From Fidelibacterota bacterium (GTDB lineage Bacteria; Fidelibacterota; Marinisomatia; Marinisomatales; TCS55): DNA of 64,000 nucleotides. Position numbers and translations under genes: made by a program. Below the pieces are notes generated by a model. The model was not told where the DNA came from, searched no databases, and saw only the letters and a program-made list of their open reading frames with translations. Below are positions 1-64,000 of the stretch, piece after piece; position 1 is the stretch's first letter; each line of letters starts with the position of its first letter. The stretch lies in the NCBI GenBank assembly GCA_004124385.1, contig SCKN01000003.1:107501-171500 (forward strand), in the 5' to 3' direction.

Positions 1-988
<988 letters not shown>

Positions 989-1047
989 ATTTTTATCGTT
1001 ATGAAACAAGCCCGTCAATTTCCCATAATTTATTACCAAAAGAATTT

Positions 1048-1164
1048 TCCGGTGATTATGGCACAGGGGCAACACCCGTTCCCATCTCGAACACGGCAGT
1101 TAAGCCCTGTTGCGCCGATGGTACTGCGCGGGAGACTAGCGTGGGAGAGTAGGTCGTTGCCGGG
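1048..1164 (+). rRNA. rrf: 5S ribosomal RNA
   Basis: About 117 bases, starting some 60 bases after the 23S gene in the usual 23S-5S order. It carries the conserved loop text CCCATCTCGAACACG and GGGAGACTAGCGTGGGAGAGTAGG-like 3' arm. The ends are supported by the terminal helix: CCGGTGA at 1049-1055 pairs with TTGCCGG at 1157-1163. No tRNA lies between 23S and 5S. Confidence 0.95.
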
Positions 1165-1172
1165 AATATTTC

Positions 1173-1204
1173 AAAAAGCCCCGCATTTTGCGGGGCTTTT
1201 TTTA
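1173..1204 (+). terminator. Rho-independent terminator of the rRNA operon
   Basis: An 8-bp GC-rich stem, GCCCCGCA at 1178-1185 with TGCGGGGC at 1189-1196, has a three-base loop, is preceded by five A and followed by a run of T. It sits nine bases after the 5S gene and closes the rRNA operon. Confidence 0.9.
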
Positions 1205-1281
1205 TGTGTGATATAAATCAATTAATACATGAATTAATTTGGCTTATCCTGCATTAATCAGGTAAATTGTTTGTAGACGTT

Positions 1282-2472
1282 ATGATGAAGAGACTACAAA
1301 AAACGGTTTATGGCCTGTTTATATTCATCATGTTTTCAGGCAACAATCTTCAGGCACAATCTGCCACGTTGGAACCGGAACCAGGTTTCACTGAATATGC
1401 TACATATTATATTAGCAGTTTTGACCTCCAGACAGGTGCATCTAATTTTCAATTGTTCCGATTTCGACTGCATTCTAATAGTTATCCCGTTTATGTTAAA
1501 ATTGTATTTAATGCTTCCATGACGTCTCCTGCATTGGGGCTTCATTCGCAATCAGTTATTGTGGAATTGGAGACAGCTCCTTTCCAAATGAGTGCAGATA
1601 TTATTTTGGATAATCAGGATATGTCTACAACCACAACACATTTAATAGATGTTTCGGGGAATACAGTTCCTTTGAGTATAAGTATTAATGATATGATTGA
1701 TCCATCGCAATTTGACGAAATTTTAAGTTCGATTATTACAACAGGTAGATTAGCAGATGGTACCTATACATTTGAAGTTCAAGTTTTTAGTGGCCCTTCT
1801 GAAGATGACTTGTCCCTTACAGATTCTGAAAATATAAATCTTGTGGTTGAATCACCCGCCAATATCAGTTTGGAATCTCCAGGAGGAGCACTCGAAGATA
1901 CATCATTAACTGAAATTTATAATACATTTCCACTCTTTATTTGGTATTCTCAATTCTGTTCACAATGTGAAGCTGAAATCAGGGTTGCAGAATATGTTCA
2001 TGGCACACATTCATCGATCAATGAAGCAATAGAGGATGAAACAATGCTGCCATTTGATCAATCGGCCGGTTGGGAATTTGTAGGGAATGTTTCCAGTTTT
2101 CAATATCCCGTTTCCAATGCTCGTTTATTAGAGCATGACAAAATTTATGTATGGCAGGTTAGAGCTTCGCTACCAACGACTGTTGGAGCAGAAGAAATTA
2201 TTTCACAAGTATATGCCTTTAAAGTAGGTGATATCGGCGGAGCCAATCCAGTTCCTGCAGGTGTAAATCCTGTGATTCAAGTACTCGGGCAAGCATTGTC
2301 TTCTGATCAATACAGCTCATTGTTTGGTGCCGGTGGAGCTCTGGAAGGATTTAACCCCACAGGCAATATTGCGATTAACGGTGCTGTTGCGTCTGAATCA
2401 GATATTATGTATTTATTCAATCAAGTTATTAATCAAAATGCCTCAATAGTCAATATTTCTGTAGAAGAATGA
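1282..2472 (+). CDS. Exported FN3-like protein of unknown function
   Basis: A protein of about 396 residues. The chosen start, ATG at 1282 (or the next codon, 1285), gives a signal peptide, MMKRLQKTVYGLFIFIMFSG, that should be cleaved near LQAQ; an upstream TTG at 1267 is in frame but less likely. The middle looks like beta-sandwich repeats. The segment with PLFIWYSQFCSQCEAEIRVA and a later YVWQVRA has the 'P.F.W ... Y.W.V.A' pattern common in fibronectin-III-like exported proteins. Two cysteines form a CxxC pair (SQFCSQCE). It overlaps the FecR gene by four bases, so the two are almost certainly co-translated. I do not recognise a named family. It probably acts in the periplasm or at the outer surface with the proteins that follow. 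Confidence 0.75.
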   Translation: MMKRLQKTVYGLFIFIMFSGNNLQAQSATLEPEPGFTEYATYYISSFDLQTGASNFQLFRFRLHSNSYPVYVKIVFNASMTSPALGLHSQSVIVELETAPFQMSADIILDNQDMSTTTTHLIDVSGNTVPLSISINDMIDPSQFDEILSSIITTGRLADGTYTFEVQVFSGPSEDDLSLTDSENINLVVESPANISLESPGGALEDTSLTEIYNTFPLFIWYSQFCSQCEAEIRVAEYVHGTHSSINEAIEDETMLPFDQSAGWEFVGNVSSFQYPVSNARLLEHDKIYVWQVRASLPTTVGAEEIISQVYAFKVGDIGGANPVPAGVNPVIQVLGQALSSDQYSSLFGAGGALEGFNPTGNIAINGAVASESDIMYLFNQVINQNASIVNISVEE

Positions 2473-3155
2473 TGGATAAGACAAAACACATAATAATTTT
2501 ACTTTTGGTTTTAATGTGGTGTTCTCCGTTAGAAAGTGCTGCAAAAATAGCCGTTACCACAAAAGTATCCGGAACAGTAGATATCGAACAGGCGGGAAGC
2601 AGTGGTTTGTCAGCATTAAAACCCGGTACAATTTTATCGGATGGTGATCGAATTATTACAGGTAAAAATGGTTTTACAGCCTTGATCTATATTGATGACA
2701 AATCCATGGTGAAGATAATGGCTAATACTGAAATAATAATCAAGGGGACTCATTCGACGGGCTCTATTTCAAAACAAGTTAATATTGATCGTGGAACACT
2801 ACGAGCGCAAGTAAATAAACAGCGCAAAGGCAAATTTGTTGTGCAAAGTTCTACATCAGTTGCCTCGGTTAAAGGGACAAATTTCTGGATGATTACAGAT
2901 CCGGAAACAGGCGATGTGCTCATCGCGCTGGAGGGATTAGTCAGTCTGACAAACTTGGTAAGTGGTGAAACAACCGATGTGGGAGCTGGAACAACTGGTA
3001 CATCATCAACAGATGGAAGTGTAGAAACATCTGAAACAAACCCCAGCGATATCCCAACTGATCCAGATGAAAGCGATACTCCAATTAATCAGATTGAAAT
3101 CGAATTGGAAGGTCCCGACGGCGTAATTAAAACGTTAATGATTGATATTCAATAA
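2469..3155 (+). CDS. FecR-domain periplasmic protein
   Basis: A 228-residue exported protein. It has an N-terminal signal peptide (MDKTKHIIILLLVLMWCSP) and then a FecR domain, roughly residues 30-165. The marks are 'LKPGTILSDGDRIITGKNGF', 'LIYIDDKSMVKIMANTEI', and 'GTLRAQV...FVVQSSTSVASVKGTNFW', the typical tandem-strand beta fold of FecR. A low-complexity acidic Ser/Thr/Asp/Glu tail follows. Classic FecR proteins are anti-sigma regulators with a cytoplasmic N-terminus. This one lacks that part and is free in the periplasm, like the FecR proteins found next to CHASE2 cyclases. It starts within the stop of the upstream gene (ATGA overlap) and precedes the beta-barrel gene by 34 bases. Its ligand is unknown. 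Confidence 0.85.
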   Translation: MMDKTKHIIILLLVLMWCSPLESAAKIAVTTKVSGTVDIEQAGSSGLSALKPGTILSDGDRIITGKNGFTALIYIDDKSMVKIMANTEIIIKGTHSTGSISKQVNIDRGTLRAQVNKQRKGKFVVQSSTSVASVKGTNFWMITDPETGDVLIALEGLVSLTNLVSGETTDVGAGTTGTSSTDGSVETSETNPSDIPTDPDESDTPINQIEIELEGPDGVIKTLMIDIQ

Positions 3156-3189
3156 ATCACCTACCGTTTCATAAATTGTACTACTGTAA

Positions 3190-5907
3190 ATGATGAAACG
3201 GATTCAAATTGCTGCACTAATACTGCTCTCAAATCTTTTTGCTTTTAGCGGTTCATATCTTTATCATGAGCCTCCTTTGGATGTGCGCGTTGGGCAAGAC
3301 CTAATTCTTTCTGCCATGCCTGTGTCCGACAATCAAGTTGTTGAAGCGCAAGGATATTATAGAATAAAGGGTAATATAAGTTTTCAAGAAGTTCATTTAC
3401 AGAACGTTCAAGCTACTTGGGAAATGAAAATAAATGGCCGGGCTCTTTCTGAAAAAGGATTAGAATATTGTTTTATATTCAAAATGTCGGATGGAGGGAT
3501 GCTGGCATTTCCGAAAGAGAATCCATTAGAACAGCCGCATGTACTTGTTGTGCTACCCATGATTTTTCCTGAAAAAATTATTGACGTTATAGAACCAGTA
3601 TTTCAGCAAGAATTTGTTTCAGCTGAAATATTAATATTAGCTCCTGAACCTGAGGCCGAGATTAATCCTGATGATGCTGTGATTGCCTTAAGTTTATTTA
3701 ATATACCTGATGTGGATTCTGCGAGTATTCGTTTAGTTGTTGATGGTAAAGATGTCACTGAACAAGCAGAGATCAGCGGCGGCATTGTAACATATATACC
3801 CAAGCGCTTTAAAAAAGGAATTCATTCTGTGCAGTTGACATTATCTATGTTGGATGGGACACCTATTAAACCAATATCTTGGACATTTTCAGTTTTAGGC
3901 GGATTAGCCATAGCCGGGAACGTTGATTACAGAGGAGATATTTCTGCAAGATATTTGAATGAATATGTGGGTGAAAATTTTCTAAATGTAGGTGAATTAA
4001 GAGGGAATGCAGAAGTGTCCGTCGACTTTGGTAAGGTCAAAACCAGTTTCAGACAAACAACAAGAGATAATCCGTATCGGCAACCGTTGAATCGTTTTTC
4101 GACAGCTTTACAATTTGGAGAATTCTTGGATATCCGAATGGGTGATTTTTATAGGTCAATTTCACCCTATACTTTGGACGGCCGCCGGGTGAGAGGTTTG
4201 AGCATTGATATAGATCTCAAATTCGTAAGATTGGAAGTAATTCAAGGTCAACTAAATAGAAAAGTTCAGCATTTAAATAAAACGAATGGTGCTTTGTTGC
4301 TGCCTTTAAATCCCGGTAAGGTTGATACGTTGGGACAGCTTTCATTTACAATGGATAGGACAGGATATACATTTGATAGAGAAATAACACTTGCTCGATT
4401 GTCTATAGACCTTTTTTCGAAATTTCAAATGGGGATTCATATTATGAAAGCCAAGGATGATATTAATTCGGTCAATAAAGATATTTCTGGTGCATCGTTT
4501 AGTGTGGACAGTACGGACATTATGGTCAACGATAGCTTGTATAATATTGCAGTAGGAGATTATTCTTATAATTCATTTGCCAATGCAATAGAAGCAGTGG
4601 GTGGAGTAATTAATTTCCCCGATAAAAACTGGGGAGGGCGCACTCCGGAAGATAATATTGTTGTTGGTTTTGATATAGGCACTGTCAGGGATAAGAAGCG
4701 CCTCAAATTAGATTTCAGCTGGAACTTCAGCATGTATAATCGGGATATCTGGGATGGGCCTATGTCATTAGCACAAATGGATACAATTATTGATGATACT
4801 GCCGATGGATTTATTGCTCAATCCTATGATGAAGATGGAAACGTTTCTACTGTGGGAATTGACACAACACAAATACCTATTAATCCTGTTAATATTCAAA
4901 ATATATTTGTGTATAATATTAATACAACACCGCTAATTCCGTATGACTATTTCGGTGCTAAAGAATTTCCAATTACAACCTATGTAAACATGCCGTCTTC
5001 GGCATTTCATTTTCGCATAATGGGTAATTACAGATATAGTAAATTCACAATGGTTTACAGACAAATTGGTCCTGAATTCGTGTCACTTGCGAATCCGTAT
5101 TTGACAACAAATATTCGAGAGTTTGTTTTCACAAACAGACTTGCTTTGATTGAAAATAAATTATTGATTAGCGCTACATATAAATACAAAGATGATAAAA
5201 TATTACGTATAGTTAAGGAACCGTTAATAACGAAAACACTCGTGGCTAGCCTAACATTTATGCCGGGTGCTAATGCTCCGAGTTTTGTTGTCAATTTTCA
5301 AACTATTGGAAAAAATAACAGTAAGACAGAACTGGAAAAAGTAGGTCAAGAATGGCAGGATTTTCGCCAGGATTCACGAACCAATAATTCATTCTTTTCA
5401 GTAACATATCCTTTTTCAATGGGAAGAATTAAACATAATTTGAATGTGAATGTAAATAAAATTGTTAATGAAGACCAACTTGCAGGAGATCGCAAAACGG
5501 ATTATTTTTTCCAAAAGTCTGATTCCAAAACAATGTCTTTGGCGCTTTCATCTCATTTCTCAATACCATTACGAACGATTGCCAATTTCAGCAGGACATC
5601 CATTCAGGTTCCTGTACAGGATATAGATGGAAATATAAGTGCAAATGAATTGGTCTGGACATCCATAAGCGGAAATGGACATTATTCATTTTTTAATAAT
5701 AAACTTAAAGTAAACGCAGGTTTAACATATTTAACAAATAAAGGGACAACGCCCATTTCATTATATGGTTTTAAAAGTGGCGCAGATTACACTATTATAA
5801 ATGGAATGACTGCTTCATTATCAGGGCATGTACATATACGAGATGATAATAGTGGATTTTCTCTAAATACATCAGGTTTTTTATTTTCATTTAGATATAA
5901 TTTCTAA
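3190..5907 (+). CDS. Predicted outer-membrane beta-barrel protein
   Basis: A 905-residue protein with a signal peptide (MKRIQIAALILLSNLFAFSG) that I cannot assign to a named family. Residues about 20-235 look like periplasmic beta-sandwich domains, including an Ig-like segment with 'SLFNIPDVDSASIRLVVDG'. From about residue 240 to the end there are many alternating amphipathic strands with aromatic girdles, and the chain ends in 'FSFRYNF'. A terminal phenylalanine after an alternating strand is the usual signature of a beta-barrel recognised by the BAM complex. The length would allow a large barrel. Position between the FecR gene and the CHASE2 cyclase (five bases upstream of the latter) suggests it is the outer-membrane element of that system. 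The function is inferred from context only. Confidence 0.75.
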   Translation: MMKRIQIAALILLSNLFAFSGSYLYHEPPLDVRVGQDLILSAMPVSDNQVVEAQGYYRIKGNISFQEVHLQNVQATWEMKINGRALSEKGLEYCFIFKMSDGGMLAFPKENPLEQPHVLVVLPMIFPEKIIDVIEPVFQQEFVSAEILILAPEPEAEINPDDAVIALSLFNIPDVDSASIRLVVDGKDVTEQAEISGGIVTYIPKRFKKGIHSVQLTLSMLDGTPIKPISWTFSVLGGLAIAGNVDYRGDISARYLNEYVGENFLNVGELRGNAEVSVDFGKVKTSFRQTTRDNPYRQPLNRFSTALQFGEFLDIRMGDFYRSISPYTLDGRRVRGLSIDIDLKFVRLEVIQGQLNRKVQHLNKTNGALLLPLNPGKVDTLGQLSFTMDRTGYTFDREITLARLSIDLFSKFQMGIHIMKAKDDINSVNKDISGASFSVDSTDIMVNDSLYNIAVGDYSYNSFANAIEAVGGVINFPDKNWGGRTPEDNIVVGFDIGTVRDKKRLKLDFSWNFSMYNRDIWDGPMSLAQMDTIIDDTADGFIAQSYDEDGNVSTVGIDTTQIPINPVNIQNIFVYNINTTPLIPYDYFGAKEFPITTYVNMPSSAFHFRIMGNYRYSKFTMVYRQIGPEFVSLANPYLTTNIREFVFTNRLALIENKLLISATYKYKDDKILRIVKEPLITKTLVASLTFMPGANAPSFVVNFQTIGKNNSKTELEKVGQEWQDFRQDSRTNNSFFSVTYPFSMGRIKHNLNVNVNKIVNEDQLAGDRKTDYFFQKSDSKTMSLALSSHFSIPLRTIANFSRTSIQVPVQDIDGNISANELVWTSISGNGHYSFFNNKLKVNAGLTYLTNKGTTPISLYGFKSGADYTIINGMTASLSGHVHIRDDNSGFSLNTSGFLFSFRYNF

Positions 5908-5912
5908 TTGTT

Positions 5913-8474
5913 ATGGATGGTTTTCTTAAATATTTCAAAACTAGGTGGATTGGTTTTGTTTTAACATTATTTTCTATACTTTTGGTTTCGTTATTACACT
6001 GGGTGGGCGTTTTTGATATAATTGAAATGAAAACGTATGATTGGCGTTTTCATAAAGTTCGGGGTCCACTAACCGGTTGGACAGCAAGAGATTCTTCATT
6101 TGCGAAAATTGGGACGGACATTGTATTGTTGGAAGTGGATGATGAAGCGTGGCGGCTCGTGCCGGAACAATGGCCTTATCCTCGTGGAACAGTCTGGGCT
6201 AGGGTAATACGAAATCTTTATCAGGCCGGTGCAAAAGTAATTGCCTTCGATATTCAATTTGACTCTCAGGAAACTAAATCGGGACAGCTTCATGATTTTG
6301 TTAAAGATTTAGATCAAGAAAAGATTCTAAATATGATTCCCCAATATGGCGATACTCTTTTAGCCGGTGAAATTGCGAAAGCTTTGCCTTCATTAGTCCC
6401 TCGTCACGGGGATCAATTATTAGCTGAAGCCATTGCAGAAGCAAAAGCCCATGGAACAGAAGTGGTCATCAATGTAAAAATGGTTACGGAACCCAATAGA
6501 CAGCCCCCGCAATATATTTCATATCCCATTGATAGAATTATGGCTGTAAATCCGGAAACAGGATTAATCAATGACCAGATGGATGATGATGGATTTTCTC
6601 GACGTTATGCCATTGCCGGATATATGGCTCATGAACCGGAAAAAGCATATTTAACCTTGGGTATGAAAGCAGTAAAAGCATTTGCAGACCTACCGGATAC
6701 AACGGTGCCCAGGTATGATCCCGATGATCGAACATGGACATACGGTCCCTACACAATAAATGCCTATGGACGGAGTAACACGTTTTTGGTTAATTATTAT
6801 GGACCGGCATCTGGGTATAGATTGCAAGCGGAAGAAAATATTCCGCCTTGGGGAACATTTCCGCGATTTTCAGTTGCTCATGTTATTGATACTGAAGATA
6901 TTGATTTGCAAAATCCTCTAGAAGATGTAGACTGGATGACACAATTCCTACCCGGAGAAATTCCTGAATGGATTAATGCCATTGAAGATCCGGTTGACAG
7001 GGCAGCAACGATGGAAGCCTTGGGTGTTGGAGCAAATTTTGATGTAACTAAAACGCCTTTTTATAATAAGATCGTCGTCATCGGCGTAGCCGTGGAAGTT
7101 ATTCATGATGTAAAATCAACTCCTTACTACAATTATTTAGGTGTCCAACAGTTGACTCCCGGGATGGAGACCCACGCCAACGCCATCCAGACTGTACTCC
7201 ATAAAAACTTTATTAGTACGTTTGGTGGTGTCGTAACAGATTTATCTCGCCATGGTTTTCCTATTGCGCATTTTTTACTCATAACCTTATTGGCGCTTAT
7301 TGCGTTTTTTCTTCTGGATTATGTGAACCCAATCATTGCAGCTGTATCGGTATTTATCGAGGGTATTTTATACTTTGGATTTGTGTGCGGTGCTTTTATG
7401 AATGATTATTTTTGGATGGTTAAAATCTTTTTCAGCAGGGATAGTATTGCCCTGCCCGGCATTGGGGAAAGCTATGTTTTACCTATGGTGGCACCCATAG
7501 TTGGGATTGGTATTACCTATGTCAGCAATATTTTATATCGTGTTTTGAATGAACAGAAAGATAAAAAATTCCTTAAGGATACGTTTGGGGCTTATATATC
7601 TCCAGAATTAATTGATCAGATGTATGAAGAAAAACAAGAACCCAAATTAGGTGGAAATACCGGCTATCATACAGCATTCTTTTCTGATATTCAGAGTTTT
7701 TCAGCTTTTTCAGAAGTGATGGAACCAGAAGCCATGGTAAAACTGATGAATGAATACTTGACAGAAATGACCAACATTCTTTTGGATCATCAAGGAACAT
7801 TAGATAAATATATTGGCGATTCCATCGTGGCGTTTTATGGAGCGCCGGTAACTGTGGAAGAGCATGAATTGTTGGCGTGCAAAACTGCTCTTGCTATGGA
7901 AAAGAAAATTGTCGAATTACGTGAAAAATGGAGCCATGAAGATGATAAACCTGATCTGGTGCATCATCTGCGCCATCGAGTTGGGTTGAATTCCGGACCT
8001 ATGGTTACGGGAAATATGGGGTCAGAAATGCGCATGAACTATACCATGATGGGCGATACGGTGAATGTGGCTGCACGTCTCGAATCCTCGGCAAAACTAT
8101 ATGGCGTATATATCCAAGTTGCGGAAAATACATATAAAAAAGTGAAAGATGAGTTTGAGTGGCGGACTCTGGATTACGTACGCGTAAAAGGGAAAAAAGT
8201 CCCGGTGCATGTATACGAACTATTATCTGAAAAAGGACAATTAGATGATGAAACGTCTAAAATGATTGGTGTTTTTCATGAAGGTCTTGAATTGTATAAT
8301 GATCAAAAGTGGAATGATGCATTGAAAAAGTTTGAAGAATCTGCAACATTAGAAGATGAATTTCCCACACGTCTCACGACACCCAGCAAAGTGTATATTT
8401 TCCGCTGTAATCATTTTATAGAAAATTTGCCGGAAAAGGATTGGGATGGCGTTTGGACCCTGACAACTAAATAG
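5913..8474 (+). CDS. CHASE2-domain class III adenylate/guanylate cyclase
   Basis: An 853-residue membrane cyclase. A first membrane segment (about residues 14-33) leads to a large periplasmic CHASE2 sensor domain (about 35-440), with the family's 'VLLEVDDEAW' and 'GAKVIAFDIQFD' motifs. A cluster of membrane helices (about 449-545) follows, then a class III nucleotide cyclase domain. Metal-binding Asp592 (FFSDIQSF) and Asp636 (YIGDSIVAF) are present, as are Lys632 in DKYIGD, which favours ATP as substrate, and the MGDTVNVAARLE motif with the catalytic Asn and Arg. The enzyme should make cAMP in the cytoplasm in response to a periplasmic signal. A TPR-like tail of about 70 residues follows. The neighbouring FecR and barrel genes probably supply or transmit that signal. 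Adenylate rather than guanylate specificity is an inference. Confidence 0.92.
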   Translation: MDGFLKYFKTRWIGFVLTLFSILLVSLLHWVGVFDIIEMKTYDWRFHKVRGPLTGWTARDSSFAKIGTDIVLLEVDDEAWRLVPEQWPYPRGTVWARVIRNLYQAGAKVIAFDIQFDSQETKSGQLHDFVKDLDQEKILNMIPQYGDTLLAGEIAKALPSLVPRHGDQLLAEAIAEAKAHGTEVVINVKMVTEPNRQPPQYISYPIDRIMAVNPETGLINDQMDDDGFSRRYAIAGYMAHEPEKAYLTLGMKAVKAFADLPDTTVPRYDPDDRTWTYGPYTINAYGRSNTFLVNYYGPASGYRLQAEENIPPWGTFPRFSVAHVIDTEDIDLQNPLEDVDWMTQFLPGEIPEWINAIEDPVDRAATMEALGVGANFDVTKTPFYNKIVVIGVAVEVIHDVKSTPYYNYLGVQQLTPGMETHANAIQTVLHKNFISTFGGVVTDLSRHGFPIAHFLLITLLALIAFFLLDYVNPIIAAVSVFIEGILYFGFVCGAFMNDYFWMVKIFFSRDSIALPGIGESYVLPMVAPIVGIGITYVSNILYRVLNEQKDKKFLKDTFGAYISPELIDQMYEEKQEPKLGGNTGYHTAFFSDIQSFSAFSEVMEPEAMVKLMNEYLTEMTNILLDHQGTLDKYIGDSIVAFYGAPVTVEEHELLACKTALAMEKKIVELREKWSHEDDKPDLVHHLRHRVGLNSGPMVTGNMGSEMRMNYTMMGDTVNVAARLESSAKLYGVYIQVAENTYKKVKDEFEWRTLDYVRVKGKKVPVHVYELLSEKGQLDDETSKMIGVFHEGLELYNDQKWNDALKKFEESATLEDEFPTRLTTPSKVYIFRCNHFIENLPEKDWDGVWTLTTK

Positions 8475-8475
8475 A

Positions 8476-8775
8476 ATGATTGAACACGATAAAAGTCACC
8501 ACCGTTTCGTATGGCAATGCGGAAAATATGAAGCAGCATTAATGTATGCCGTAAAAGGTGATATTTTAGACTTTTACCATATCTATACTCCAGATCCATT
8601 TAGGGGAGGTGATATTTCCACTTCAATCTTAAAACACGCATTTGATTACGCCCGAGATAACGGTTATCATGTAGTTCCTTCCTGTCCCTATATCGCCGGA
8701 ACCTTTTTGGAGCGATTCCCGGAATACAAGGATTTGGTGGATGAGGGTGTTTTTCCCTTTACAGAAAAGGAGTGA
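8476..8775 (+). CDS. Small GNAT-like N-acetyltransferase
   Basis: A 99-residue protein of the compact GNAT subfamily (PF14542, YjdJ-like). The marks are 'FYHIYTPDPFRGGDISTSIL' (acetyl-CoA loop with R-G-G in place of the usual Q/R-x-x-G-x-G/A), 'HAFDYARDNGYHVVPSCPY' and 'FLERFPEYKDL'. The length is normal for this short family. The start lies one base after the cyclase stop, so it is the last gene of that operon. The substrate is unknown. Proteins of this type are widespread and often sit at the end of unrelated operons, so a link to cAMP signalling is not established. Confidence 0.85.
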   Translation: MIEHDKSHHRFVWQCGKYEAALMYAVKGDILDFYHIYTPDPFRGGDISTSILKHAFDYARDNGYHVVPSCPYIAGTFLERFPEYKDLVDEGVFPFTEKE

Positions 8776-8836
8776 GCAGCAGGATTATTAAGACAGTATG
8801 TTCTTTCCGGCAGGGTCTTAAGTATCAAAATACTGA

Positions 8837-9244
8837 TTAATCATACATGGGTCGTTCACCATCTTCATAAAACCAAAATCGAAGTTCATCTTCCATCCAA
8901 TAATATATTACCCCAATTACCATTTCGTCATTGAATGTAAATAATTCAGTTATAAATTTATCATCCATTTTGACGATAATTTGATGATCACCTCTATCTA
9001 ATTCAACATATAAAATATGCGCCAAACTCAATACGGGCTCTGAAGTAACAGCTCCATTAAAGAGTTTTTTATCATCAATTTTAATAGTTATGGTATCATC
9101 CTGAAAAAAATATTGAATATGAATTTCAAAATCTTCAATTGTGGAGGGAAAATCTTGAACAGTATTAATAGGTATTGATTTAAGCAATAGAGGTAGTTTA
9201 TCGTTTTCGCTATTATCGCAACTGAGACCTATTAATAAAACCAA
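8837..9244 (-). CDS. Hypothetical lipoprotein
   Basis: A 135-residue protein, possibly starting at a TTG codon (MVLLIGLSCDNSEND). The short hydrophobic lead with 'LIGLSC' looks like a lipobox, so the mature protein would be anchored through Cys9. This lead is unusually short. The rest has beta-strand character (FEIHIQYFFQDDTITIKIDD, 'HQIIVKMDDKFITELFTF') and ends with a tryptophan-rich segment. Its start overlaps the end of the upstream minus-strand fragment by 13 bases, which suggests translational coupling to a gene that is now broken. I do not recognise the family. It may itself be a fragment that lost its normal signal peptide. Confidence 0.5.
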   Translation of the reverse strand: MVLLIGLSCDNSENDKLPLLLKSIPINTVQDFPSTIEDFEIHIQYFFQDDTITIKIDDKKLFNGAVTSEPVLSLAHILYVELDRGDHQIIVKMDDKFITELFTFNDEMVIGVIYYWMEDELRFWFYEDGERPMYD

Positions 9245-9606
9245 TATAACATTGTCTTATTTGATACAATCTTTGGTTTAGAACCATTAATGGGAGAATA
9301 GTAAAGATTATAAAAATATATGCCAGAAGGTAATAGATTTCCATCTGATCTACGACCTTCCCATTTATATGAATGAACACCTTTTTCTAACGTTTCAAAT
9401 TTATCAGGAATTTGATCGGCAATAATTTTTGATGGATTCTCATAAATAAATATCACTTGATTCGATGGCGATGATTCATTACTAAAAGTTGTAACATCTG
9501 TTACCTGGTATGTCGCATTCTCAGCTTCTCTTGGATATATAATAAAACTATTATCAATATAGGAGGTGGATGGTTGTGTTGCCCGAAGTGTAAACGCCCC
9601 TCCATT
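9232..9606 (-). pseudogene. Remnant of a secreted protein with a FlgD-Ig-like C-terminal domain
   Basis: An open frame of about 125 codons without a convincing start; a stop codon precedes it at 9607-9609 and the only good ATG is at 9456. The end matches the FlgD-Ig / T9SS-type C-terminal domain: 'VIFIYENPSKIIADQI', 'GVHSYKWEGRRSDGNLLPSG' and 'IYFYNLYYSP'. The upstream 'YPREAENATYQVTD' belongs to the same domain or to a linker. A normal gene of this type would be hundreds of residues longer and begin with a signal peptide, so this is best read as the 3' remainder of a larger gene. It ends in 'NKTMLYWFY' rather than the usual 'TRKMVLLK'. Confidence 0.55.
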
Positions 9607-9827
9607 TTACTCCGTTGCGGGAAGGGATACAAGGAAAGAGCCAAGCAGTCGCTTGACACATTTAACAGAACGTTTCGAATTTGATAGAGTTTTTTTACAT
9701 TTTGAAAGGTGATATGTTATTACCATCTATTTATGTATGCTATCAATTTTGGAAGAATATAGTTATCAATCTAATTGAACAATTACCTCCATGAGCAATT
9801 CTATAATCCGTAATTTCTTTTTCTATT

Positions 9828-11387
9828 ATGACTAAAAATCGCGGAAATATCCTTTGGGTCGATGACGAAGTTGACCATTTAAAGCCCCATATTATTTTCT
9901 TGGAAGATAAAGGGTTTAACATGTCCAAAACCACCAATGGTCAGGATGCTGTTACTATGGTGAGTCGGGATGCCTATGATCTTGTATTATTGGATCAATA
10001 TATGCCCGGAAAAGACGGTATGACCACCCTCCGTGAAATCAAAGAGATCAAACCGGGACTCCCCGTAATTTTGATTACCAAGAGTGAGGAAGAAGATCTC
10101 ATGGATGAAGCTATTTCCGAAAATGTGGCTCAATTCCTCATTAAACCGGTGAATCCAACCCAGATATTCATGGCCTGCAAACAGGTGTTAGAGCAGTCAA
10201 AGATTCGGGAAGAAAGTGCTACCAGAGGTTATTTGCAGGAATTTCAAAAAATCCAATTTCAACTGCAGGAAGAAATGTCAGCGGATGATTGGTGGGATAT
10301 ATATTCACGATTGGTGAAATGGCAATTAGAATTTGATAATCACCCAGATATTAGTTTGGGAGATATTCTTGCTGAACAAATACAGTCTGCTAATAGCCAA
10401 TTTGTAAAATTTATAACAACACATTATAAGAATTGGTTGTTTAAGGAGGATCGTCCAGTTTTATCCAATGATGTCTTTAAAACATTTGTAAAGCCGGAAA
10501 TTGAACAACAGCGTAAAACGTGTTTAGTCGTTATCGATGCATTGCGTTATGATCAATTCAAGGTTATCCAGGATTTTCTGAACCCCTATTATGACATAAA
10601 GTTTGATTACCAATTTTCATTGTTACCTACAGCAACACCTTTTAGCCGCAATGCCATTTTTTCCGGTTTATTTCCTGATGAATTTATTAAACGGTTTCCG
10701 GAACAATTGAATGATATGGTCACCCACGCCAAAAGCTTAAATCAGCATGAGAAAAAAATGATGCGGTTTGCCATGGATAAAGCCGGGTTCAAAGAAAAAA
10801 CCTTACGTTATGAGAAAATTAATACTGCTGAACAGGGTAAAAGATTCCAATCGCATTATTCAGAAATAAAGAATATAGATGTGTTGGGATTGGTCGTCAA
10901 TTTTGTAGATATGCTGGCCCATAAACGAGCTGAATCGGATGTGTTGAAAGAAATGGTTCCGGATGTATCGGGCTATCGATCGGCGATTCGAACGTGGTTT
11001 GAGCATTCCTGGCTATTTACATTATTAAGAGATTTAAGCCGAGATGGTTTTACGGTTATTATGACCAGTGACCATGGCAGCGCTCAAGTTTCAAAGGGAG
11101 TTTTGGTCGGAGCCGATAAAGAAACATCTAAAGGTGTTCGCTATAAGATTGGCCGAAATTTGAGCACCAATGAAAAACATGCTTTAATCATTCGTCATCC
11201 GGCAGATTACCGTTTAATCAATTTAATGCACCAAACCACGTATCTCATCGCTAAAGAAGATGTATTTTTTCTCTATCCAAACCAACAGCATAAATATGAA
11301 AGTCGCTTGAAAGATAGTTTCCAGCATGGTGGAATTTCATTGGAAGAAATGATGGTTCCGGTGGTAACAATGCGCAGTAAATCCTGA
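9828..11387 (+). CDS. porX: PorX-type response regulator with PglZ phosphatase domain
   Basis: A 519-residue two-domain protein matching the length of PorX from Bacteroidota. Residues 7-125 form a receiver domain with the acidic pair in 'LWVDDEV', the phospho-acceptor Asp56 in 'LLDQYMPGKDG' and Lys in 'FLIKPVNP'. A helical linker follows. From about residue 230 there is a PglZ domain of the alkaline-phosphatase superfamily, with metal ligands in 'VVIDALRYDQF' (Asp237) and 'MTSDHGSAQV', and Thr268/Thr270 in 'LPTATPFSRN' where the nucleophile lies. In Bacteroidota, PorX, activated by the kinase PorY, controls T9SS genes and hydrolyses cyclic oligonucleotides. It sits directly upstream of tsaE, an arrangement also seen in Bacteroidota. 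Specific activity here is inferred from family. Confidence 0.93.
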   Translation: MTKNRGNILWVDDEVDHLKPHIIFLEDKGFNMSKTTNGQDAVTMVSRDAYDLVLLDQYMPGKDGMTTLREIKEIKPGLPVILITKSEEEDLMDEAISENVAQFLIKPVNPTQIFMACKQVLEQSKIREESATRGYLQEFQKIQFQLQEEMSADDWWDIYSRLVKWQLEFDNHPDISLGDILAEQIQSANSQFVKFITTHYKNWLFKEDRPVLSNDVFKTFVKPEIEQQRKTCLVVIDALRYDQFKVIQDFLNPYYDIKFDYQFSLLPTATPFSRNAIFSGLFPDEFIKRFPEQLNDMVTHAKSLNQHEKKMMRFAMDKAGFKEKTLRYEKINTAEQGKRFQSHYSEIKNIDVLGLVVNFVDMLAHKRAESDVLKEMVPDVSGYRSAIRTWFEHSWLFTLLRDLSRDGFTVIMTSDHGSAQVSKGVLVGADKETSKGVRYKIGRNLSTNEKHALIIRHPADYRLINLMHQTTYLIAKEDVFFLYPNQQHKYESRLKDSFQHGGISLEEMMVPVVTMRSKS

Positions 11388-11397
11388 AATAGTTTCC

Positions 11398-11841
11398 ATG
11401 TCTGATCATTTTACGATAAATTTGGATAGTATTTCTGCAACACAAAATTTTGCATCTGAAATGGCTGCAAAAATTCAAAATCCATGTGTCATTGCCATGA
11501 CAGGAGACCTTGGCAGTGGAAAAACAACTTTTACTCAAGGATTTGCAAGAGGAATGGGCATCAAGGATAATGTGGGTTCACCCACATTTAAATTGGTAAG
11601 CGAATACAAAGGCGAACATTTATTGTTGAATCACGTGGATTGTTATCGACTGGAAAATGAAAAAGATTTTTTCAATATTGGCGGTGAAAAGTATTTAGTA
11701 CCGGATGGAGCAATCACCATAATAGAATGGTCAGAGAAAATTACTAACGTGATTCCCCGGGATGCCATCATCATTGATTTCAAGCGAATTCCGGAAAAAC
11801 CGGATGTTAGGATTTTGATGATCGAAGGTTGGACACCGTGA
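11398..11841 (+). CDS. tsaE: tRNA threonylcarbamoyladenosine biosynthesis ATPase TsaE
   Basis: A 147-residue cytoplasmic ATPase, normal length for TsaE (YjeE). The Walker A motif 'GDLGSGKTTFTQGFARG' is at about residue 35, followed by 'VGSPTFKLVSEY' (switch I-like), 'HVDCYRL' and 'IIEWSEKI', all diagnostic of the family. TsaE works with TsaB and TsaD to place the t6A modification on A37 of ANN-decoding tRNAs; TsaB is the next gene (13-base overlap), while tsaD is not in this window. It lies ten bases after porX. Confidence 0.95.
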   Translation: MSDHFTINLDSISATQNFASEMAAKIQNPCVIAMTGDLGSGKTTFTQGFARGMGIKDNVGSPTFKLVSEYKGEHLLLNHVDCYRLENEKDFFNIGGEKYLVPDGAITIIEWSEKITNVIPRDAIIIDFKRIPEKPDVRILMIEGWTP

Positions 11842-12473
11842 ATATTCTCGCCATTGAAACAGCGACAGAAGTGTGTGGCATCGCTTATTACGAAAATGAT
11901 TCGATTAAGGGAATTGAAGAAAAAATCATTCCCCGCCAGCACGCTGCATCTTTGCCTTTGTTTTATAAAGCTCTGCAGGAAAAAACGGGATTATTATTAA
12001 ATACGCTGGACGGAATTGCAGTGTCCATGGGTCCGGGATCGTTTACTGGTTTGAGAATTGGGTTAAGTTATGCCAAAGGGCTTGCCTTCAGCCATGATTT
12101 ACCGATTATTCCAGTACCCACTTTGCAAGCGATTGCTTCTGATGTACATTTAGATGATGAATTTCACGTTTTAGTTTTTTCACATCGCGATATGATTTAT
12201 CATCAAAAATTTTCAGCAGACCTTCAACAAAAGTCCAATGCAGCAGTCAGCAAATGGTCAGACTTAAAACCGTTAATTGAAAATAGTGCCTGTTTCCATA
12301 TTAAGTGTGATACATTTCTGGAAGATCATGACAGAGCACATAAAGTGCAGCCATCTGCAAAAAATATTGGTTCACTGGCATTAACTTATTATGCTGATTG
12401 GGTTGAAGAAAAACCGTATGCATTGGTTCCAAACTATATTGCTCCATTTGAAATAAAAATACCAAATGATTAG
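11829..12473 (+). CDS. tsaB: tRNA threonylcarbamoyladenosine biosynthesis protein TsaB
   Basis: A 214-residue protein of the ASKHA fold. It opens with 'NILAIETATEVCGIAYYEND' and carries the family signature 'VSMGPGSFTGLRIGLSYAKG' and 'IPVPTLQAIA'. TsaB has no catalytic site of its own. It forms a heterodimer with TsaD and binds TsaE during t6A synthesis. The frame overlaps tsaE by 13 bases and rimI by eight, the standard tsaE-tsaB-rimI order of many bacteria. The C-terminal half is short and divergent (as often in FCB bacteria), ending 'LVPNYIAPFEIK'. Confidence 0.94.
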   Translation: MDTVNILAIETATEVCGIAYYENDSIKGIEEKIIPRQHAASLPLFYKALQEKTGLLLNTLDGIAVSMGPGSFTGLRIGLSYAKGLAFSHDLPIIPVPTLQAIASDVHLDDEFHVLVFSHRDMIYHQKFSADLQQKSNAAVSKWSDLKPLIENSACFHIKCDTFLEDHDRAHKVQPSAKNIGSLALTYYADWVEEKPYALVPNYIAPFEIKIPND

Positions 12474-12906
12474 ACGAGCAAATATAAATGATGTCGACGT
12501 TATTACAGAAATTGAGATCAGGGTTTTTCGACATCCATGGAACAAAAAACAAATTCTACAGGAATTAAAACAAGAAAATGGAAAAGTAGTTTATGTTGAG
12601 ATTGAGGAAGTCATTATTGGATATATCATGATTCAAACTGTGAAAAATGAATCCCAAATTTTGAATATTGCAATAGATTTACCTTTCCAACACCGTGGAT
12701 TTGGCAAAAAACTATTGCAGCATACTTTGGGTGAACTTGGTGCTGAAACAGATGTATTTTTAGAAGTGCGCGAATCCAATTTGCCGGCTATTAAGTTATA
12801 CTCTGAATTTAACTTCGAAGAAATTGGTGTTCGTGAACAGTATTACTCTGATGGCGAAGACGCCATAGTTATGTTTAAAAAAGCTGAATCGTATGTCCTG
12901 GTATAA
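12466..12906 (+). CDS. rimI: Ribosomal-protein-alanine N-acetyltransferase RimI-like
   Basis: A 146-residue GNAT enzyme. The acetyl-CoA loop is visible in 'DLPFQHRGFGKKLLQHTL' (R-G-F-G-K), with upstream strand 'SQILNIAIDLPFQ' and downstream 'VFLEVRESNLPAIKLYSEFN', the RimI signature. The C-terminal 'REQYYSDGEDAIVMFKK' is also typical. RimI acetylates the N-terminal alanine of ribosomal protein S18 in E. coli; in other lineages its targets are broader. It overlaps tsaB by eight bases and accD by 14, so the block is translated as one unit. Confidence 0.92.
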   Translation: MIRRANINDVDVITEIEIRVFRHPWNKKQILQELKQENGKVVYVEIEEVIIGYIMIQTVKNESQILNIAIDLPFQHRGFGKKLLQHTLGELGAETDVFLEVRESNLPAIKLYSEFNFEEIGVREQYYSDGEDAIVMFKKAESYVLV

Positions 12907-13729
12907 ACGTAAAGACGACAAAATTAAAGAACGGGATAAAAAGTCCATCCCGGACGGACTGTGGGAAAAATGTCCTTCATGCAGCGAAATTCTTTATCGT
13001 CCGGAATTAGAAAAAAACCATTCAGTCTGCAGACATTGTAACCACCATTTTCGTGTTTCATCCGTTCTTTATTTAGATATTCTTCTCGATAGCGGTTCAA
13101 TGACAGAATTGTTTGCTGATATTGAATCGACTGATCCGTTAAATTTCAAAGCAAAAAAGAAATACAAAGATCAGATAAAAACCGCTCAAGAAAAAACGAA
13201 TCACAAAGATGCCATTAATTGTTATTCAGGATCCATAAATGATAATGGCGTTGTATTGGCCATCATGAATTTCGGATTTATCGGTGGCAGTATGGGTTCG
13301 GTGGTGGGCGAAAAAGTGTCCCGCTCCATCGAGTATGCCCGGGAACATAAATTGCCTTTAATTATCGTGTGTGCTTCCGGTGGCGCCCGCATGCAGGAAG
13401 GGGCTCTTTCATTGATGCAATTGGCAAAAACCAGTACCAAGCTAGCCCGATTTTCTGATGAGGGAGGTTTATACATTCCTATTCTAACGGACCCAACCAC
13501 AGGTGGTGTAACGGCTAGTTACGGCATGCTGGGCGATATCATTCTTGCCGAGCCGGGTGCATTAATTGGATTTGCCGGCCCCCGAGTCATCAAACAAACT
13601 ATTGGTCAGGATTTACCCGAAGGATTTCAGCGAGCTGAATTCTTGTTGAAAAAAGGATTTGTTGACCATATTGTTTCCAGGGATGAAATGAAATCAATAC
13701 TGACAGATTTGATACGCATGCTGACATGA
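12893..13729 (+). CDS. accD: Acetyl-CoA carboxylase carboxyltransferase subunit beta
   Basis: A 278-residue subunit of the carboxyltransferase half of acetyl-CoA carboxylase, which makes malonyl-CoA for fatty acid synthesis. The N-terminal zinc ribbon is intact: Cys27, Cys30, Cys46 and Cys49 (CPSC ... CRHC). The crotonase-fold core follows, with 'GFIGGSMGSVVGEK', 'ASGGARMQEGALSLMQ' and 'TTGGVTASYGMLGDI', the usual oxyanion-hole and CoA-binding segments. Length is normal. The partner accA is not in the window. It overlaps rimI by 14 bases and surE by four. Confidence 0.97.
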   Translation: MSWYKRKDDKIKERDKKSIPDGLWEKCPSCSEILYRPELEKNHSVCRHCNHHFRVSSVLYLDILLDSGSMTELFADIESTDPLNFKAKKKYKDQIKTAQEKTNHKDAINCYSGSINDNGVVLAIMNFGFIGGSMGSVVGEKVSRSIEYAREHKLPLIIVCASGGARMQEGALSLMQLAKTSTKLARFSDEGGLYIPILTDPTTGGVTASYGMLGDIILAEPGALIGFAGPRVIKQTIGQDLPEGFQRAEFLLKKGFVDHIVSRDEMKSILTDLIRMLT

Positions 13730-14490
13730 ATAAAACACGCATCCTGATAACGAACGATGATGGTATTTATGCACCGGGAATCAAGGCGTTATGGAGTGCA
13801 ATGTCCGATCTTGGAGATGTTACAGTTGTTGCGCCAAACAGAGAACAATCGGCTGTAGGCCATGCCATAACAATCAGCGATCCTCTTCGAGTCGATGAAA
13901 TAAAGCGTAGTAATGGTTTCAAAGGTTTTTCTGTGGATGGAACACCTTCCGATTGTGTAAAAATTGCCACCCAGGCTTTATTAACAGACAAACCGGATAT
14001 TATTGTTTCGGGAATAAATCATGGATCAAATACCGGAATGAATATTATTTATTCCGGAACAGTATCTGCCGCCACTGAAGGTACGATGCTGAATATCCCT
14101 TCAGTTGCAATCAGTTTGAATTCATTTGATGAAAGCAACTTTGATGGAGCTAAAGCAGCCGCAAAAGCAGTGGTAGCCCATGTACTGGAAAAGGGATTAC
14201 CCGAAAAAACGTTTTTAAATGTAAATGTACCGGCAATACCGGAAGATGAAATTAAAGGATTCAAAATAACGCAACAGGGTAATGCTGCTTTTAAGGATCG
14301 TTTTGAAAAGCGAGAAGATCCTAGAGGAAAAGTGTATTATTGGATGACAGGACATATGATAGATCCGGATACAGAAACACATATGGATCATTATGCAGTT
14401 TTAGATGGCTATATCAGTATTACGCCCATTCATTACAGGCTTACAAACCATGAGTTTCTTGATGAATTGAGCAGCTGGGATTTTACATGA
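13726..14490 (+). CDS. surE: 5'/3'-nucleotidase SurE
   Basis: A 254-residue metal-dependent survival protein SurE. The N-terminal 'RILITNDDGIYAPGI' supplies the metal ligands Asp11 and Asp12. 'VVAPNREQSAVGHAITI' provides the conserved serine, and 'DIIVSGINHGSNTGMNI' the conserved asparagine. SurE dephosphorylates 5' and 3' nucleoside monophosphates in the cytoplasm and has exopolyphosphatase activity in some species. The frame starts four bases before the accD stop and ends four bases into guaA, so it is fully embedded in the operon. Confidence 0.96.
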   Translation: MNKTRILITNDDGIYAPGIKALWSAMSDLGDVTVVAPNREQSAVGHAITISDPLRVDEIKRSNGFKGFSVDGTPSDCVKIATQALLTDKPDIIVSGINHGSNTGMNIIYSGTVSAATEGTMLNIPSVAISLNSFDESNFDGAKAAAKAVVAHVLEKGLPEKTFLNVNVPAIPEDEIKGFKITQQGNAAFKDRFEKREDPRGKVYYWMTGHMIDPDTETHMDHYAVLDGYISITPIHYRLTNHEFLDELSSWDFT

Positions 14491-16037
14491 ATAATATTCA
14501 TCACGGGGGAGTCGTCATTCTGGATTTTGGCTCACAATATACCCAATTGATTACTAGACGAATCCGTGAACAAAATGTGTATTCAGAAATTTTATCGCCG
14601 GAAACATCTGTGGCTGAAATCGAATCCAGGAAACCGAAAGCAGTCATTCTTTCCGGTGGCCCGGCAAGTGTATTTGCGGATGATTCTCCACAGTTTGATC
14701 CAAATATTTTTCAAATGGACATTCCCATTCTGGGTATTTGCTATGGCCTACAATTACTGGCCCATCATTATAATGGAAAAGTAGAACCGGGCACGAAAGG
14801 TGAATATGGTTTTGCCAAAATCCATCACAATAATTCCAATGCTTTGTTTGATCAAGTGGAGGATGGTTCCCAAGTGTGGTTAAGCCATATGGATAAGGTA
14901 ACAGACGTTCCGGAAGGTTGGTCTGTATTAGCAGAATCCTCCAACGGAGTCGTGGCTGCTATGAGTTCACCAGATGGAAAACGATACGCAACGCAATTTC
15001 ATCCTGAAGTAGCTCATACGACCTTTGGGGAAACAATCATCAATAACTTCCTCTTTAAAATATCCAAATGTGATCCAAGTTGGACAGCTGGGAATTTTAT
15101 CCAAGACCAGGTTCAAAAAATCCAAGAACAAGTAGGTGAAGGACATGTATTATGCGGAGTCAGCGGAGGCGTGGATTCATCCGTTGTAGGAGCGCTGTTG
15201 CATAAAGCTATTGGAGATAGAAGCACAGCTGTTTTGATTGATCACGGTTTATTGCGTAAAAATGAAGCTGTACAATGTGTAGAAGATTTGAAGGATGGAT
15301 TAGGTGTCAATATTCAATCATTTGATGAATCTGAAAAATTTCTTGAAAAACTATCTGGCGTTGAAGATCCGGAACGAAAGCGCAAAATTATTGGCGAACA
15401 GTTCATCCGCTCCTTTGAACATATTGCAAGCGGAATAGGGAAAATGGGTTATTTAGCTCAAGGAACACTTTATCCAGATGTTATTGAAAGCGGCGTAAGT
15501 CATAGTAAAATTGCCCATGTGATTAAAAGTCACCACAATGTTGGCGGTCTTCCGGAAGATATGGAATTTGAGCTTGTGGAACCATTGCGGGAATTATTTA
15601 AGGATGAAGTACGCAAGGTGGGTCGGGAACTGGGATTGCCTGAAGATTTAGTCAATCGCCATCCATTTCCAGGACCTGGATTAGCGGTGCGAATTATTGG
15701 TGAAATAACCAAAGAACGTATTGCTATTCTTCAGGAAGCGGACGATATTTACATGAATTGTCTTCATGAAGCCGGTATTTACGATGATATTTGGCAAGCC
15801 TTTTCAGTCCTGATTCCGGTAAAAACGGTTGGTGTAATGGGCGATCAGCGAACCTATGAAAATTTGCTTGGATTGCGAGCTGTCACCAGCAGCGATGGGA
15901 TGACTGCGGACTGGTACCGTATGCCGGACGATGTTTTATCAACAATTTCAAACCGTATAGTTAATTCAGTAAAAGGGGTTAACAGGGTAGTGTATGATGT
16001 CACATCGAAGCCCCCCGGAACAATTGAGTGGGAATGA
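14487..16037 (+). CDS. guaA: GMP synthase (glutamine-hydrolysing)
   Basis: A 516-residue two-domain enzyme that converts XMP to GMP with glutamine and ATP. Residues about 8-195 are the class I glutamine amidotransferase with nucleophile Cys85 (ILGICYGLQLL) and the His-Glu of 'ATQFHPEVAHT' near residue 172. From about 225 comes the ATP pyrophosphatase with PP-loop 'GVSGGVDSSVVGALLHK', and at the end the dimerisation domain, 'NRIVNSVKGVNRVVYDVTSK' with 'PPGTIEWE'. Length is normal. Its stop codon is the first part of the left inverted repeat that flanks the next gene, so any insertion there happened exactly at the gene end. Confidence 0.98.
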   Translation: MNNIHHGGVVILDFGSQYTQLITRRIREQNVYSEILSPETSVAEIESRKPKAVILSGGPASVFADDSPQFDPNIFQMDIPILGICYGLQLLAHHYNGKVEPGTKGEYGFAKIHHNNSNALFDQVEDGSQVWLSHMDKVTDVPEGWSVLAESSNGVVAAMSSPDGKRYATQFHPEVAHTTFGETIINNFLFKISKCDPSWTAGNFIQDQVQKIQEQVGEGHVLCGVSGGVDSSVVGALLHKAIGDRSTAVLIDHGLLRKNEAVQCVEDLKDGLGVNIQSFDESEKFLEKLSGVEDPERKRKIIGEQFIRSFEHIASGIGKMGYLAQGTLYPDVIESGVSHSKIAHVIKSHHNVGGLPEDMEFELVEPLRELFKDEVRKVGRELGLPEDLVNRHPFPGPGLAVRIIGEITKERIAILQEADDIYMNCLHEAGIYDDIWQAFSVLIPVKTVGVMGDQRTYENLLGLRAVTSSDGMTADWYRMPDDVLSTISNRIVNSVKGVNRVVYDVTSKPPGTIEWE

Positions 16038-16050
16038 TTAGTTAATGGTT
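16037..16050 (+). repeat. Left arm of a 14-bp perfect inverted repeat
   Basis: ATTAGTTAATGGTT is the exact reverse complement of AACCATTAACTAAT at 16470-16483. The arm begins on the last base of the guaA stop codon. Degenerate copies of the same word continue to about 16067 (CAGTTAATAGTTAG). The two arms enclose only the four-helix-bundle gene. Confidence 0.85.
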
Positions 16051-16076
16051 ATCAGTTAATAGTTAGTAGTGATCTA

Positions 16077-16409
16077 ATGGGTAGCGATACAGTCAGAGAA
16101 TTAAGTTACAAATTTGCTCTTCGTATCATTATATTAGTAAAAATACTACAAGAAGAAAAGAAAGAGTATATTTTATCCAAGCAGTTAATGAGGAGTGGAA
16201 CTGCTATTGGGGCATTAGTTCGAGAGGCTCAATTTTCTGCATCAAGTGCAGACTTTATTCATAAATTATCTATCGCATTAAAAGAAGCAAATGAAACGGA
16301 ATATTGGCTTTCACTATTAACGGAGTTGAAGTATTTTCCCAAAGATAGAATGGAACCTATTATCGAAGATAATGTTCCAATTATAAAAAATATTGGTATC
16401 AATTATTAA
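16077..16409 (+). CDS. Four-helix-bundle protein (23S rRNA intervening-sequence-protein-like)
   Basis: A 110-residue all-helical protein of the four-helix-bundle family TIGR02436, which includes proteins encoded in 23S rRNA intervening sequences and is related to Avd accessory proteins. The family marks are 'VRELSYKFALRIIILVKIL', 'LSKQLMRSGTAIGALVREA' and 'FIHKLSIALKEANETEYWLS'. The ATG at 16077 follows a weak ribosome site. It lies alone between guaA and glmS, enclosed by perfect 14-bp inverted repeats, with more degenerate AACCATTAA copies on the right. This resembles a small selfish or mobile cassette, though no transposase or reverse transcriptase is present. The cellular role of such stand-alone proteins is not established. 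Confidence 0.85.
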   Translation: MGSDTVRELSYKFALRIIILVKILQEEKKEYILSKQLMRSGTAIGALVREAQFSASSADFIHKLSIALKEANETEYWLSLLTELKYFPKDRMEPIIEDNVPIIKNIGINY

Positions 16410-16448
16410 AACTAAAAAAGAATACGAAAAGCGAATGCAAAATAGTTT

Positions 16449-16483
16449 AACCATTAATCATCAACCATTAACCATTAACTAAT
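16449..16483 (+). repeat. Right inverted-repeat arm with three AACCATTAA units
   Basis: The word AACCATTAA occurs three times, at 16449-16457, 16463-16471 and 16470-16478. Positions 16470-16483 form the perfect 14-bp inverted match to 16037-16050. The glmS start codon follows six bases later. Confidence 0.8.
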
Positions 16484-16489
16484 GTTTTT

Positions 16490-18328
16490 ATGTGTGGAAT
16501 AGTCGGATATTTCGGTAATAAAGATTCTGTCCCCATTTTAATCAATGGGCTGAAACGCCTTGAATACAGGGGTTACGATTCAGCTGGTTTAGCCGTTATG
16601 GGCGATGATCAAATACATTTTCTGAAAAAAGCGGGTAAAGTGTCTGTTTTGGAAAGAGAAGTGGATGATCATGTACTCCATGGTTCAATCGGGATGGCTC
16701 ACACACGCTGGGCAACACATGGCGAACCCAATGATATCAATGCTCATCCTCATTTGGACCAGGAAGGCAATATTGCTCTTGTCCATAATGGTATTATTGA
16801 GAATTACAATGCACTCAAACAGGTATTGGAAAAAGAGGGTGTTACATTTCAGAGTGAAACGGATTCTGAAGTCCTGGTCCAGTTAATTTCAAAAATTTAT
16901 TATAAAGATGGTTTATCCTTTCCCGAAGCGGTCCAAGCGGCACTCCAAGAAGTGGTGGGTGCCTATGGAATTGTAGTAATGTGCAAGGATGAACCAGATT
17001 TAATGGTGGCTGCACGATACGGCAGTCCATTGGTTTTAGGTGTGGGAGAAGGAGAATATTTTATTGCCAGCGATGCGTCACCTATTATTGAACATACTCG
17101 CAGTGTTGTTTATTTGGATGAAGGTGAAATGGTCGTATTGAAAAATGACGGTTATACCATTTCACAGATAAAAGATAAAAAAGTGGTCTACAAGGATATT
17201 TCCATTATTGAACACGATTTGGAAGCGATTGAAAAAGGCAATTTCCCCCATTTTATGCTCAAAGAGATTCACGAACAGGTAAATACAATAACAGACACCA
17301 TGCGCGGCCGGCTGCAAGTCGATGAAGGGACTGCATTCTTGGGTGGGCTATCAGATTTTATGCCCAGAATTGAACATGCCAAGCAGTATTATATCACTGC
17401 CTGTGGAACATCATGGCACGCTGGACTTATTGGTAAATATTTGCTGGAAGAATTTGCAGGTATTCCTGTTCATGTAGAATATGCATCTGAATTTCGTTAT
17501 CGGCGAACCATTATCGATAAGGATACAGTCGTTATTGCCATCAGTCAATCTGGGGAGACAGCTGATACATTAGCCGCAATTAAGAAAGCGAAAAGCCAAG
17601 GTGCATTAACTCTCGGAATTTGCAATGTTGTGGGAAGTTCAATTGCTCGAAATACCGATTGCGGTGTCTATACCCATGCCGGACCGGAAATCGGTGTTGC
17701 TTCCACCAAAGCATTTACGGCTCAAGTAACAGTTCTTTCCATGCTGGCTCTGCTTTTGGGGCGGAAGAAAGATTTGTCAAAACAACACGGCATTAAACTT
17801 GCCACAGCAATGGCGAATATTGGAAAAGATGTAGAAACTATTTTATCCGACACCTATGACATTGAGACCATTGCTGAAGAACATATGCAAGTGGGCAATT
17901 TTTTATACTTGGGCAGAGGTGTAAATTTTCCTGTTGCGTTGGAAGGTGCATTAAAACTGAAAGAAATTTCCTATATCCATGCAGAAGGATATCCTGCTGC
18001 AGAGATGAAACACGGTCCCATTGCTTTGATTGATGACAATATGCCTGTTGTATTTATTGCGCCCCATGATAAGACATACGATAAAGTATTGTCCAATATT
18101 GAGGAAGTTCACGCCCGTAAGGGACGGATAATCATTTTAACGGATAAAAAATCCAAGGATCTGGAAAAGTTGTCGGATTATATTATTAAAATTCCCCAAT
18201 GCCACCCCCGCGTTTTTCCCATTCTGGCATCCATTCCTTTGCAATTACTTGCGTATCATTTAGCAGTTCTCCGAGGGTGTAATGTGGATATGCCAAGGAA
18301 TTTAGCAAAGTCAGTTACGGTAGAGTAA
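16490..18328 (+). CDS. glmS: Glutamine--fructose-6-phosphate aminotransferase (isomerising)
   Basis: A 612-residue enzyme that makes glucosamine-6-phosphate from fructose-6-phosphate and glutamine, the entry step to UDP-GlcNAc for peptidoglycan and lipopolysaccharide. The catalytic Cys2 follows the initiator methionine (MCGIVGYFGN), which fixes the start. The N-terminal amidotransferase carries 'RLEYRGYDSAGLAV' and 'THTRWATHGEPNDINAHPH'-type motifs. Two SIS domains follow, with 'ACGTSWHAGLIGKYLLEEF', 'ISQSGETADTLAAIKKAK' and 'AEMKHGPIALID', ending 'PRNLAKSVTVE'. Normal length. No glmS ribozyme was recognised in the short upstream region, which is taken up by the inverted-repeat arm. Confidence 0.98.
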   Translation: MCGIVGYFGNKDSVPILINGLKRLEYRGYDSAGLAVMGDDQIHFLKKAGKVSVLEREVDDHVLHGSIGMAHTRWATHGEPNDINAHPHLDQEGNIALVHNGIIENYNALKQVLEKEGVTFQSETDSEVLVQLISKIYYKDGLSFPEAVQAALQEVVGAYGIVVMCKDEPDLMVAARYGSPLVLGVGEGEYFIASDASPIIEHTRSVVYLDEGEMVVLKNDGYTISQIKDKKVVYKDISIIEHDLEAIEKGNFPHFMLKEIHEQVNTITDTMRGRLQVDEGTAFLGGLSDFMPRIEHAKQYYITACGTSWHAGLIGKYLLEEFAGIPVHVEYASEFRYRRTIIDKDTVVIAISQSGETADTLAAIKKAKSQGALTLGICNVVGSSIARNTDCGVYTHAGPEIGVASTKAFTAQVTVLSMLALLLGRKKDLSKQHGIKLATAMANIGKDVETILSDTYDIETIAEEHMQVGNFLYLGRGVNFPVALEGALKLKEISYIHAEGYPAAEMKHGPIALIDDNMPVVFIAPHDKTYDKVLSNIEEVHARKGRIIILTDKKSKDLEKLSDYIIKIPQCHPRVFPILASIPLQLLAYHLAVLRGCNVDMPRNLAKSVTVE

Positions 18329-20178
18329 TGAGACTTTTAATTACACTACTCTTTATGCTCAATGTTGGTGTCAGTCAAAACTGGCTCCAGCAGCGAATCA
18401 TTTCAGACCAGTTCGATAAAGCATTGCAGCATTTTGATGACGGCCGCTTTGCCACAGCAGATAATATTTTGCAGCGAATTTTATCCAAACCGTCCGGCGA
18501 ATATGAACTGCCGGTAAATCTATTGGCCATGAAAATCAGTTTAGCCTTGGATAATTTAGAGGCAGCCAAGGTGTATGGAAAAATGATCCTTACTCAATAC
18601 GGACAACATGGATATATATCTGAAGCGTTCATGATTTTGGGAGATATTTTTATTGCCGAAGGAGATTTGGACGGCGCTTTCAGGATGTATATGCGTTCCC
18701 GGCAATTAACGGATCGCACAACAATTGAAAAAATTGATACACGATTAATTTCAGCTATTCAAGTGGGTATTTCTAAACGAACAATTTCAGAACAAAAATT
18801 GACTGCAATGGGCGATAATGAAACTGTTTTGAATCTGGCGCTGTCATTTACACATTTGCAAAAAGGTGACCCGGACGAATGTGTCTTTTCTTTAAATAAA
18901 ATAGACCCGGCACTCATTCCGGAAGCATACTTCGAATTGTATGAAAAACTGCTTTTAGCTTCATATCAACCTGCTACAGAAACGTTTACATTTGGTGTTG
19001 TTTTAGCTCTCACCGGAAAAAACGCTCCAGCTGGAAAATCATTTCTAAAAGGTCTCCATCAATCAATGAGTCGCCCTGGTCAGCAGGTTAAGATTGCCTA
19101 CCAAATTGAAGATAATCAAAGCAATCCTCTAGAAACAGTCAAAGCGGTTCGGCGCCTTGCAAAAAATAGGAAGCTCTTGGGAATTATTGCATCATTGGAT
19201 GATAATGAATCTCTGGCTGCAGTCAATACGCTGCAAAACAGCGCTATTCCTCTTATCGTTCGCGGGGGCGGATCAATGTCGTTCACAGATGTGAGTGATC
19301 ACGTATTCCAATTACAATCTGATTGGACAGCCCAAGGACGTATGGCCGCTCGCTGGATCGGTGAATATTTGGATAAAGACAGTATTGCCGTATTAGTCCC
19401 CTCAGATGAATTTGGAAATGCTGTTGTAGACGAATTTCTAAAAGTAATGGACGCCTTGGATAAAACGGTTGTCGCTGTGGAAAGATATACAGGAAAGCCG
19501 GAAAATGTAAAAAAGCAGTTTCAAGCACTGCGGCAAACAGCCTTTAATCTTATTCCTCCGGACAATCCTTATGATGAATTTTTGGGAATGTCATTCGATA
19601 GTCTCGATGCATTATTTGATGTAAATACAGATGATTATTTTTCTTTATCAGATGATGAAAATGAGGAAAAAATAAAAGATTCTTCCAAAGTTGTTTTATC
19701 AACAATTCAAGCACTGTTCATACCAATCCATCCTGAACATTTAAAATATATCGGAACACAATTACCCATGTATAATCTCAATACGAGTCTTGTGGGAAAT
19801 TTCGCATGGAATCAGCCTGAAATTCTTTTCCAGGATAATGTGGGTCCACATTTAGAAGGCATGACCATCATTTCACAAAAAAATGCTATAAATGAGAAGG
19901 GTCCCCATAATCAAAATATAGATGACGAATATTTACTTGGGTATGATATGAGTGGATTAATAATAGCCATTTGCAATTCCGGTATAACAAACAGAACTGA
20001 ATTCATCGCAAAGTTAGAACAAACAGACTTTCATGGAATGGTTTATGACATTGCTTTTTCTCCGGATAAGCACAGTAATTCAACTATGCAAATTCTGAAA
20101 TGTGAAAATAGGTCTTTCATTCCCTACGGTACTTTCAGTGCAGATACTGTCCAATTCCACATTCAGCAGCGACCCTGA
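18328..20178 (+). CDS. Periplasmic-binding-fold protein with N-terminal TPR region
   Basis: A 616-residue exported protein. A signal peptide (MRLLITLLFMLNVGVSQ) leads into helical TPR-like repeats (about residues 25-200, e.g. 'AFMILGDIFIAEGDLDGAFR'). From about residue 220 there is a type I periplasmic-binding fold of the leucine-binding family: 'FGVVLALTGKNAPAGKSFLK', 'NPLETVKAVRRLAKNRKLLG' and 'MAARWIGEYLDKDSIAVLVP'. The TPR plus binding-fold architecture is that of LpoA-like activators of penicillin-binding proteins, but a branched-chain amino acid receptor-like sensor is equally possible. An acidic insertion lies near residue 440. It starts inside the glmS stop codon, so co-expression with amino sugar synthesis is likely, which mildly favours a cell-wall role. 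Confidence 0.75.
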   Translation: MRLLITLLFMLNVGVSQNWLQQRIISDQFDKALQHFDDGRFATADNILQRILSKPSGEYELPVNLLAMKISLALDNLEAAKVYGKMILTQYGQHGYISEAFMILGDIFIAEGDLDGAFRMYMRSRQLTDRTTIEKIDTRLISAIQVGISKRTISEQKLTAMGDNETVLNLALSFTHLQKGDPDECVFSLNKIDPALIPEAYFELYEKLLLASYQPATETFTFGVVLALTGKNAPAGKSFLKGLHQSMSRPGQQVKIAYQIEDNQSNPLETVKAVRRLAKNRKLLGIIASLDDNESLAAVNTLQNSAIPLIVRGGGSMSFTDVSDHVFQLQSDWTAQGRMAARWIGEYLDKDSIAVLVPSDEFGNAVVDEFLKVMDALDKTVVAVERYTGKPENVKKQFQALRQTAFNLIPPDNPYDEFLGMSFDSLDALFDVNTDDYFSLSDDENEEKIKDSSKVVLSTIQALFIPIHPEHLKYIGTQLPMYNLNTSLVGNFAWNQPEILFQDNVGPHLEGMTIISQKNAINEKGPHNQNIDDEYLLGYDMSGLIIAICNSGITNRTEFIAKLEQTDFHGMVYDIAFSPDKHSNSTMQILKCENRSFIPYGTFSADTVQFHIQQRP

Positions 20179-20196
20179 TTAATCGCCTGTCCCCAT

Positions 20197-20871
20197 TTGT
20201 TTCTTGATTTAAGTTCATATTTTAACCAGGCTAATTTTCGGGCTGGATTTTCCCTCGGTGACTTTTCATATAACAGCAAAAATGATCGAAAACAGCTTGC
20301 TGAAAACTTGGAATTAAAAAGTGAAAACTTGGTTATTCCAAAACAGGTGCATAGTCATCACGTTCAAATATGTACAACCCCTGGAGAATTAGCAGATACC
20401 GATACAGTCATTTCTCACTCAACTGATATCGTTTTATCCATTCAAGTAGCTGATTGTATTCCATTATTTATTTTAGATAAAAATTCAAAAATGTTTGGAC
20501 TGATTCACGCTGGTTGGCGCGGAACAGCTAAAGGGATTGTTGGCAAAACTATGAGCGAATTCAAACGCATTAATGAGCAAACTAGAGATATGATTGTTTT
20601 AATCGGACCATCTATAAAACAGTGCTGTTTTGAAATTGGCCCGGAAGTGGCAAAAGAATTTTCAAAAGATTTCCTTATTCAGGGAAAGGGGGATCGGTCA
20701 TTTTTAGATTTGCAAGGTGTAGTAAAAACTCAATTGCTTAATGCTGGAATTAATAGTGAAAATATAATAGATCTTAACGAATGTACCTGTTGTCAGCCGG
20801 ATAAATATTATTCGTATCGCCGGGATGGAAAACGAGCTGGGAGAATGATTGCAGTCTGTGGTTGGGTGTAG
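20197..20871 (+). CDS. pgeF: Peptidoglycan editing factor PgeF / multicopper-polyphenol-oxidase fold (YfiH)
   Basis: A 224-residue protein of the YfiH/LACC1 family. The diagnostic motifs are 'DCIPLFILD', 'GLIHAGWRGTAKGIV', 'IGPSIKQCCFEIGPEVAKEF' and the C-terminal 'YYSYRRDGKRAGRMIAV'. The conserved His and Cys residues of the zinc site are in place (HAGWRG, CCFEIG). E. coli PgeF corrects mis-incorporated serine in peptidoglycan precursors; other members act as purine nucleoside phosphorylases. No ATG is available upstream because the preceding stop is in frame, so TTG at 20197 is the likely start. Confidence 0.9.
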   Translation: MFLDLSSYFNQANFRAGFSLGDFSYNSKNDRKQLAENLELKSENLVIPKQVHSHHVQICTTPGELADTDTVISHSTDIVLSIQVADCIPLFILDKNSKMFGLIHAGWRGTAKGIVGKTMSEFKRINEQTRDMIVLIGPSIKQCCFEIGPEVAKEFSKDFLIQGKGDRSFLDLQGVVKTQLLNAGINSENIIDLNECTCCQPDKYYSYRRDGKRAGRMIAVCGWV

Positions 20872-20913
20872 CCTTTTTATTCCAGTTAGTTCCCTCTAAA
20901 TTCCACGCTTATT

Positions 20914-21678
20914 ATGAATATGATTGATGCATTAATCCTGGGCTCATTGCAAGGGTTGACAGAATTTTTACCTATTAGTAGTTCCGGCCATCTGGTATTG
21001 GGACAACGCTTATTAGGCTTATCCCTTCCGGGAAACTTCTTTGTAGTCTTGGTCCATTTAGGCACCCTTTGCAGTATTTTGGTTGTTTTCAGAAAAGATA
21101 TATTGGACTTAATTCGATCCATAAAATCTGAAGAAACTAAAAAATTGATTTTAGCGCTCATTTTTGGAACGTTGCCGGCAGTCATAATAGGTTTAACAAT
21201 GAAAATGGAAATTGATCAACTGTTTTCTCACCCTTTTGCTGTTTCCTACAGTTTGATTATGACGGGCATTTGGTTAATAATGATAAAATGGTTTATGAAT
21301 AATAATGCGGATATAACATTGAAAAATGGGTTTTTAATTGGGTGCGCTCAAGCCATAGCAATCATTCCCGGCATCTCCAGATCCGGTGCTACAATCGGCA
21401 CTGCTATGCTGTTGGGTATTTCTCCGGAAAAAGCAGCACGATTTTCATTTTTACTTGCGATTCCTGTAATAGCCGGTGCAGGCTTGTTAACAGCGCTTGA
21501 TATAAATCCAACACATATCGCCAATTTATCAGGCGGATCCATTTTAACGGCGTTTATGAGTTCATTTTTAGTTGGTTGGGTTGCACTTACGTGGTTGATG
21601 AAATTGATTTCAAGAGGACAGTTTCATTGGTTTGGGCTGTATTGTATGGCAATCGGAATCTTTTCATTGAGTTTTTAG
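20914..21678 (+). CDS. uppP: Undecaprenyl-diphosphatase UppP (BacA)
   Basis: A 254-residue integral membrane phosphatase that recycles undecaprenyl diphosphate to the monophosphate carrier for peptidoglycan and surface polysaccharides. The two catalytic signatures are present: 'GSLQGLTEFLPISSSGHLVL' near the N-terminus with Glu and Ser residues of the active site, and 'AIIPGISRSGATIGTAMLLG' in the middle. About eight membrane segments can be counted, and the length is normal. It sits two bases before the symporter gene. Confidence 0.96.
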   Translation: MNMIDALILGSLQGLTEFLPISSSGHLVLGQRLLGLSLPGNFFVVLVHLGTLCSILVVFRKDILDLIRSIKSEETKKLILALIFGTLPAVIIGLTMKMEIDQLFSHPFAVSYSLIMTGIWLIMIKWFMNNNADITLKNGFLIGCAQAIAIIPGISRSGATIGTAMLLGISPEKAARFSFLLAIPVIAGAGLLTALDINPTHIANLSGGSILTAFMSSFLVGWVALTWLMKLISRGQFHWFGLYCMAIGIFSLSF

Positions 21679-21679
21679 T

Positions 21680-23116
21680 ATGGACATGATTAGTATTATA
21701 TTTATTCTTTATCTCTTTTTCCTCATTTTTGTGGGAATCTGGACATTTAAGCTGAATAAAACACAGGAAGACTATCTCCTTGCCGGCCGTAGGCTTGGAC
21801 CATGGGTGACGGCATTTTCTGAACGGGCATCTGGTGAATCTGCCTGGCTTATATTGGCTCTTCCAGGAGCAGCAATAGCTGTGGGTTTAGGACAAGTATG
21901 GACTGTTATTGGAATTACAGTTGGTATTATTGCATCTTGGTTTTTGATCGCTGAAAAGCTTCGTATAGAAACTGAAAAATATCATGCATTAACCATTCCA
22001 GAATATCTCCATCGTCGTTATGAAGATAACTCAAATATTATCCGCTTATTTTCTGCATTAATCATCGCTTTCTTTTTTGCTTTTTATGTTTCCGCTCAAT
22101 TTCATGCTTCGGGAAAAGTATTGAAAACATTATTTGATATTGATGCTGTAACCGGTATTTCTATTGGTGCAGCAGTTATCATTTTATATACACTCATGGG
22201 AGGATTTTTTGCTGTGGCTTGGACGGATTTATTACAGGGCATTCTAATGATTGGCACATTGATTATTTTACCCATTGCCGGTTTTATTGAATTGCAAAGT
22301 TCCCAAGTCACAATCGCTCAAAGTCTAGCTCAAGCTGGACCAACACATTCCTCATTTACCATGGGTAAAGATGGGTTTGCCGGTTTAGCTGTTATTTTGG
22401 GTGGATTAAGCTGGGGATTGGGTTATGTGGGACAGCCGCACTTACTTATTCGTTTTATGGCTATTAAAAATCCGTCTGATATCAAAAAAGCAAGAACGAT
22501 TGCCATTCTATGGGCACTCCCCGGAATTACAGGTGCCTTTTTGATTGGACTTGTTGCATTAAATTATTTTGGAGCTGAATATTTTACTCAGATAGATGTA
22601 GAACAAGCAATGCCTCTGTTGGCGCAAAATTTGCTTCCTGCAATCGTTGCCGGGCTTTTTATTTCTGGGGCAGTTGCAGCAATGATGTCTACTGCAGATT
22701 CACAATTGCTCGTATCAACATCTGCTGTAACCGAAGATTTTATTCATCAATATCTTGGCATAGAAATGTCAAATAAAAAATGGGTAACATTGAGCAGAAT
22801 TACAATTGTCATTCTAGGCCTTTTGGCTTACGCAATCGCCATCATGTCGGAAATTCAGGGGAAAAATATTTTCGGTGTTGTTAGTTATGCCTGGAGTGGT
22901 TTGGGTTCAGCGTTTGGTCCAGCCTTGGTACTGACCTTATGGTGGAAGAAAACAACGCGCAACGGAATTATCGCTGGACTTTTAACCGGATTTTTTACAA
23001 CAGTCATTTGGGCAAACGTTGATGTATTGCAATCAGCCGTAACAGAACGGTTAGTGAGTTTTGTTCTGGCATTTATAGCTGTAATTGTTTTCAGTTTTTT
23101 GGAAAAGAAAAAATGA
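21680..23116 (+). CDS. putP: Sodium/proline symporter-type transporter
   Basis: A 478-residue sodium:solute symporter with about 13 membrane helices. 'EDYLLAGRRLGPWVTAFSER' and 'ASGESAWLILALPGAA' are characteristic of the PutP branch, as are 'FFAVAWTDLLQGILM' and the sodium-site segment 'GAVAAMMSTADSQLLVS'. It would import proline, or a related compound, with sodium, which suits a marine organism. Substrate is by family only. It overlaps holA by four bases and ends in a positively charged tail (FSFLEKKK). Confidence 0.9.
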   Translation: MDMISIIFILYLFFLIFVGIWTFKLNKTQEDYLLAGRRLGPWVTAFSERASGESAWLILALPGAAIAVGLGQVWTVIGITVGIIASWFLIAEKLRIETEKYHALTIPEYLHRRYEDNSNIIRLFSALIIAFFFAFYVSAQFHASGKVLKTLFDIDAVTGISIGAAVIILYTLMGGFFAVAWTDLLQGILMIGTLIILPIAGFIELQSSQVTIAQSLAQAGPTHSSFTMGKDGFAGLAVILGGLSWGLGYVGQPHLLIRFMAIKNPSDIKKARTIAILWALPGITGAFLIGLVALNYFGAEYFTQIDVEQAMPLLAQNLLPAIVAGLFISGAVAAMMSTADSQLLVSTSAVTEDFIHQYLGIEMSNKKWVTLSRITIVILGLLAYAIAIMSEIQGKNIFGVVSYAWSGLGSAFGPALVLTLWWKKTTRNGIIAGLLTGFFTTVIWANVDVLQSAVTERLVSFVLAFIAVIVFSFLEKKK

Positions 23117-24093
23117 CATCGTATACGTTAAAAGACATTTTTCTCAAGCTGAATAAAGGCGAAATGAATCAAGTATATTTTTTGAAAGGGGATGATTATT
23201 TCCTTCAGGAATATTTTATTAAAAAAGTAGAAAAATATATATTTGGAGATGATGCCTCTCATCGTGAATTATTGATGCCCGATGATATGAGTTCCCAGGA
23301 AATTATAGATAGAATAAGCCAAGCGGATTTATTCAGCAGTCAAAAATATTTTATAATACGTAATCCCCAACAAATAAAGGGAAAAGCACAAGACGAACTG
23401 CTGCAATTTTGTTTCAATCCTACTCCGAATCATTTTCTCGTTATCATAATAGATGATTATTACTCCAGTTTGAAAATTGCGAAAGAACTTCAAAAAGTTC
23501 TGGGTTCCATTGATGTTCGAAAACCATTTGAAAAGGAATTACGTTCTTGGACAAATCAGCTTTTTGCTGATCAAGGGATTGATCCACCACCGAGCGTAGT
23601 GCAGGCTGTATTGGATATGGCTGGGGATTCTGTTTATCATATTGCAAATCAAGTTGATAAAATATGTTTGGGTCTTGGAGAAGAAGATAAACTGACACCA
23701 GAATTTGTACAGCAATTCAGCGGCTGGAATAGAGAATATCAAAAGTGGGAATTCTTGAATTCGGTCGGCCAAAAGAATCTTTCCAAAGCGCTATTGACGG
23801 GTAATGATTATATCTCCAGGAATGATATGATTTCATTGCTACCCAGCTTGACAGCTCTTTTTCAGGAGATGTTATTTATCCACATGAATAATGGAACTTC
23901 CCAACCATTTAGAGGTTATATCCCATTAACAAACGGAGTTAAAAACAAACTTTCTGCTCATGCAAAAAAGTATACTAAAAAAGAAATCGAGACCAATCTT
24001 GCCTTATTGGGTGACATTGATAAGAGTATAAAAACGTCAAGTGAAAATGATGAATCTCTCCTCACGCGCTTCCTCTTCAATACCCTCACTTAA
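23113..24093 (+). CDS. holA: DNA polymerase III subunit delta
   Basis: A 326-residue clamp-loader delta subunit. It shows the pattern of the family: 'QVYFLKGDDYFLQEYFIKKV' at the start, 'ADLFSSQKYFIIRNPQQI', 'NHFLVIIIDDYYSSLKIAKE', and the C-terminal helical collar with 'LLTRFLFNTL'. Delta opens the beta sliding clamp within the replicative clamp loader. The degree of conservation is low, as usual for HolA. It overlaps the symporter by four bases, and the sigma-factor ATG follows its stop by one base. Confidence 0.9.
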   Translation: MTSYTLKDIFLKLNKGEMNQVYFLKGDDYFLQEYFIKKVEKYIFGDDASHRELLMPDDMSSQEIIDRISQADLFSSQKYFIIRNPQQIKGKAQDELLQFCFNPTPNHFLVIIIDDYYSSLKIAKELQKVLGSIDVRKPFEKELRSWTNQLFADQGIDPPPSVVQAVLDMAGDSVYHIANQVDKICLGLGEEDKLTPEFVQQFSGWNREYQKWEFLNSVGQKNLSKALLTGNDYISRNDMISLLPSLTALFQEMLFIHMNNGTSQPFRGYIPLTNGVKNKLSAHAKKYTKKEIETNLALLGDIDKSIKTSSENDESLLTRFLFNTLT

Positions 24094-24094
24094 T

Positions 24095-24667
24095 ATGGTT
24101 GAAGACTTTAGTTATACAGACGAAGAACTCATCGCCCGTTTTCAAGAAGGGGATGAACAGGCGTATGTAGAATTGGTTAATCGATACAGAGATCGTTTGA
24201 TGTCATTTATTTACCGTTTTGTTAATGATATGGAAAAAGCAGAGGATCTCGTTCAAGATACCTTGATGAAACTCTATACTCACCGTAGTTATTATCGTAA
24301 TATTGCCAAATTTTCTACATGGATTTATACAATTGCAGGAAACTTGGCTAAAACGGAATTGCGCAGAAAAAAACGCCATAAAGTAACAAATTTAAGCCAA
24401 ATGGGTTTTGAAGAGCAGGAATATCAACTTCCCTCAGTCGAGCCTGAAACGGGTGAAACAGCTCAAAGCCATTATGCGGAAAAGCAGATTCAGAATGCAA
24501 TACAAGAATTACCTCTTCATTTCAGGACAGTTGTAATACTTCGAGATATTCAGGAACTTTCTTATGAAGAGATTAGTAAAATCGTCGATGTTCCGCTGGG
24601 AACAGTAAAATCAAGAATAAATCGTGCACGGCTGCAGTTGCAGCATTCACTGAAAGACTTTAGATAA
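24095..24667 (+). CDS. ECF-type RNA polymerase sigma factor
   Basis: A 190-residue sigma-70 family ECF factor. ATG at 24095 is preferred over the in-frame ATG at 24041, because the latter would overlap holA by more than 50 bases and adds a poor N-terminus. Region 2 is clear in 'LIARFQEGDEQAYVELVNRY' and 'AEDLVQDTLMKLYTHR', with the core-binding and -10-recognition segment 'KFSTWIYTIAGNLAKTELRR'. Region 4 has the helix-turn-helix 'ELSYEEISKIVDVPLGTVKS'. It directs RNA polymerase to a specific promoter set, probably for envelope stress. The next gene appears to encode its anti-sigma factor. Confidence 0.94.
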   Translation: MVEDFSYTDEELIARFQEGDEQAYVELVNRYRDRLMSFIYRFVNDMEKAEDLVQDTLMKLYTHRSYYRNIAKFSTWIYTIAGNLAKTELRRKKRHKVTNLSQMGFEEQEYQLPSVEPETGETAQSHYAEKQIQNAIQELPLHFRTVVILRDIQELSYEEISKIVDVPLGTVKSRINRARLQLQHSLKDFR

Positions 24668-24689
24668 ACAAAAAAGGACAAACATATAG

Positions 24690-25223
24690 ATGGACCGTTA
24701 TCAATTTGAGGATCTAGTATCCGATTACATAGAAAATAATATATCAATGAGCCAGCGTAAGCAAGTCGAAGCTTATCTGGAAGAAAACCCAGAAGCAAAA
24801 CAAAAGGTTGAATCTGTTAAGCAGGTAATGGCTTCCATGAAATCAATGCCTGGAGTTTCAACATCAGCTGGTTTTATGAATAATTTAAACAAACGCATTG
24901 CAGCAGAGAAAGAAGCATCATCTGTTGTGAAAACAGCCCGATCATTTAAGGGCTATACACCATTAATGGCCAGTCTTTCTGCAGTGGTTGTTGTTGCCGT
25001 TGTTATGTTAGGGTTTGAATTCATGCCTGAAGGAAGTAGTCAGGCGACGCTTTCACCCACAATGGCTGAACAGCAGTTAGATGATTTACCGGAAATGCCT
25101 GCCCAAACGCAAGACAGTATGCTTGCAGAAAGTGAAGATGACTCAACGGATTATGATGGAGATATTCCGGTTAAAAGCAATTTTAATGATAGAATTCAAT
25201 TGGTTGGAGATAAGCGGCCGTAA
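24690..25223 (+). CDS. Probable membrane anti-sigma factor
   Basis: A 177-residue protein with an N-terminal cytoplasmic region 'FEDLVSDYIENNISMSQRKQ', 'VEAYLEENPEAKQKVESVKQ' that has the helical layout of zinc-finger anti-sigma domains (zf-HC2), then one membrane helix (about residues 92-112, 'LMASLSAVVVVAVVMLGF') and an acidic periplasmic tail. The usual His-x3-Cys-x2-Cys zinc ligands are missing: the region contains no cysteine. It follows the ECF sigma gene by 22 bases, which is the standard arrangement. Sequestration of the sigma factor without zinc is an inference from position and layout. Confidence 0.8.
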   Translation: MDRYQFEDLVSDYIENNISMSQRKQVEAYLEENPEAKQKVESVKQVMASMKSMPGVSTSAGFMNNLNKRIAAEKEASSVVKTARSFKGYTPLMASLSAVVVVAVVMLGFEFMPEGSSQATLSPTMAEQQLDDLPEMPAQTQDSMLAESEDDSTDYDGDIPVKSNFNDRIQLVGDKRP

Positions 25224-25254
25224 CGGTTTATTCAATATTAAAGACCTTCCAAAT

Positions 25255-25293
25255 ATCCTCGCTGAAGACGTAGTTTCTTAGCGAGGATTTTAT
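25255..25293 (+). terminator. Rho-independent terminator after the sigma/anti-sigma pair
   Basis: A 9-bp perfect stem, ATCCTCGCT at 25255-25263 with AGCGAGGAT at 25280-25288, has a 16-base loop and is followed by a short T-rich stretch. It lies between the anti-sigma gene and the GGDEF gene. The loop is long and the T-tract weak, so termination may be partial. Confidence 0.6.
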
Positions 25294-25299
25294 TTACAG

Positions 25300-27030
25300 A
25301 TGAATGTAAACAGATTAGCAACAGCAACCATTTTGGCATTAGTGTGTTTCCTGCTTTTTATTTACCCTGATCCACAAGGAATTTTATATACTGTCTTGCG
25401 CTATATAACATTCGGATTACTCATCGTTATTTTATATCAATTTTCAACGTCAGATCCTGATACTATTGAACCGATAACTAAAATAAGTAATCCAAACATT
25501 ACTCCATCCAGTCGTGAGATAGATGTTCAAGAGGATATTCATGACCAATACGAACAGCTGTTAAAAATGGTGTTTAATATGGTTATGGCTATAAATGAAA
25601 ATTATAAAGCAGCATTCTTTATGCTGGATGGTTCTGGAAATCATTTAACGATTCAATCTTCAACTAAAGATGGATTTAAAGAAACAATTCCCACAGAAAA
25701 TGAAGTTATACAAACCATATTACTTCAAGAAGAAGCAGTCTTGTTTCAGCAATCGGATGTACGCGATCATTGGAATGGATTGTTTCTTGAGAAATCCTGG
25801 CGGGGGAGTGAATGTGTGCTGGGGGCAAGAGTATTGTATAAAAATGCTCCAGTGGGTTGCATATTGGTTCAAGCTGATCATTTTTCTACTATTCAAGAAC
25901 GAGATCAAAGTTTGATGACTAGTTTGGGTCGGTTTGTATCCCTCAGTATGGTAAAACTGGATAATATAGAAAAATTATCATTGGATAATTTTTTCCATTA
26001 TCAGATCGCCAATTTATTGAATTCAATGGATATCCAATCTGAAGTCCACGGCCTTTATGAAAAAATTCGTGATTTATGCCGGTCATTTTTTAATTTTGAT
26101 AAATTAACAATCTCTGCAGTTGAAGATGATGATAAACACTATAAAGTAGTTCTGCAAGATGGCTATCGTGGAGATTGTGAAACTAAAAAAGGATATTTAA
26201 TTGCAAGCAGCGTTCATGGACGTGGATTTCGCTCAACTGATACAGTAGAATCTTATAATATAACCGAAGATTATTATGAAACAGGCCGTTTTGAAGAAGG
26301 TGATTTAGAAGAGCATCCATTTAAATCTATTCTGTCTGTTCCTGTAGTCATAAATGACAAAGTTGAATTCTGTATTACAATTGAGAAACAGAAATCATAT
26401 AAATTTATAGATTCCGATAAAAATTTGTTAGAACTACTGGCCTTGACATTTGGTTCAATCATTTCCTGGCAAAAGCAATATTGGAAAATGCATGAAAATG
26501 CAATGCACGACGGTTTGACTGGACTATTAAACCATAAAGCATTTATGAACCGATTTGCTGAAGAAATAAGTGGTGCAAAACGTTATCAGCACAGCATTGT
26601 GCTCGCTATTTTAGATTTGGATAAGTTTAAACGTATTAATGATACATACGGACATTTATGTGGGGATTATGTTATAAGTGAAGTAGCGAATATTATTAAA
26701 GATACGGTCAGAAATATTGATGTTGTCGGACGATATGGCGGTGAGGAATATGGAATTTTGCTCATAAATACAGATGTCGAAAAAATCATGTTAGTGGCGC
26801 AAAGAATTATAGACGGGATAGCAAATTTTTCTTTTATTTTGAATAATAATAATGTTCGAATGACTATCAGCTGTGGTTTAGCTGAATATCCCAAAGACAC
26901 AGATAATTTAAAAAAATTAATAGTCAAAGCAGATGAAGCGATGTATACAGCCAAAGGCAAGGGAGGTAATTTGGTATCAATATACAATAATTCTAGTTTT
27001 GAGGCTAAAGGACTGGACCCCTCTGTTTAA
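25300..27030 (+). CDS. Membrane diguanylate cyclase with GAF domains
   Basis: A 576-residue protein. Two closely spaced membrane helices lie within residues 8-46. A GAF-like sensor follows (about 75-210), then a second GAF-like domain (about 235-385, 'FRSTDTVESYNITEDYYE', 'FKSILSVPVVINDKVEFCI'), and a GGDEF domain from about 400. The catalytic loop is GGEEY at residues 480-484 within 'VVGRYGGEEYGILL', and the substrate/metal Asp is in 'LAILDLDKFKRINDTYGH'. The RxxD inhibitory site is intact (Arg471, Asp474), five residues before the loop. The enzyme should make cyclic di-GMP and be subject to product inhibition. Signals sensed by the GAF domains are unknown. Confidence 0.92.
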   Translation: MNVNRLATATILALVCFLLFIYPDPQGILYTVLRYITFGLLIVILYQFSTSDPDTIEPITKISNPNITPSSREIDVQEDIHDQYEQLLKMVFNMVMAINENYKAAFFMLDGSGNHLTIQSSTKDGFKETIPTENEVIQTILLQEEAVLFQQSDVRDHWNGLFLEKSWRGSECVLGARVLYKNAPVGCILVQADHFSTIQERDQSLMTSLGRFVSLSMVKLDNIEKLSLDNFFHYQIANLLNSMDIQSEVHGLYEKIRDLCRSFFNFDKLTISAVEDDDKHYKVVLQDGYRGDCETKKGYLIASSVHGRGFRSTDTVESYNITEDYYETGRFEEGDLEEHPFKSILSVPVVINDKVEFCITIEKQKSYKFIDSDKNLLELLALTFGSIISWQKQYWKMHENAMHDGLTGLLNHKAFMNRFAEEISGAKRYQHSIVLAILDLDKFKRINDTYGHLCGDYVISEVANIIKDTVRNIDVVGRYGGEEYGILLINTDVEKIMLVAQRIIDGIANFSFILNNNNVRMTISCGLAEYPKDTDNLKKLIVKADEAMYTAKGKGGNLVSIYNNSSFEAKGLDPSV

Positions 27031-27045
27031 TTCAAATTTAAAACC

Positions 27046-28647
27046 ATGTTTTTAAATAAATATCAATACTACTTTGTCGTCATCTTAATAATCCTGATTG
27101 GTGGCTGTTCACAGCACCCAGAACCTGTTTTAGATCAATCTGTTAAACAAATAGTTGAAAATGATCAAGAGCCAAACCCCGAGGCACTAAAACATTTTAT
27201 GGATGCTCAATTGTATTTGAGTCAAAATAATTATCCCATGGCGATTATTGAGCTACAAGATGCATTGCGCCTGGATCCCACAGTGAGTTCAATCCATGTT
27301 TCTTTAGGCGAGGCCCTTTGGAAATTGGGTAAAGTAGATCGGGCTGAAGACCACTTACAATCTGCCTTGTCTTTAGATGTAAATGACATTGATGCAAGAA
27401 AAATGCTTGCTGATCAATATATCATACGTCATCTGTATGATAAAGCGGTTGAGCAATTTGATGCACTCCATAAAATTGAACCTGATGTGGCAGAACATAT
27501 TATTGCTAAAGCGGAATTAGCCTCCGCGCGCTTGCAGTGGGACAGGGCAATCCAACTTTATCGAGAGGCGTATGAAATTGATAAATCAATGATAGTAGCG
27601 TTGGAAAAGGCAACCGAATTAGCTTTGCGATCGAACAAGTTACAGACGGCTCGTGAATTATATGGGCAATTAGTAAAAATCGATGGACGTAATGTAGAGT
27701 ATTTATCTGCTTATGCAGATTTAATTATCATGGAAGAACGATATGATGAAGCAACTGAAATAATCGATAAAATCATGGAAATTGAAGGAAATAATAAAGA
27801 CAGATTATTTCAATCGGGTATCATTTTTTATCAAAAAGGTCAACTAACTTACGCTTTAGAATTTTTCATAAAAGCTTACAATGCAGATAATCAAGATGTC
27901 CACATTTTGCATTTTATTTCCACAGTATATTTTGAACTCGATCAACCTGATTCTGGAAAGGTATTTGCCGTTAAACTAATCGAGCTGGACCCGGAAGATC
28001 CACGCGGATTTATAAATAGTGCTTTAGCGGAAATGAATAAAAATCAATTTCAAGAAGCAGTTAATATTTTGTTAGCTGTGGTGGATACTTTTAAAAGTGA
28101 ATATGCAATACAATATCTGTTGGGTAATGCATTTTATCAACAGAAAAATAATGAAGAAGCACTGATATTTCTAAATCGAGCGTTAAATATTTCTCCTAAT
28201 TCAAGAAATGTTCTACATACACTGGCAATTATTCACGATGCTATGCTGTTATGGGCAAAATCAGATTCACTATATGAAAACTTGATAAACAGTGACAGTA
28301 CAGATGCTCAGGCATATAATAATTATGCATACAGCCTTGTAGAAAGGGATGAACGTTTGGAGTTTGCTTTACAAATAGCAATGCAAGCCATAACACTTGC
28401 TCCAAAAAATGCAGCTTATTTAGATACGTATGGTTGGATATTATTTAAACTGGGAAAAAATGATGATGCATTAAATTATATTCAACATTCCATCGAATTG
28501 GAAAACACAAACGGTGTTGTACTAGAACATTTGGGAGATGTTTTGATGCGTGTGAATCGCAAAAATGATGCATTAGAATATTATCGGAAAGCATTTGAAT
28601 TTGACAATAATAATGACACTCTCAAGTATAAAGCTTTCCCAGAATAA
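27046..28647 (+). CDS. TPR-repeat lipoprotein
   Basis: A 533-residue lipoprotein. The signal 'YYFVVILIILIGGCSQHPEP' has a lipobox (IGGC), so it is exported and lipid-anchored. Nearly all the rest is made of tetratricopeptide repeats, e.g. 'SIHVSLGEALWKLGKVDRAE', 'LAYALEFFIKAY'-type helices and 'NNYAYSLVERDERLEFALQI', about a dozen in total. The late segment 'YLDTYGWILFKLGKNDDALN' is common in surface-assembly TPR proteins. It probably acts as a protein scaffold at the inner face of the outer membrane. The overlap of about 50 bases with the LolB-like gene, and the glycosyltransferases that follow, suggest a role in envelope or polysaccharide assembly. Confidence 0.88.
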   Translation: MFLNKYQYYFVVILIILIGGCSQHPEPVLDQSVKQIVENDQEPNPEALKHFMDAQLYLSQNNYPMAIIELQDALRLDPTVSSIHVSLGEALWKLGKVDRAEDHLQSALSLDVNDIDARKMLADQYIIRHLYDKAVEQFDALHKIEPDVAEHIIAKAELASARLQWDRAIQLYREAYEIDKSMIVALEKATELALRSNKLQTARELYGQLVKIDGRNVEYLSAYADLIIMEERYDEATEIIDKIMEIEGNNKDRLFQSGIIFYQKGQLTYALEFFIKAYNADNQDVHILHFISTVYFELDQPDSGKVFAVKLIELDPEDPRGFINSALAEMNKNQFQEAVNILLAVVDTFKSEYAIQYLLGNAFYQQKNNEEALIFLNRALNISPNSRNVLHTLAIIHDAMLLWAKSDSLYENLINSDSTDAQAYNNYAYSLVERDERLEFALQIAMQAITLAPKNAAYLDTYGWILFKLGKNDDALNYIQHSIELENTNGVVLEHLGDVLMRVNRKNDALEYYRKAFEFDNNNDTLKYKAFPE

Positions 28648-29245
28648 ATTAGTTTACAGTGGATGTATGTTGATGTTCTTTTTAAATAATTGTACATCTA
28701 CGCAACAATATTATTCACCTAAAATTGATGTAGAACAGTGGGTAGAGGAATACAATGTCTGCAGAGGCAAAGGAAAATTGATTTCTACAGGCCGTGTAAA
28801 CGGGAGATTATCATTTACATATACATGTGTTGAAAAAGATGTGTTTATTCATTTTAAAGATATTATAGGCCGCAAAACCATGTTAATAATTTTGCGACAA
28901 AATTCTGTGGAAGCGTGGGATATGATGCAAAATATTCGATTTTCCACTGAAAGTATTTATTTACGCTTTCCATTTTTTGAAGTTTTAAAACCTATGGATC
29001 TTATTTCTATATTTTGGGGAATCGAGCCAGAAGGCTTACACAAATCTCAACCAAATAAATCCATGACTGAATCTGAAATTGATATTAGATTTTCAAGTGA
29101 TGGGCTGGACTTGCAGACTGTCTTAATCAATATGGATGATAAAAAACAATCGATAGAAATGATATTTGTAGAAAGAGAATTAGGCAGTGCTTATCCTCAT
29201 TTAATTAAGCAAATACCTGAATCAATCCCACGAGCACAATCATGA
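28595..29245 (+). CDS. LolB-like outer-membrane lipoprotein
   Basis: Up to 216 residues, with lipobox 'FFLNNC'. The start is uncertain: ATG at 28595 and 28613 both give a hydrophobic lead, and the second gives a more usual 26-residue signal peptide; a start at 28667 would be too short. The mature part, with 'GKLISTGRVNGRLSFTYTCV' and 'GRKTMLIILRQNSVEAWDMM', has the long beta strands of the LolA/LolB fold, and resembles the DUF4292/LolB-like lipoproteins found in FCB bacteria. LolB inserts lipoproteins in the outer membrane; DUF4292 proteins are of unknown role. It overlaps the TPR gene by about 50 bases and the next gene by four. Confidence 0.65.
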   Translation: MNLTIIMTLSSIKLSQNKLVYSGCMLMFFLNNCTSTQQYYSPKIDVEQWVEEYNVCRGKGKLISTGRVNGRLSFTYTCVEKDVFIHFKDIIGRKTMLIILRQNSVEAWDMMQNIRFSTESIYLRFPFFEVLKPMDLISIFWGIEPEGLHKSQPNKSMTESEIDIRFSSDGLDLQTVLINMDDKKQSIEMIFVERELGSAYPHLIKQIPESIPRAQS

Positions 29246-30180
29246 AATCTATTACAGTCGTAATACCAATTTATAATGAAGTTGATTCTCTTAAAGAATT
29301 ACACAGTGAATTAACATCCGTTCTTTCGAGAAATGATCATTATGAACTTTTGTTTATTGATGATGGCAGTTCCGACGGATCTATAGACATTTTGAACGAA
29401 TTATCGACTTTAGATCCCCATACAAAAGTAGTTGAATTCTACCGTAATTATGGTAAAGCAGCAGCATTGGCGGAAGGCTTTAAGTTAGCCGAAGGTGAGT
29501 ACATTGTGACAATGGACGCAGATTTACAAGATGACCCTGCAGAAATACCTAATCTCGTAGAAAAATTAGAAGAAGGTTATGACCTTATTTCAGGATGGAA
29601 AAAAACGCGTCATGATCCATGGACAAAACGATGGCCATCTAAATTTTTCAACTTTATTACTCGATTAATGACGGGCGTTAAAATTCACGATTTTAATTGT
29701 GGATTAAAAATTTATAAGAAATCTGTTATCAAAACGGTAGAAATATATGGCGGGCGCCACCGCTACATTCCTGCTTTGGCGGGACAGAAAAAATTTAAGG
29801 TTTCTGAATTAATTGTAAATCATCGAGCACGTAAATTCGGAGAAACAAAATATGGTGGTGGAAGGTTATTTCATGGATTCTTTGATTTATTAACGATTTT
29901 ATTTTTAGAAAGATATACCGAACGCCCTTTACACTTATTTGGATTTTTTGGTCTCCTCTGTGTGATGAGTTCAATTGTATTAGAAAGTTATGCTTTATAT
30001 TATAAACTTATTTTAGAACATCCTTTTCAAAAGCATTTCGCCTTAATTGTTTTTGGTGCAATGGTTTTTGTTTTGGGATTATGGTTCTTTTCGATTGGAT
30101 TGATTGCAGAAATGATAGTTGCAAACCAACAGGGTAAAGAAGACCGGGTAAAAAGCGTTATTAGTAAACATTCAAACTGA
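29242..30180 (+). CDS. Family 2 glycosyltransferase, polyprenyl-phosphate type
   Basis: A 312-residue GT2 enzyme of the DPM1/GtrB/ArnC branch. The N-terminal GT-A domain has 'FIDDGSSDGSIDIL' and the metal-binding 'VTMDADLQDDPAEIP'. The acceptor segment 'FNCGLKIYKKSVIK' is typical. Two C-terminal membrane helices lie at about residues 230-252 and 265-290. Such enzymes put a sugar from a nucleotide donor onto undecaprenyl phosphate at the inner membrane. It opens the polysaccharide island and overlaps the LolB-like gene by four bases. The sugar is not predictable. Confidence 0.93.
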   Translation: MKSITVVIPIYNEVDSLKELHSELTSVLSRNDHYELLFIDDGSSDGSIDILNELSTLDPHTKVVEFYRNYGKAAALAEGFKLAEGEYIVTMDADLQDDPAEIPNLVEKLEEGYDLISGWKKTRHDPWTKRWPSKFFNFITRLMTGVKIHDFNCGLKIYKKSVIKTVEIYGGRHRYIPALAGQKKFKVSELIVNHRARKFGETKYGGGRLFHGFFDLLTILFLERYTERPLHLFGFFGLLCVMSSIVLESYALYYKLILEHPFQKHFALIVFGAMVFVLGLWFFSIGLIAEMIVANQQGKEDRVKSVISKHSN

Positions 30181-30187
30181 TTACATA

Positions 30188-31312
30188 ATGCGCATTGCTA
30201 TCGTAGGGCCTTTTCCTCCTTTTCGGGGAGGGATTTCCGATTTGAATTCAGCTTTGGCTTTCCATTTAGGAAAGCACCATGAAGTACACGCTTTCAATTT
30301 TTCCACTCAATATCCAAAAACTCTATTTCCTGGAAAGACGCAATTAAAAAAAGGAAATCCTGCTCAAGATGTTGAAAATATCAGATGTTTAAGTTCAATT
30401 AATCCTTTTACATGGAAAAAAACAGCGGATTTAATCATAGATATTGAACCAGATTTAGTCTTGTTCAGATATTGGATGCCGTTTTTTGCTCCAGCATTCT
30501 CTGGCGTTGCCAAGCGTATAAAGAAGAAGTCGGATGCAGTTATCATTGCAATGTGTGATAATATTATACCTCATGAAAAAAGAAGGTTAGATAAACAACT
30601 CACCAAAAGATTTTTTACTTTTATGGATTCATTTATTGTTCTTTCTAAAAAAGTGGAAGAAGAATTATTGAGCTTTGTACCCGAAGCAAAATATAAATAT
30701 TGTCCTCATCCTATTTACAGTATTTTTGGTGAAGCTCCATCAAATAATTTGGCTAAATCAGAATTAAAGATATCGACTAAAAAGGTATTAATGTTTTTTG
30801 GTTTAATAAGGGAATACAAAGGGCTGGATATTCTAATAAATGCCATGGAAAAGATTAAAGATGAATTTGAAGACTACACCTTGCTAATTGTAGGAGAATG
30901 TTATGAAGATGAAAAAAAGTATAGGGAATTGATTAATAATGCAGGGATTAATGATCACGTTCAGAGTCATTTTAAGTTTGTCCCTGATGATGATGTTGGT
31001 ACATATTTTTCCGCAGCTGATGTGGTTGTATTGCCGTATAGAACGGCTTCACAAAGCGGGATTGTTCAAATAGCTTATCATTTTAATACACCTGTCATAG
31101 TAAGCAATGTGGGCGGATTACCCGAGATTGTTGATGAAGGCAAAACCGGATATTGCGTTGATCCAACTGCCGAAGCGTTTGCAAAAGCCATAAAGATATT
31201 TTATGAAAAAGATAATATCAGTGAAATGAGTTCGAATGTATCTCATTATAAATCTCGATTTTCTTGGGATGCAATGGTCAAAACAATTGAGGATTTAGCA
31301 AATGTCCGTTGA
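30188..31312 (+). CDS. Family 4 glycosyltransferase
   Basis: A 374-residue GT-B glycosyltransferase. The N-terminus 'IAIVGPFPPFRGGISDLNSA' is the acceptor-side Rossmann domain with the Gly-rich loop, and 'KVLMFFGLIREYKGLDILIN' starts the donor-binding half. 'DVVVLPYRTASQSGIVQIAY' with 'VSNVGGLPEIVDEG' contains the nucleotide-sugar binding region, and the family's E-x7-E motif is degenerate (SQSGIVQIAY). It transfers a sugar retaining the configuration, on the cytoplasmic side during glycan assembly. The frame overlaps the next glycosyltransferase by 11 bases. Confidence 0.92.
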   Translation: MRIAIVGPFPPFRGGISDLNSALAFHLGKHHEVHAFNFSTQYPKTLFPGKTQLKKGNPAQDVENIRCLSSINPFTWKKTADLIIDIEPDLVLFRYWMPFFAPAFSGVAKRIKKKSDAVIIAMCDNIIPHEKRRLDKQLTKRFFTFMDSFIVLSKKVEEELLSFVPEAKYKYCPHPIYSIFGEAPSNNLAKSELKISTKKVLMFFGLIREYKGLDILINAMEKIKDEFEDYTLLIVGECYEDEKKYRELINNAGINDHVQSHFKFVPDDDVGTYFSAADVVVLPYRTASQSGIVQIAYHFNTPVIVSNVGGLPEIVDEGKTGYCVDPTAEAFAKAIKIFYEKDNISEMSSNVSHYKSRFSWDAMVKTIEDLANVR

Positions 31313-32132
31313 ATATTCTGTCACAGTCATTGTATTGAACTGGAATGGCAAAGATCTATTAAAAGACTGTTTAGAATCGTTGGAAAAAGTTGAATATCCG
31401 AATTATAATATTTTAGTCGTTGACAATGGCTCAAGCGATGAATCAGTATCGTATGTACAAACTGAATTTCCACATGTAGATTTGCTTATTCTGGACCAAA
31501 ACTACGGTTATGCGAAAGGGAATAATCGTGGTTTTGAGTATGCGAAAAAGAAGGGTGCAGAATATGTTATTTTCTTAAATAATGATACAATTGTAGAACC
31601 GAATTTTATTAAACCACTTTTAGAACCATTTAAAGATAAATCAGTTGGTCAAACAGCCCCTAAAATATATTACGCAGATAATCGAGAAAAAATTTGGTAC
31701 GCAGGTGGAAAAATAAATTTTTGGTCAGGAAATGTTTTTCATGAAGGAATACGAGATTTTGACAGCGAAAAATATAGAAAAAATAAAGAAACAGATTATG
31801 CCACAGGATGCTGTTTTTGCATTCGATCAGAAGATTATTCTAGAATGAATGGATTTGATGAAACATTTAGTATGTATGGTGAAGATGTAGATTTATCGTT
31901 ACGTATAAACAAACAAAGCCAGTTTATATATTTTATCCCGGAATCGAAAATATATCATAAGGTATCCGCATCTGTGGGGGGTGCTTTCTCTTTGGGTAAG
32001 ATCAAGCGTAAAATGCTGGCAAATGCAAAACTAATGTTTAAATATGCTCATCCATTGCAGTGGGTAACACAAATAGCGTGTTTACCATTCTTATTTGTTG
32101 GAGGATTTATTAAATATTTTAAGTATAAATAA
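31302..32132 (+). CDS. Family 2 glycosyltransferase, rhamnosyltransferase-like
   Basis: A 276-residue GT2 enzyme with 'VTVIVLNWNGKDLLKDCLES', 'ILVVDNGSSDESVSYV' and the metal-binding 'VIFLNNDTIVEP' (DxD replaced by NDT, common in this subgroup). 'ATGCCFCIRSEDYSRMNGFD' and 'MYGEDVDLSLRI' are the acceptor-side motifs of the rhamnosyltransferase-like branch. A hydrophobic C-terminus may dock to the membrane. It ends two bases before a convergent sulfotransferase, so transcription likely meets here. Donor sugar unknown. Confidence 0.92.
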   Translation: MSVEYSVTVIVLNWNGKDLLKDCLESLEKVEYPNYNILVVDNGSSDESVSYVQTEFPHVDLLILDQNYGYAKGNNRGFEYAKKKGAEYVIFLNNDTIVEPNFIKPLLEPFKDKSVGQTAPKIYYADNREKIWYAGGKINFWSGNVFHEGIRDFDSEKYRKNKETDYATGCCFCIRSEDYSRMNGFDETFSMYGEDVDLSLRINKQSQFIYFIPESKIYHKVSASVGGAFSLGKIKRKMLANAKLMFKYAHPLQWVTQIACLPFLFVGGFIKYFKYK

Positions 32133-32134
32133 GT

Positions 32135-33136
32135 TTACCACTCTGCATCTGAATAAAAATGGTCAGCGGTGGATTTTGTTATTATTTTAATTTGGTTTAT
32201 TTCACTTGCAGTTAAACGATTTTTCCAGTTGCTTATATTTGCACGACTATCACGATTTAATTGATGTACTTTCCCTTTTTTAATAACATCACTCGAATTA
32301 TTAGTATTTGTTGTGGATCTAATAGCATTTTCAGCATTTTTTGTAAAAGGAAGGTCTAGTTTTTTAAAAAGCATCCTATATTGATTGAAAGGGTCATTAG
32401 ATAAATCCTCGTGACGAATATAAATCCAATTAGGATACAATTTTTTATACTGAAGAATGATTTCGGTTAAACATGTCCAGACTAACGCAGCTTCATCAAT
32501 TGGATCAGTAGGCGGGTTTTCAATTTGAGAGCGAAATGGTTCAAGAAATCGTTCCATCAAATCTGATTGTTGAGTAAAATTTTCAAAATTAAATCGCCAA
32601 TCTAGTCGCTTCAAACTACTGACAAATGCAGCAGGATGCCTGATTAATAGAACATTTTTTGTATGCCAAGTATGGTAAAGCCATTCAGCAGCTGTTAATG
32701 CAATGGGGTCTTTGATCAGAGGGATTATTTCATTTTCTGAAATCCCCTTCAATTTTAATTTAATTGAATCTAAATATGCAGTGGCCCGCCATTTAGTGTA
32801 TTTTAAATCGAATTGCCCATCATAAATCCCCCCGGGATTGCGATAATCAGTATGAGGTAATCTTTTTTTGAAATCAAAGACGGCTGATAATGGATATTTT
32901 CCTTTAAATAATTCGTTATGAACTTTTTCAGGTTGTTCATATTTTTGATTAGGATTATAATATTTATACCAAATATCAGTATTCAGTTCTGAACGTGTTA
33001 TGCTGTTTGGCGTAAGTGGTTCATGGATATAATACACATTAGGGACTTGTTTAAGAATATTGCCTACCCAGGTTGTCCCCGAACGATGGCTGCCGGTAAT
33101 GAGGATAGGAGTTTGTTTAACTGTATTTAATTGCAT
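32135..33136 (-). CDS. Sulfotransferase family protein
   Basis: A 333-residue sulfotransferase starting at ATG 33136 (MQLNTVKQTPILITG); an in-frame TTG three codons earlier is less likely. The 5'-phosphosulfate-binding loop is 'ILITGSHRSGTTWVGNIL', and the 3'-phosphate-binding segment is 'NVLLIRHPAAFVSSLKRLDW'. 'IYIRHEDLSNDPFNQYRMLF' is the third family motif. It would transfer sulfate from PAPS to a carbohydrate or other acceptor, probably the glycan built by the neighbours. It is on the minus strand, convergent with the glycosyltransferase genes, and followed upstream by a broken second sulfotransferase. PAPS-making genes are not in the window. Confidence 0.9.
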   Translation of the reverse strand: MQLNTVKQTPILITGSHRSGTTWVGNILKQVPNVYYIHEPLTPNSITRSELNTDIWYKYYNPNQKYEQPEKVHNELFKGKYPLSAVFDFKKRLPHTDYRNPGGIYDGQFDLKYTKWRATAYLDSIKLKLKGISENEIIPLIKDPIALTAAEWLYHTWHTKNVLLIRHPAAFVSSLKRLDWRFNFENFTQQSDLMERFLEPFRSQIENPPTDPIDEAALVWTCLTEIILQYKKLYPNWIYIRHEDLSNDPFNQYRMLFKKLDLPFTKNAENAIRSTTNTNNSSDVIKKGKVHQLNRDSRANISNWKNRLTASEINQIKIITKSTADHFYSDAEW

Positions 33137-33301
33137 GGAGTACAAACCTTGCTATTTTACCCGATTTATGTACATATAATCAATACTATTAAAACTATTT
33201 TGAATAATTTAGTTTTTAGTCCATTTACTTATTTTTCTTTTTATTCGAGCTCCAATTTGAAATTTGCCTCCAAACTTGTTTTTTAGTCCAAATTTTTCTA
33301 A

Positions 33302-34025
33302 TTAATTGCGTATTATCGGATATTTTTCTATTTGTTCATCAAATAAAACAGACACATAATCATATAACTGAAAATCAATCTGGTTGTATTCAATTATCAA
33401 ATCTTTGAGTTGTGAATCAATCTGTGTTGTCTTTTTATCTCTTTTGACAGCATTGGCTATTGAATATGTAGGCGGTTTCCAAGATAAAAGATTTTTCAGG
33501 AGTAAAAGAGATTCGTTATATCGTTCAGTCAAACCGACTAGTATAAAGTGGTTTTGAATGTTTTTTTGCTTGTTCAAGATGAATTTCGTTGATTTCATTA
33601 AATGGAACGTTTAACGAAGCTTCTCTTACAGCCATTAATCGAGTTTACCCATTATTAATAAATAAATTATGACCTCTTTTAATAAATTCCTCAATTGTTA
33701 ATTTATTTGCTAAATCATAGTCTTTATGACTAGAACGCTTTTTAATATAATTATAAATTGATATGGTGCGCTCAATAGGGTTTCTCATCATTGAGAAATA
33801 CGTACATTTTTGATTAATATGCTCATGAATTCTAAAATACACATGGCCCTTGACTAATTTAAATTGATCTTTTTCAGGTTTATTATCTACGTTAAAATTC
33901 GGATCTGTGTCTAAAAGAGATTTATTTTCTAATGTTACATCGTCCGGATATTGTTTATCTAGAATATCTCGTAAAGTTGTTCCACCCGTGCGTGGCAGAT
34001 GAAGAAAAATAAGTGTATCATTCAT
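33302..34025 (-). pseudogene. Broken sulfotransferase gene (nonsense codon plus frameshift)
   Basis: The 5' part (34025-33645) reads MNDTLIFLHLPRTGGTTLRD, with a PAPS-binding P-loop like sulfotransferase-2 proteins, and continues to 'RGHNLFINNG', where an in-frame TAA stands in place of a likely CAA. Past that stop the same frame continues with 'TRLMAVREASLNVPFNE'. In a run of seven A (minus strand, about 33561-33567) the frame is lost, and the reading resumes in a shifted frame as 'NIQNHFILVGLTERYNESLL' to the stop at 33302. Two independent lesions indicate a dead gene, although the homopolymer shift alone could be a sequencing error. Related to the intact sulfotransferases on either side but of a different subfamily. 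Confidence 0.85.
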
Positions 34026-34117
34026 TTAGTTGTATACCTGATTGATTGATAAATTTAAGTAGTTGAGAAAGTAATTATACAGATGTATCACATAAAGATT
34101 AATTTATTCAAATATAC

Positions 34118-35113
34118 ATGCTAACACATACACAAAGAAGACTAGTCAATTCGTTTTTAGGATCATTTGAAAATGTATTTGTCGAACCATTTATTAATCT
34201 TCGGTCAGTTAAAATAAATCCTATATTTTTAGTAGGTCCTCCGAGGTCAGGAACGACAGTGATTTATCGCTGGTTTACATATTACCTCAATCAAAAAACT
34301 GCATACATTTCTCGTCTAGCTGATTTGTATCCTGATGGCGCTTATTTTTTAAATTGGTTCGGATTGAAAATGTTCGGCAAAAAACTAGAAATTCAATCTC
34401 CACATACGTATGGACAAGTCAAGGGAATGACCGCTTTGGCCGAGGGAAATAGGCTTTGGCCATGGTGTGAAGAAAGTTTAGATGGGATAGAAAAATATAA
34501 TGCCCGTCATTTATTTGATAGAACGGATTATCAAAAACACAAATGCATTACAGCAGATGTTTATTATTTTTTGCATAAAGTGATAAGAAAACAATGTTTA
34601 TTAATGAACAGCGATCTTTTAATAAATAAGTCTGTGCATAACACAATCCGTATTTTGGAATTAAAACAATTATTCCCAACGGCAAAATTTATTGGAATTA
34701 TAAGAGATGGTCGAGCTGTTACAAAATCATTAATAAATGCTCGCATTGATATTCAGGGGAATTCACAAAACTGGTGGAGTGTAAAACCATCAAACTGGGA
34801 AAAATGTCAATTATTACCGCCACATCTTTCATGTGGAAAGCAATGGGAAGGATTATTGAACGACATGGAGAAACAATTTGCACAATTATCAAAAAATGAT
34901 TTTTTATATGTACGTTACGAAGATTTTTTATCTAATCCGTATGAAGAACTAGAAAGGGTATACTGTCATTTTAATTTGAAATTTGAATTTTCATCAATTC
35001 AAAAGGATAGTTTAAAAAAACCAAAGGATTATAAACAATTTTTCACAGAACAAGAATTAATTGAATTAAATGAAAGTATTTCAAATAAATTAATTCAATG
35101 GGGATACAATTGA
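34118..35113 (+). CDS. Sulfotransferase family protein
   Basis: A 331-residue sulfotransferase with the 5' loop 'PIFLVGPPRSGTTVIYRWF' and the 3'-phosphate site 'FIGIIRDGRAVTKSLINARI'. 'DFLYVRYEDFLSNPYEELER' is the third motif. It resembles the Stf0/sulfotransferase-3 types that act on carbohydrates. It begins the second plus-strand block of the polysaccharide island and is separated from the broken sulfotransferase by a 92-base divergent gap. The acceptor is unknown; the glycan of this locus is the likely one. ATG at 34118 has no clear ribosome site. Confidence 0.9.
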   Translation: MLTHTQRRLVNSFLGSFENVFVEPFINLRSVKINPIFLVGPPRSGTTVIYRWFTYYLNQKTAYISRLADLYPDGAYFLNWFGLKMFGKKLEIQSPHTYGQVKGMTALAEGNRLWPWCEESLDGIEKYNARHLFDRTDYQKHKCITADVYYFLHKVIRKQCLLMNSDLLINKSVHNTIRILELKQLFPTAKFIGIIRDGRAVTKSLINARIDIQGNSQNWWSVKPSNWEKCQLLPPHLSCGKQWEGLLNDMEKQFAQLSKNDFLYVRYEDFLSNPYEELERVYCHFNLKFEFSSIQKDSLKKPKDYKQFFTEQELIELNESISNKLIQWGYN

Positions 35114-35141
35114 TTATCCAAACGTTAGTTTTTTGGAAACA

Positions 35142-36347
35142 ATGAAAACAATTAAAACTATAATAATTTCTATAATAATGTTCTTTGTGTACTGGTTTTC
35201 ACAATTGGTTCCTAAAAAGAAAAAATTGTGGATTTTTGGTGCATGGAATGGAGAAAAATATGGAGATAATTCTAAATATCTATTTGAGTATATAAACGAA
35301 AATAAACCAGAAATTAGACCTGTTTGGTTAACCCGGAATCAAGAAGCATATGATTTAATTCGATCCAAAGGATTTGAAGTAATTTGGACGTACAGTTTTA
35401 AAGGCTTCTTAATCTCAATGATTGCTGAAAAAATATTCATTTCTGTTGGAATAAAAGATGTAAATAGGTATGCAATAAATAGAAAAGATATTATTATGAT
35501 GTGGCACGGGAGCACTCCAATAAAGAAAATTGTGTTTGATGATACTATTACTCGAAATAAACAACTGTCATTAGAAAAATCACTATTTTCTTTATTCCCT
35601 TTTCTTGGCTCAACCAGATTAAAAGGCTTGGCAATTTCAGGTTCTGCAGAAGCCTCTAAAATTTTTCAAAGTGCATTCAATGCAAAAGAAGAACAAATTA
35701 TATTAACGGGTTTTCCAAGGAATGATACGTTTTTTAATATGAATCAAATTGCTCCAATTTTTACTATTCTTGAATCAGCAAAAAAAACAAATTTGACTAC
35801 GGTTATATATATGCCTACCCATAGAAAAGAAGGGGAGGGCGAATTATCAGAGTTGATAAGTTTAGATTTTAATAAGTTTAATCATTCATTGAAATCTCTT
35901 AATACTAAACTATTTATAAAGCTTCATTATTTTCATCTAAAAACGCACACATTCGAAAATTTAAGTCATATTTATTTTATTTCAGATGAAGATATTGACC
36001 AAGATATATACACAGTTTTAAATAAGTTTGATATTATGATAACCGATTATTCAAGTGTACATTTTGATTTCCTTCTTACACAGAATCCAATTATTTTTGC
36101 ACCGTTTGATAAAGGAAAATATTTAAAGAATGACCGGGACTTTTATTTTAACTACAATGAAGTAACACCCGGACCCCATGCTAATAATTGGGAAGAAATA
36201 TTGGAGTATATTGAAAAATTTATTCATAATCCAAAATTATATGAAGAGGAAAGGCTTAAAGTCATGAATAGGTTTAATATATTTACTGACTCTAAAAATT
36301 GTCAGAGAGTAGTTTCTGCCATCTGTAACGAAGATACGAGTATATAA
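35142..36347 (+). CDS. CDP-glycerol glycerophosphotransferase family protein
   Basis: A 401-residue enzyme of the TagF/TagB (PF04464) family. ATG at 35142 is preferred to TTG at 35133. A membrane-associated N-terminus (residues 8-22) is followed by the GT-B-like core. The motifs 'KDIIMMWHGSTPIKKIVFDD', 'VIYMPTHRKEGEGEL' and 'DIMITDYSSVHFDFLLTQNP' hold the catalytic His residues and donor-binding Ser/Asp. These enzymes transfer glycerol phosphate, ribitol phosphate or related alditol phosphates from CDP donors. In Gram-negatives they decorate or polymerise capsules and O-antigens. The exact CDP donor cannot be predicted. Confidence 0.9.
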   Translation: MKTIKTIIISIIMFFVYWFSQLVPKKKKLWIFGAWNGEKYGDNSKYLFEYINENKPEIRPVWLTRNQEAYDLIRSKGFEVIWTYSFKGFLISMIAEKIFISVGIKDVNRYAINRKDIIMMWHGSTPIKKIVFDDTITRNKQLSLEKSLFSLFPFLGSTRLKGLAISGSAEASKIFQSAFNAKEEQIILTGFPRNDTFFNMNQIAPIFTILESAKKTNLTTVIYMPTHRKEGEGELSELISLDFNKFNHSLKSLNTKLFIKLHYFHLKTHTFENLSHIYFISDEDIDQDIYTVLNKFDIMITDYSSVHFDFLLTQNPIIFAPFDKGKYLKNDRDFYFNYNEVTPGPHANNWEEILEYIEKFIHNPKLYEEERLKVMNRFNIFTDSKNCQRVVSAICNEDTSI

Positions 36348-36348
36348 T

Positions 36349-37857
36349 TTGCTTAATAAAGTTCGTAGTCAATCAGGGAAAATTGCCAAAGAAGCCACTA
36401 TTTCATTTGTTGGAATGGGTATTGGAGATGGTGCACGGTATTTATTTACAGTAATTTTAGCAAGGTTTGCAGGTGTTGAAATTTTAGGAATTTATTCATT
36501 GGCGAGCTCTATAACGCGTATTGGAGAACTGTTTGGCATAGCAGGGCTGCACAGCGGAGTTATGCGCTTTGTCAGTCGTTTGGATAAAGAAACAGAAGTC
36601 GAGGAAGTAAAACAACGTATTCTTTCTGGATTAAAGCTTGGTATGCTGTTTGGTATATGTATAATGATTCTGCAAATAGCATTTGCAGATTATTTGGCAT
36701 TCGAACTTTTTAATGGTTCGCTTCTTCTTAAAACTGTAATAATCATCAGTGCAGTTTCGTTACCATTTGCGACAATTATGGCCATTTCAGCTTTTGCAAC
36801 ACAAGGATATAAACTTCTTAAATATAAAATAATAGTATTAAATATCATTCGTCCAGTCATTATGCTTTTCTGTGTTCTAATCAGCATTAGTTTTTTTACT
36901 AAAGAAGCTGCAATCAAATTTCCATTATTAATTTCTGCAGTGTTCAGTTCGTTTGCAGCAGTTATATTTTTAGGCAAATTAACTAATATAAAAATGAGTC
37001 AGATATTTTCAGGTGTTTTTGATAAAGAATTACTGCGCTTTTCATATCCACTAATGTTTGTAACCGTTCTCGGTACACTTATGCATTGGATGGATATAAT
37101 GATGTTAGGCTATTTCACAGATACAACAACAGTTGGATTATATCATCCTGCTGCTAGAACAGCTGGGTTATTACGTACTGTTTTGCTGGCGTTCATGGGC
37201 ATATTTGCACCCATGATGTCTGAACTTCATCGTCGGGGTGATATTGGAGAAATGGGCAAACTGTATAAATTGATTGTAAGGTGGATTTTAAGTGTATCAT
37301 TACCGCTAGCCATTATTTTAATACTTTATTCAAAAAAGATTATGCTGTTATTTGGCGTAAATTATTTAAGTGCGTCCAATGTATTGATTGTATTAACTGC
37401 CGCCGCATTTTTGCAAACAATTTTTGGAAGTGGCGGACACACTTTGACTATGACGGGTTTCACCAAAGTTAATCTGGTTAATTCAATTGTTGTTATTATA
37501 ATCAATATCACTTTAAATATTTTATGGATACCTCACTATGGAATTATTGGAGCTGCGTACGCTACTTTTGTTTCTATGGCATTATTGGGGATTTTGAGGA
37601 TTATAGAGGTTAATCATTATGTTAAAATTTCACCATTTAGTATAAAATTACTGAAACCTGTTATTGCCGGTGGTATTATGATTATAGTATTGATTTTGCT
37701 TAAACCAATTGTTATGCCAATGCATACACTAATTTCATTAATCATTGTTTCACTTGTTGGATTATTTATATTTTTTGCAATATTATGGCTGTTGAAATTT
37801 GATCAAGATGATAAAGAAATATGGTCAGGCATTACTATGATTACAAATAAGAAATAA
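36349..37857 (+). CDS. Polysaccharide flippase (Wzx-like)
   Basis: A 502-residue membrane protein of the MOP/PST exporter superfamily, with about 14 membrane helices. The N-terminal 'KEATISFVGMGIGDGARYLF' and 'TVILARFAGVEILGIYSLAS' and the middle 'VGLYHPAARTAGLLRTVLLA' are typical. It moves lipid-linked oligosaccharide across the inner membrane. The start appears to be TTG at 36349, two bases after the preceding stop; no ATG is near. A Wzy polymerase was not recognised in this window. Overlaps the YfhO-type gene by one base (TAATG). Confidence 0.9.
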   Translation: MLNKVRSQSGKIAKEATISFVGMGIGDGARYLFTVILARFAGVEILGIYSLASSITRIGELFGIAGLHSGVMRFVSRLDKETEVEEVKQRILSGLKLGMLFGICIMILQIAFADYLAFELFNGSLLLKTVIIISAVSLPFATIMAISAFATQGYKLLKYKIIVLNIIRPVIMLFCVLISISFFTKEAAIKFPLLISAVFSSFAAVIFLGKLTNIKMSQIFSGVFDKELLRFSYPLMFVTVLGTLMHWMDIMMLGYFTDTTTVGLYHPAARTAGLLRTVLLAFMGIFAPMMSELHRRGDIGEMGKLYKLIVRWILSVSLPLAIILILYSKKIMLLFGVNYLSASNVLIVLTAAAFLQTIFGSGGHTLTMTGFTKVNLVNSIVVIIINITLNILWIPHYGIIGAAYATFVSMALLGILRIIEVNHYVKISPFSIKLLKPVIAGGIMIIVLILLKPIVMPMHTLISLIIVSLVGLFIFFAILWLLKFDQDDKEIWSGITMITNKK

Positions 37858-40220
37858 TGATGAAAATTGACTGGAAACATCCTTTATTAATCATTACAGC
37901 ATTATTGCTGGGTTTGATATGTGCTCTTTTCTATCATATCATTTTCCAAGGACAAGTATTTGGTTCGCCCGATACAATGAACCCTAAATCTGCAGCCATT
38001 GCACTTAAATCTGTTTATGCAAAATCAGGTGAATTTCCCTTATGGCAACCGTGGATATTTTCTGGAATGCCAACAGCAGAATCTTTTACATTTATCAGTC
38101 AATTATACTTTCCGGCAATCATTTTAAATGTATTATTTATAAAAGGTTTATTTGCACAATTAATTCATCTACTATTTTCAGGAATAGGTGGATATGTTTT
38201 ACTGCGCTCTTTAAATCGGTCACACTATTCTGCTTTTCTTGGCGGTACAGCATTCATGCTTACTCCATATATGTTAACCATGGTTGTTTTTGGGCATGGC
38301 AGTCAAATGATGACAGCAGCATATTTGCCCTGGATAATGTGGATGACGATTAAAGTCATGAAAAAACCGAAAATATGCCATATGGGAATATTAGCTATAT
38401 TGATGGGATTTCAACTTCAACGGGCACATGCTCAAATTGCCTATTATACGTGGATGTTGGTTGGAGCGTATGTTTTATATATGTTAATAATAAATATTAA
38501 ACATGTAGAAAAACGTAATAATACATTTTTAGGATTAGGTGGATTTGCAAGTGCAGCAATTTTGGGTATTGGTATTGCATTATTAATATATTTGCCTTCA
38601 ATTGAATATACACCTTTTTCTGTTCGGGGAGGAGGCGTTGGCGGTGGTGCCGATTATAATTATGCAACTGGCTGGTCATTTCATCCTAAGGAAATGTTGA
38701 CATTTTTTCTTCCTTCTGCTTTTGGTTTTGGCGGACAGACGTATTGGGGATTTATGCCTTTCACGGATTATCCCAATTATATGGGTATTATTATTCTACT
38801 TTTAGCAACATATGGTTTTATTTCTCATCGTAAAGAGCCCTTATCTTGGTTTCTTGCGGGGACAGCATTTTTAGCGTTACTTATATCATTTGGAAAACAT
38901 TTCAGCATTGTTTACGATTTTTTTTACGATATTTTCCCATTTTTCAATAAATTTCGAGTCCCAGCAATGATTCTGATATTAGTTCAGTTTAATACAGCAA
39001 TTTTAGCTGCTTTCGGTTTGGATGCTCTTTCCGATTTGAAAGAAAAGACAGTCCCCCAATGGTTTTGGATCACTTCTGGAATTTTCGGAGTATGGTTATT
39101 GGCTTTAGTTTTTAGTTCCGGTGCAATTGAATCTGTTCTCCAAAGTAGTTTTACTCAACCACGTACTCGCGATCCAAATGCTATTCGTGCAATCAATAAT
39201 TTGAGACTGGATATTTGGACAAAAGATGCTTGGATGATAATCGTTTGGACTTCCCTTGGATTAGGTGCAATTTGGATATGGCTCCAGCGAAAAATAACAA
39301 AAAATATTTTTATGACTTTTTTAGTAGTGATTGCTATTGCAGATATTTCCCGAGTGGGAAAACAAATTATACATCCTGCAAAATCGTCTGGCCGATCGGC
39401 TGCAACTATGTCTTCTCAATCAGTGGATCGCTACTTTGAAACGGATCCAGTTATTAAATACCTTTTACAGCAGGAAGGTGATTTTAGAATTTATCCAGCT
39501 GGATTTCTTTTTGGCGAATCACGCTTTCGAGCATTTGGGTTAGAGTCAGTTGGCGGCTACCATCCGGCAAAACTCAAATTAACCAATGATTTTATACAAC
39601 AGACAAAAAACATTAGCTCCTTTTCTTTAATGAAAATGATGAATGTACATTATTTAATAAGCCCCCAAGAGATTATGATTCCTACACTAACGGATGCTTT
39701 TGCAGGTAAAATGCGTTCCGGCAGGGGAGTGATTCAAGTGTACGTTTATAAGTTAAAAGATACACTTCCCAGGGCATGGTTTGTTGGAAGAGTCGAATCA
39801 AAATTAGATGAACAATTATGGCGGATGATTAAAGAAGTAAACTTCAATCCGGAAAAAATTGCTTATATAAAATCGGATGTAAATGGTGCAGGTGATTATT
39901 CTGTGGGTATTGTTAACAGTATTGAACGATCACTACACCAGCTGAACATTGATGTAACTTGTAAAGAACCTGGTTTTCTTGTAGTGAGTGAAGTCCATTA
40001 CCCTTTGCGTTGGAAATGTACTATTGATAGCAATCCTGCAAAAGTGATCGAAACAAATCAACTGATTAGAGGATTAATGATTCCTTCAGGAGATCATACT
40101 ATCGAATTCATTTATGATCGATCATCATTTAATAAAGGGAAAATAATTTCCGGCGTTTCATTTATTATTGCACTAGGGCTTGTAGGTGCAGGTGTATATG
40201 GAAAACGTAAAAGAACATGA
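37857..40220 (+). CDS. YfhO-family membrane protein (putative GT-C type)
   Basis: A 787-residue protein with about 12 membrane segments in the first 480 residues and a soluble C-terminal domain of about 270 residues. The marks are 'SAAIALKSVYAKSGEFPLWQ', 'PWIFSGMPTAESF' and 'GYHPAKLKLTNDFIQ', together with the 'YYNYATGWSFHPKEM'-type periplasmic loop. YfhO in Bacillus adds GlcNAc to lipoteichoic acid from undecaprenyl-phosphate sugar, which fits the upstream GtrB-like enzyme. A further single helix ends the chain (KKRKRT-like tail). It closes the polysaccharide island. The glycan acceptor is unknown. Confidence 0.9.
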   Translation: MMKIDWKHPLLIITALLLGLICALFYHIIFQGQVFGSPDTMNPKSAAIALKSVYAKSGEFPLWQPWIFSGMPTAESFTFISQLYFPAIILNVLFIKGLFAQLIHLLFSGIGGYVLLRSLNRSHYSAFLGGTAFMLTPYMLTMVVFGHGSQMMTAAYLPWIMWMTIKVMKKPKICHMGILAILMGFQLQRAHAQIAYYTWMLVGAYVLYMLIINIKHVEKRNNTFLGLGGFASAAILGIGIALLIYLPSIEYTPFSVRGGGVGGGADYNYATGWSFHPKEMLTFFLPSAFGFGGQTYWGFMPFTDYPNYMGIIILLLATYGFISHRKEPLSWFLAGTAFLALLISFGKHFSIVYDFFYDIFPFFNKFRVPAMILILVQFNTAILAAFGLDALSDLKEKTVPQWFWITSGIFGVWLLALVFSSGAIESVLQSSFTQPRTRDPNAIRAINNLRLDIWTKDAWMIIVWTSLGLGAIWIWLQRKITKNIFMTFLVVIAIADISRVGKQIIHPAKSSGRSAATMSSQSVDRYFETDPVIKYLLQQEGDFRIYPAGFLFGESRFRAFGLESVGGYHPAKLKLTNDFIQQTKNISSFSLMKMMNVHYLISPQEIMIPTLTDAFAGKMRSGRGVIQVYVYKLKDTLPRAWFVGRVESKLDEQLWRMIKEVNFNPEKIAYIKSDVNGAGDYSVGIVNSIERSLHQLNIDVTCKEPGFLVVSEVHYPLRWKCTIDSNPAKVIETNQLIRGLMIPSGDHTIEFIYDRSSFNKGKIISGVSFIIALGLVGAGVYGKRKRT

Positions 40221-40272
40221 AGATTTATAATCATTCATTAAACATTAAAGGTGGATTACTTTTATTAGGATA

Positions 40273-41385
40273 TTGCTGATTGTTTCATTGCTGATTTATT
40301 CACAATCAATTGTCAATAAGCTTCGAAATGATAATAAAGAAATTGTTCAGCTATATGCTGAAATAATTGCTGCAACAGTGAAAGACGAATCGGATGCGAA
40401 TTTGAGTTTTGTATTTGATGAAATAATCAAAAAAGTACGATTCCCACTTATTTATTCTGACCGAAACCATCAACCAATTTATTCAAAAAATTTTCCGGAA
40501 GATTTAAATCAAAATCAATTGTTACAATATCAGCGAACAATGGCGGAACAGAATAGTCCAATACCCTTGGAGTATATTGATAGTAAAACAAATATTCATT
40601 TTAATATTGGATATTTATATTTCGGAGATTCGATTCTTATAAAACGTTTACAGTGGCTTCCTTTTCTAGAAATCGGTGCTGTTGCCATATTTATTATTCT
40701 GGGTTTTGCCGGTTTCACATTGATAAGAAATAGTGAAAAACGACATATTTGGGTGGGAATGGCCAGAGAAACTGCCCATCAATTAGGGACACCTGTGTCG
40801 GCTCTTATGGGTTGGATTGACATTATGAAAAGTAATCCTGAAAAAATAGATGATATGCTGGATGAAATGTCAATAGATTTAAAAAGATTAGAACAGATTG
40901 TTGATCGCTTTAGCAAAATGGGTTCTGAAGCAAAAATGGATTCTTTTGATTTGTCAACAGTTATCGAGGATGTGTTAGTATATCTTGATCGACGTTTGCC
41001 GTCTATTGGAAAAAATGTTCAATTAAATAATAATGTTGAAAAAAGTGTGTCTATAAATGGTAATAAAATATTAGTTTCATGGGCAATTGAAAATATTATT
41101 AAAAACGCAATTGACGCCATTGATTCTAATCAAGGTAAGATTGAAATTGAGAGCAAAAGAGAAAACAAGTATGTTTTTATCAGTATTTCTGATAATGGCA
41201 AAGGAATACCACGCAAAGATTGGAAAAATATTTTTCGACCCGGTTTTAGCAGTAAAGCTAAAGGGTGGGGAATGGGACTTTCACTGGTAAAAAGGATTAT
41301 TGAAGAAATACATTCTGGTAAGATAGAAGTCATTGATTCTGCTGAGGGCAAAGGAACTTCAATTCAAATTTTATTACCTCTATAA
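40273..41385 (+). CDS. Sensor histidine kinase, PorY-like
   Basis: About 370 residues from TTG at 40273. No ATG is available after the in-frame stop at 40246; a ribosome-site-like AAAGGTGG at 40247-40254 is far from the TTG and would fit a rare ATT start at 40264. Two membrane helices flank a short periplasmic loop (about residues 20-130). The H-box is 'WVGMARETAHQLGTPVSAL' with His169. The ATPase domain has 'NIIKNAIDAI', 'DNGKGIPRK' and 'GWGMGLSLVKRII'. The 'ETAHQLGTP' H-box and the absence of a HAMP domain are characteristic of the kinases allied to PorY, the partner of PorX in Bacteroidota. Pairing with the PorX at 9828 is inferred. Confidence 0.82.
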   Translation: MLIVSLLIYSQSIVNKLRNDNKEIVQLYAEIIAATVKDESDANLSFVFDEIIKKVRFPLIYSDRNHQPIYSKNFPEDLNQNQLLQYQRTMAEQNSPIPLEYIDSKTNIHFNIGYLYFGDSILIKRLQWLPFLEIGAVAIFIILGFAGFTLIRNSEKRHIWVGMARETAHQLGTPVSALMGWIDIMKSNPEKIDDMLDEMSIDLKRLEQIVDRFSKMGSEAKMDSFDLSTVIEDVLVYLDRRLPSIGKNVQLNNNVEKSVSINGNKILVSWAIENIIKNAIDAIDSNQGKIEIESKRENKYVFISISDNGKGIPRKDWKNIFRPGFSSKAKGWGMGLSLVKRIIEEIHSGKIEVIDSAEGKGTSIQILLPL

Positions 41386-41432
41386 TGCTTTTTGAACCAG
41401 TATCAATTTTTCGGTAATTTTTAAACTAATAT

Positions 41433-41439
41433 AAAGGAG
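41433..41439 (+). promoter_or_regulatory. Ribosome binding site fixing the TTG start of yajC
   Basis: AAAGGAG is followed by a six-base spacer and TTG at 41446. This near-perfect Shine-Dalgarno sequence supports the TTG over any downstream methionine codon. Confidence 0.75.
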
Positions 41440-41445
41440 TTATAA

Positions 41446-41784
41446 TTGGATTTTCTATATGCATTAACAGCACCAGAAGGACAAAGCGGAGGCGGATTCG
41501 TTGCATTTCTACCGTTTGTCCTGATTATGGCAGTCATTTATTTTTTAATGATCCGCCCGCAATCAAAACGTCAAAAAGAAAAACGACAGATGCTGGAGAA
41601 TATTAAAAAAGGGGACCGCGTTATTACTATCGGAGGAATCCATGGAAGCGTCGCCAGAATTAAAAACAATGGCAAGGTTGTCGTGTTGAAAGTAGACAAA
41701 AATATGAATATCACTGTCAATAAATCAGCTGTTGCAGGTCTTGCAGGTAACGTAACTGAAGAAGATACACAAATAAAAGCCTAG
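41446..41784 (+). CDS. yajC: Preprotein translocase accessory subunit YajC
   Basis: A 112-residue protein with one membrane helix (about residues 20-40, 'GGFVAFLPFVLIMAVIYFLM') followed by the diagnostic 'IRPQSKRQKEKRQMLENIKK' and 'GDRVITIGGIHGSVARI'. YajC associates with SecDF at the inner membrane and helps the Sec translocon. It starts at TTG 41446 behind a strong ribosome site. It is followed five bases later by def; secD and secF are not in the window. Confidence 0.95.
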   Translation: MDFLYALTAPEGQSGGGFVAFLPFVLIMAVIYFLMIRPQSKRQKEKRQMLENIKKGDRVITIGGIHGSVARIKNNGKVVVLKVDKNMNITVNKSAVAGLAGNVTEEDTQIKA

Positions 41785-41789
41785 GCCGG

Positions 41790-42338
41790 ATGGCATTAAT
41801 GGTAGTCATAAAGTATGGAGATCCGATGCTCCGCAAGAAATGTGCAAAGGTCACTGATTTTTCGAATCTGCCGATACTTGTTGATGATATGTTTGACACA
41901 ATGTATGAAGAAGAAGGTATCGGACTGGCGGCCAACCAGGTCGGGGTTGATTTGAATTTAATGGTAATTGATGTGTCTCATACAGTAGAAACTGATGATA
42001 CACATACCTTCGTGAACGGTGAAATTACAGACAGCTGGGGAGATTCAGTCTTTGAAGAAGGATGCCTTTCAATCCCTGAAGTACGCTTGGAAGTAAAACG
42101 CCCTGAATTCATTAAATTTAAATATCAAACCATTGATGGAAATGAAAAAGAAGAAGAATTCACAGGATTACTAGGTCGTGCAATCCAGCATGAGATTGAT
42201 CATTTAAACGGTATTTTAATTATCGATAGAGTTAGTCCGATAGTACGCATGCAGGTGAAAAAACAATTGAAAGAGATTGAGAAAGAATCTAAACAAAAGA
42301 AAACACCAAAAGATCGTAAGGAATCTTTCGTTTTATAA
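41790..42338 (+). CDS. def: Peptide deformylase
   Basis: A 182-residue metallo-enzyme that removes the formyl group from new proteins. All three family motifs are intact: 'GIGLAANQVG' (motif 1), 'EEGCLSIP' with the metal-binding Cys (motif 2) and 'QHEIDHLNG' with the HEIDH metal site and catalytic Glu (motif 3). The C-terminus is a lysine-rich tail. It lies next to fmt, the enzyme that adds the same formyl group, a frequent pairing. Length is normal. Confidence 0.97.
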   Translation: MALMVVIKYGDPMLRKKCAKVTDFSNLPILVDDMFDTMYEEEGIGLAANQVGVDLNLMVIDVSHTVETDDTHTFVNGEITDSWGDSVFEEGCLSIPEVRLEVKRPEFIKFKYQTIDGNEKEEEFTGLLGRAIQHEIDHLNGILIIDRVSPIVRMQVKKQLKEIEKESKQKKTPKDRKESFVL

Positions 42339-42365
42339 TTCAATCTTTTATCCAGTCTTTTATGC

Positions 42366-42400
42366 AAACCTTTCGGGGGTTCCTGGAAGGTTTATTTTTA
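42366..42400 (+). terminator. Possible weak terminator between def and fmt
   Basis: AAACCTT at 42366-42372 pairs with AAGGTTT at 42387-42393, followed by ATTTTTA. The stem is AT-rich with an imperfect interior, so it may attenuate rather than stop transcription. Confidence 0.4.
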
Positions 42401-42411
42401 TAGGTATATAA

Positions 42412-43338
42412 ATGAAAATAGTCTTCATGGGTAATCCGGAATTTGCCGTGCCGAGTTTGAAAAAACTTGCTGCAAGCAATCATGAAATTTTATCCGTGGT
42501 TACTAATCCTCCCAAACTGGTTGGTCGAGGAAGAAAGCTTATGCAATCACCTGTAGCAAAATGCGCTGAAGATTTAAACCTTAATGTGATGGAAATCGAT
42601 AACCTCAATTCTGAAGATACAATGCAGAATCTACAAAAATTGAATGCTGATGTTTTTACGGTTGTCGCTTATCGAATACTACCAAAAGAAATAATCGCTA
42701 TTCCCGCAAAGGGATCCATTAACTTACATGGATCCCTCTTACCAAAATACCGTGGCGCTGCCCCAATTCAATGGTCATTAATTAATGGTGACAGCGAAAC
42801 AGGATTAACGACATTCATCCTTCAGCCCAAAGTGGATACTGGAAATGTTCTACTGCAGAAAAAGATCGCTATCGATCAAGATGACAATTATGGATCTCTT
42901 GCAAAAAAAATGAGTAATGCTGGAGCTGAATTATTGGTCGAAACGATGGACGAGTTTGAAAAAGGAAATTTAGATTCATATGCTCAAGATGATTTTAAAG
43001 CTACTACAGCTCGAAAAATTTCAGCTGAAATGACTGTAATCAATTGGCAAAAATCAGCGCAGGAAATTCATAATCTCATTCGTGGATTAACTCCGTCACC
43101 AGGTGTCCGTACTTTATTATCAGGAAAAGGCCTGAAAATATTTGAAACAGAATTCATTAAAGAAAATTCTGCTCTAAATAAAGGAGAAATTTCAAAAATT
43201 GAAAAGGAGCACTTTTCTATCCAAACAGGCGCTGGTCAATTAATCGTGTTACAAGTGCAATTGGAAGGAAAACGGCGTATGAGTGCTGGTGATTTTCTGC
43301 GTGGTGTTCATTTACTAACTGGGACTAGATTACGTTAA
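42412..43338 (+). CDS. fmt: Methionyl-tRNA formyltransferase
   Basis: A 308-residue enzyme that formylates initiator Met-tRNA with 10-formyl-tetrahydrofolate. The N-terminal formyltransferase core has 'IVFMGNPEFAVPSLKKL', and the signature 'INLHGSLLPKYRGAAPIQWS' that holds the catalytic Asn and His. 'FILQPKVDTGNVLLQKKIAI' and the C-terminal OB-like domain ('HNLIRGLTPSPGVRTLL') are present. Normal length. rsmB begins two bases after its stop, so def-fmt-rsmB form the classic translation cluster. Confidence 0.97.
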   Translation: MKIVFMGNPEFAVPSLKKLAASNHEILSVVTNPPKLVGRGRKLMQSPVAKCAEDLNLNVMEIDNLNSEDTMQNLQKLNADVFTVVAYRILPKEIIAIPAKGSINLHGSLLPKYRGAAPIQWSLINGDSETGLTTFILQPKVDTGNVLLQKKIAIDQDDNYGSLAKKMSNAGAELLVETMDEFEKGNLDSYAQDDFKATTARKISAEMTVINWQKSAQEIHNLIRGLTPSPGVRTLLSGKGLKIFETEFIKENSALNKGEISKIEKEHFSIQTGAGQLIVLQVQLEGKRRMSAGDFLRGVHLLTGTRLR

Positions 43339-43339
43339 A

Positions 43340-44632
43340 ATGGATCCGCTGCGCAGACAGGCTGTGGATGTACTAACTCTTTTTGATAAAGAGTCTGATC
43401 AATTAAAAAAAATCCGCGATGAATATTGTAAAAAACACAGTATTGGCGGAAAAAATCGTCAGAGATTAACCGCATTAACAAATAGCGTAGTGCGATGGAG
43501 AGGCCGTTTGGATTTTTGGATAAAGGGAACGTTAAAGAAACCAAATAGGAAAATCCAACCAGAATTGAAAAATATCCTTCGTCTGGGAATTTATGAAGTT
43601 GTAATGGATAATAAAATTCCGGCCTATGCCGCAGTGGATGCGTACGTTGAAATTGCTAAAAAAACCTTGGGTAAAGGTCAGAGTAAGCTGACGAATGCAA
43701 TTTTAAGGAAAGCGGCGGGATTTAAAAATTTTAGTGAATCAGATAAAAGCATATTAAATAAATGGCATTCATTTCCTGGATGGCTTTGGGGAAAATGGAC
43801 GAAGCAATTTGGACTCGAGAAAACAATAACATTAGTTGATTATTTTAACGAAACGCCCAAAACAGATATTCGAAGAAATAATAATCTATTGAGCCATAAT
43901 GATTTAATAACATTTTGCAAAGAAAATAATATTGAAATTGAACTATGGGACAATTCAGAAACATTTTATAAAATATTTTATAACTTATCCGGATTAAGAA
44001 ATTTAATTGTAACAGGCCTTATTAGAGTTCAAGATAGAGCCGCTGGAATGGTTGTGGAATATCTCGAGCCTAAACCCGGAGAAACGATACTGGATGTCTG
44101 TGCAGCTCCTGGAACAAAATCATCCTACATTGCAGAATTATTAAATGGAAAAGGGGATTTTTATATTTCAGATAATAATTCCACAAGAATGGAAAAATTT
44201 GAATCCGAATACAAGAATGTAGTCATTGATATAAAAGATGCTGCAGATGATGAATTTCCCAAAGCTGATGCAATCTTGATTGATGCACCATGTTCAGGAA
44301 CAGGTGTGATTGGTAAGAAACCAGATATTCGCTGGCGTCGATCAATGGACGAAATTTATGATTTTGTAATACTACAGAATAAAATATTAAATCATATGAG
44401 CCAGTTTCTTAAGCCGGGGGGTAGAATCATCTATTCAACTTGTTCAATTGAACAAGAAGAAAATTGGGGAGTGGTGGATGCTTTTCTTAAATTAAATGAA
44501 CATTTTTATATGGATATGGAAACAAAGAACATTCCTGACAGTTGGTTGGATGACAGAGGTGCTTTAGCACCATTTCCTCCAATAAGTAAAACAGATGGTA
44601 TGTTCGCTGTCAAATTGGTAAATGGATCTTAA
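43340..44632 (+). CDS. rsmB: 16S rRNA (cytosine-967-C5)-methyltransferase RsmB
   Basis: A 430-residue enzyme. The N-terminal NusB-like helical domain (about residues 1-140) has 'KNILRLGIYEVVMDNKIPAY', 'AAVDAYVEIAKKTLGKGQSK'. The methyltransferase domain follows, with the SAM site 'ETILDVCAAPGTKSSYIAEL', catalytic-site 'ILIDAPCSGTGVIGKKPDIR' and the second cysteine in 'IIYSTCSIEQEENWGVV'. It methylates C967 of 16S rRNA. It overlaps the PASTA gene by 11 bases. Confidence 0.95.
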   Translation: MDPLRRQAVDVLTLFDKESDQLKKIRDEYCKKHSIGGKNRQRLTALTNSVVRWRGRLDFWIKGTLKKPNRKIQPELKNILRLGIYEVVMDNKIPAYAAVDAYVEIAKKTLGKGQSKLTNAILRKAAGFKNFSESDKSILNKWHSFPGWLWGKWTKQFGLEKTITLVDYFNETPKTDIRRNNNLLSHNDLITFCKENNIEIELWDNSETFYKIFYNLSGLRNLIVTGLIRVQDRAAGMVVEYLEPKPGETILDVCAAPGTKSSYIAELLNGKGDFYISDNNSTRMEKFESEYKNVVIDIKDAADDEFPKADAILIDAPCSGTGVIGKKPDIRWRRSMDEIYDFVILQNKILNHMSQFLKPGGRIIYSTCSIEQEENWGVVDAFLKLNEHFYMDMETKNIPDSWLDDRGALAPFPPISKTDGMFAVKLVNGS

Positions 44633-45389
44633 AAATAAACTCATACAATATATTTTAGCTTTTGGGGCTATCACATTTTTGATTGCGGGTGTATTCGATT
44701 ATATACTTATGCCCATGTATACGCGGCATAATACTGGTCATTTTCTCGTTGATGTTCAGGGTAAACAGCTGGAAGAAGCTATTGCTATGATTGAAGCTGA
44801 AGATTTTCGTGCTGTGGTAAATGATACCATGTATACGAATAAGTATAATGAAGGAACAGTTATTGACCAATATCCCAAACCCCGTCTGAAAGTAAAATCA
44901 GGACGGACAGTTAGATTAAAAATCGCTCATCCAGAAAAATTAGTTTCAATTCCAAATCTCATTGGCCAATCTTTACGTAGTGCAGAAATTACATTGCAGC
45001 AGCTAGGGTTGCGGATTGACACAGTGTATTCTGAATTCAATCCTGAATATCCAAATGGAACAATAGCATGGCAGTATCCAAAAGCAAATGATACAATGAA
45101 AAAAGGATTGGGGATTCAAATCACACTCAGCAAAGGTTTACCACCAGATTTTTACCAAGTACCAAATGTGATTGGTTTGAGCTTAAATAAAGCAAAAGAA
45201 TACTTGGCTAAAGCTAGGTTGAAAGTAGGAAAAATTTCATATCATGAAGACCAGGATTTAGTTCCATTTACTGTGTTAGATCAATCTATCAGTGAAGGGA
45301 CAGTCTTGGACAGAGCTATGAAAATAAATCTGGTGGTCAGTGTTTTGGATCTTCAGGATATTTTCAATCAACTTACCAATGATCCTTAG
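44622..45389 (+). CDS. PASTA-domain membrane protein
   Basis: A 255-residue protein with one N-terminal membrane helix (about residues 10-28) and three PASTA domains outside (about residues 40-100, 105-170 and 175-240). 'IPNLIGQSLRSAEITLQQLG' and 'VPNVIGLSLNKAKEYLAKAR' are typical PASTA openings. There is no kinase or transpeptidase domain, so this is a stand-alone PASTA protein, a type common in FCB bacteria. It probably binds peptidoglycan or its precursors in the periplasm. It abuts the next gene with no gap. Confidence 0.9.
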   Translation: MDLKNKLIQYILAFGAITFLIAGVFDYILMPMYTRHNTGHFLVDVQGKQLEEAIAMIEAEDFRAVVNDTMYTNKYNEGTVIDQYPKPRLKVKSGRTVRLKIAHPEKLVSIPNLIGQSLRSAEITLQQLGLRIDTVYSEFNPEYPNGTIAWQYPKANDTMKKGLGIQITLSKGLPPDFYQVPNVIGLSLNKAKEYLAKARLKVGKISYHEDQDLVPFTVLDQSISEGTVLDRAMKINLVVSVLDLQDIFNQLTNDP

Positions 45390-45977
45390 ATGATTACTCC
45401 AGCAGAACTTAAACGTAAGCTAATTCACCTTTTAAACTTGGTTATTCCTTTTAGCTATGTGTTCATATTTCCAAACAAAAATCAAATGGCAATAATTATG
45501 CTCATTTTCGCTCTTATTTTTGTGATAGTTGATTTGACCAGGATGCGTTTGGCGTTTGTAAAAAAGATTTTCGATCATTTTTTTAATTCAATGATGCGTC
45601 AACATGAAATCAGCGGTCGCTTTACGGGCGCAACGTGGGTTTTGATAATTTCAGTACCTGTCATTTATCTTTTACCAAAAGAAATTGCAATATTGAGTCT
45701 CGTATTTATGTCATTAGGAGATATTGCTGCCGCAATAATTGGTTTATCATTTGGCAAAACTAAAATAGGCAAAAAATCACTTGAGGGTTCCATCGGCTGT
45801 TTATTCGTTTGTATTATTGCTGCCCTTATGTTAGATCTCGTCCCATTGATTGTTTCAATAAGCGGTGCAGTAATGGCAACAGTATTTGAGGCGTTACCGA
45901 TTGATATCGATGATAATATACTGATCCCAATTGGCGCTGGTTCAACGATGGTATTAGCGAGTTCCTTTTTCGTATGA
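45390..45977 (+). CDS. SEC59/DGK1-family membrane lipid kinase or cytidylyltransferase-like protein
   Basis: A 195-residue membrane protein with about six helices. 'LKRKLIHLLNLVIPFSYVFI' at the start and 'SLGDIAAAIIGLSFGKTKIG' followed by 'KKSLEGSIGCLFVC' are the signature of the SEC59/DGK1/VTE5 family, which contains CTP-dependent dolichol, diacylglycerol and phytol kinases. In bacteria the substrate might be a prenol or diacylglycerol. It could feed the polyprenyl-phosphate or phospholipid pool. It overlaps the following gene by four bases. Confidence 0.85.
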   Translation: MITPAELKRKLIHLLNLVIPFSYVFIFPNKNQMAIIMLIFALIFVIVDLTRMRLAFVKKIFDHFFNSMMRQHEISGRFTGATWVLIISVPVIYLLPKEIAILSLVFMSLGDIAAAIIGLSFGKTKIGKKSLEGSIGCLFVCIIAALMLDLVPLIVSISGAVMATVFEALPIDIDDNILIPIGAGSTMVLASSFFV

Positions 45978-48043
45978 CATTTTTGTCACCATTACTATTG
46001 TGGGGTTTATTGGCTGCTACAATTCCCATAATCATCCATTTAATTAGCTTAAGTAAAACCAAGGAAATGGAATTCAGTTCTATCCGTTTTCTAGAAGAAA
46101 TGAAACACGAATCCATTCGTAAACTGAAGATAAAACAATGGCTATTAGTATTATTAAGAACATTGATGATCATTTTATTAGTTCTTATGATCGCTAGACC
46201 TACAACTAAAGGTTTTATTTCCAGTTGGTTAAGCGGTGATGTTGATTCCAGGGCAGTGGTCATAATTGATAATTCAGCCAGTATGTCGTTGATGGGTGAC
46301 AATGGTTCATTACTGGAAAATATAAAACTACAATCTAAATCTCTTATACGAAAACTAGATGAAAAGTCGTTTGTTGAAATATATCAATCAAATCCGATGA
46401 AATTAATATATAGCGGCAAGCAAGATCGTGCTCAACGAATTAGTAATGCCATAAATTCAATTTCCCAAACTGCAACGATGGATCAACTTTGGTCTGTTAT
46501 TATTACAGCAATAAAATCTGCTGAACAACATGAAATAAATAAAGAATGTTTTATTTTTAGTGATCTCCAATCATTACCGGATACTTCAACAGTAAACCAG
46601 TTTCAAAATGAACTTAATGAATGGAAGCTATATTTTATTGGACAAGAGACTGTTCAAGATAATATTGGAATTTATGAAGTGCTGCCTGTGAGCCAAGTGA
46701 AACTACCTGATCATTTGATGAAATTAAATACACGAGTGAAAAATGAAGGCAAAATTGAGAAAAGAAATATTTCTATTGAACTATACTTGAATGATGAAAG
46801 AGTAGGACAGGTTGTAACTGCATTTAATCCAACAAAAGCAAAAGAATTTATATTTCAAGCTTACCCAGGTAAAAGTGGCATCATTCGTGGTAAAATAACA
46901 ATTCCGGATGATGATTTTGATTATGATAATTACCAATCATTTGAATTGTCCATCCCCAAACAAATATCCTGTATGCTGATTGGCGAATCAGTGGAAGATG
47001 TATTCTTACTTGAAGAAGCACTTAAATCCATCAGCGGTGAAAATGAATATGTCTACCTGCATAGAAAGATCATGCCAGCCATTGACAAACTTTTCCTCCA
47101 TCACACCGATGTATTGATTTTACATAGACCCGATAAGATTTCAATGAAAGCTTTGGATGATATTCAGCGTTTTATAGCAAGGGGTGGAGGGTTGATTTGG
47201 ATCTCTAATACGGATGATATTCAAATTTCCTCCTCAATCGAATCGGCGTTAAAATTACCTTATTACGTCCAGTCTATACATGCCGGTACCGAAGCATTTT
47301 ATGAGGTTGAGAGAACCCAAACCCAGCATGCACTTTTTGATGAATTGACTGTGCGAAAATTATCTGCAGAACTTCCTGAAGTATATAGTTATACCAGAGT
47401 AAGACCCCGATTAAATCAAAATGTTATATTAGCCATGCATAATGGTGATCCATTTTTGATAGAGTACAGATTAATGGGTGGTCATGTATATTATTTTTCG
47501 TCACCTTTTGGATTAGATTGGAACGATCTTGCTTTACGAGGGCTTTTTGTTCCATTACTCCATCGCATGTTAATTCTTTTAGCAACGGATGAAAGTAATA
47601 CGATGCCGGTTTATGCTGGAGAATCAAAAAAGATAATAATGACCAAAGAATTTTTAAATGCCAAATGGGAATTGTATTCTCCTTCGGGTAGGCATATACT
47701 TTTGATTCCGGATTATAATAAAGAAGTTTTAATTGTTGAAAATACAGATGAATTAGGCTCCTATGAAATCTACGCAAATGGTGAATTTTATACTGCATTT
47801 TCCACCCGGCTTGCTCATCATGAGCGCCCCATAAACAGAGTGCCAGGTCAGCTAATTGCCAATACAATTGGGTCGACTCAAGCACAATATATTTCTCCCG
47901 GTCAAAGTACATCTACCGTGTTGCAGGATTTAAGATATGGAAAGGCATTATGGCGGAATTTTTTAATCCTGGCTATTATTATATTTTTGATTGAAACAAT
48001 AATGGGTAGGCCGCACTCTCACGCAATGAAATCTGAAGACTAA
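45974..48043 (+). CDS. BatA-type membrane protein with vWA domain
   Basis: A 689-residue membrane protein. The N-terminal 'FLSPLLLWGLLAATIPIIIH' and 'LKIKQWLLVLLRTLMIILLV' are the BatA/aerotolerance-regulator N-terminal region with two helices. A von Willebrand A domain follows (about 90-230), and its MIDAS motif D-x-S-x-S is intact in 'VVIIDNSASMSL'. The long remaining periplasmic part contains beta-rich and glutamine-amidotransferase-like segments ('DVLILHRPDKISMKALDDIQ'), and a last helix lies near residue 665. Members often accompany MoxR ATPases, but none is seen here. The role is unknown; a chaperone or envelope-maintenance function is likely by family. It overlaps hflX by one base. Confidence 0.85.
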   Translation: MTFLSPLLLWGLLAATIPIIIHLISLSKTKEMEFSSIRFLEEMKHESIRKLKIKQWLLVLLRTLMIILLVLMIARPTTKGFISSWLSGDVDSRAVVIIDNSASMSLMGDNGSLLENIKLQSKSLIRKLDEKSFVEIYQSNPMKLIYSGKQDRAQRISNAINSISQTATMDQLWSVIITAIKSAEQHEINKECFIFSDLQSLPDTSTVNQFQNELNEWKLYFIGQETVQDNIGIYEVLPVSQVKLPDHLMKLNTRVKNEGKIEKRNISIELYLNDERVGQVVTAFNPTKAKEFIFQAYPGKSGIIRGKITIPDDDFDYDNYQSFELSIPKQISCMLIGESVEDVFLLEEALKSISGENEYVYLHRKIMPAIDKLFLHHTDVLILHRPDKISMKALDDIQRFIARGGGLIWISNTDDIQISSSIESALKLPYYVQSIHAGTEAFYEVERTQTQHALFDELTVRKLSAELPEVYSYTRVRPRLNQNVILAMHNGDPFLIEYRLMGGHVYYFSSPFGLDWNDLALRGLFVPLLHRMLILLATDESNTMPVYAGESKKIIMTKEFLNAKWELYSPSGRHILLIPDYNKEVLIVENTDELGSYEIYANGEFYTAFSTRLAHHERPINRVPGQLIANTIGSTQAQYISPGQSTSTVLQDLRYGKALWRNFLILAIIIFLIETIMGRPHSHAMKSED

Positions 48044-49305
48044 TGCGAGATATTGATATAAAAAAGGAAAAAGCACTCATGGTGGGTGTAATTCATGGTA
48101 ATGTGGATGAAGCAACAACGTATGAACATTTAGAAGAATTAGAATTATTAGCAGACACTGCCGGGGCAGAAGTTGTAGGCCAAGTGACTCAACGGTTGAA
48201 TAAATTAAATCCACAATTTTTAGTCGGAAAGGGTAAAGCAGATGAAATAGTTGGTCAGGCGGAAGCATTGGGAGCACAACTTATCATTTTTGATAATGAT
48301 TTAACGCCTGCCCAAGCAAAAAATTTCATGAATTTAGCTGATAATTTAAAGGTGATTGATCGCAGAGCTCTCATACTTGATATTTTTCGTCAACATGCCA
48401 GATCCCGAGAAGCAAAAACCCAGGTTGAATTGGCCCATTTGGAATATTTATTACCTCGATTAACTCGACAATGGACCCACTTGGAAAGGCAGATGGGTGG
48501 AATTGGAGCAAGAGCCGGGATGGGTGAAACTCAAATCGAAGTTGATCGCCGATTGATTCGTACACGGATTTCAAAATTAAAGAAAGAGCTGGAAAAGATC
48601 GATCAAGAAAGGATTGTACAAAGCAGGGGCCGAAAGAAATTTTTCCGTGTTGCGTTGGTGGGATATACCAATGCTGGCAAATCAACTTTAATGAATGTCC
48701 TGTCTGCAGCCGATGTGTATGTGCAGGACCAATTATTTGCCACATTGGATACAACCATTCGCCAAGTGGATATAAATGATACTCATCAAATACTCTTAAG
48801 TGATACGGTGGGTTTCGTGCGCAAATTGCCTCATGGTTTGGTGGCGAGTTTCAGAAGTACATTAAAAGAAGTGATAGATGCAGATCTATTATTACTTGTT
48901 TTGGATGCATCATCCCCCCACGTTATAGACCACTTAAAAACAATCAATAATGTTCTCGAAGAAATTACTGCTGGTGATAAACGTAGTTTGATTGTTCTAA
49001 ATAAGATCGATTTAGTTGAGGATATAAATGCATTGAATCAATTGAAACAATCTTTTACTGAAGCAGTTATGATTTCTGCGCTGGATCAACTGCGGATGGA
49101 TGATCTTCTAAATTCAATCCAATCCATCATGGATGAGAATTTTCAAACTATAGAAGTAGATATTCCATTTTCGAATGGTAAAATAATTTCTGAAATACAA
49201 GCTGATACAGAAGTGCTGGATCGCGAATATTATGATGAAGGTGTGCGAATGACCATTAAAGGACCCAGCAGTAAAATTCAAAAGATCCTTTCCCAGTTAG
49301 TATAA
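48043..49305 (+). CDS. hflX: GTPase HflX
   Basis: A 420-residue ribosome-associated GTPase that splits stalled or idle 70S ribosomes. The HflX domain (residues about 20-190) has 'NPQFLVGKGKADEIVGQAEA' and 'GGIGARAGMGETQIEVDRRL'. The G domain starts with P-loop 'VALVGYTNAGKSTLMNVLS' at about 205, G3 'LLSDTVGFVRKLPHGLVASF' and G4 'VLNKIDLV'. A short C-terminal domain closes the chain. Normal length. A strong terminator follows immediately. Confidence 0.97.
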   Translation: MRDIDIKKEKALMVGVIHGNVDEATTYEHLEELELLADTAGAEVVGQVTQRLNKLNPQFLVGKGKADEIVGQAEALGAQLIIFDNDLTPAQAKNFMNLADNLKVIDRRALILDIFRQHARSREAKTQVELAHLEYLLPRLTRQWTHLERQMGGIGARAGMGETQIEVDRRLIRTRISKLKKELEKIDQERIVQSRGRKKFFRVALVGYTNAGKSTLMNVLSAADVYVQDQLFATLDTTIRQVDINDTHQILLSDTVGFVRKLPHGLVASFRSTLKEVIDADLLLLVLDASSPHVIDHLKTINNVLEEITAGDKRSLIVLNKIDLVEDINALNQLKQSFTEAVMISALDQLRMDDLLNSIQSIMDENFQTIEVDIPFSNGKIISEIQADTEVLDREYYDEGVRMTIKGPSSKIQKILSQLV

Positions 49306-49337
49306 AAAAATCCCGACACTTTCGTGTCGGGATTTTA
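49306..49337 (+). terminator. Rho-independent terminator after hflX
   Basis: An 11-bp perfect stem, AATCCCGACAC at 49309-49319 with GTGTCGGGATT at 49324-49334, has a TTTC loop and is flanked by A-run and T-run. It ends the yajC-hflX transcript. Confidence 0.92.
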
Positions 49338-49510
49338 ACTTCCCGCATTGAGTGTTTTTCAGGATCATGATTATCATAAGTGGCGGCCTCCCGCCAACAG
49401 CAAACTTCCTTTACTCCGGCGAACCAGAGAAGGCCTGTTTTTTGCCGACAGAGTTAGCCTCCAAGGGCAGTTATTGAAGATCCTGAATAACGTATCTCAA
49501 GCGGGAATTG
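49338..49510 (+). ncRNA. ssrS: Probable 6S RNA
   Basis: A non-coding stretch of about 173 bases between the hflX terminator and a minus-strand transporter. It folds as one long rod. TTCCCGC (49340-49346) pairs with GCGGGAA (49501-49507), TTGAG (49348-49352) with CTCAA (49496-49500), and TCAGGATC (49359-49366) with GATCCTGA (49479-49486). The distal arm has GGCCT/AGGCC and CGCC/GGCG pairs. It shares with E. coli 6S RNA the order of 'GTGGCG', 'GAGAAGGCC', 'GCCGACA' and 'CCAAGGG' words. An open central bubble lies between the two arms. 6S RNA mimics an open promoter and binds sigma-70 RNA polymerase. The call rests on hand folding and word order; another structured RNA is possible. Confidence 0.6.
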
Positions 49511-49558
49511 TAAAAAAGCTAATATAAATTTATCCGATCAAACGACCGGGGACAAGAC

Positions 49559-50851
49559 TTAATCGAACTCTTTTTTGGGTGGGGAGATTTGATTTTCTGT
49601 TGAAGCAATAAAAACGGCCACACTGGCATCACCTGTTACATTCGTTGTTGTCCTCATCATATCCAATATTCTATCTACACCAAGAATAAGAGCAATACCC
49701 TGACTGGGAACTCCAATTGCCTCAAGAATAATCACGAGCATGATTAGTCCGGCACCGGGAACAGCTGCCGTTCCAATCGAGGCAAGTACAGCTGTTAGTA
49801 CAATGGTCAATTGTGCGCCTAATGTCAGATCCATTCCCAGCGTTTGAGCGATGAATACTGCAGCCACCGCTTGGTATAAGGCTGTTCCATCCATGTTTAT
49901 CGTTGCGCCTAGCGGGAGGACGAAAGAAGACACTTCTTCAGAAACGCCTAATTTGTCTTCACAGCATTCCATGGTTACAGGCAAGGTTGCACTGCTTGAA
50001 CTCGTAGAAAATGCCAGTAATTGCGCCGGGGCAATTCCCTTATAAAAATCTTTCAAGGACATATTAGTAAAAATTTTAAGTATAGCGGAATAGGTTACAG
50101 ACATATGAATAAGCAGGCCCAAGATAACTGTAATCATGTAATAGCCTAATGAACCTAGTAATTCAAGAATATTAGTTAAATCATCTCCTGCCACAGTATT
50201 GATTGTATCTGCAATAAGAGCAAATACCCCAATGGGAGCCATGAGCATAATGATATTAACCAATTTGATTACAACAGCATTCAGCCCTTCAAAAAAGTCT
50301 AAAAAAGGCTTCGACTTGTTTTTGGGAATTTGAATTAAACCTATCCCAATAAATATGGCTACAAAAACTACCTGGAGCATATTTCGATTACTAGAAGCTG
50401 CGTTAAAAAAATTACTGGGTACTATATCAACGATAGGTTGGAGAGGCCCTCTGTCTTTTACATTTGCAGCCGCACTAGCTTTAGTATCTGCCGCTGATTG
50501 ATATGTTTCCTGAAGTTTTATTTTCATTTCATCCGGAACTCTGTCTCCGGGTTGGAGCATGTTTACGATAACAAGTCCGATAGTTACAGAAATGGCTGTT
50601 GTTAAAATATATATTGTAATTGTTTTCCCACCGATGCGAGACAGTTTTTTAAGATTGGATAAAGAAGCGACGCCAGTGATAAGCGACGAGAGTATAAGAG
50701 GAACGGCTATCAGTTTTAATAGACTGATAAAAATCGTTCCAAAGGGAGCAATCCAATTAGATGTAAAACCGCCTAATCCTTGCGTGGCAGCAAAAATCCC
50801 GTAGAGCAGACCTAACGCTAGGCCTATAATAATCTTCCAATGTAGCTTCAT
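49559..50851 (-). CDS. Dicarboxylate/amino acid:cation symporter (DAACS family)
   Basis: A 430-residue transporter with the helical hairpins of the GltPh/DctA fold. The HP1 segment 'LLAFSTSSSSATLPVTMECC' and the sodium/substrate site 'LGATINMDGTALYQAVAAVF' are conserved. 'GTAAVPGAGLIMLVIILEAI' (HP2) and 'DRILDMMRTTTNVTGDASVA' complete the family pattern. It imports glutamate, aspartate or C4-dicarboxylates with sodium or protons. It is transcribed toward the probable 6S RNA. Substrate is not resolved from sequence. Confidence 0.94.
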   Translation of the reverse strand: MKLHWKIIIGLALGLLYGIFAATQGLGGFTSNWIAPFGTIFISLLKLIAVPLILSSLITGVASLSNLKKLSRIGGKTITIYILTTAISVTIGLVIVNMLQPGDRVPDEMKIKLQETYQSAADTKASAAANVKDRGPLQPIVDIVPSNFFNAASSNRNMLQVVFVAIFIGIGLIQIPKNKSKPFLDFFEGLNAVVIKLVNIIMLMAPIGVFALIADTINTVAGDDLTNILELLGSLGYYMITVILGLLIHMSVTYSAILKIFTNMSLKDFYKGIAPAQLLAFSTSSSSATLPVTMECCEDKLGVSEEVSSFVLPLGATINMDGTALYQAVAAVFIAQTLGMDLTLGAQLTIVLTAVLASIGTAAVPGAGLIMLVIILEAIGVPSQGIALILGVDRILDMMRTTTNVTGDASVAVFIASTENQISPPKKEFD

Positions 50852-50892
50852 AAGGCGCTGAATTTAACAGGAAGTATTCGGATCACAAATGA

Positions 50893-51078
50893 TCAATCTT
50901 CTGTTTTTCGTTTTGCTTCTTCATAGGATTTATAATACGAATCGCCCATTTCAGAAAAGAAATCTGTTCCAGGTTTGCTCTTTAATCGTTTAAAAAAGAC
51001 TTTTGCAATTGTATCAAAGAGGTCTTGGATATTGGCTAATGCAGAACCCAAGTGATGAGCGAGTGGTTTATTCTTCAA
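50893..51078 (-). CDS. Small hypothetical protein
   Basis: A 61-residue protein, [20 protein letters not shown]-like and Lys/Glu-rich, without membrane segment or signal. It overlaps the end of the DUF255 gene by 11 bases, which suggests translational coupling and a real gene. Helical by composition ('[15 protein letters not shown]'). I do not recognise it. Confidence 0.5.
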
Positions 51079-53206
51079 GCTGTTCTAAAGCCAATTTTAA
51101 TTCATTTGTAGGAAGATTACAGGCGAAGTTTTTGCAGACATAAGCTGTGGGTTTTCCATCTATCATCGTTTGTGAATCTGTCCAAGGAGCTATTTTAGTT
51201 AAATTTTGTCCATTTTTATAAAGCAGCACTCTATTCGGATTATAAGATTGGCTGATGGATTGGATGAATGAGCGTGTCTCCTCATTTTCATTGCCCACTA
51301 CGACAACTTCTTTGGCCTCCAAATTGAACATGAATCCGGTTAGCATATTGGTATGTCCCGTTGGCATGCGTTTTATATCCGGTTGGAATGTGCGGATGGT
51401 CTTCTCTGCTTTGTCCAGCCAATCCATATTACTGGTAATGCGAGCGAGTTTATACAATACAATCACAGCAACAGAATTACCTGAAGGAATTGCACCATCG
51501 TAAGCAGTAATAGCTCGCACAATCAATTCTTCAGTATTATCACTGCCCAGGAAAAATCCGCCGGCATCATCATTCCAAAAATCTTCTACCATAATATTAG
51601 CAAGTTCAATAGCAGCAATTAAATTATCTGTATTAAAATTGGCTTCATACAATCCCAATAATCCCCAAATCATAAATGCATAATCGTCCAAGTGTGCATC
51701 CAGAGATGACGTACCATTGCGATGGCGTTTAAGTAATCGACCATCATTTCTTCTTAATTTATTGAGAACAAAATCAGCAGATTTTTGAGCCGCAGTTGAA
51801 TACATTGGATCATTTAAAGCAATACTGGCTTTGGCCATGGCTGTAATCATCAGTCCATTCCAATCTGTAAGAATCTTATCATCTTTTAATGGATGGATTC
51901 GTTTTTCTCGGACAATAAAAAGCTTTTGTCGCCAGTGTGCAATTTTTTCATGCAGATTATCAGGAGAGATATCCATGGATTCGGCTATGTACTTTACTCG
52001 CTTTTGCAAGTGCAGAATATTTTGTCCGGTTTGCTGACTTGTTGCTTCATCATGAAAATTTCCGCCAGGATGGACATTGAAAATTGTATTGAATATTATG
52101 CCATCTTCTTCACCCAGAATATCGATTATTTCTGTATCGGTCCAAACATAAAATTTTCCTTCTTCACCTTCGCTGTCGGCATCTTCAGCTGAATAAAACC
52201 CACCTTCTTCGCTGGTCATATCTCTTAAAACATAGGTGAAGATTTCCCGGGCAGTCTGACCATAAAACTCATTATGTGTAATTTGATATGCTTCCAAGTA
52301 AGCCATGGATAGCATGGCCTGATCGTAAAGCATTTTTTCAAAATGGGGGACCAGCCATTTTTTATCTGTTGAATAGCGATGGAAACCAAATCCAACATGA
52401 TCATAAATTCCGCCCAGACGCATATTTTTTAATGTTGATTCAACCATGAGTAGTGCTTGGTTATTTTTTGTACGATGATAGTATCGAAGTAAATAAATCA
52501 AATTATGGGGTGAAGGGAATTTGGGAGCTCGTCCAAAGCCACCCATATCTCTATCGTAACGCTGAACAAAATCACTGTAAGCAAGATCTAGAGTATTTAC
52601 TTCAAGGGTCGTACCCAATGTCCGAGTATTTGCTCGAACAAGATACGATTTTACTTGATCGACTGATTTCATTATTTCATCGCGTTTATTTATCCAGGCA
52701 TCATGAAAAATGGGTAAGAGCTGGAGCATGCCGGGCCGTTGGCCGCCGCCATCTTTAGGAAAGTATGTTCCGGCAAAAAAGGGCTCTTTATCCGGAGTCA
52801 TTACAATCGTTAACGGCCAGCCGCCTCTACCGGTCATTGCCTGGCAAACGGACATATACACATGGTCAATTTCCGGAAGTTCTTCCCGATCTACTTTAAT
52901 ACTTACGAACCAATCGTTCATGAGTTTGGCCACGCTATCATCTTCAAATGATTCGTGCTCCATTACGTGACACCAGTGGCAGGTGGAATAGCCAATGGAC
53001 AGAAAAATGGGTTTATCTTCTGCTTTTGCCTTGGCAAAAGCTTCTTCGCCCCAAGGGTACCAATCAACTGGATTATTGGCGTGCTGAAGAAGATAGGGGC
53101 TTTGTTCATTTGCTAAACGATTCAAATTCTCCTCGTTTCCTTTTCCCGAACATGCTGAAATAAATAACATGCAAAAAATGATATATGTTGTCTTGACTTC
53201 ATACAT
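51068..53206 (-). CDS. DUF255 thioredoxin-like lipoprotein (YyaL/SSP411 family)
   Basis: A 712-residue protein. The signal '[20 protein letters not shown]' has a lipobox (ISAC), so this copy is exported and lipid-anchored, whereas most members are cytoplasmic. The N-terminal thioredoxin-like domain has '[20 protein letters not shown]' and the CxxC '[16 protein letters not shown]'. The rest is an (alpha/alpha)6 barrel like N-acylglucosamine epimerase, with '[17 protein letters not shown]', '[20 protein letters not shown]' and '[16 protein letters not shown]'. The human homologue is SPATA20. The enzymatic role is unproven. It is divergent from the gene at 53255, with only 48 bases between starts. 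Confidence 0.92.
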
Positions 53207-53254
53207 AGTACAGTTGGAATTTGCAGACTATAAAATTAATTTCACAGGCACAAG

Positions 53255-53812
53255 ATGAATAAGTTATCTCTAAAATATATAATTTTCAATATTGTTACTT
53301 TAATGATGATCTTTTCTATTGGATCATGCAATAAAAAGGCTTCGCTCAAGTTTGAAGTCAAGGGTGTCAATGAGAATAAGAGTTCTGTGCGGCCGAAAAT
53401 TCCCGGTCCCCGTACATGTTTTTGGTCAAGAGGACCTGCAAGTAAAGATCCGTATGTTAATGTGGCATATCCAGATGCTGGCGTATTTTATTGGTATGCC
53501 ATGTTTTCTGTACCAGAGGGTGCACAATTACATTTAGAAGGCGAATTCCCACACTCTCGATATATGTCCCTAATCAGTTATGATGAACGAGGTGCACCGG
53601 TTGAATCTTTATCTGATTATTTAATTATTCCAAATGATGGCGATGGTGCACTAGATGAAGATGTAACTGTTGTGTAAATTCGAAATATGTTAGCTTCATC
53701 AAATTTTCCACATGCAATCCAAAATGTATCTGAAATTGGAAAAGAGAAAGAAATAATGGGTCCCTATTTACCAAAATCCAATTATATGATGACTAATATG
53801 TTTGAAGTTTAA
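53255..53812 (+). pseudogene. Lipoprotein gene with internal deletion
   Basis: The 5' part encodes a 140-residue lipoprotein, MNKLSLKYIIFNIVTLMMIF with lipobox 'SIGSC', and a conserved-looking segment 'PRTCFWSRGPASKDPYVNVA', 'YPDAGVFYWYAMFSVPEGAQ', 'HSRYMSLISYDERGAPVESL'. It stops at TAA 53675-53677. In the same frame the sequence goes on as 'NMLASSNFPHAIQNVSEI' and 'GPYLPKSNYMMTNMFEV' to the stop at 53812, which looks like the natural end of the same family. The middle (NPF-rich region and most of the fold) is absent, so a large in-frame deletion with a stop at the junction is the simplest reading. I recognise the pattern from long hypothetical proteins but no named family. Confidence 0.6.
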
Positions 53813-53857
53813 TTTCCATGTATAGAATAAAAAAAGTTAATTAAAAAAAGAATTGCG

Positions 53858-55612
53858 ATGAATCAAACACCATTAAAATATGTTATCATTATCACTGCTC
53901 TTGTGGCACTAACCATGTATTTTATTATGATGAATGCAGCAACCTTTCAATTCCATTCTGTCCGAGATGATTTCATGGACTGGCATTTTGCCAATAATCC
54001 TACATCAGCTACGTGGATCGGCATCCACGATTACGATGGTGAATTGCCGGACATCAGCACCAAAGGCCGTAAAAAAGAACGCGCTCATTTCCTTGAAGTC
54101 AAAGGAAAGCTGGAAGCCATCGATTCTGAAACGCTAAATGACAATGATCGTATCGACCGCCAGATTTTATTGGATATGATTGAATCGAGTTTTTTCAACA
54201 TGGATGAGCTGCAGAGTTTTTCCTGGAATCCAATGCAATACATGTCGGGATTAGGTTACGCCTACGAGAGCCTGCTGGCCTACGATTTTGCCCCAGTGGA
54301 AGAACGGGCAGATAATTTATCTCGTAGGTTTTTGGCCACATCAGAATACTTGGCTCAAGCACAGGAGAATTTGATTGAATTTTCTAAACCCCATTTGGAA
54401 ACGGCTGTCAAGCAGGCAAAGGGATTAGCCGGAATGTTTGATGCTACCGTCCCGGAAATGGCTGAACAATTGCAGGATGATTACCGCAAGAATTTTGAAC
54501 ATAATGCCAGTCTGGCAAAACAGGCCTTGGAAGAATTCATTACATTCCTGGAAAGCAATCTGAACAACGATTCATTTCGGGATTTCCGTATCGGCCGGCA
54601 ACTTTATAATAGAAAATTATTTTACACCCTGAAGGAAGGAATAACCGCTCCGGAGGTCATGGAACGTGCTGAACGTCATATACGCGTCGTCCAAAATGAA
54701 ATGTTTGTTTTGGCTGAACCGCTATATTCTGAATGGTTCGGGGAAGAACCAGCTACGGATACCCATGAAGATAAATTGAAAATGACACGAAAGGTATTGG
54801 ACCGTATAGCCGAAGACCATGCACCCCGGGACAAGGTAGTGGAAGCGGCGCGGGAAACCATCGCGGAACTGGAGCAGTTTATCCGGGACAATGACCTTTT
54901 AACTTTAGACGATTCCAAGCCATTGGAAATTCGGGAAACACCGGAATATCAGCGGGGCGTGAGTGGAGCTTCTTTGCAGTCCCCGGGACCGTTAGAAAGC
55001 AACTTGCCTACTTTTTATAATGTGTCTCCCATTCCGGAAGACTGGACCGACGAACAGGCGGAATCCTTTTTGGAGGAGTACAATACTATTTCCATGAAGA
55101 TCCTGTCCATCCACGAAGCACTGCCGGGGCACTACGTGCAGCTCTATTATGCCAACCGCCATCCGTCATTGGTGCGGGCATCTTTCGGCAGTGGAGTGAT
55201 GATCGAAGGCTGGGCCCATTATACGGAAGGTATGATGGTGAATTCCGGACTGGGCGGCGGAGACCCGCGCTACAGCTTGGTGGAAAAAAAATGGAAGCTG
55301 CGGGGTATTGCTAATGCCATCATTGACCAGAAGATTCACGCCGAGCGGATGACGGAACAGGAAGCCCTGGACCTGATGATCAACGAAACTTTCCAGGAAG
55401 AATCAGAAGCGAATGGCAAGTGGCGCCGGGCGCAATTGACATCGGCGCAACTATCCACCTATTTCACCGGATATATCCTTTTTCTTGAATTGCTTGAGGA
55501 TTATAAGATTCAAGAAGGAGAGGACTTTGCTTTGAAGAAATTTCACGAGGAATTGCTGTCCTTCGGATCCATTCCCATCCGCTATATCCGCGAAATGATG
55601 ATAGATGATTAA
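53858..55612 (+). CDS. DUF885 family protein (putative metallopeptidase)
   Basis: A 584-residue protein of the DUF885 family, with an N-terminal membrane anchor or uncleaved signal (residues 9-26, 'VIIITALVALTMYFIMM'). The zinc-type motif is 'LSIHEALPGHYVQLYYANRH' (HEALPGH, near residue 419), and the downstream metal/catalytic segment is 'GVMIEGWAHYTEGMM'. Such proteins are thought to be gluzincin-like peptidases or hydrolases in the periplasm. The reading frame is full length. Base use is distinctly richer in G+C than in the polysaccharide island upstream. It is followed by a palindromic repeat and a symporter of similar base use. Confidence 0.9.
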   Translation: MNQTPLKYVIIITALVALTMYFIMMNAATFQFHSVRDDFMDWHFANNPTSATWIGIHDYDGELPDISTKGRKKERAHFLEVKGKLEAIDSETLNDNDRIDRQILLDMIESSFFNMDELQSFSWNPMQYMSGLGYAYESLLAYDFAPVEERADNLSRRFLATSEYLAQAQENLIEFSKPHLETAVKQAKGLAGMFDATVPEMAEQLQDDYRKNFEHNASLAKQALEEFITFLESNLNNDSFRDFRIGRQLYNRKLFYTLKEGITAPEVMERAERHIRVVQNEMFVLAEPLYSEWFGEEPATDTHEDKLKMTRKVLDRIAEDHAPRDKVVEAARETIAELEQFIRDNDLLTLDDSKPLEIRETPEYQRGVSGASLQSPGPLESNLPTFYNVSPIPEDWTDEQAESFLEEYNTISMKILSIHEALPGHYVQLYYANRHPSLVRASFGSGVMIEGWAHYTEGMMVNSGLGGGDPRYSLVEKKWKLRGIANAIIDQKIHAERMTEQEALDLMINETFQEESEANGKWRRAQLTSAQLSTYFTGYILFLELLEDYKIQEGEDFALKKFHEELLSFGSIPIRYIREMMIDD

Positions 55613-55613
55613 T

Positions 55614-55716
55614 GTCATCCTAATCGAACGTAGTGAAGGATTACAAGCGCTTGTTCAACAACATACCCTTGAGATTCTTCCCTCCAAAGGCGGACAGGCA
55701 CTTCGTTCTGAATGAC
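55614..55716 (+). repeat. REP-like imperfect palindrome
   Basis: GTCATCCTAATCGAACG at the left edge is matched, inverted and imperfectly, by CGTTCTGAATGAC at the right edge. The middle contains GATTCTTCCC. The pattern resembles the 'GTCATTCTGAGCGAAG ... CTTCGTTCAGAATGAC' intergenic repeats seen in several phyla. No coding capacity. It fills the whole gap between the DUF885 and symporter genes. Confidence 0.6.
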
Positions 55717-55724
55717 TGTATAAA

Positions 55725-57152
55725 ATGACTTATTTAGTAATAATTCTGCTCTATCTCTTCACGCTGATCGGTGTGGGGATCTATAAATCCAAAAAGATCA
55801 AGACCCAGGCTGACTTTGCCGTGGCGGGGCGGAGCCTTTCACCATGGGTCCTAGTAGGTACCATGCTGGCGACGTGGATCGGTACCGGCTCTATTTTGGG
55901 AAACGCCGGTAAGACCTACGAAACGGGCATGGCGGCGCTGATCTTGCCCATCGGCGGAACATTGGGCATTATTTTACTGACACGAATTGCCGGAAAAGTC
56001 CGCAGTTTTGAAAAATTCACCGTGCCGGAAATTATCGGCGATCGCTACGGCCCGGCGGCACGATTATTGAGCGTTATTGCTTTGGTCATGGCCTATATGG
56101 TCATCGTGAGCTATCAATACAACGCCGGGGGCGCCGTCATTTCAACCATCCTCACGGATGAAAGCGGCGTCTCTCTGATCTCCATCGAAATGGCCACCAT
56201 TATTGCCGTGGTGTTCATCATCGCTTACACCATGCTGGCGGGGCTGGTGAGTGTGGCCTATACGGACGTGGGCAATGGTATTATCATGACCGTTACACTA
56301 TTGATTGCATTTCCTATTTTATGGATAAAGGCCGGAGGCTGGAGCGGCATGGAAGTTGCCTTTACAAGCATGGGCAAGAGTCAGCATATGCAGTTTTTTG
56401 GCGTGTATTCAGGGCTGGACATTATCAATTTTTGCCTGCCGCCGTTTTTACTGGTTCTTGGCGATGCCAATATGTACCAGCGCTTCTTTGCCAGTAAGGA
56501 TGCTGCAGGCGCCAAATTTGCCACCACTATTTTGGTTGGAGCAGTACTGGTGATTGAACTGCTCATCATTGCTTCCGCCTGGGTCAGCGCCTCCATGATC
56601 CCCGATGCAGAATTGGGCAAGCATGTGTTGATTTACGCCGCCCACCAATTATTACCAACGTTTTTAGGTGCCATCATGATGACCACTATTGTAGGGATCA
56701 TTATTTCCACAGCGGACTCTTTTCTGCTGGTGCCGGCCACCACGCTCATGCGGGATGTGTATTTGAATTATATTAATCCCAAGGCATCAGAAAAAAAGAT
56801 AGTCCTCTTGAGCCGGCTTTTGGTTTTGGCCCTGGGGATTGTGGCCTTCATCATGTCCAAGGGCTTTGCGGAATCGGAAGGCTTTTTTGAGCGCGCGCTT
56901 TATGCCTACACAATTTACGGCGCGGCCATTACGCCTGTTTTAGTCGCGGCGTTATTTTGGAAAGATGCCACTAAAGAAGGCGCCGTTGCATCTATCATTT
57001 CTGGAACGGTTATGACGTTACTATGGAAAGAAGTCCCTGCTTTGTGGACGTGGCTGCCAGCGGGCATTTATGGCTCTGTGGATGAGGTGTTGCCGGCCAT
57101 TTGCTGTTCGGTCATGGCTTTGGTGGGTGTGAGCCTGGCAACGAAAAAATAA
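55725..57152 (+). CDS. Sodium:solute symporter family transporter
   Basis: A 475-residue SSS-family transporter with about 13 membrane helices. 'KKIKTQADFAVAGRSLSPWV' and 'GTMLATWIGTGSILGNAGKT' open the core, and the sodium-site helix is 'GIIISTADSFLLVPATTLMR'. It differs from the PutP-type protein at 21680 in lacking the 'FSERASGESAW' text, so it likely carries another solute. Base use is G+C-rich like the DUF885 gene. Together they may import and process a peptide or amino acid. A terminator follows at 57215. Confidence 0.92.
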   Translation: MTYLVIILLYLFTLIGVGIYKSKKIKTQADFAVAGRSLSPWVLVGTMLATWIGTGSILGNAGKTYETGMAALILPIGGTLGIILLTRIAGKVRSFEKFTVPEIIGDRYGPAARLLSVIALVMAYMVIVSYQYNAGGAVISTILTDESGVSLISIEMATIIAVVFIIAYTMLAGLVSVAYTDVGNGIIMTVTLLIAFPILWIKAGGWSGMEVAFTSMGKSQHMQFFGVYSGLDIINFCLPPFLLVLGDANMYQRFFASKDAAGAKFATTILVGAVLVIELLIIASAWVSASMIPDAELGKHVLIYAAHQLLPTFLGAIMMTTIVGIIISTADSFLLVPATTLMRDVYLNYINPKASEKKIVLLSRLLVLALGIVAFIMSKGFAESEGFFERALYAYTIYGAAITPVLVAALFWKDATKEGAVASIISGTVMTLLWKEVPALWTWLPAGIYGSVDEVLPAICCSVMALVGVSLATKK

Positions 57153-57211
57153 AATTGTTTTTTTTAAGGAAGGTTGTGTAATTACCTGCATGAAACGATT
57201 CTGATTCAATT

Positions 57212-57241
57212 AAGCCCCGCAAGAGCGGGGGTATTTTTTTT
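57212..57241 (+). terminator. Rho-independent terminator after the symporter gene
   Basis: CCCCGC at 57215-57220 pairs with GCGGGG at 57225-57230 across an AAGA loop, followed by a T-run (57234-57241). It closes the DUF885/symporter block. Confidence 0.85.
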
Positions 57242-57524
57242 ACCTATTAATGATAAACCACTAAATGTTTACTTCATTGCGGGCGTCGTATAATAGATAT
57301 TACCCGAGCTTCCCAATATAAATCCCAGCTCCTCTGAAACTTGCTTTATCACCGAGGAACTACTGGTTCACACTGCCTCATTTAGTATCTATTAATGTCA
57401 AAATGGGTACGTAAAAATGGGTACGTAATCAAACACCAAGCAAGCGTGAACCTGTTATGGTAACCGCCTCTTAAAATTTTTCTCCTAATCTCATATCTTG
57501 ATGTAATAGTCCTTACATTCCACT
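57242..57524. other. Gene-poor gap with a short tandem repeat
   Basis: No convincing gene. A 13-base unit, AAATGGGTACGTA, is tandemly repeated near 57399-57427. On the minus strand, 57367-57269 is open for about 32 codons ('VIKQVSEELGFILGSS' ending 'TTPAMK'), preceded by a stop and without a start codon; it might be a gene remnant or chance. A likely promoter for the next genes should lie toward the right end but I cannot fix it. Confidence 0.4.
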
Positions 57525-57647
57525 GTGAGTATTCGATTTATACTTGTAGTTACACTTTTACTTATAACCAACTTTATGAGTTGGGCATTAGACGAACGCT
57601 CGAAAATTCAACCCTTAAGTTTAAAAATGTTTAACCAGGGAGGCTAA
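57525..57647 (+). CDS. Possible 40-residue signal-peptide-like small ORF
   Basis: From GTG 57525 the frame reads [20 protein letters not shown], a plausible signal peptide with Ala-type cleavage region, then '[20 protein letters not shown]' and a stop. The stop lies one base before the ATG of the next gene, whose ribosome site (GGGAGG, 57638-57643) is within this frame. It could be a leader peptide, a small exported protein or chance. Nothing else supports it. Confidence 0.25.
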
Positions 57648-57648
57648 A

Positions 57649-57894
57649 ATGAAAAGACATTTTATGACATTATTTTCAACTGCACTGACTATCGTACTTG
57701 TTCTTACCCCACTTTTTGGTCAGGGATGGACACAAACCTTTGGGGGAAGTAGTTATGAATTAGGCTCTTCCGTACAACAAACAACTGATGGTGGATATAT
57801 CATTACAGGTTACACACAATATGATGTCTGGTTAATCAAGACAGATTCACAGGGACAAGAAGAATGGAATCAGACCTTTGGTGGTAGTGAATGA
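57649..57894 (+). CDS. 5' part of a frameshifted T9SS-secreted repeat protein
   Basis: The first 81 residues of a secreted protein: signal peptide [20 protein letters not shown], cleaved near 'FGQGW', then a repeat unit '[20 protein letters not shown]', '[20 protein letters not shown]'. It ends early at TGA after 'TFGGSE'. Comparison with the later copies of the same unit shows that one extra A at about 57890 (AGTGAATGATG instead of AGTGATGATG) shifts the frame; the reading goes on in the next entry. The ribosome site GGGAGG, five bases upstream of the ATG, is strong. Function unknown; the repeats look like a beta-propeller-like fold. Confidence 0.75.
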
Positions 57895-58462
57895 TGATGG
57901 TGGTTCCGTTGAACAGACCACAGACGGTGGATATATCATTACAGGTTTAACATGGTCTTTCGGGAATGGTGATTATGATGTCTGGTTAATCAAGACTGAT
58001 TCACAAGGAAATGAAGAATGGAATCAGACCTTTGGTGGAAGTGATGATGATTTGGGTTTTTCCGTTCAACAAACCACAGATGGTGGATATATCATTACAG
58101 GGAGTACACGGTCTTTCGGAAATGGTGAAGATGATGTGTGGTTAATCAAGACAGATTCAAATGGAAATCTGGAGACATCAACTATAGTTGGTTTACCAAC
58201 AAATTACACCTTATCCCAGCCTTATCCCAATCCGTTCAACCCAACGACAACAATAGAGTTCTCAATTCCGCAAACAGAGTTTGTTACGGTTAAGGTGTAT
58301 AATATTGTCGGTAATGAAATCACAACACTTATAAATGAGGAATTATCTACAGGAAATCACAGCATCCAATGGGATGGCAGTCATCAGCCAAGTGGTGTTT
58401 ATTTTGTTAAAATTGAAAGCAACAGTTTTGTACAGACCAGGAAGATGGTGCTGTTGAAATAA
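57878..58462 (+). CDS. 3' part of the frameshifted repeat protein, with T9SS C-terminal domain
   Basis: About 190 residues in the shifted frame. It has two more '[10 protein letters not shown]...[14 protein letters not shown]' repeats, then a C-terminal domain that is diagnostic of T9SS (type A) or FlgD-Ig-like sorting: '[20 protein letters not shown]', '[20 protein letters not shown]', '[15 protein letters not shown]' and the end 'TRKMVLLK'. The start of this frame at 57878 overlaps the upstream fragment by 17 bases and is not a true initiation site. If the extra A at 57890 is real, the gene is dead; if it is an error, the intact product would be 271 residues from 57649 and secreted through T9SS. 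Confidence 0.8.
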
Positions 58463-58540
58463 CCACCACCCAAAGGATTTAAGCAAGAGCCCCGCAAAGT
58501 AGCATGGTGTTTATATGTGGGATAGATAGTATCTTGGAGC

Positions 58541-59092
58541 ATGAAAAGATATTTCTATTTACTTTTTTTCCCAATCGCACTGATTGCGCAAACTGCAACC
58601 GCACCGTCGTCTGGAGATGGATCTTCGGGCGATCCCTACCAAATAGCCACCTTGAACAATCTCTACTGGATCACACAGAATTCAGGTGAATGGGACGCAT
58701 ACTATATCCAAACCGCCAATATCGATGCTTCTTCCTCAAGCAGTTGGGACAGTAATGCCGGCTTTACACCCATTGGCAACTCCAGCACCAGGTTCACTGG
58801 TTCGTATGACGGTGACGGGTATACCATTGACAGTTTATTTATCAATCGCTCGACACAGTATATTGGTATGTTTGGGCACATCGGCGTCGACGCCAACAGC
58901 GCTACCACCATACAGAACCTGGGCTTGACAAATGTGAGTATTACGGGTACAGATAATGTCGGCGCCTTGGTGGGATATAAAAGGGTTGGAATGCTCACCG
59001 TGAGTAATTGCTACAGTACTGGCAGTGTGACAGGAACGAAGCATTGCCGGCGGGCTGGTTGGACAGTTAAGAGATGGGGGTGCCATAAGTAA
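58541..59092 (+). CDS. 5' part of a frameshifted large secreted protein with GLUG repeats
   Basis: 183 residues from ATG 58541, preceded by ribosome-site-like TTGGAG. Signal peptide MKRYFYLLFFPIALIAQTAT is followed by 'GDPYQIATLNNLYWITQNSG' and 'FTPIGNSSTRFTGSYDGDGY', the usual lead-in to GLUG repeats, and the first GLUG unit 'VSNCYSTGSVTGT'. The frame ends at TAA 59092 in nonsense ('KHCRRAGWTVKRWGCHK'), because an extra A near 59039-59040 (ACGAAGC for ACGAGC) moves the reading; the next frame gives 'IAGGLVGQLRDGGAISNCYS'. GLUG proteins are surface or secreted, often adhesive or sugar-binding. Confidence 0.75.
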   Translation: MKRYFYLLFFPIALIAQTATAPSSGDGSSGDPYQIATLNNLYWITQNSGEWDAYYIQTANIDASSSSSWDSNAGFTPIGNSSTRFTGSYDGDGYTIDSLFINRSTQYIGMFGHIGVDANSATTIQNLGLTNVSITGTDNVGALVGYKRVGMLTVSNCYSTGSVTGTKHCRRAGWTVKRWGCHK

Positions 59093-59111
59093 TTGCTACA
59101 GCACTTGCACA

Positions 59112-62100
59112 GTGAATGGTGATAATGGTGTAGGCGGCCTGGTTGGAATTTTAAGAAGTAAGTCCAATGTAGTTAATTGCTACAGCACCGGCAGTGTGAA
59201 CGGTAATAATGATGTCGGCGGCCTGGTCGGATTTTTAAGCAACTCCTCCGTGAGCAATTCCTTCTGGGATACACAAACATCAGGCACAAGCACAGGAATT
59301 GGAGCGGGAAACTCAACCGGTGCAACAGGCAAAACCACGGCGGAGATGAAAACCGCAACCACATTTACCAATTCAGGCTGGGATTTTGAAGAAGACGGGA
59401 ACGGCAACGACAATGGAACCAGCGGTGGCGCTAGCGGAAACGGCACTGACAATTACTGGGATATGATTCAGGATGGCAATAACTATCCTGTTTTAAGCTG
59501 GCAGGATGGTGCTACTATATTAGTAACAGATTTAACCGCTCCCATCATGACCATCACCGCTGCGGAAGGTGCGGATGGATTCGCATCCGGTGATACCACG
59601 CTTACGCTTACCTTCTCCTCCGGTGAGGCGACCTCTGATTTTGGAGTAGGAGATATCACGGTAACCAATGGCTCCTTGAGTGATTTTGGGGCAACATCCA
59701 GTACAGTATACTCCGCTATATTCACCCCTACTGCACAAGGAGCAGCAACCATTGATGTAGCAGCGAGCACATTCACCGATGCTGCCGGCAACAATAACAC
59801 TGCCGCCACCCAGTTCAACTGGACTCACGACGCTGTACCCATTATTTCCTCTGTATCACTGGCTTCAGACAACAGCACCATTGCGGTGACTTTCAGCGAA
59901 GCAGTTTATAATACAGACAGTGGCAGCGGTTCTTTAGAAGCCATTGATTTTACCTTATCCGTCTCTGGCGGTACAGATACTGTAATAACCAGTTCCACTC
60001 CCATCAGTATCTCTGCCAGCGGTAATACGTATACATTAGGTATTGGTCTGACTGGTTGGTCGGATGGCGGTGAAATCTTGACCGTTAATCCTGTTGATAA
60101 CGGAATCTATGATGCGGTGGGCTATGAAGCATCTACCTCACAGAGTAATAATACCGCCATCATTACGGATATGAATGAATGTTTAACGGATAATGGCGGC
60201 TGTGGTAATCCCATATATTTTGATTGTATAAATAATCCTGGTGCTCCTCCAACCTGCTATGATATAGTTGCAAGTGGTGGCGATCTCATTGTAGATCAAA
60301 ACTCAATCAATCAATATGAACGAGACAACTATGTATTGTTTGATGCTTTTGATTTTCATGGAAGTTATCAAGGGAATATAGGTAATGCATATCCAGACCC
60401 TTCAGATAGAATTTATTTACCCGATAGTTTCCCTATTCTTGGAAATCAATTTACTATTGAAGCTTGGGTATTTTCAGAAGGACAAGATAATAACAGTTTA
60501 AACAACAGAACAATTATTGGAAATGATGTAAATCCATCACATAATGATCCAAACAGACCCCCAACGATTACGTTCCAGTATGAGGATCAAATTAGATACG
60601 GATTTGGAACAGGTTCTAGCGGTATAAGATTTGATGTTAGTTATGTAAGAACTGATAATGAATGGGTTCATGTAGCTTTTACATTTGATAGTGATACCTG
60701 CAAATTATATGTTAATGGAGAATTAGTTCATAGTTCAGATGATGCAGCTGGAATGACTCCGATTCAAGTTCCAATCTCACTTATTGGACGGAAATTTCTT
60801 GGAAAAATTGATGAAGTCAGAATGTGGGATATAGCTAGAACCCAAACAGAGATACAAGCAGTGATGAATGATACTTTGAGTGGTGATGAGGCTGGTTTAG
60901 TTGCCTATTATCCCATGGATACAAATGAAAATTGGGAACTTATTGACCATAGCCCCAACGAAAATCATGCAACCATAACTGACGCTGAAATTTTGCAAAA
61001 ATACTATTCTAATAATTGTCCAGCTCCTGATGGTAGCTATGATTGTCCATATCCGACTATCAGGGGAGCATTAGAGGATGTTGGAGCTGGTGATTATATT
61101 ACTATAAAAGAAGGAAGATATTCTGAAGTGTTATTCAGGCAACTGCTAAATGCATCATATGAAACTGAAGGACCTAAAATAACAATTGAAGGAGAAAATG
61201 ATAATGTGATTCTTGACGGCACAATTGCTATTAATGCTAACTGGGAATTTTCGAATGGTATTTATACAGCAGTATTAGATATGCATGATATATTCAAAAA
61301 AGCGGGAGCCAAGGTAGAAGATATATATGGCCTTTGGGTGGACGATAGGTACATGATTCCTGCAATGCCGGTAAACTTTACAAATCCTACAGATCCAACA
61401 ACTGGGAATCAAAATAATCCTGAAGAAGGTACTGTTTGGGATTTATGGTTAACTACTCCATATGAATACAATGATATGGTTCAAGATGCGTATGAAGTAG
61501 GCGAGATAGATAATTTAGATGGACTGGAAGAATGGTCATTTGATAAAGAGAATAATACCTTACATCTAATTGCAGGAGAAAATATTCCTGATTCAACAAA
61601 TGTCAGAATAGGAATTCGAAAAAGAATTTTAAGTTTTGTTTCTTCAGATAATTTGGAGTTTAAAAATCTACATTTTTTCGCAGGAGCCTTCAATTTTCAT
61701 AATAGTAGTTTTATTCTCATAGAAGATTCAAAATTTTCACATAGCTGGGAAGCAGGAATGAGCTATCTGATACCTGGAATGGATCCTGGCTGGGATAGAG
61801 GAAATTTTATTAAAGGTGGAACAAATAACACTATCAGGAATTCTATCTTTCAATATATAAATGATGCATTTGCGCTTGGTTTCAGGGCCTCAATGAATCC
61901 ATTAGCAGAGAATGTTTTATTCCAATACAACGATTGGTTTAAAAATACAGTATGGGCTCCAGGTGTGAATGATAATTTCAGAGGAGGGAATAAATGGTAT
62001 AGTCCAGGTAGTTATTTTGGCCCCGCTATATGGAGATACTTAACAATGGACCATGGTCATACAGGTGGTATTTCACCTGGACTTCGTTCTTTAACAGAAT

Positions 62101-62624
62101 ATTTTAGAATCCAAAATCAATATGTATTCCTTGATGGAGCTGGTATTCAAAGGACTACGGGCAATACTGCAGAATCTACCACCCGTTATTCCTGGCTTTT
62201 AAATACTACACGAAATGGTATGCGATGGGACAGTAATTGTGCAGGTACCGAGGCTGTTGTACATCATGTTGTTTCTGCGGGTAATAAAAGAGGTTTCAGG
62301 TTAAAGGGTGACATACATGAAGCTTATCATCTTTTAGCATTTGATAATAATTCGATAGATATTAGTCTTCCTAAGAGTAAATATTGTGGTGGGACGGCTG
62401 GTTGGAATATGATGGGAAATTTAAATTCTCAACTCCATAATGCAATTGCTCAAAGGCGTTTGGATTGCTATTCTCCAGATTGTGGTGATCCAGGTATAAC
62501 AGAGGGAAATTGGCAAGCAATTGCTGATTATATTAGCCCTGAATTTTTACTAAATGAATCTGGTATTTGGTATGGCAGGTCATTAAGTATTCCTCAGCAA
62601 CTACCTATGCATATCCACATTTAG
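59112..62624 (+). CDS. Central part of the large secreted protein (GLUG, Ig-like, LamG and beta-helix regions)
   Basis: 1170 residues from ATG 59112; the same frame is already open from about 59041, so the ATG is not a true start. Domains in order: two GLUG units ('NCYSTGSVNGNNDVGGLVGF'); Ig-like domains ('TLTFSSGEATSDFGVGDITV' and 'VSLASDNSTIAVTFSEAVYN'); an EGF-like bit ('DMNECLTDNGGCGNPIYFDC'); a LamG/concanavalin domain ('FTIEAWVFSEGQDNNSLNNR', 'WVHVAFTFDSDTCKLYVNGE'); and a parallel beta-helix region ('YITIKEGRYSEVLFRQLLNA', 'NLEFKNLHFFAGAFNFHNSS'), as in polysaccharide lyases. It stops at 62624 after 'SIPQQLPMHIHI', where another frame takes over. Probably a secreted carbohydrate-active or adhesive protein. 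Confidence 0.8.
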   Translation: MNGDNGVGGLVGILRSKSNVVNCYSTGSVNGNNDVGGLVGFLSNSSVSNSFWDTQTSGTSTGIGAGNSTGATGKTTAEMKTATTFTNSGWDFEEDGNGNDNGTSGGASGNGTDNYWDMIQDGNNYPVLSWQDGATILVTDLTAPIMTITAAEGADGFASGDTTLTLTFSSGEATSDFGVGDITVTNGSLSDFGATSSTVYSAIFTPTAQGAATIDVAASTFTDAAGNNNTAATQFNWTHDAVPIISSVSLASDNSTIAVTFSEAVYNTDSGSGSLEAIDFTLSVSGGTDTVITSSTPISISASGNTYTLGIGLTGWSDGGEILTVNPVDNGIYDAVGYEASTSQSNNTAIITDMNECLTDNGGCGNPIYFDCINNPGAPPTCYDIVASGGDLIVDQNSINQYERDNYVLFDAFDFHGSYQGNIGNAYPDPSDRIYLPDSFPILGNQFTIEAWVFSEGQDNNSLNNRTIIGNDVNPSHNDPNRPPTITFQYEDQIRYGFGTGSSGIRFDVSYVRTDNEWVHVAFTFDSDTCKLYVNGELVHSSDDAAGMTPIQVPISLIGRKFLGKIDEVRMWDIARTQTEIQAVMNDTLSGDEAGLVAYYPMDTNENWELIDHSPNENHATITDAEILQKYYSNNCPAPDGSYDCPYPTIRGALEDVGAGDYITIKEGRYSEVLFRQLLNASYETEGPKITIEGENDNVILDGTIAINANWEFSNGIYTAVLDMHDIFKKAGAKVEDIYGLWVDDRYMIPAMPVNFTNPTDPTTGNQNNPEEGTVWDLWLTTPYEYNDMVQDAYEVGEIDNLDGLEEWSFDKENNTLHLIAGENIPDSTNVRIGIRKRILSFVSSDNLEFKNLHFFAGAFNFHNSSFILIEDSKFSHSWEAGMSYLIPGMDPGWDRGNFIKGGTNNTIRNSIFQYINDAFALGFRASMNPLAENVLFQYNDWFKNTVWAPGVNDNFRGGNKWYSPGSYFGPAIWRYLTMDHGHTGGISPGLRSLTEYFRIQNQYVFLDGAGIQRTTGNTAESTTRYSWLLNTTRNGMRWDSNCAGTEAVVHHVVSAGNKRGFRLKGDIHEAYHLLAFDNNSIDISLPKSKYCGGTAGWNMMGNLNSQLHNAIAQRRLDCYSPDCGDPGITEGNWQAIADYISPEFLLNESGIWYGRSLSIPQQLPMHIHI

Positions 62625-64000
62625 AATTACAAGATCCATGGAGTGAAAATCGAACTAGACCCATTGAATCACTTGAATCTCAATTTGGCGAAAATCCATT
62701 TGAGAATAGTATTCAAAATTATGATTTTCGCCCCAAAAAAGGTTCTGTTCTAATCGATGGCGGAGTGGTAGTTCCCGGTATTAATGATGGACAGGATATG
62801 GATTTTAATCATCCGCCTTTATACGCTGGCCAAAATAGAGCCTTTGTTGGCGATGCGCCTGATATAGGTGCATATGAGTATGGAGATTCAGTTTATTGGA
62901 TACCAGGATATAGATATAGTTATCCTAGCGTTCCCATCCCCAGTGATGGAGCCGTAGGCGTATCAATGGAATATGGTTTAGCTTTCAATTACCCATGGAA
63001 AACTGATTATTCAGGCACGGCAGCGACTGTAACGGTCAGCGGTCCCGGTATCAACCGAACTGAATCATTTCAATATCCCAATAATGTACTTTTTGAAACG
63101 TTTCTGCCCGGTGAAACTTATAATTGGTCTGTGATTGTGGATGGTGTCAGTAGTGATATCTGGACTTTTACTACATCGGATAAAGAATATCCTTTAAACG
63201 ATCGATCGTTAGATACGACGATTGTTGACAGTATGCTCATTCCATACCAGATAAAGAACTTGCAAGTATCAAATAACAATCTTGCATTTTTAAAATTTGA
63301 TGTACCCTCATCGATCAATAACTCATGTATCATTCATTTAAATTTAGTTCCAGAAGAAGTCGAGACACTTGCAGGTGGCATTGTTGTTTACAAGTACAAT
63401 TACACAGGCTGGGGTGAAAAACTGGATGAGAATAATATTGGACTTGTTGATCATAGTTTACTGACACCAATCGATACGCTCTATACGATAGAAGCTGGCG
63501 TTCCAATAGCTGTGAATATATCGGATATCATTAGTTCAAATGGAGTGCACTCATTTGCACTGGGAGTTTTGGATTCTGTAGATCATGTAACATTCTATAG
63601 TAAAGAAAAACTGATTACGGATGGACAAATAATAGGATTTGATGAAGAAGGCTACCTAGGTGATCAAGGAGGTGGAAGTGGCTATGCTCCTCAAACAAGT
63701 GTCTGGCCCAGCCTTACCTTCCAACCGGTAGATGCACCTGTACTGGCAACAATTGAAGATCAAACAACGAATGAGGATACGGCCACGTCTGTCATCCTAT
63801 CAGCGACAGATATAGATGGAGATAGTCTAATATTTTCTGCATCTTCAGCGGATACCAACGTCACAGCAATTGTGAGTATTGACACTCTCACCTTAACCCC
63901 GGCAGCAGACTGGAATGGTCCAGCAGCGATTACTGTGATAGTTACTGATAACGGACTGGGTACTCTTTCAGACACAATATCGTTTACATTTACAGTGAAT
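62588..64000 (+). CDS. 3' part of the large secreted protein, running off the window
   Basis: An open frame of 471 codons without an initiator, entered after a frameshift near 62587 (one base missing or two extra). It continues the beta-helix end ('SSATTYAYPHLELQDPWSEN', 'DFRPKKGSVLIDGGVVVPGI', 'VGDAPDIGAYEYGD'), then a fibronectin-like domain ('VSGPGINRTESFQYPNNVLF'), a DNRLRE-like/CBM96 region ('NNNLAFLKFDVPSSINNSCI') and a cadherin-like tandem repeat ('NEDTATSVILSATDIDGDSL', 'TLTPAADWNGPAAITVIVTD'). The frame is open to the last base. A T9SS sorting domain would be expected beyond the window. 'GSVLIDGG...DIGAYEY' is a classic ending of right-handed beta-helix proteins. Confidence 0.75.

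Follow-up and report, generated by a model that had tools for sequence, protein, structure and literature searches.

The operon and its surroundings

Fidelibacterota are an uncultured marine bacterial phylum, earlier named Marinimicrobia, that is abundant in the ocean. We analysed a stretch of 64,000 nucleotides from one of its members (hereafter the window) and found four open reading frames at 1282-8474, all on the plus strand in the ORF list of the window, directly behind rRNA genes:

1048-1165, upstream of the operon: 5S rRNA (Rfam; the 3' part of the 23S rRNA likewise by Rfam)
1173..1201, plus strand: terminator hairpin of the rRNA operon, between 5S rRNA and the operon, a stem of 13 pairs with a T run behind it
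1207..1222, plus strand: CRP-type palindrome TGTGATATAAATCAAT, differing from TGTGA-N6-TCACA at 2 positions; the start codon of the FN3-like gene follows after about 60 bases
1282..2472, plus strand: exported tandem beta-sandwich (FN3/Ig-like) protein, 396 aa (ORF, AlphaFold2, Foldseek)
2469..3155, plus strand: periplasmic FecR-domain protein, 228 aa (PF04773, 1.7e-11)
3190..5907, plus strand: outer-membrane protein, 905 aa (AlphaFold2, Foldseek, phylum-wide family)
5913..8474, plus strand: CHASE2-domain class III adenylate cyclase, 853 aa (PF05226, 8e-32; PF00211, 5e-25)
8476..8775, plus strand: GNAT-like acetyltransferase, 1 base past the cyclase (PF14542, 2e-18)
9828..11387, plus strand: PorX, type IX secretion response regulator with a PglZ domain (NF052313, 7e-187; PDB 7pv7, 1.5e-126)

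The FN3-like and FecR genes overlap by 4 bases (1282-2472 and 2469-3155), and gaps of 34 and 5 bases separate FecR from the barrel and the barrel from the cyclase, in agreement with the four-gene unit proposed in an earlier note on this DNA; the median junctions among relatives are -1, 33 and 4 bases. We checked whether the genes are separated in most relatives and found that they are not: of the 63 Fidelibacterota loci that could be tested, 51 have the CHASE2 cyclase gene behind the barrel gene. Barrel and CHASE2 cyclase are both present in 127 of 175 genomes, the barrel alone in 3, CHASE2 alone in 13 and neither in 32; these counts take no account of kinship among the genomes. None of barrel, CHASE2 cyclase and CRP is present in family f15, whose genomes are small (14 listed). 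Since gene order and spacing recur throughout the phylum, the arrangement is not due to chance.

At 39 of the 41 cyclase loci where this could be tested, the 23S-5S rRNA genes lie directly upstream of the operon. The GNAT-like gene occurs at its place only in L071, L072 and L093 among the compared loci; hence, being restricted to the closest relatives, it is not part of the core. A match of the ORF at 8837-9244 to SLT_beta (17 bits, below the cut-off of 27) was taken as chance. Two giant fusions (L046, 2819 aa; L054, 1737 aa) reflect N runs in draft assemblies and are not proteins, and an apparent transfer to 'Gracilimonas' (L074) and 'Dehalococcoidia' (L146) was read as misbinned contigs, given very short branches beside Fidelibacterota sequences.

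The encoded proteins and the promoter site

For the 396-residue protein, which has no Pfam match and no usable NCBIfam match, AlphaFold2 gave a model of mean pLDDT 84 whose Foldseek matches are FN3/Ig proteins, as expected of the exported beta-sandwich protein proposed earlier. It is a conserved partner in both the three-gene and the four-gene modules. The FecR protein consists of a hydrophobic N-terminal segment (residues 7-28) and the FecR domain, and neither Pfam nor the analysis of hydrophobic segments found a cytoplasmic anti-sigma domain. The earlier description of a FecR protein lacking the anti-sigma part is thus borne out, and this protein is the likely periplasmic link.

By sequence, the 905-residue protein has no match in Pfam or the PDB and no usable one in NCBIfam, and Pfam detects no TonB-receptor or plug domain. 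We checked whether it models as a barrel and found that it does (mean pLDDT 87.9, AlphaFold2), with two Ig-like domains at about 24-119 and 148-235 and a barrel of 26 strands at 246-904, for which the best PDB match of the model is MtrB (6r2q_B, E 1e-11, Foldseek). Barrel loops alternate between long and short, with 277 residues in the outer loops and 40 in the periplasmic turns. The family is found phylum-wide and keeps the C-terminal Y-x-F throughout, so that both this end and the model uphold the claim of a barrel ending in F.

The cyclase matches CyaB in the PDB (3r5g, 2e-34) and has hydrophobic segments at about 10-39, 447-496 and 522-541. Residues D592, D636, K632, D715, N718 and R722 are invariant in 32 cyclase homologues; from general knowledge of class III enzymes, we take D592/D636 to bind metal, K632/D715 to contact the purine and N718/R722 to stabilise the transition state. 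The metal and purine residues are therefore intact, as had been claimed, and the enzyme looks active from its sequence. The genome holds two class III cyclases, both of CHASE2 type and both behind a FecR gene, but no barrel of the 905-residue kind adjoins the second.

The CRP-type palindrome is conserved at the promoter, with at most 2 mismatches in 29 of 36 non-redundant loci across the phylum. TGTGA-N6-TCACA was the best of 30 permuted palindromes at this position; mean mismatches were 1.92 compared with 3.62 in shuffles (sd 0.11), and 14 of the 36 loci had at most 1 mismatch compared with 0.13 expected. In the window, the site shows 2 mismatches, and sites this good also arise by chance elsewhere in the window. 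Genome-wide there is one perfect CRP site, at a contig edge, and no clear CRP site was found for the three-gene paralogues (FN3-like, FecR, barrel). The single CRP-type regulator of the genome, a protein of 237 aa, has the recognition helix RETVxR; since its positions equivalent to E. coli T127/S128 are S/D (aligned by eye), cAMP binding is likely, not certain. The conserved promoter site points to cAMP feedback, in which this regulator would bind there.

A candidate route from the cell surface to cAMP

Taken together, the linkage of the genes across the phylum and the conserved CRP-type site suggest that the operon probably forms a surface-to-cAMP signalling route that includes CRP feedback. 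The 26-strand barrel would sense an extracellular cue or the outer membrane's own condition, and its periplasmic Ig-like domains, with the exported FN3-like protein, may relay the signal inward to the FecR-domain protein. By contact with the CHASE2 domain, which the inner-membrane cyclase would expose to the periplasm, this protein would change cAMP output. The CRP-type regulator would read the cAMP and, by binding the operon's own promoter, close the loop. To our knowledge, almost no signalling in Fidelibacterota has been studied by experiment, and the operon, phylum-wide yet missing from small-genome members, looks like a main input to the cAMP system.

The earlier claim of a complete route from outer membrane to cAMP stays unproven: the FN3-like, FecR and barrel genes also form a three-gene paralogue without cyclase in two supported clades, where another role or output is indicated, so these three genes are not necessarily dedicated to feeding the cAMP system. 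These paralogues would fit a trio that is an outer-membrane machine in its own right (a channel, assembly or attachment complex), with a cyclase merely co-expressed or monitoring it and no outside ligand driving the enzyme, as would L078, an rRNA-linked orthologue that kept the trio after losing the neighbouring cyclase, and the closest structure, MtrB, which is a sheath and conduit, not a receptor. However, the cyclase is hardly ever missing from the rRNA-linked copies, and the second cyclase, behind FecR without such a barrel, points to FecR and cyclase as the functional pair; we regard a separate machine as unlikely. That unrelated genes are held together only by a conserved rRNA-tsaE/tsaB neighbourhood is very improbable: the place behind rRNA and before porX-tsaE-tsaB is indeed conserved, but the junctions overlap or nearly so, the trio occurs as a unit elsewhere, and barrel, CHASE2 and CRP are jointly missing from some families.

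The module might instead belong to type IX secretion (T9SS) control, sensing T9SS or surface-protein status and acting with PorX, which shares its putative transcription unit in many relatives. PorX lies behind the cyclase within about 1.8 kb in 39 loci, 21 of them with a gap of 12-64 bases; the genome encodes SprA (5.8e-42) and has 81 T9SS sorting-domain matches, and a 5083-residue protein with such a domain precedes the second FecR-CHASE2 pair. The profile of the 905-residue protein gave weak matches only, its first Ig-like domain resembling that of PPAD, a T9SS cargo of P. gingivalis (E 0.009). Against this, PorX is unseen in 14 cyclase loci (some on contigs that end early), in the window it lies 1.3 kb from the cyclase beyond an opposite-strand ORF, and its position may be historical because it overlaps tsaE. 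We also considered PorX as a degrader of cAMP and dropped this; a related PglZ cleaves cyclic oligonucleotides but leaves cyclic mononucleotides intact (PMC12205998), and PorX is therefore no obvious partner for breaking cAMP down. A part of the module in T9SS control seems rather unlikely. Tentatively, the barrel with its conserved outer loops, the FN3-like partner and the stand-alone FecR protein may be a phylum-specific, reusable envelope sensor trio, one copy being wired to cAMP, with feedback through CRP and a connection to PorX and type IX secretion, and the others being cyclase-free.

Relation to known systems

Outer-membrane barrels that signal to CHASE2 cyclases are known, as are FecR genes clustered with such cyclases, and the operon is a new lineage-specific variant of this kind of system. 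Hence, the earlier statement that no system of this composition had been described does not hold, the precedents being Sinorhizobium NsrA-CyaK/CyaD, the FecR-CHASE2 clusters of Campylobacterota and plasmid triplets found here. In S. meliloti, NsrA is needed for signalling by the CHASE2 cyclases CyaK, CyaD1 and CyaD2 (PMC7529298, PMC13001267): an outer-membrane beta-barrel activates inner-membrane CHASE2 class III cyclases, and Clr, of the CRP family, reads cAMP. The same scheme is predicted here from sequence and models, so the route probably works like that of the plant symbiont, from different parts. As described in these papers, NsrA has about 1200 residues with its barrel in the last 600, and they report no FN3-like partner for the cascade; in contrast, the operon analysed here encodes a 26-strand barrel, and its FecR and FN3-like proteins are distinct products of the operon that also holds the cyclase gene.

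In the Campylobacterota cluster, a CHASE2 cyclase lies beside a FecR-domain outer-membrane protein, together with a cAMP phosphodiesterase and a TPR protein (PMC9239204). The window operon has neither; Pfam and NCBIfam found no cAMP phosphodiesterase or separate TPR protein nearby, the neighbours being GNAT and PorX, and each of FecR, FN3-like protein and barrel has a gene of its own. In the Burkholderia BiofilmReg operon, a CHASE2 receptor likewise adjoins a periplasmic FecR-domain protein, but the output of that receptor is a histidine kinase with a response regulator, LysM and FecR are joined and there is no barrel (PMC5192318). The Fidelibacterota operon suggests that FecR proteins which stand alone serve generally to connect barrels of the outer membrane with CHASE2 enzymes. 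FecA-FecR-FecI is alike in outline, running from an outer-membrane barrel through a periplasmic FecR domain to the cytoplasm; here the output is a cyclase, the anti-sigma part and TonB-dependent plug were not detected, and Pfam and NCBIfam found no sigma factor among the seven proteins encoded between 1282 and 11387.

A PLSDB search with FecR alone as query gave weak matches only. Plasmids of the Alphaproteobacteria Shinella (L165) and Paracoccus (L168) carry a triplet of TPR-barrel, FecR and CHASE2 cyclase genes, in this order and on one strand. Their barrel, which shows no sign of kinship to the 905-residue one, is small, combines TPR with a barrel and bears a weak resemblance to the surface lipoprotein assembly modifier, and their FecR protein has a weak TbpB-like match at its C-terminus.

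The operon and its products

We found the four open reading frames where the earlier note had placed them, with a 4-base overlap, a 34-base gap and a 5-base gap at the junctions.

Features of the operon and its surroundings
1207-1222: candidate CRP-type site
1282-2472, forward strand: FN3-like protein
2469-3155, forward strand: FecR protein
3190-5907, forward strand: 905-residue barrel protein
5913-8474, forward strand: CHASE2 cyclase
8837-9244, reverse strand: small lipoprotein-like ORF, 135 residues
9828-12906: tightly packed run of porX (9828-11387, forward strand), tsaE, tsaB and an acetyltransferase gene

Pfam identified the second product as FecR (1.7e-11) and the fourth as CHASE2 (8e-32) with a class III cyclase (5e-25), and gave no family match for the first and third. 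The nearest solved structure to the cyclase is CyaB (3r5g), and residues D592, K632, D636, D715, N718 and R722 are invariant among 32 homologues. The AlphaFold2 model of the first product (mean pLDDT 84) matched tandem FN3/Ig proteins in Foldseek with low TM by query; hence, its label as FN3-like holds as a fold class but not as a family.

The 905-residue protein, proposed as an outer-membrane barrel, modelled as one: AlphaFold2 (63 window and locus sequences; mean pLDDT 87.9, pTM 0.66) gave a signal segment, two Ig-like domains and 26 long strands at residues 246-904. Both barrel ends are periplasmic in the model, and long loops (277 residues, on the outer side by topology) alternate with 2-7-residue turns (40 residues), as expected of an outer-membrane barrel. 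The top PDB match in Foldseek was MtrB (E 1e-11, TM 0.52 by target length), followed by TonB-dependent receptors and the usher FimD. From the model, the 26 strands would form a closed barrel. Conservation was 0.57 in the long outer loop 518-603 and 0.77 in loop 627-641, versus 0.49 in the strands; this is unusual for surface loops and would be compatible with a ligand site or an internal plug.

Conservation and genomic position

The operon is real and conserved. The 905-residue protein was present in 46 of 61 genomes by protein search and, by profile search, in 141 of 175 Fidelibacterota genomes at least 80% complete (130 strong). Scanning the genomes of about 85,000 species with two short conserved patterns, which distant relatives elsewhere could escape, returned 94 relatives (80 kept), essentially all from Fidelibacterota/Marinimicrobia. 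Two hits with other labels, Gracilimonas and Dehalococcoidia, group with Fidelibacterota sequences in the barrel tree at very short branch lengths and are probably misbinned.

The genes stay together, a point that the earlier note had wanted checked: across the 80 loci the gene order (FN3-like, FecR, barrel, CHASE2) does not vary, with median junctions of -1, 33 and 4 bases, and of the 63 loci that extend 1500 bases or more downstream, 51 have CHASE2 after the barrel. Where the ORF caller missed the upstream FecR and FN3-like genes, tblastn recovered nearly all, the exceptions being broken or missing sequence. Uncorrected for kinship, 127 genomes hold both barrel and CHASE2, 3 the barrel only, 13 CHASE2 only and 32 neither, and CRP co-occurs with both; a small-genome family within the phylum lacks all three.

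The window starts inside 23S rRNA, followed by 5S rRNA and a terminator hairpin, and the operon begins 116 bases past 5S. Of the cyclase-linked loci, 41 reach far enough upstream, and 39 of these have 23S/5S rRNA just before the operon; the same holds for 1 of 12 loci without a cyclase, L078, an orthologue whose adjacent cyclase was lost. Hence, the position behind rRNA appears ancestral and vertically inherited. Because rRNA genes adjoin (window 1-1165; L071-L150), many draft contigs end at the operon.

PorX (NF052313, 7e-187; PDB 7pv7), a type IX secretion response regulator, is encoded downstream of the cyclase in 39 loci, with a gap of 12-64 bases in 21 of these, and the genome holds SprA and 81 sorting-domain matches. 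Cyclic mononucleotides are not substrates for cleavage by the PglZ of BREX, which is related to the effector domain of PorX (PMC12205998). The porX-tsaE overlap is kept in most relatives, often right after the cyclase. Four relatives without adjacent porX (L034, L038, L044, L042) carry, after the cyclase or barrel, a small lipoprotein in which one segment looks cohesin-like by eye, several with a very large surface-type protein also downstream. For the ORF at 8837-9244, a weak SLT_beta match under the family cut-off was taken as chance.

A predicted cAMP circuit

Class III cyclases number just two in this genome, and both carry CHASE2. The second (769 residues, outside the window, on G000:C4) follows a FecR gene (261 residues, PF04773 3.7e-18), upstream of which lies a 5083-residue surface-type protein whose end matches a type IX sorting domain. 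In this second pair (G000:C4:198350-216755; L155, L158) the FecR and cyclase genes are again neighbours, but the barrel is absent. Of four cyclic-nucleotide-binding proteins, one has a CRP DNA-binding domain; its recognition helix, RETVSR, resembles that of E. coli CRP, RETVGR.

We found that the palindrome TGTGA-N6-TCACA recurs across the phylum in the intergenic regions read behind 5S rRNA, 36-145 bases before the region end, which lies approximately at the FN3-like start. Averaged over 36 non-redundant regions, the best match had 1.92 mismatches, versus 3.62 (sd 0.11) after dinucleotide shuffling; 14 regions had at most one mismatch (0.13 expected), and the palindrome ranked first by far among 30 with permuted half-sites (next, 3.06). 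The window site has 2 mismatches, a count not significant by itself; its significance comes from where it lies and how it is conserved. At the three-gene paralogues and at the locus of the second cyclase, the count is 2-4. The conserved promoter palindrome predicts, from sequence, that the cAMP receptor would control the cAMP-making operon.

The trio without a cyclase, and known systems

In a tree of 77 barrels, those that lack an adjacent cyclase fall into two supported clades of 13 and 4 rows, and they keep FN3-like and FecR genes in the same order in unrelated surroundings. Hence, the FN3-FecR-barrel trio is an independent module. The earlier note could not have seen this, and it weakens the proposal of a dedicated route from the outer membrane to cAMP. 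The four-gene operon is probably a signalling unit, with a mechanism that we infer.

In S. meliloti, the CHASE2 cyclases CyaK and CyaD1/D2 need outer-membrane NsrA for signal-induced cAMP synthesis, and Clr reads cAMP (PMC7529298, PMC13001267). In Campylobacterota, CHASE2 is present in every adenylate cyclase, and the majority are encoded in clusters that also hold genes for a FecR-domain outer-membrane protein, a phosphodiesterase and a TPR protein (PMC9239204); in Burkholderia a LysM-FecR protein adjoins a CHASE2 histidine kinase (PMC5192318). Our searches also turned up plasmids of Shinella and Paracoccus on which a TPR-plus-barrel-like protein comes first, a FecR protein whose C-terminus has a weak TbpB-like match second, and a CHASE2 cyclase third. 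Hence, the general barrel-FecR-CHASE2 enzyme plan is known or recurrent, and what is new is the Fidelibacterota variant; as far as tested, the 26-strand barrel family, FN3-like partner, stand-alone FecR, rRNA position and CRP-type site are phylum-specific.

In one cyclase-less clade (L059, L060, L061), FecR is enlarged to 522-698 residues by repeated beta-like segments. In one cyclase-less barrel (L066:2949-5729), the first Ig-like domain is replaced by another N-terminal domain, about 120 residues long. Two related genomes (L119, L120) have a stand-alone receiver-domain protein of 129 residues downstream of the cyclase-less trio, possibly an alternative output.
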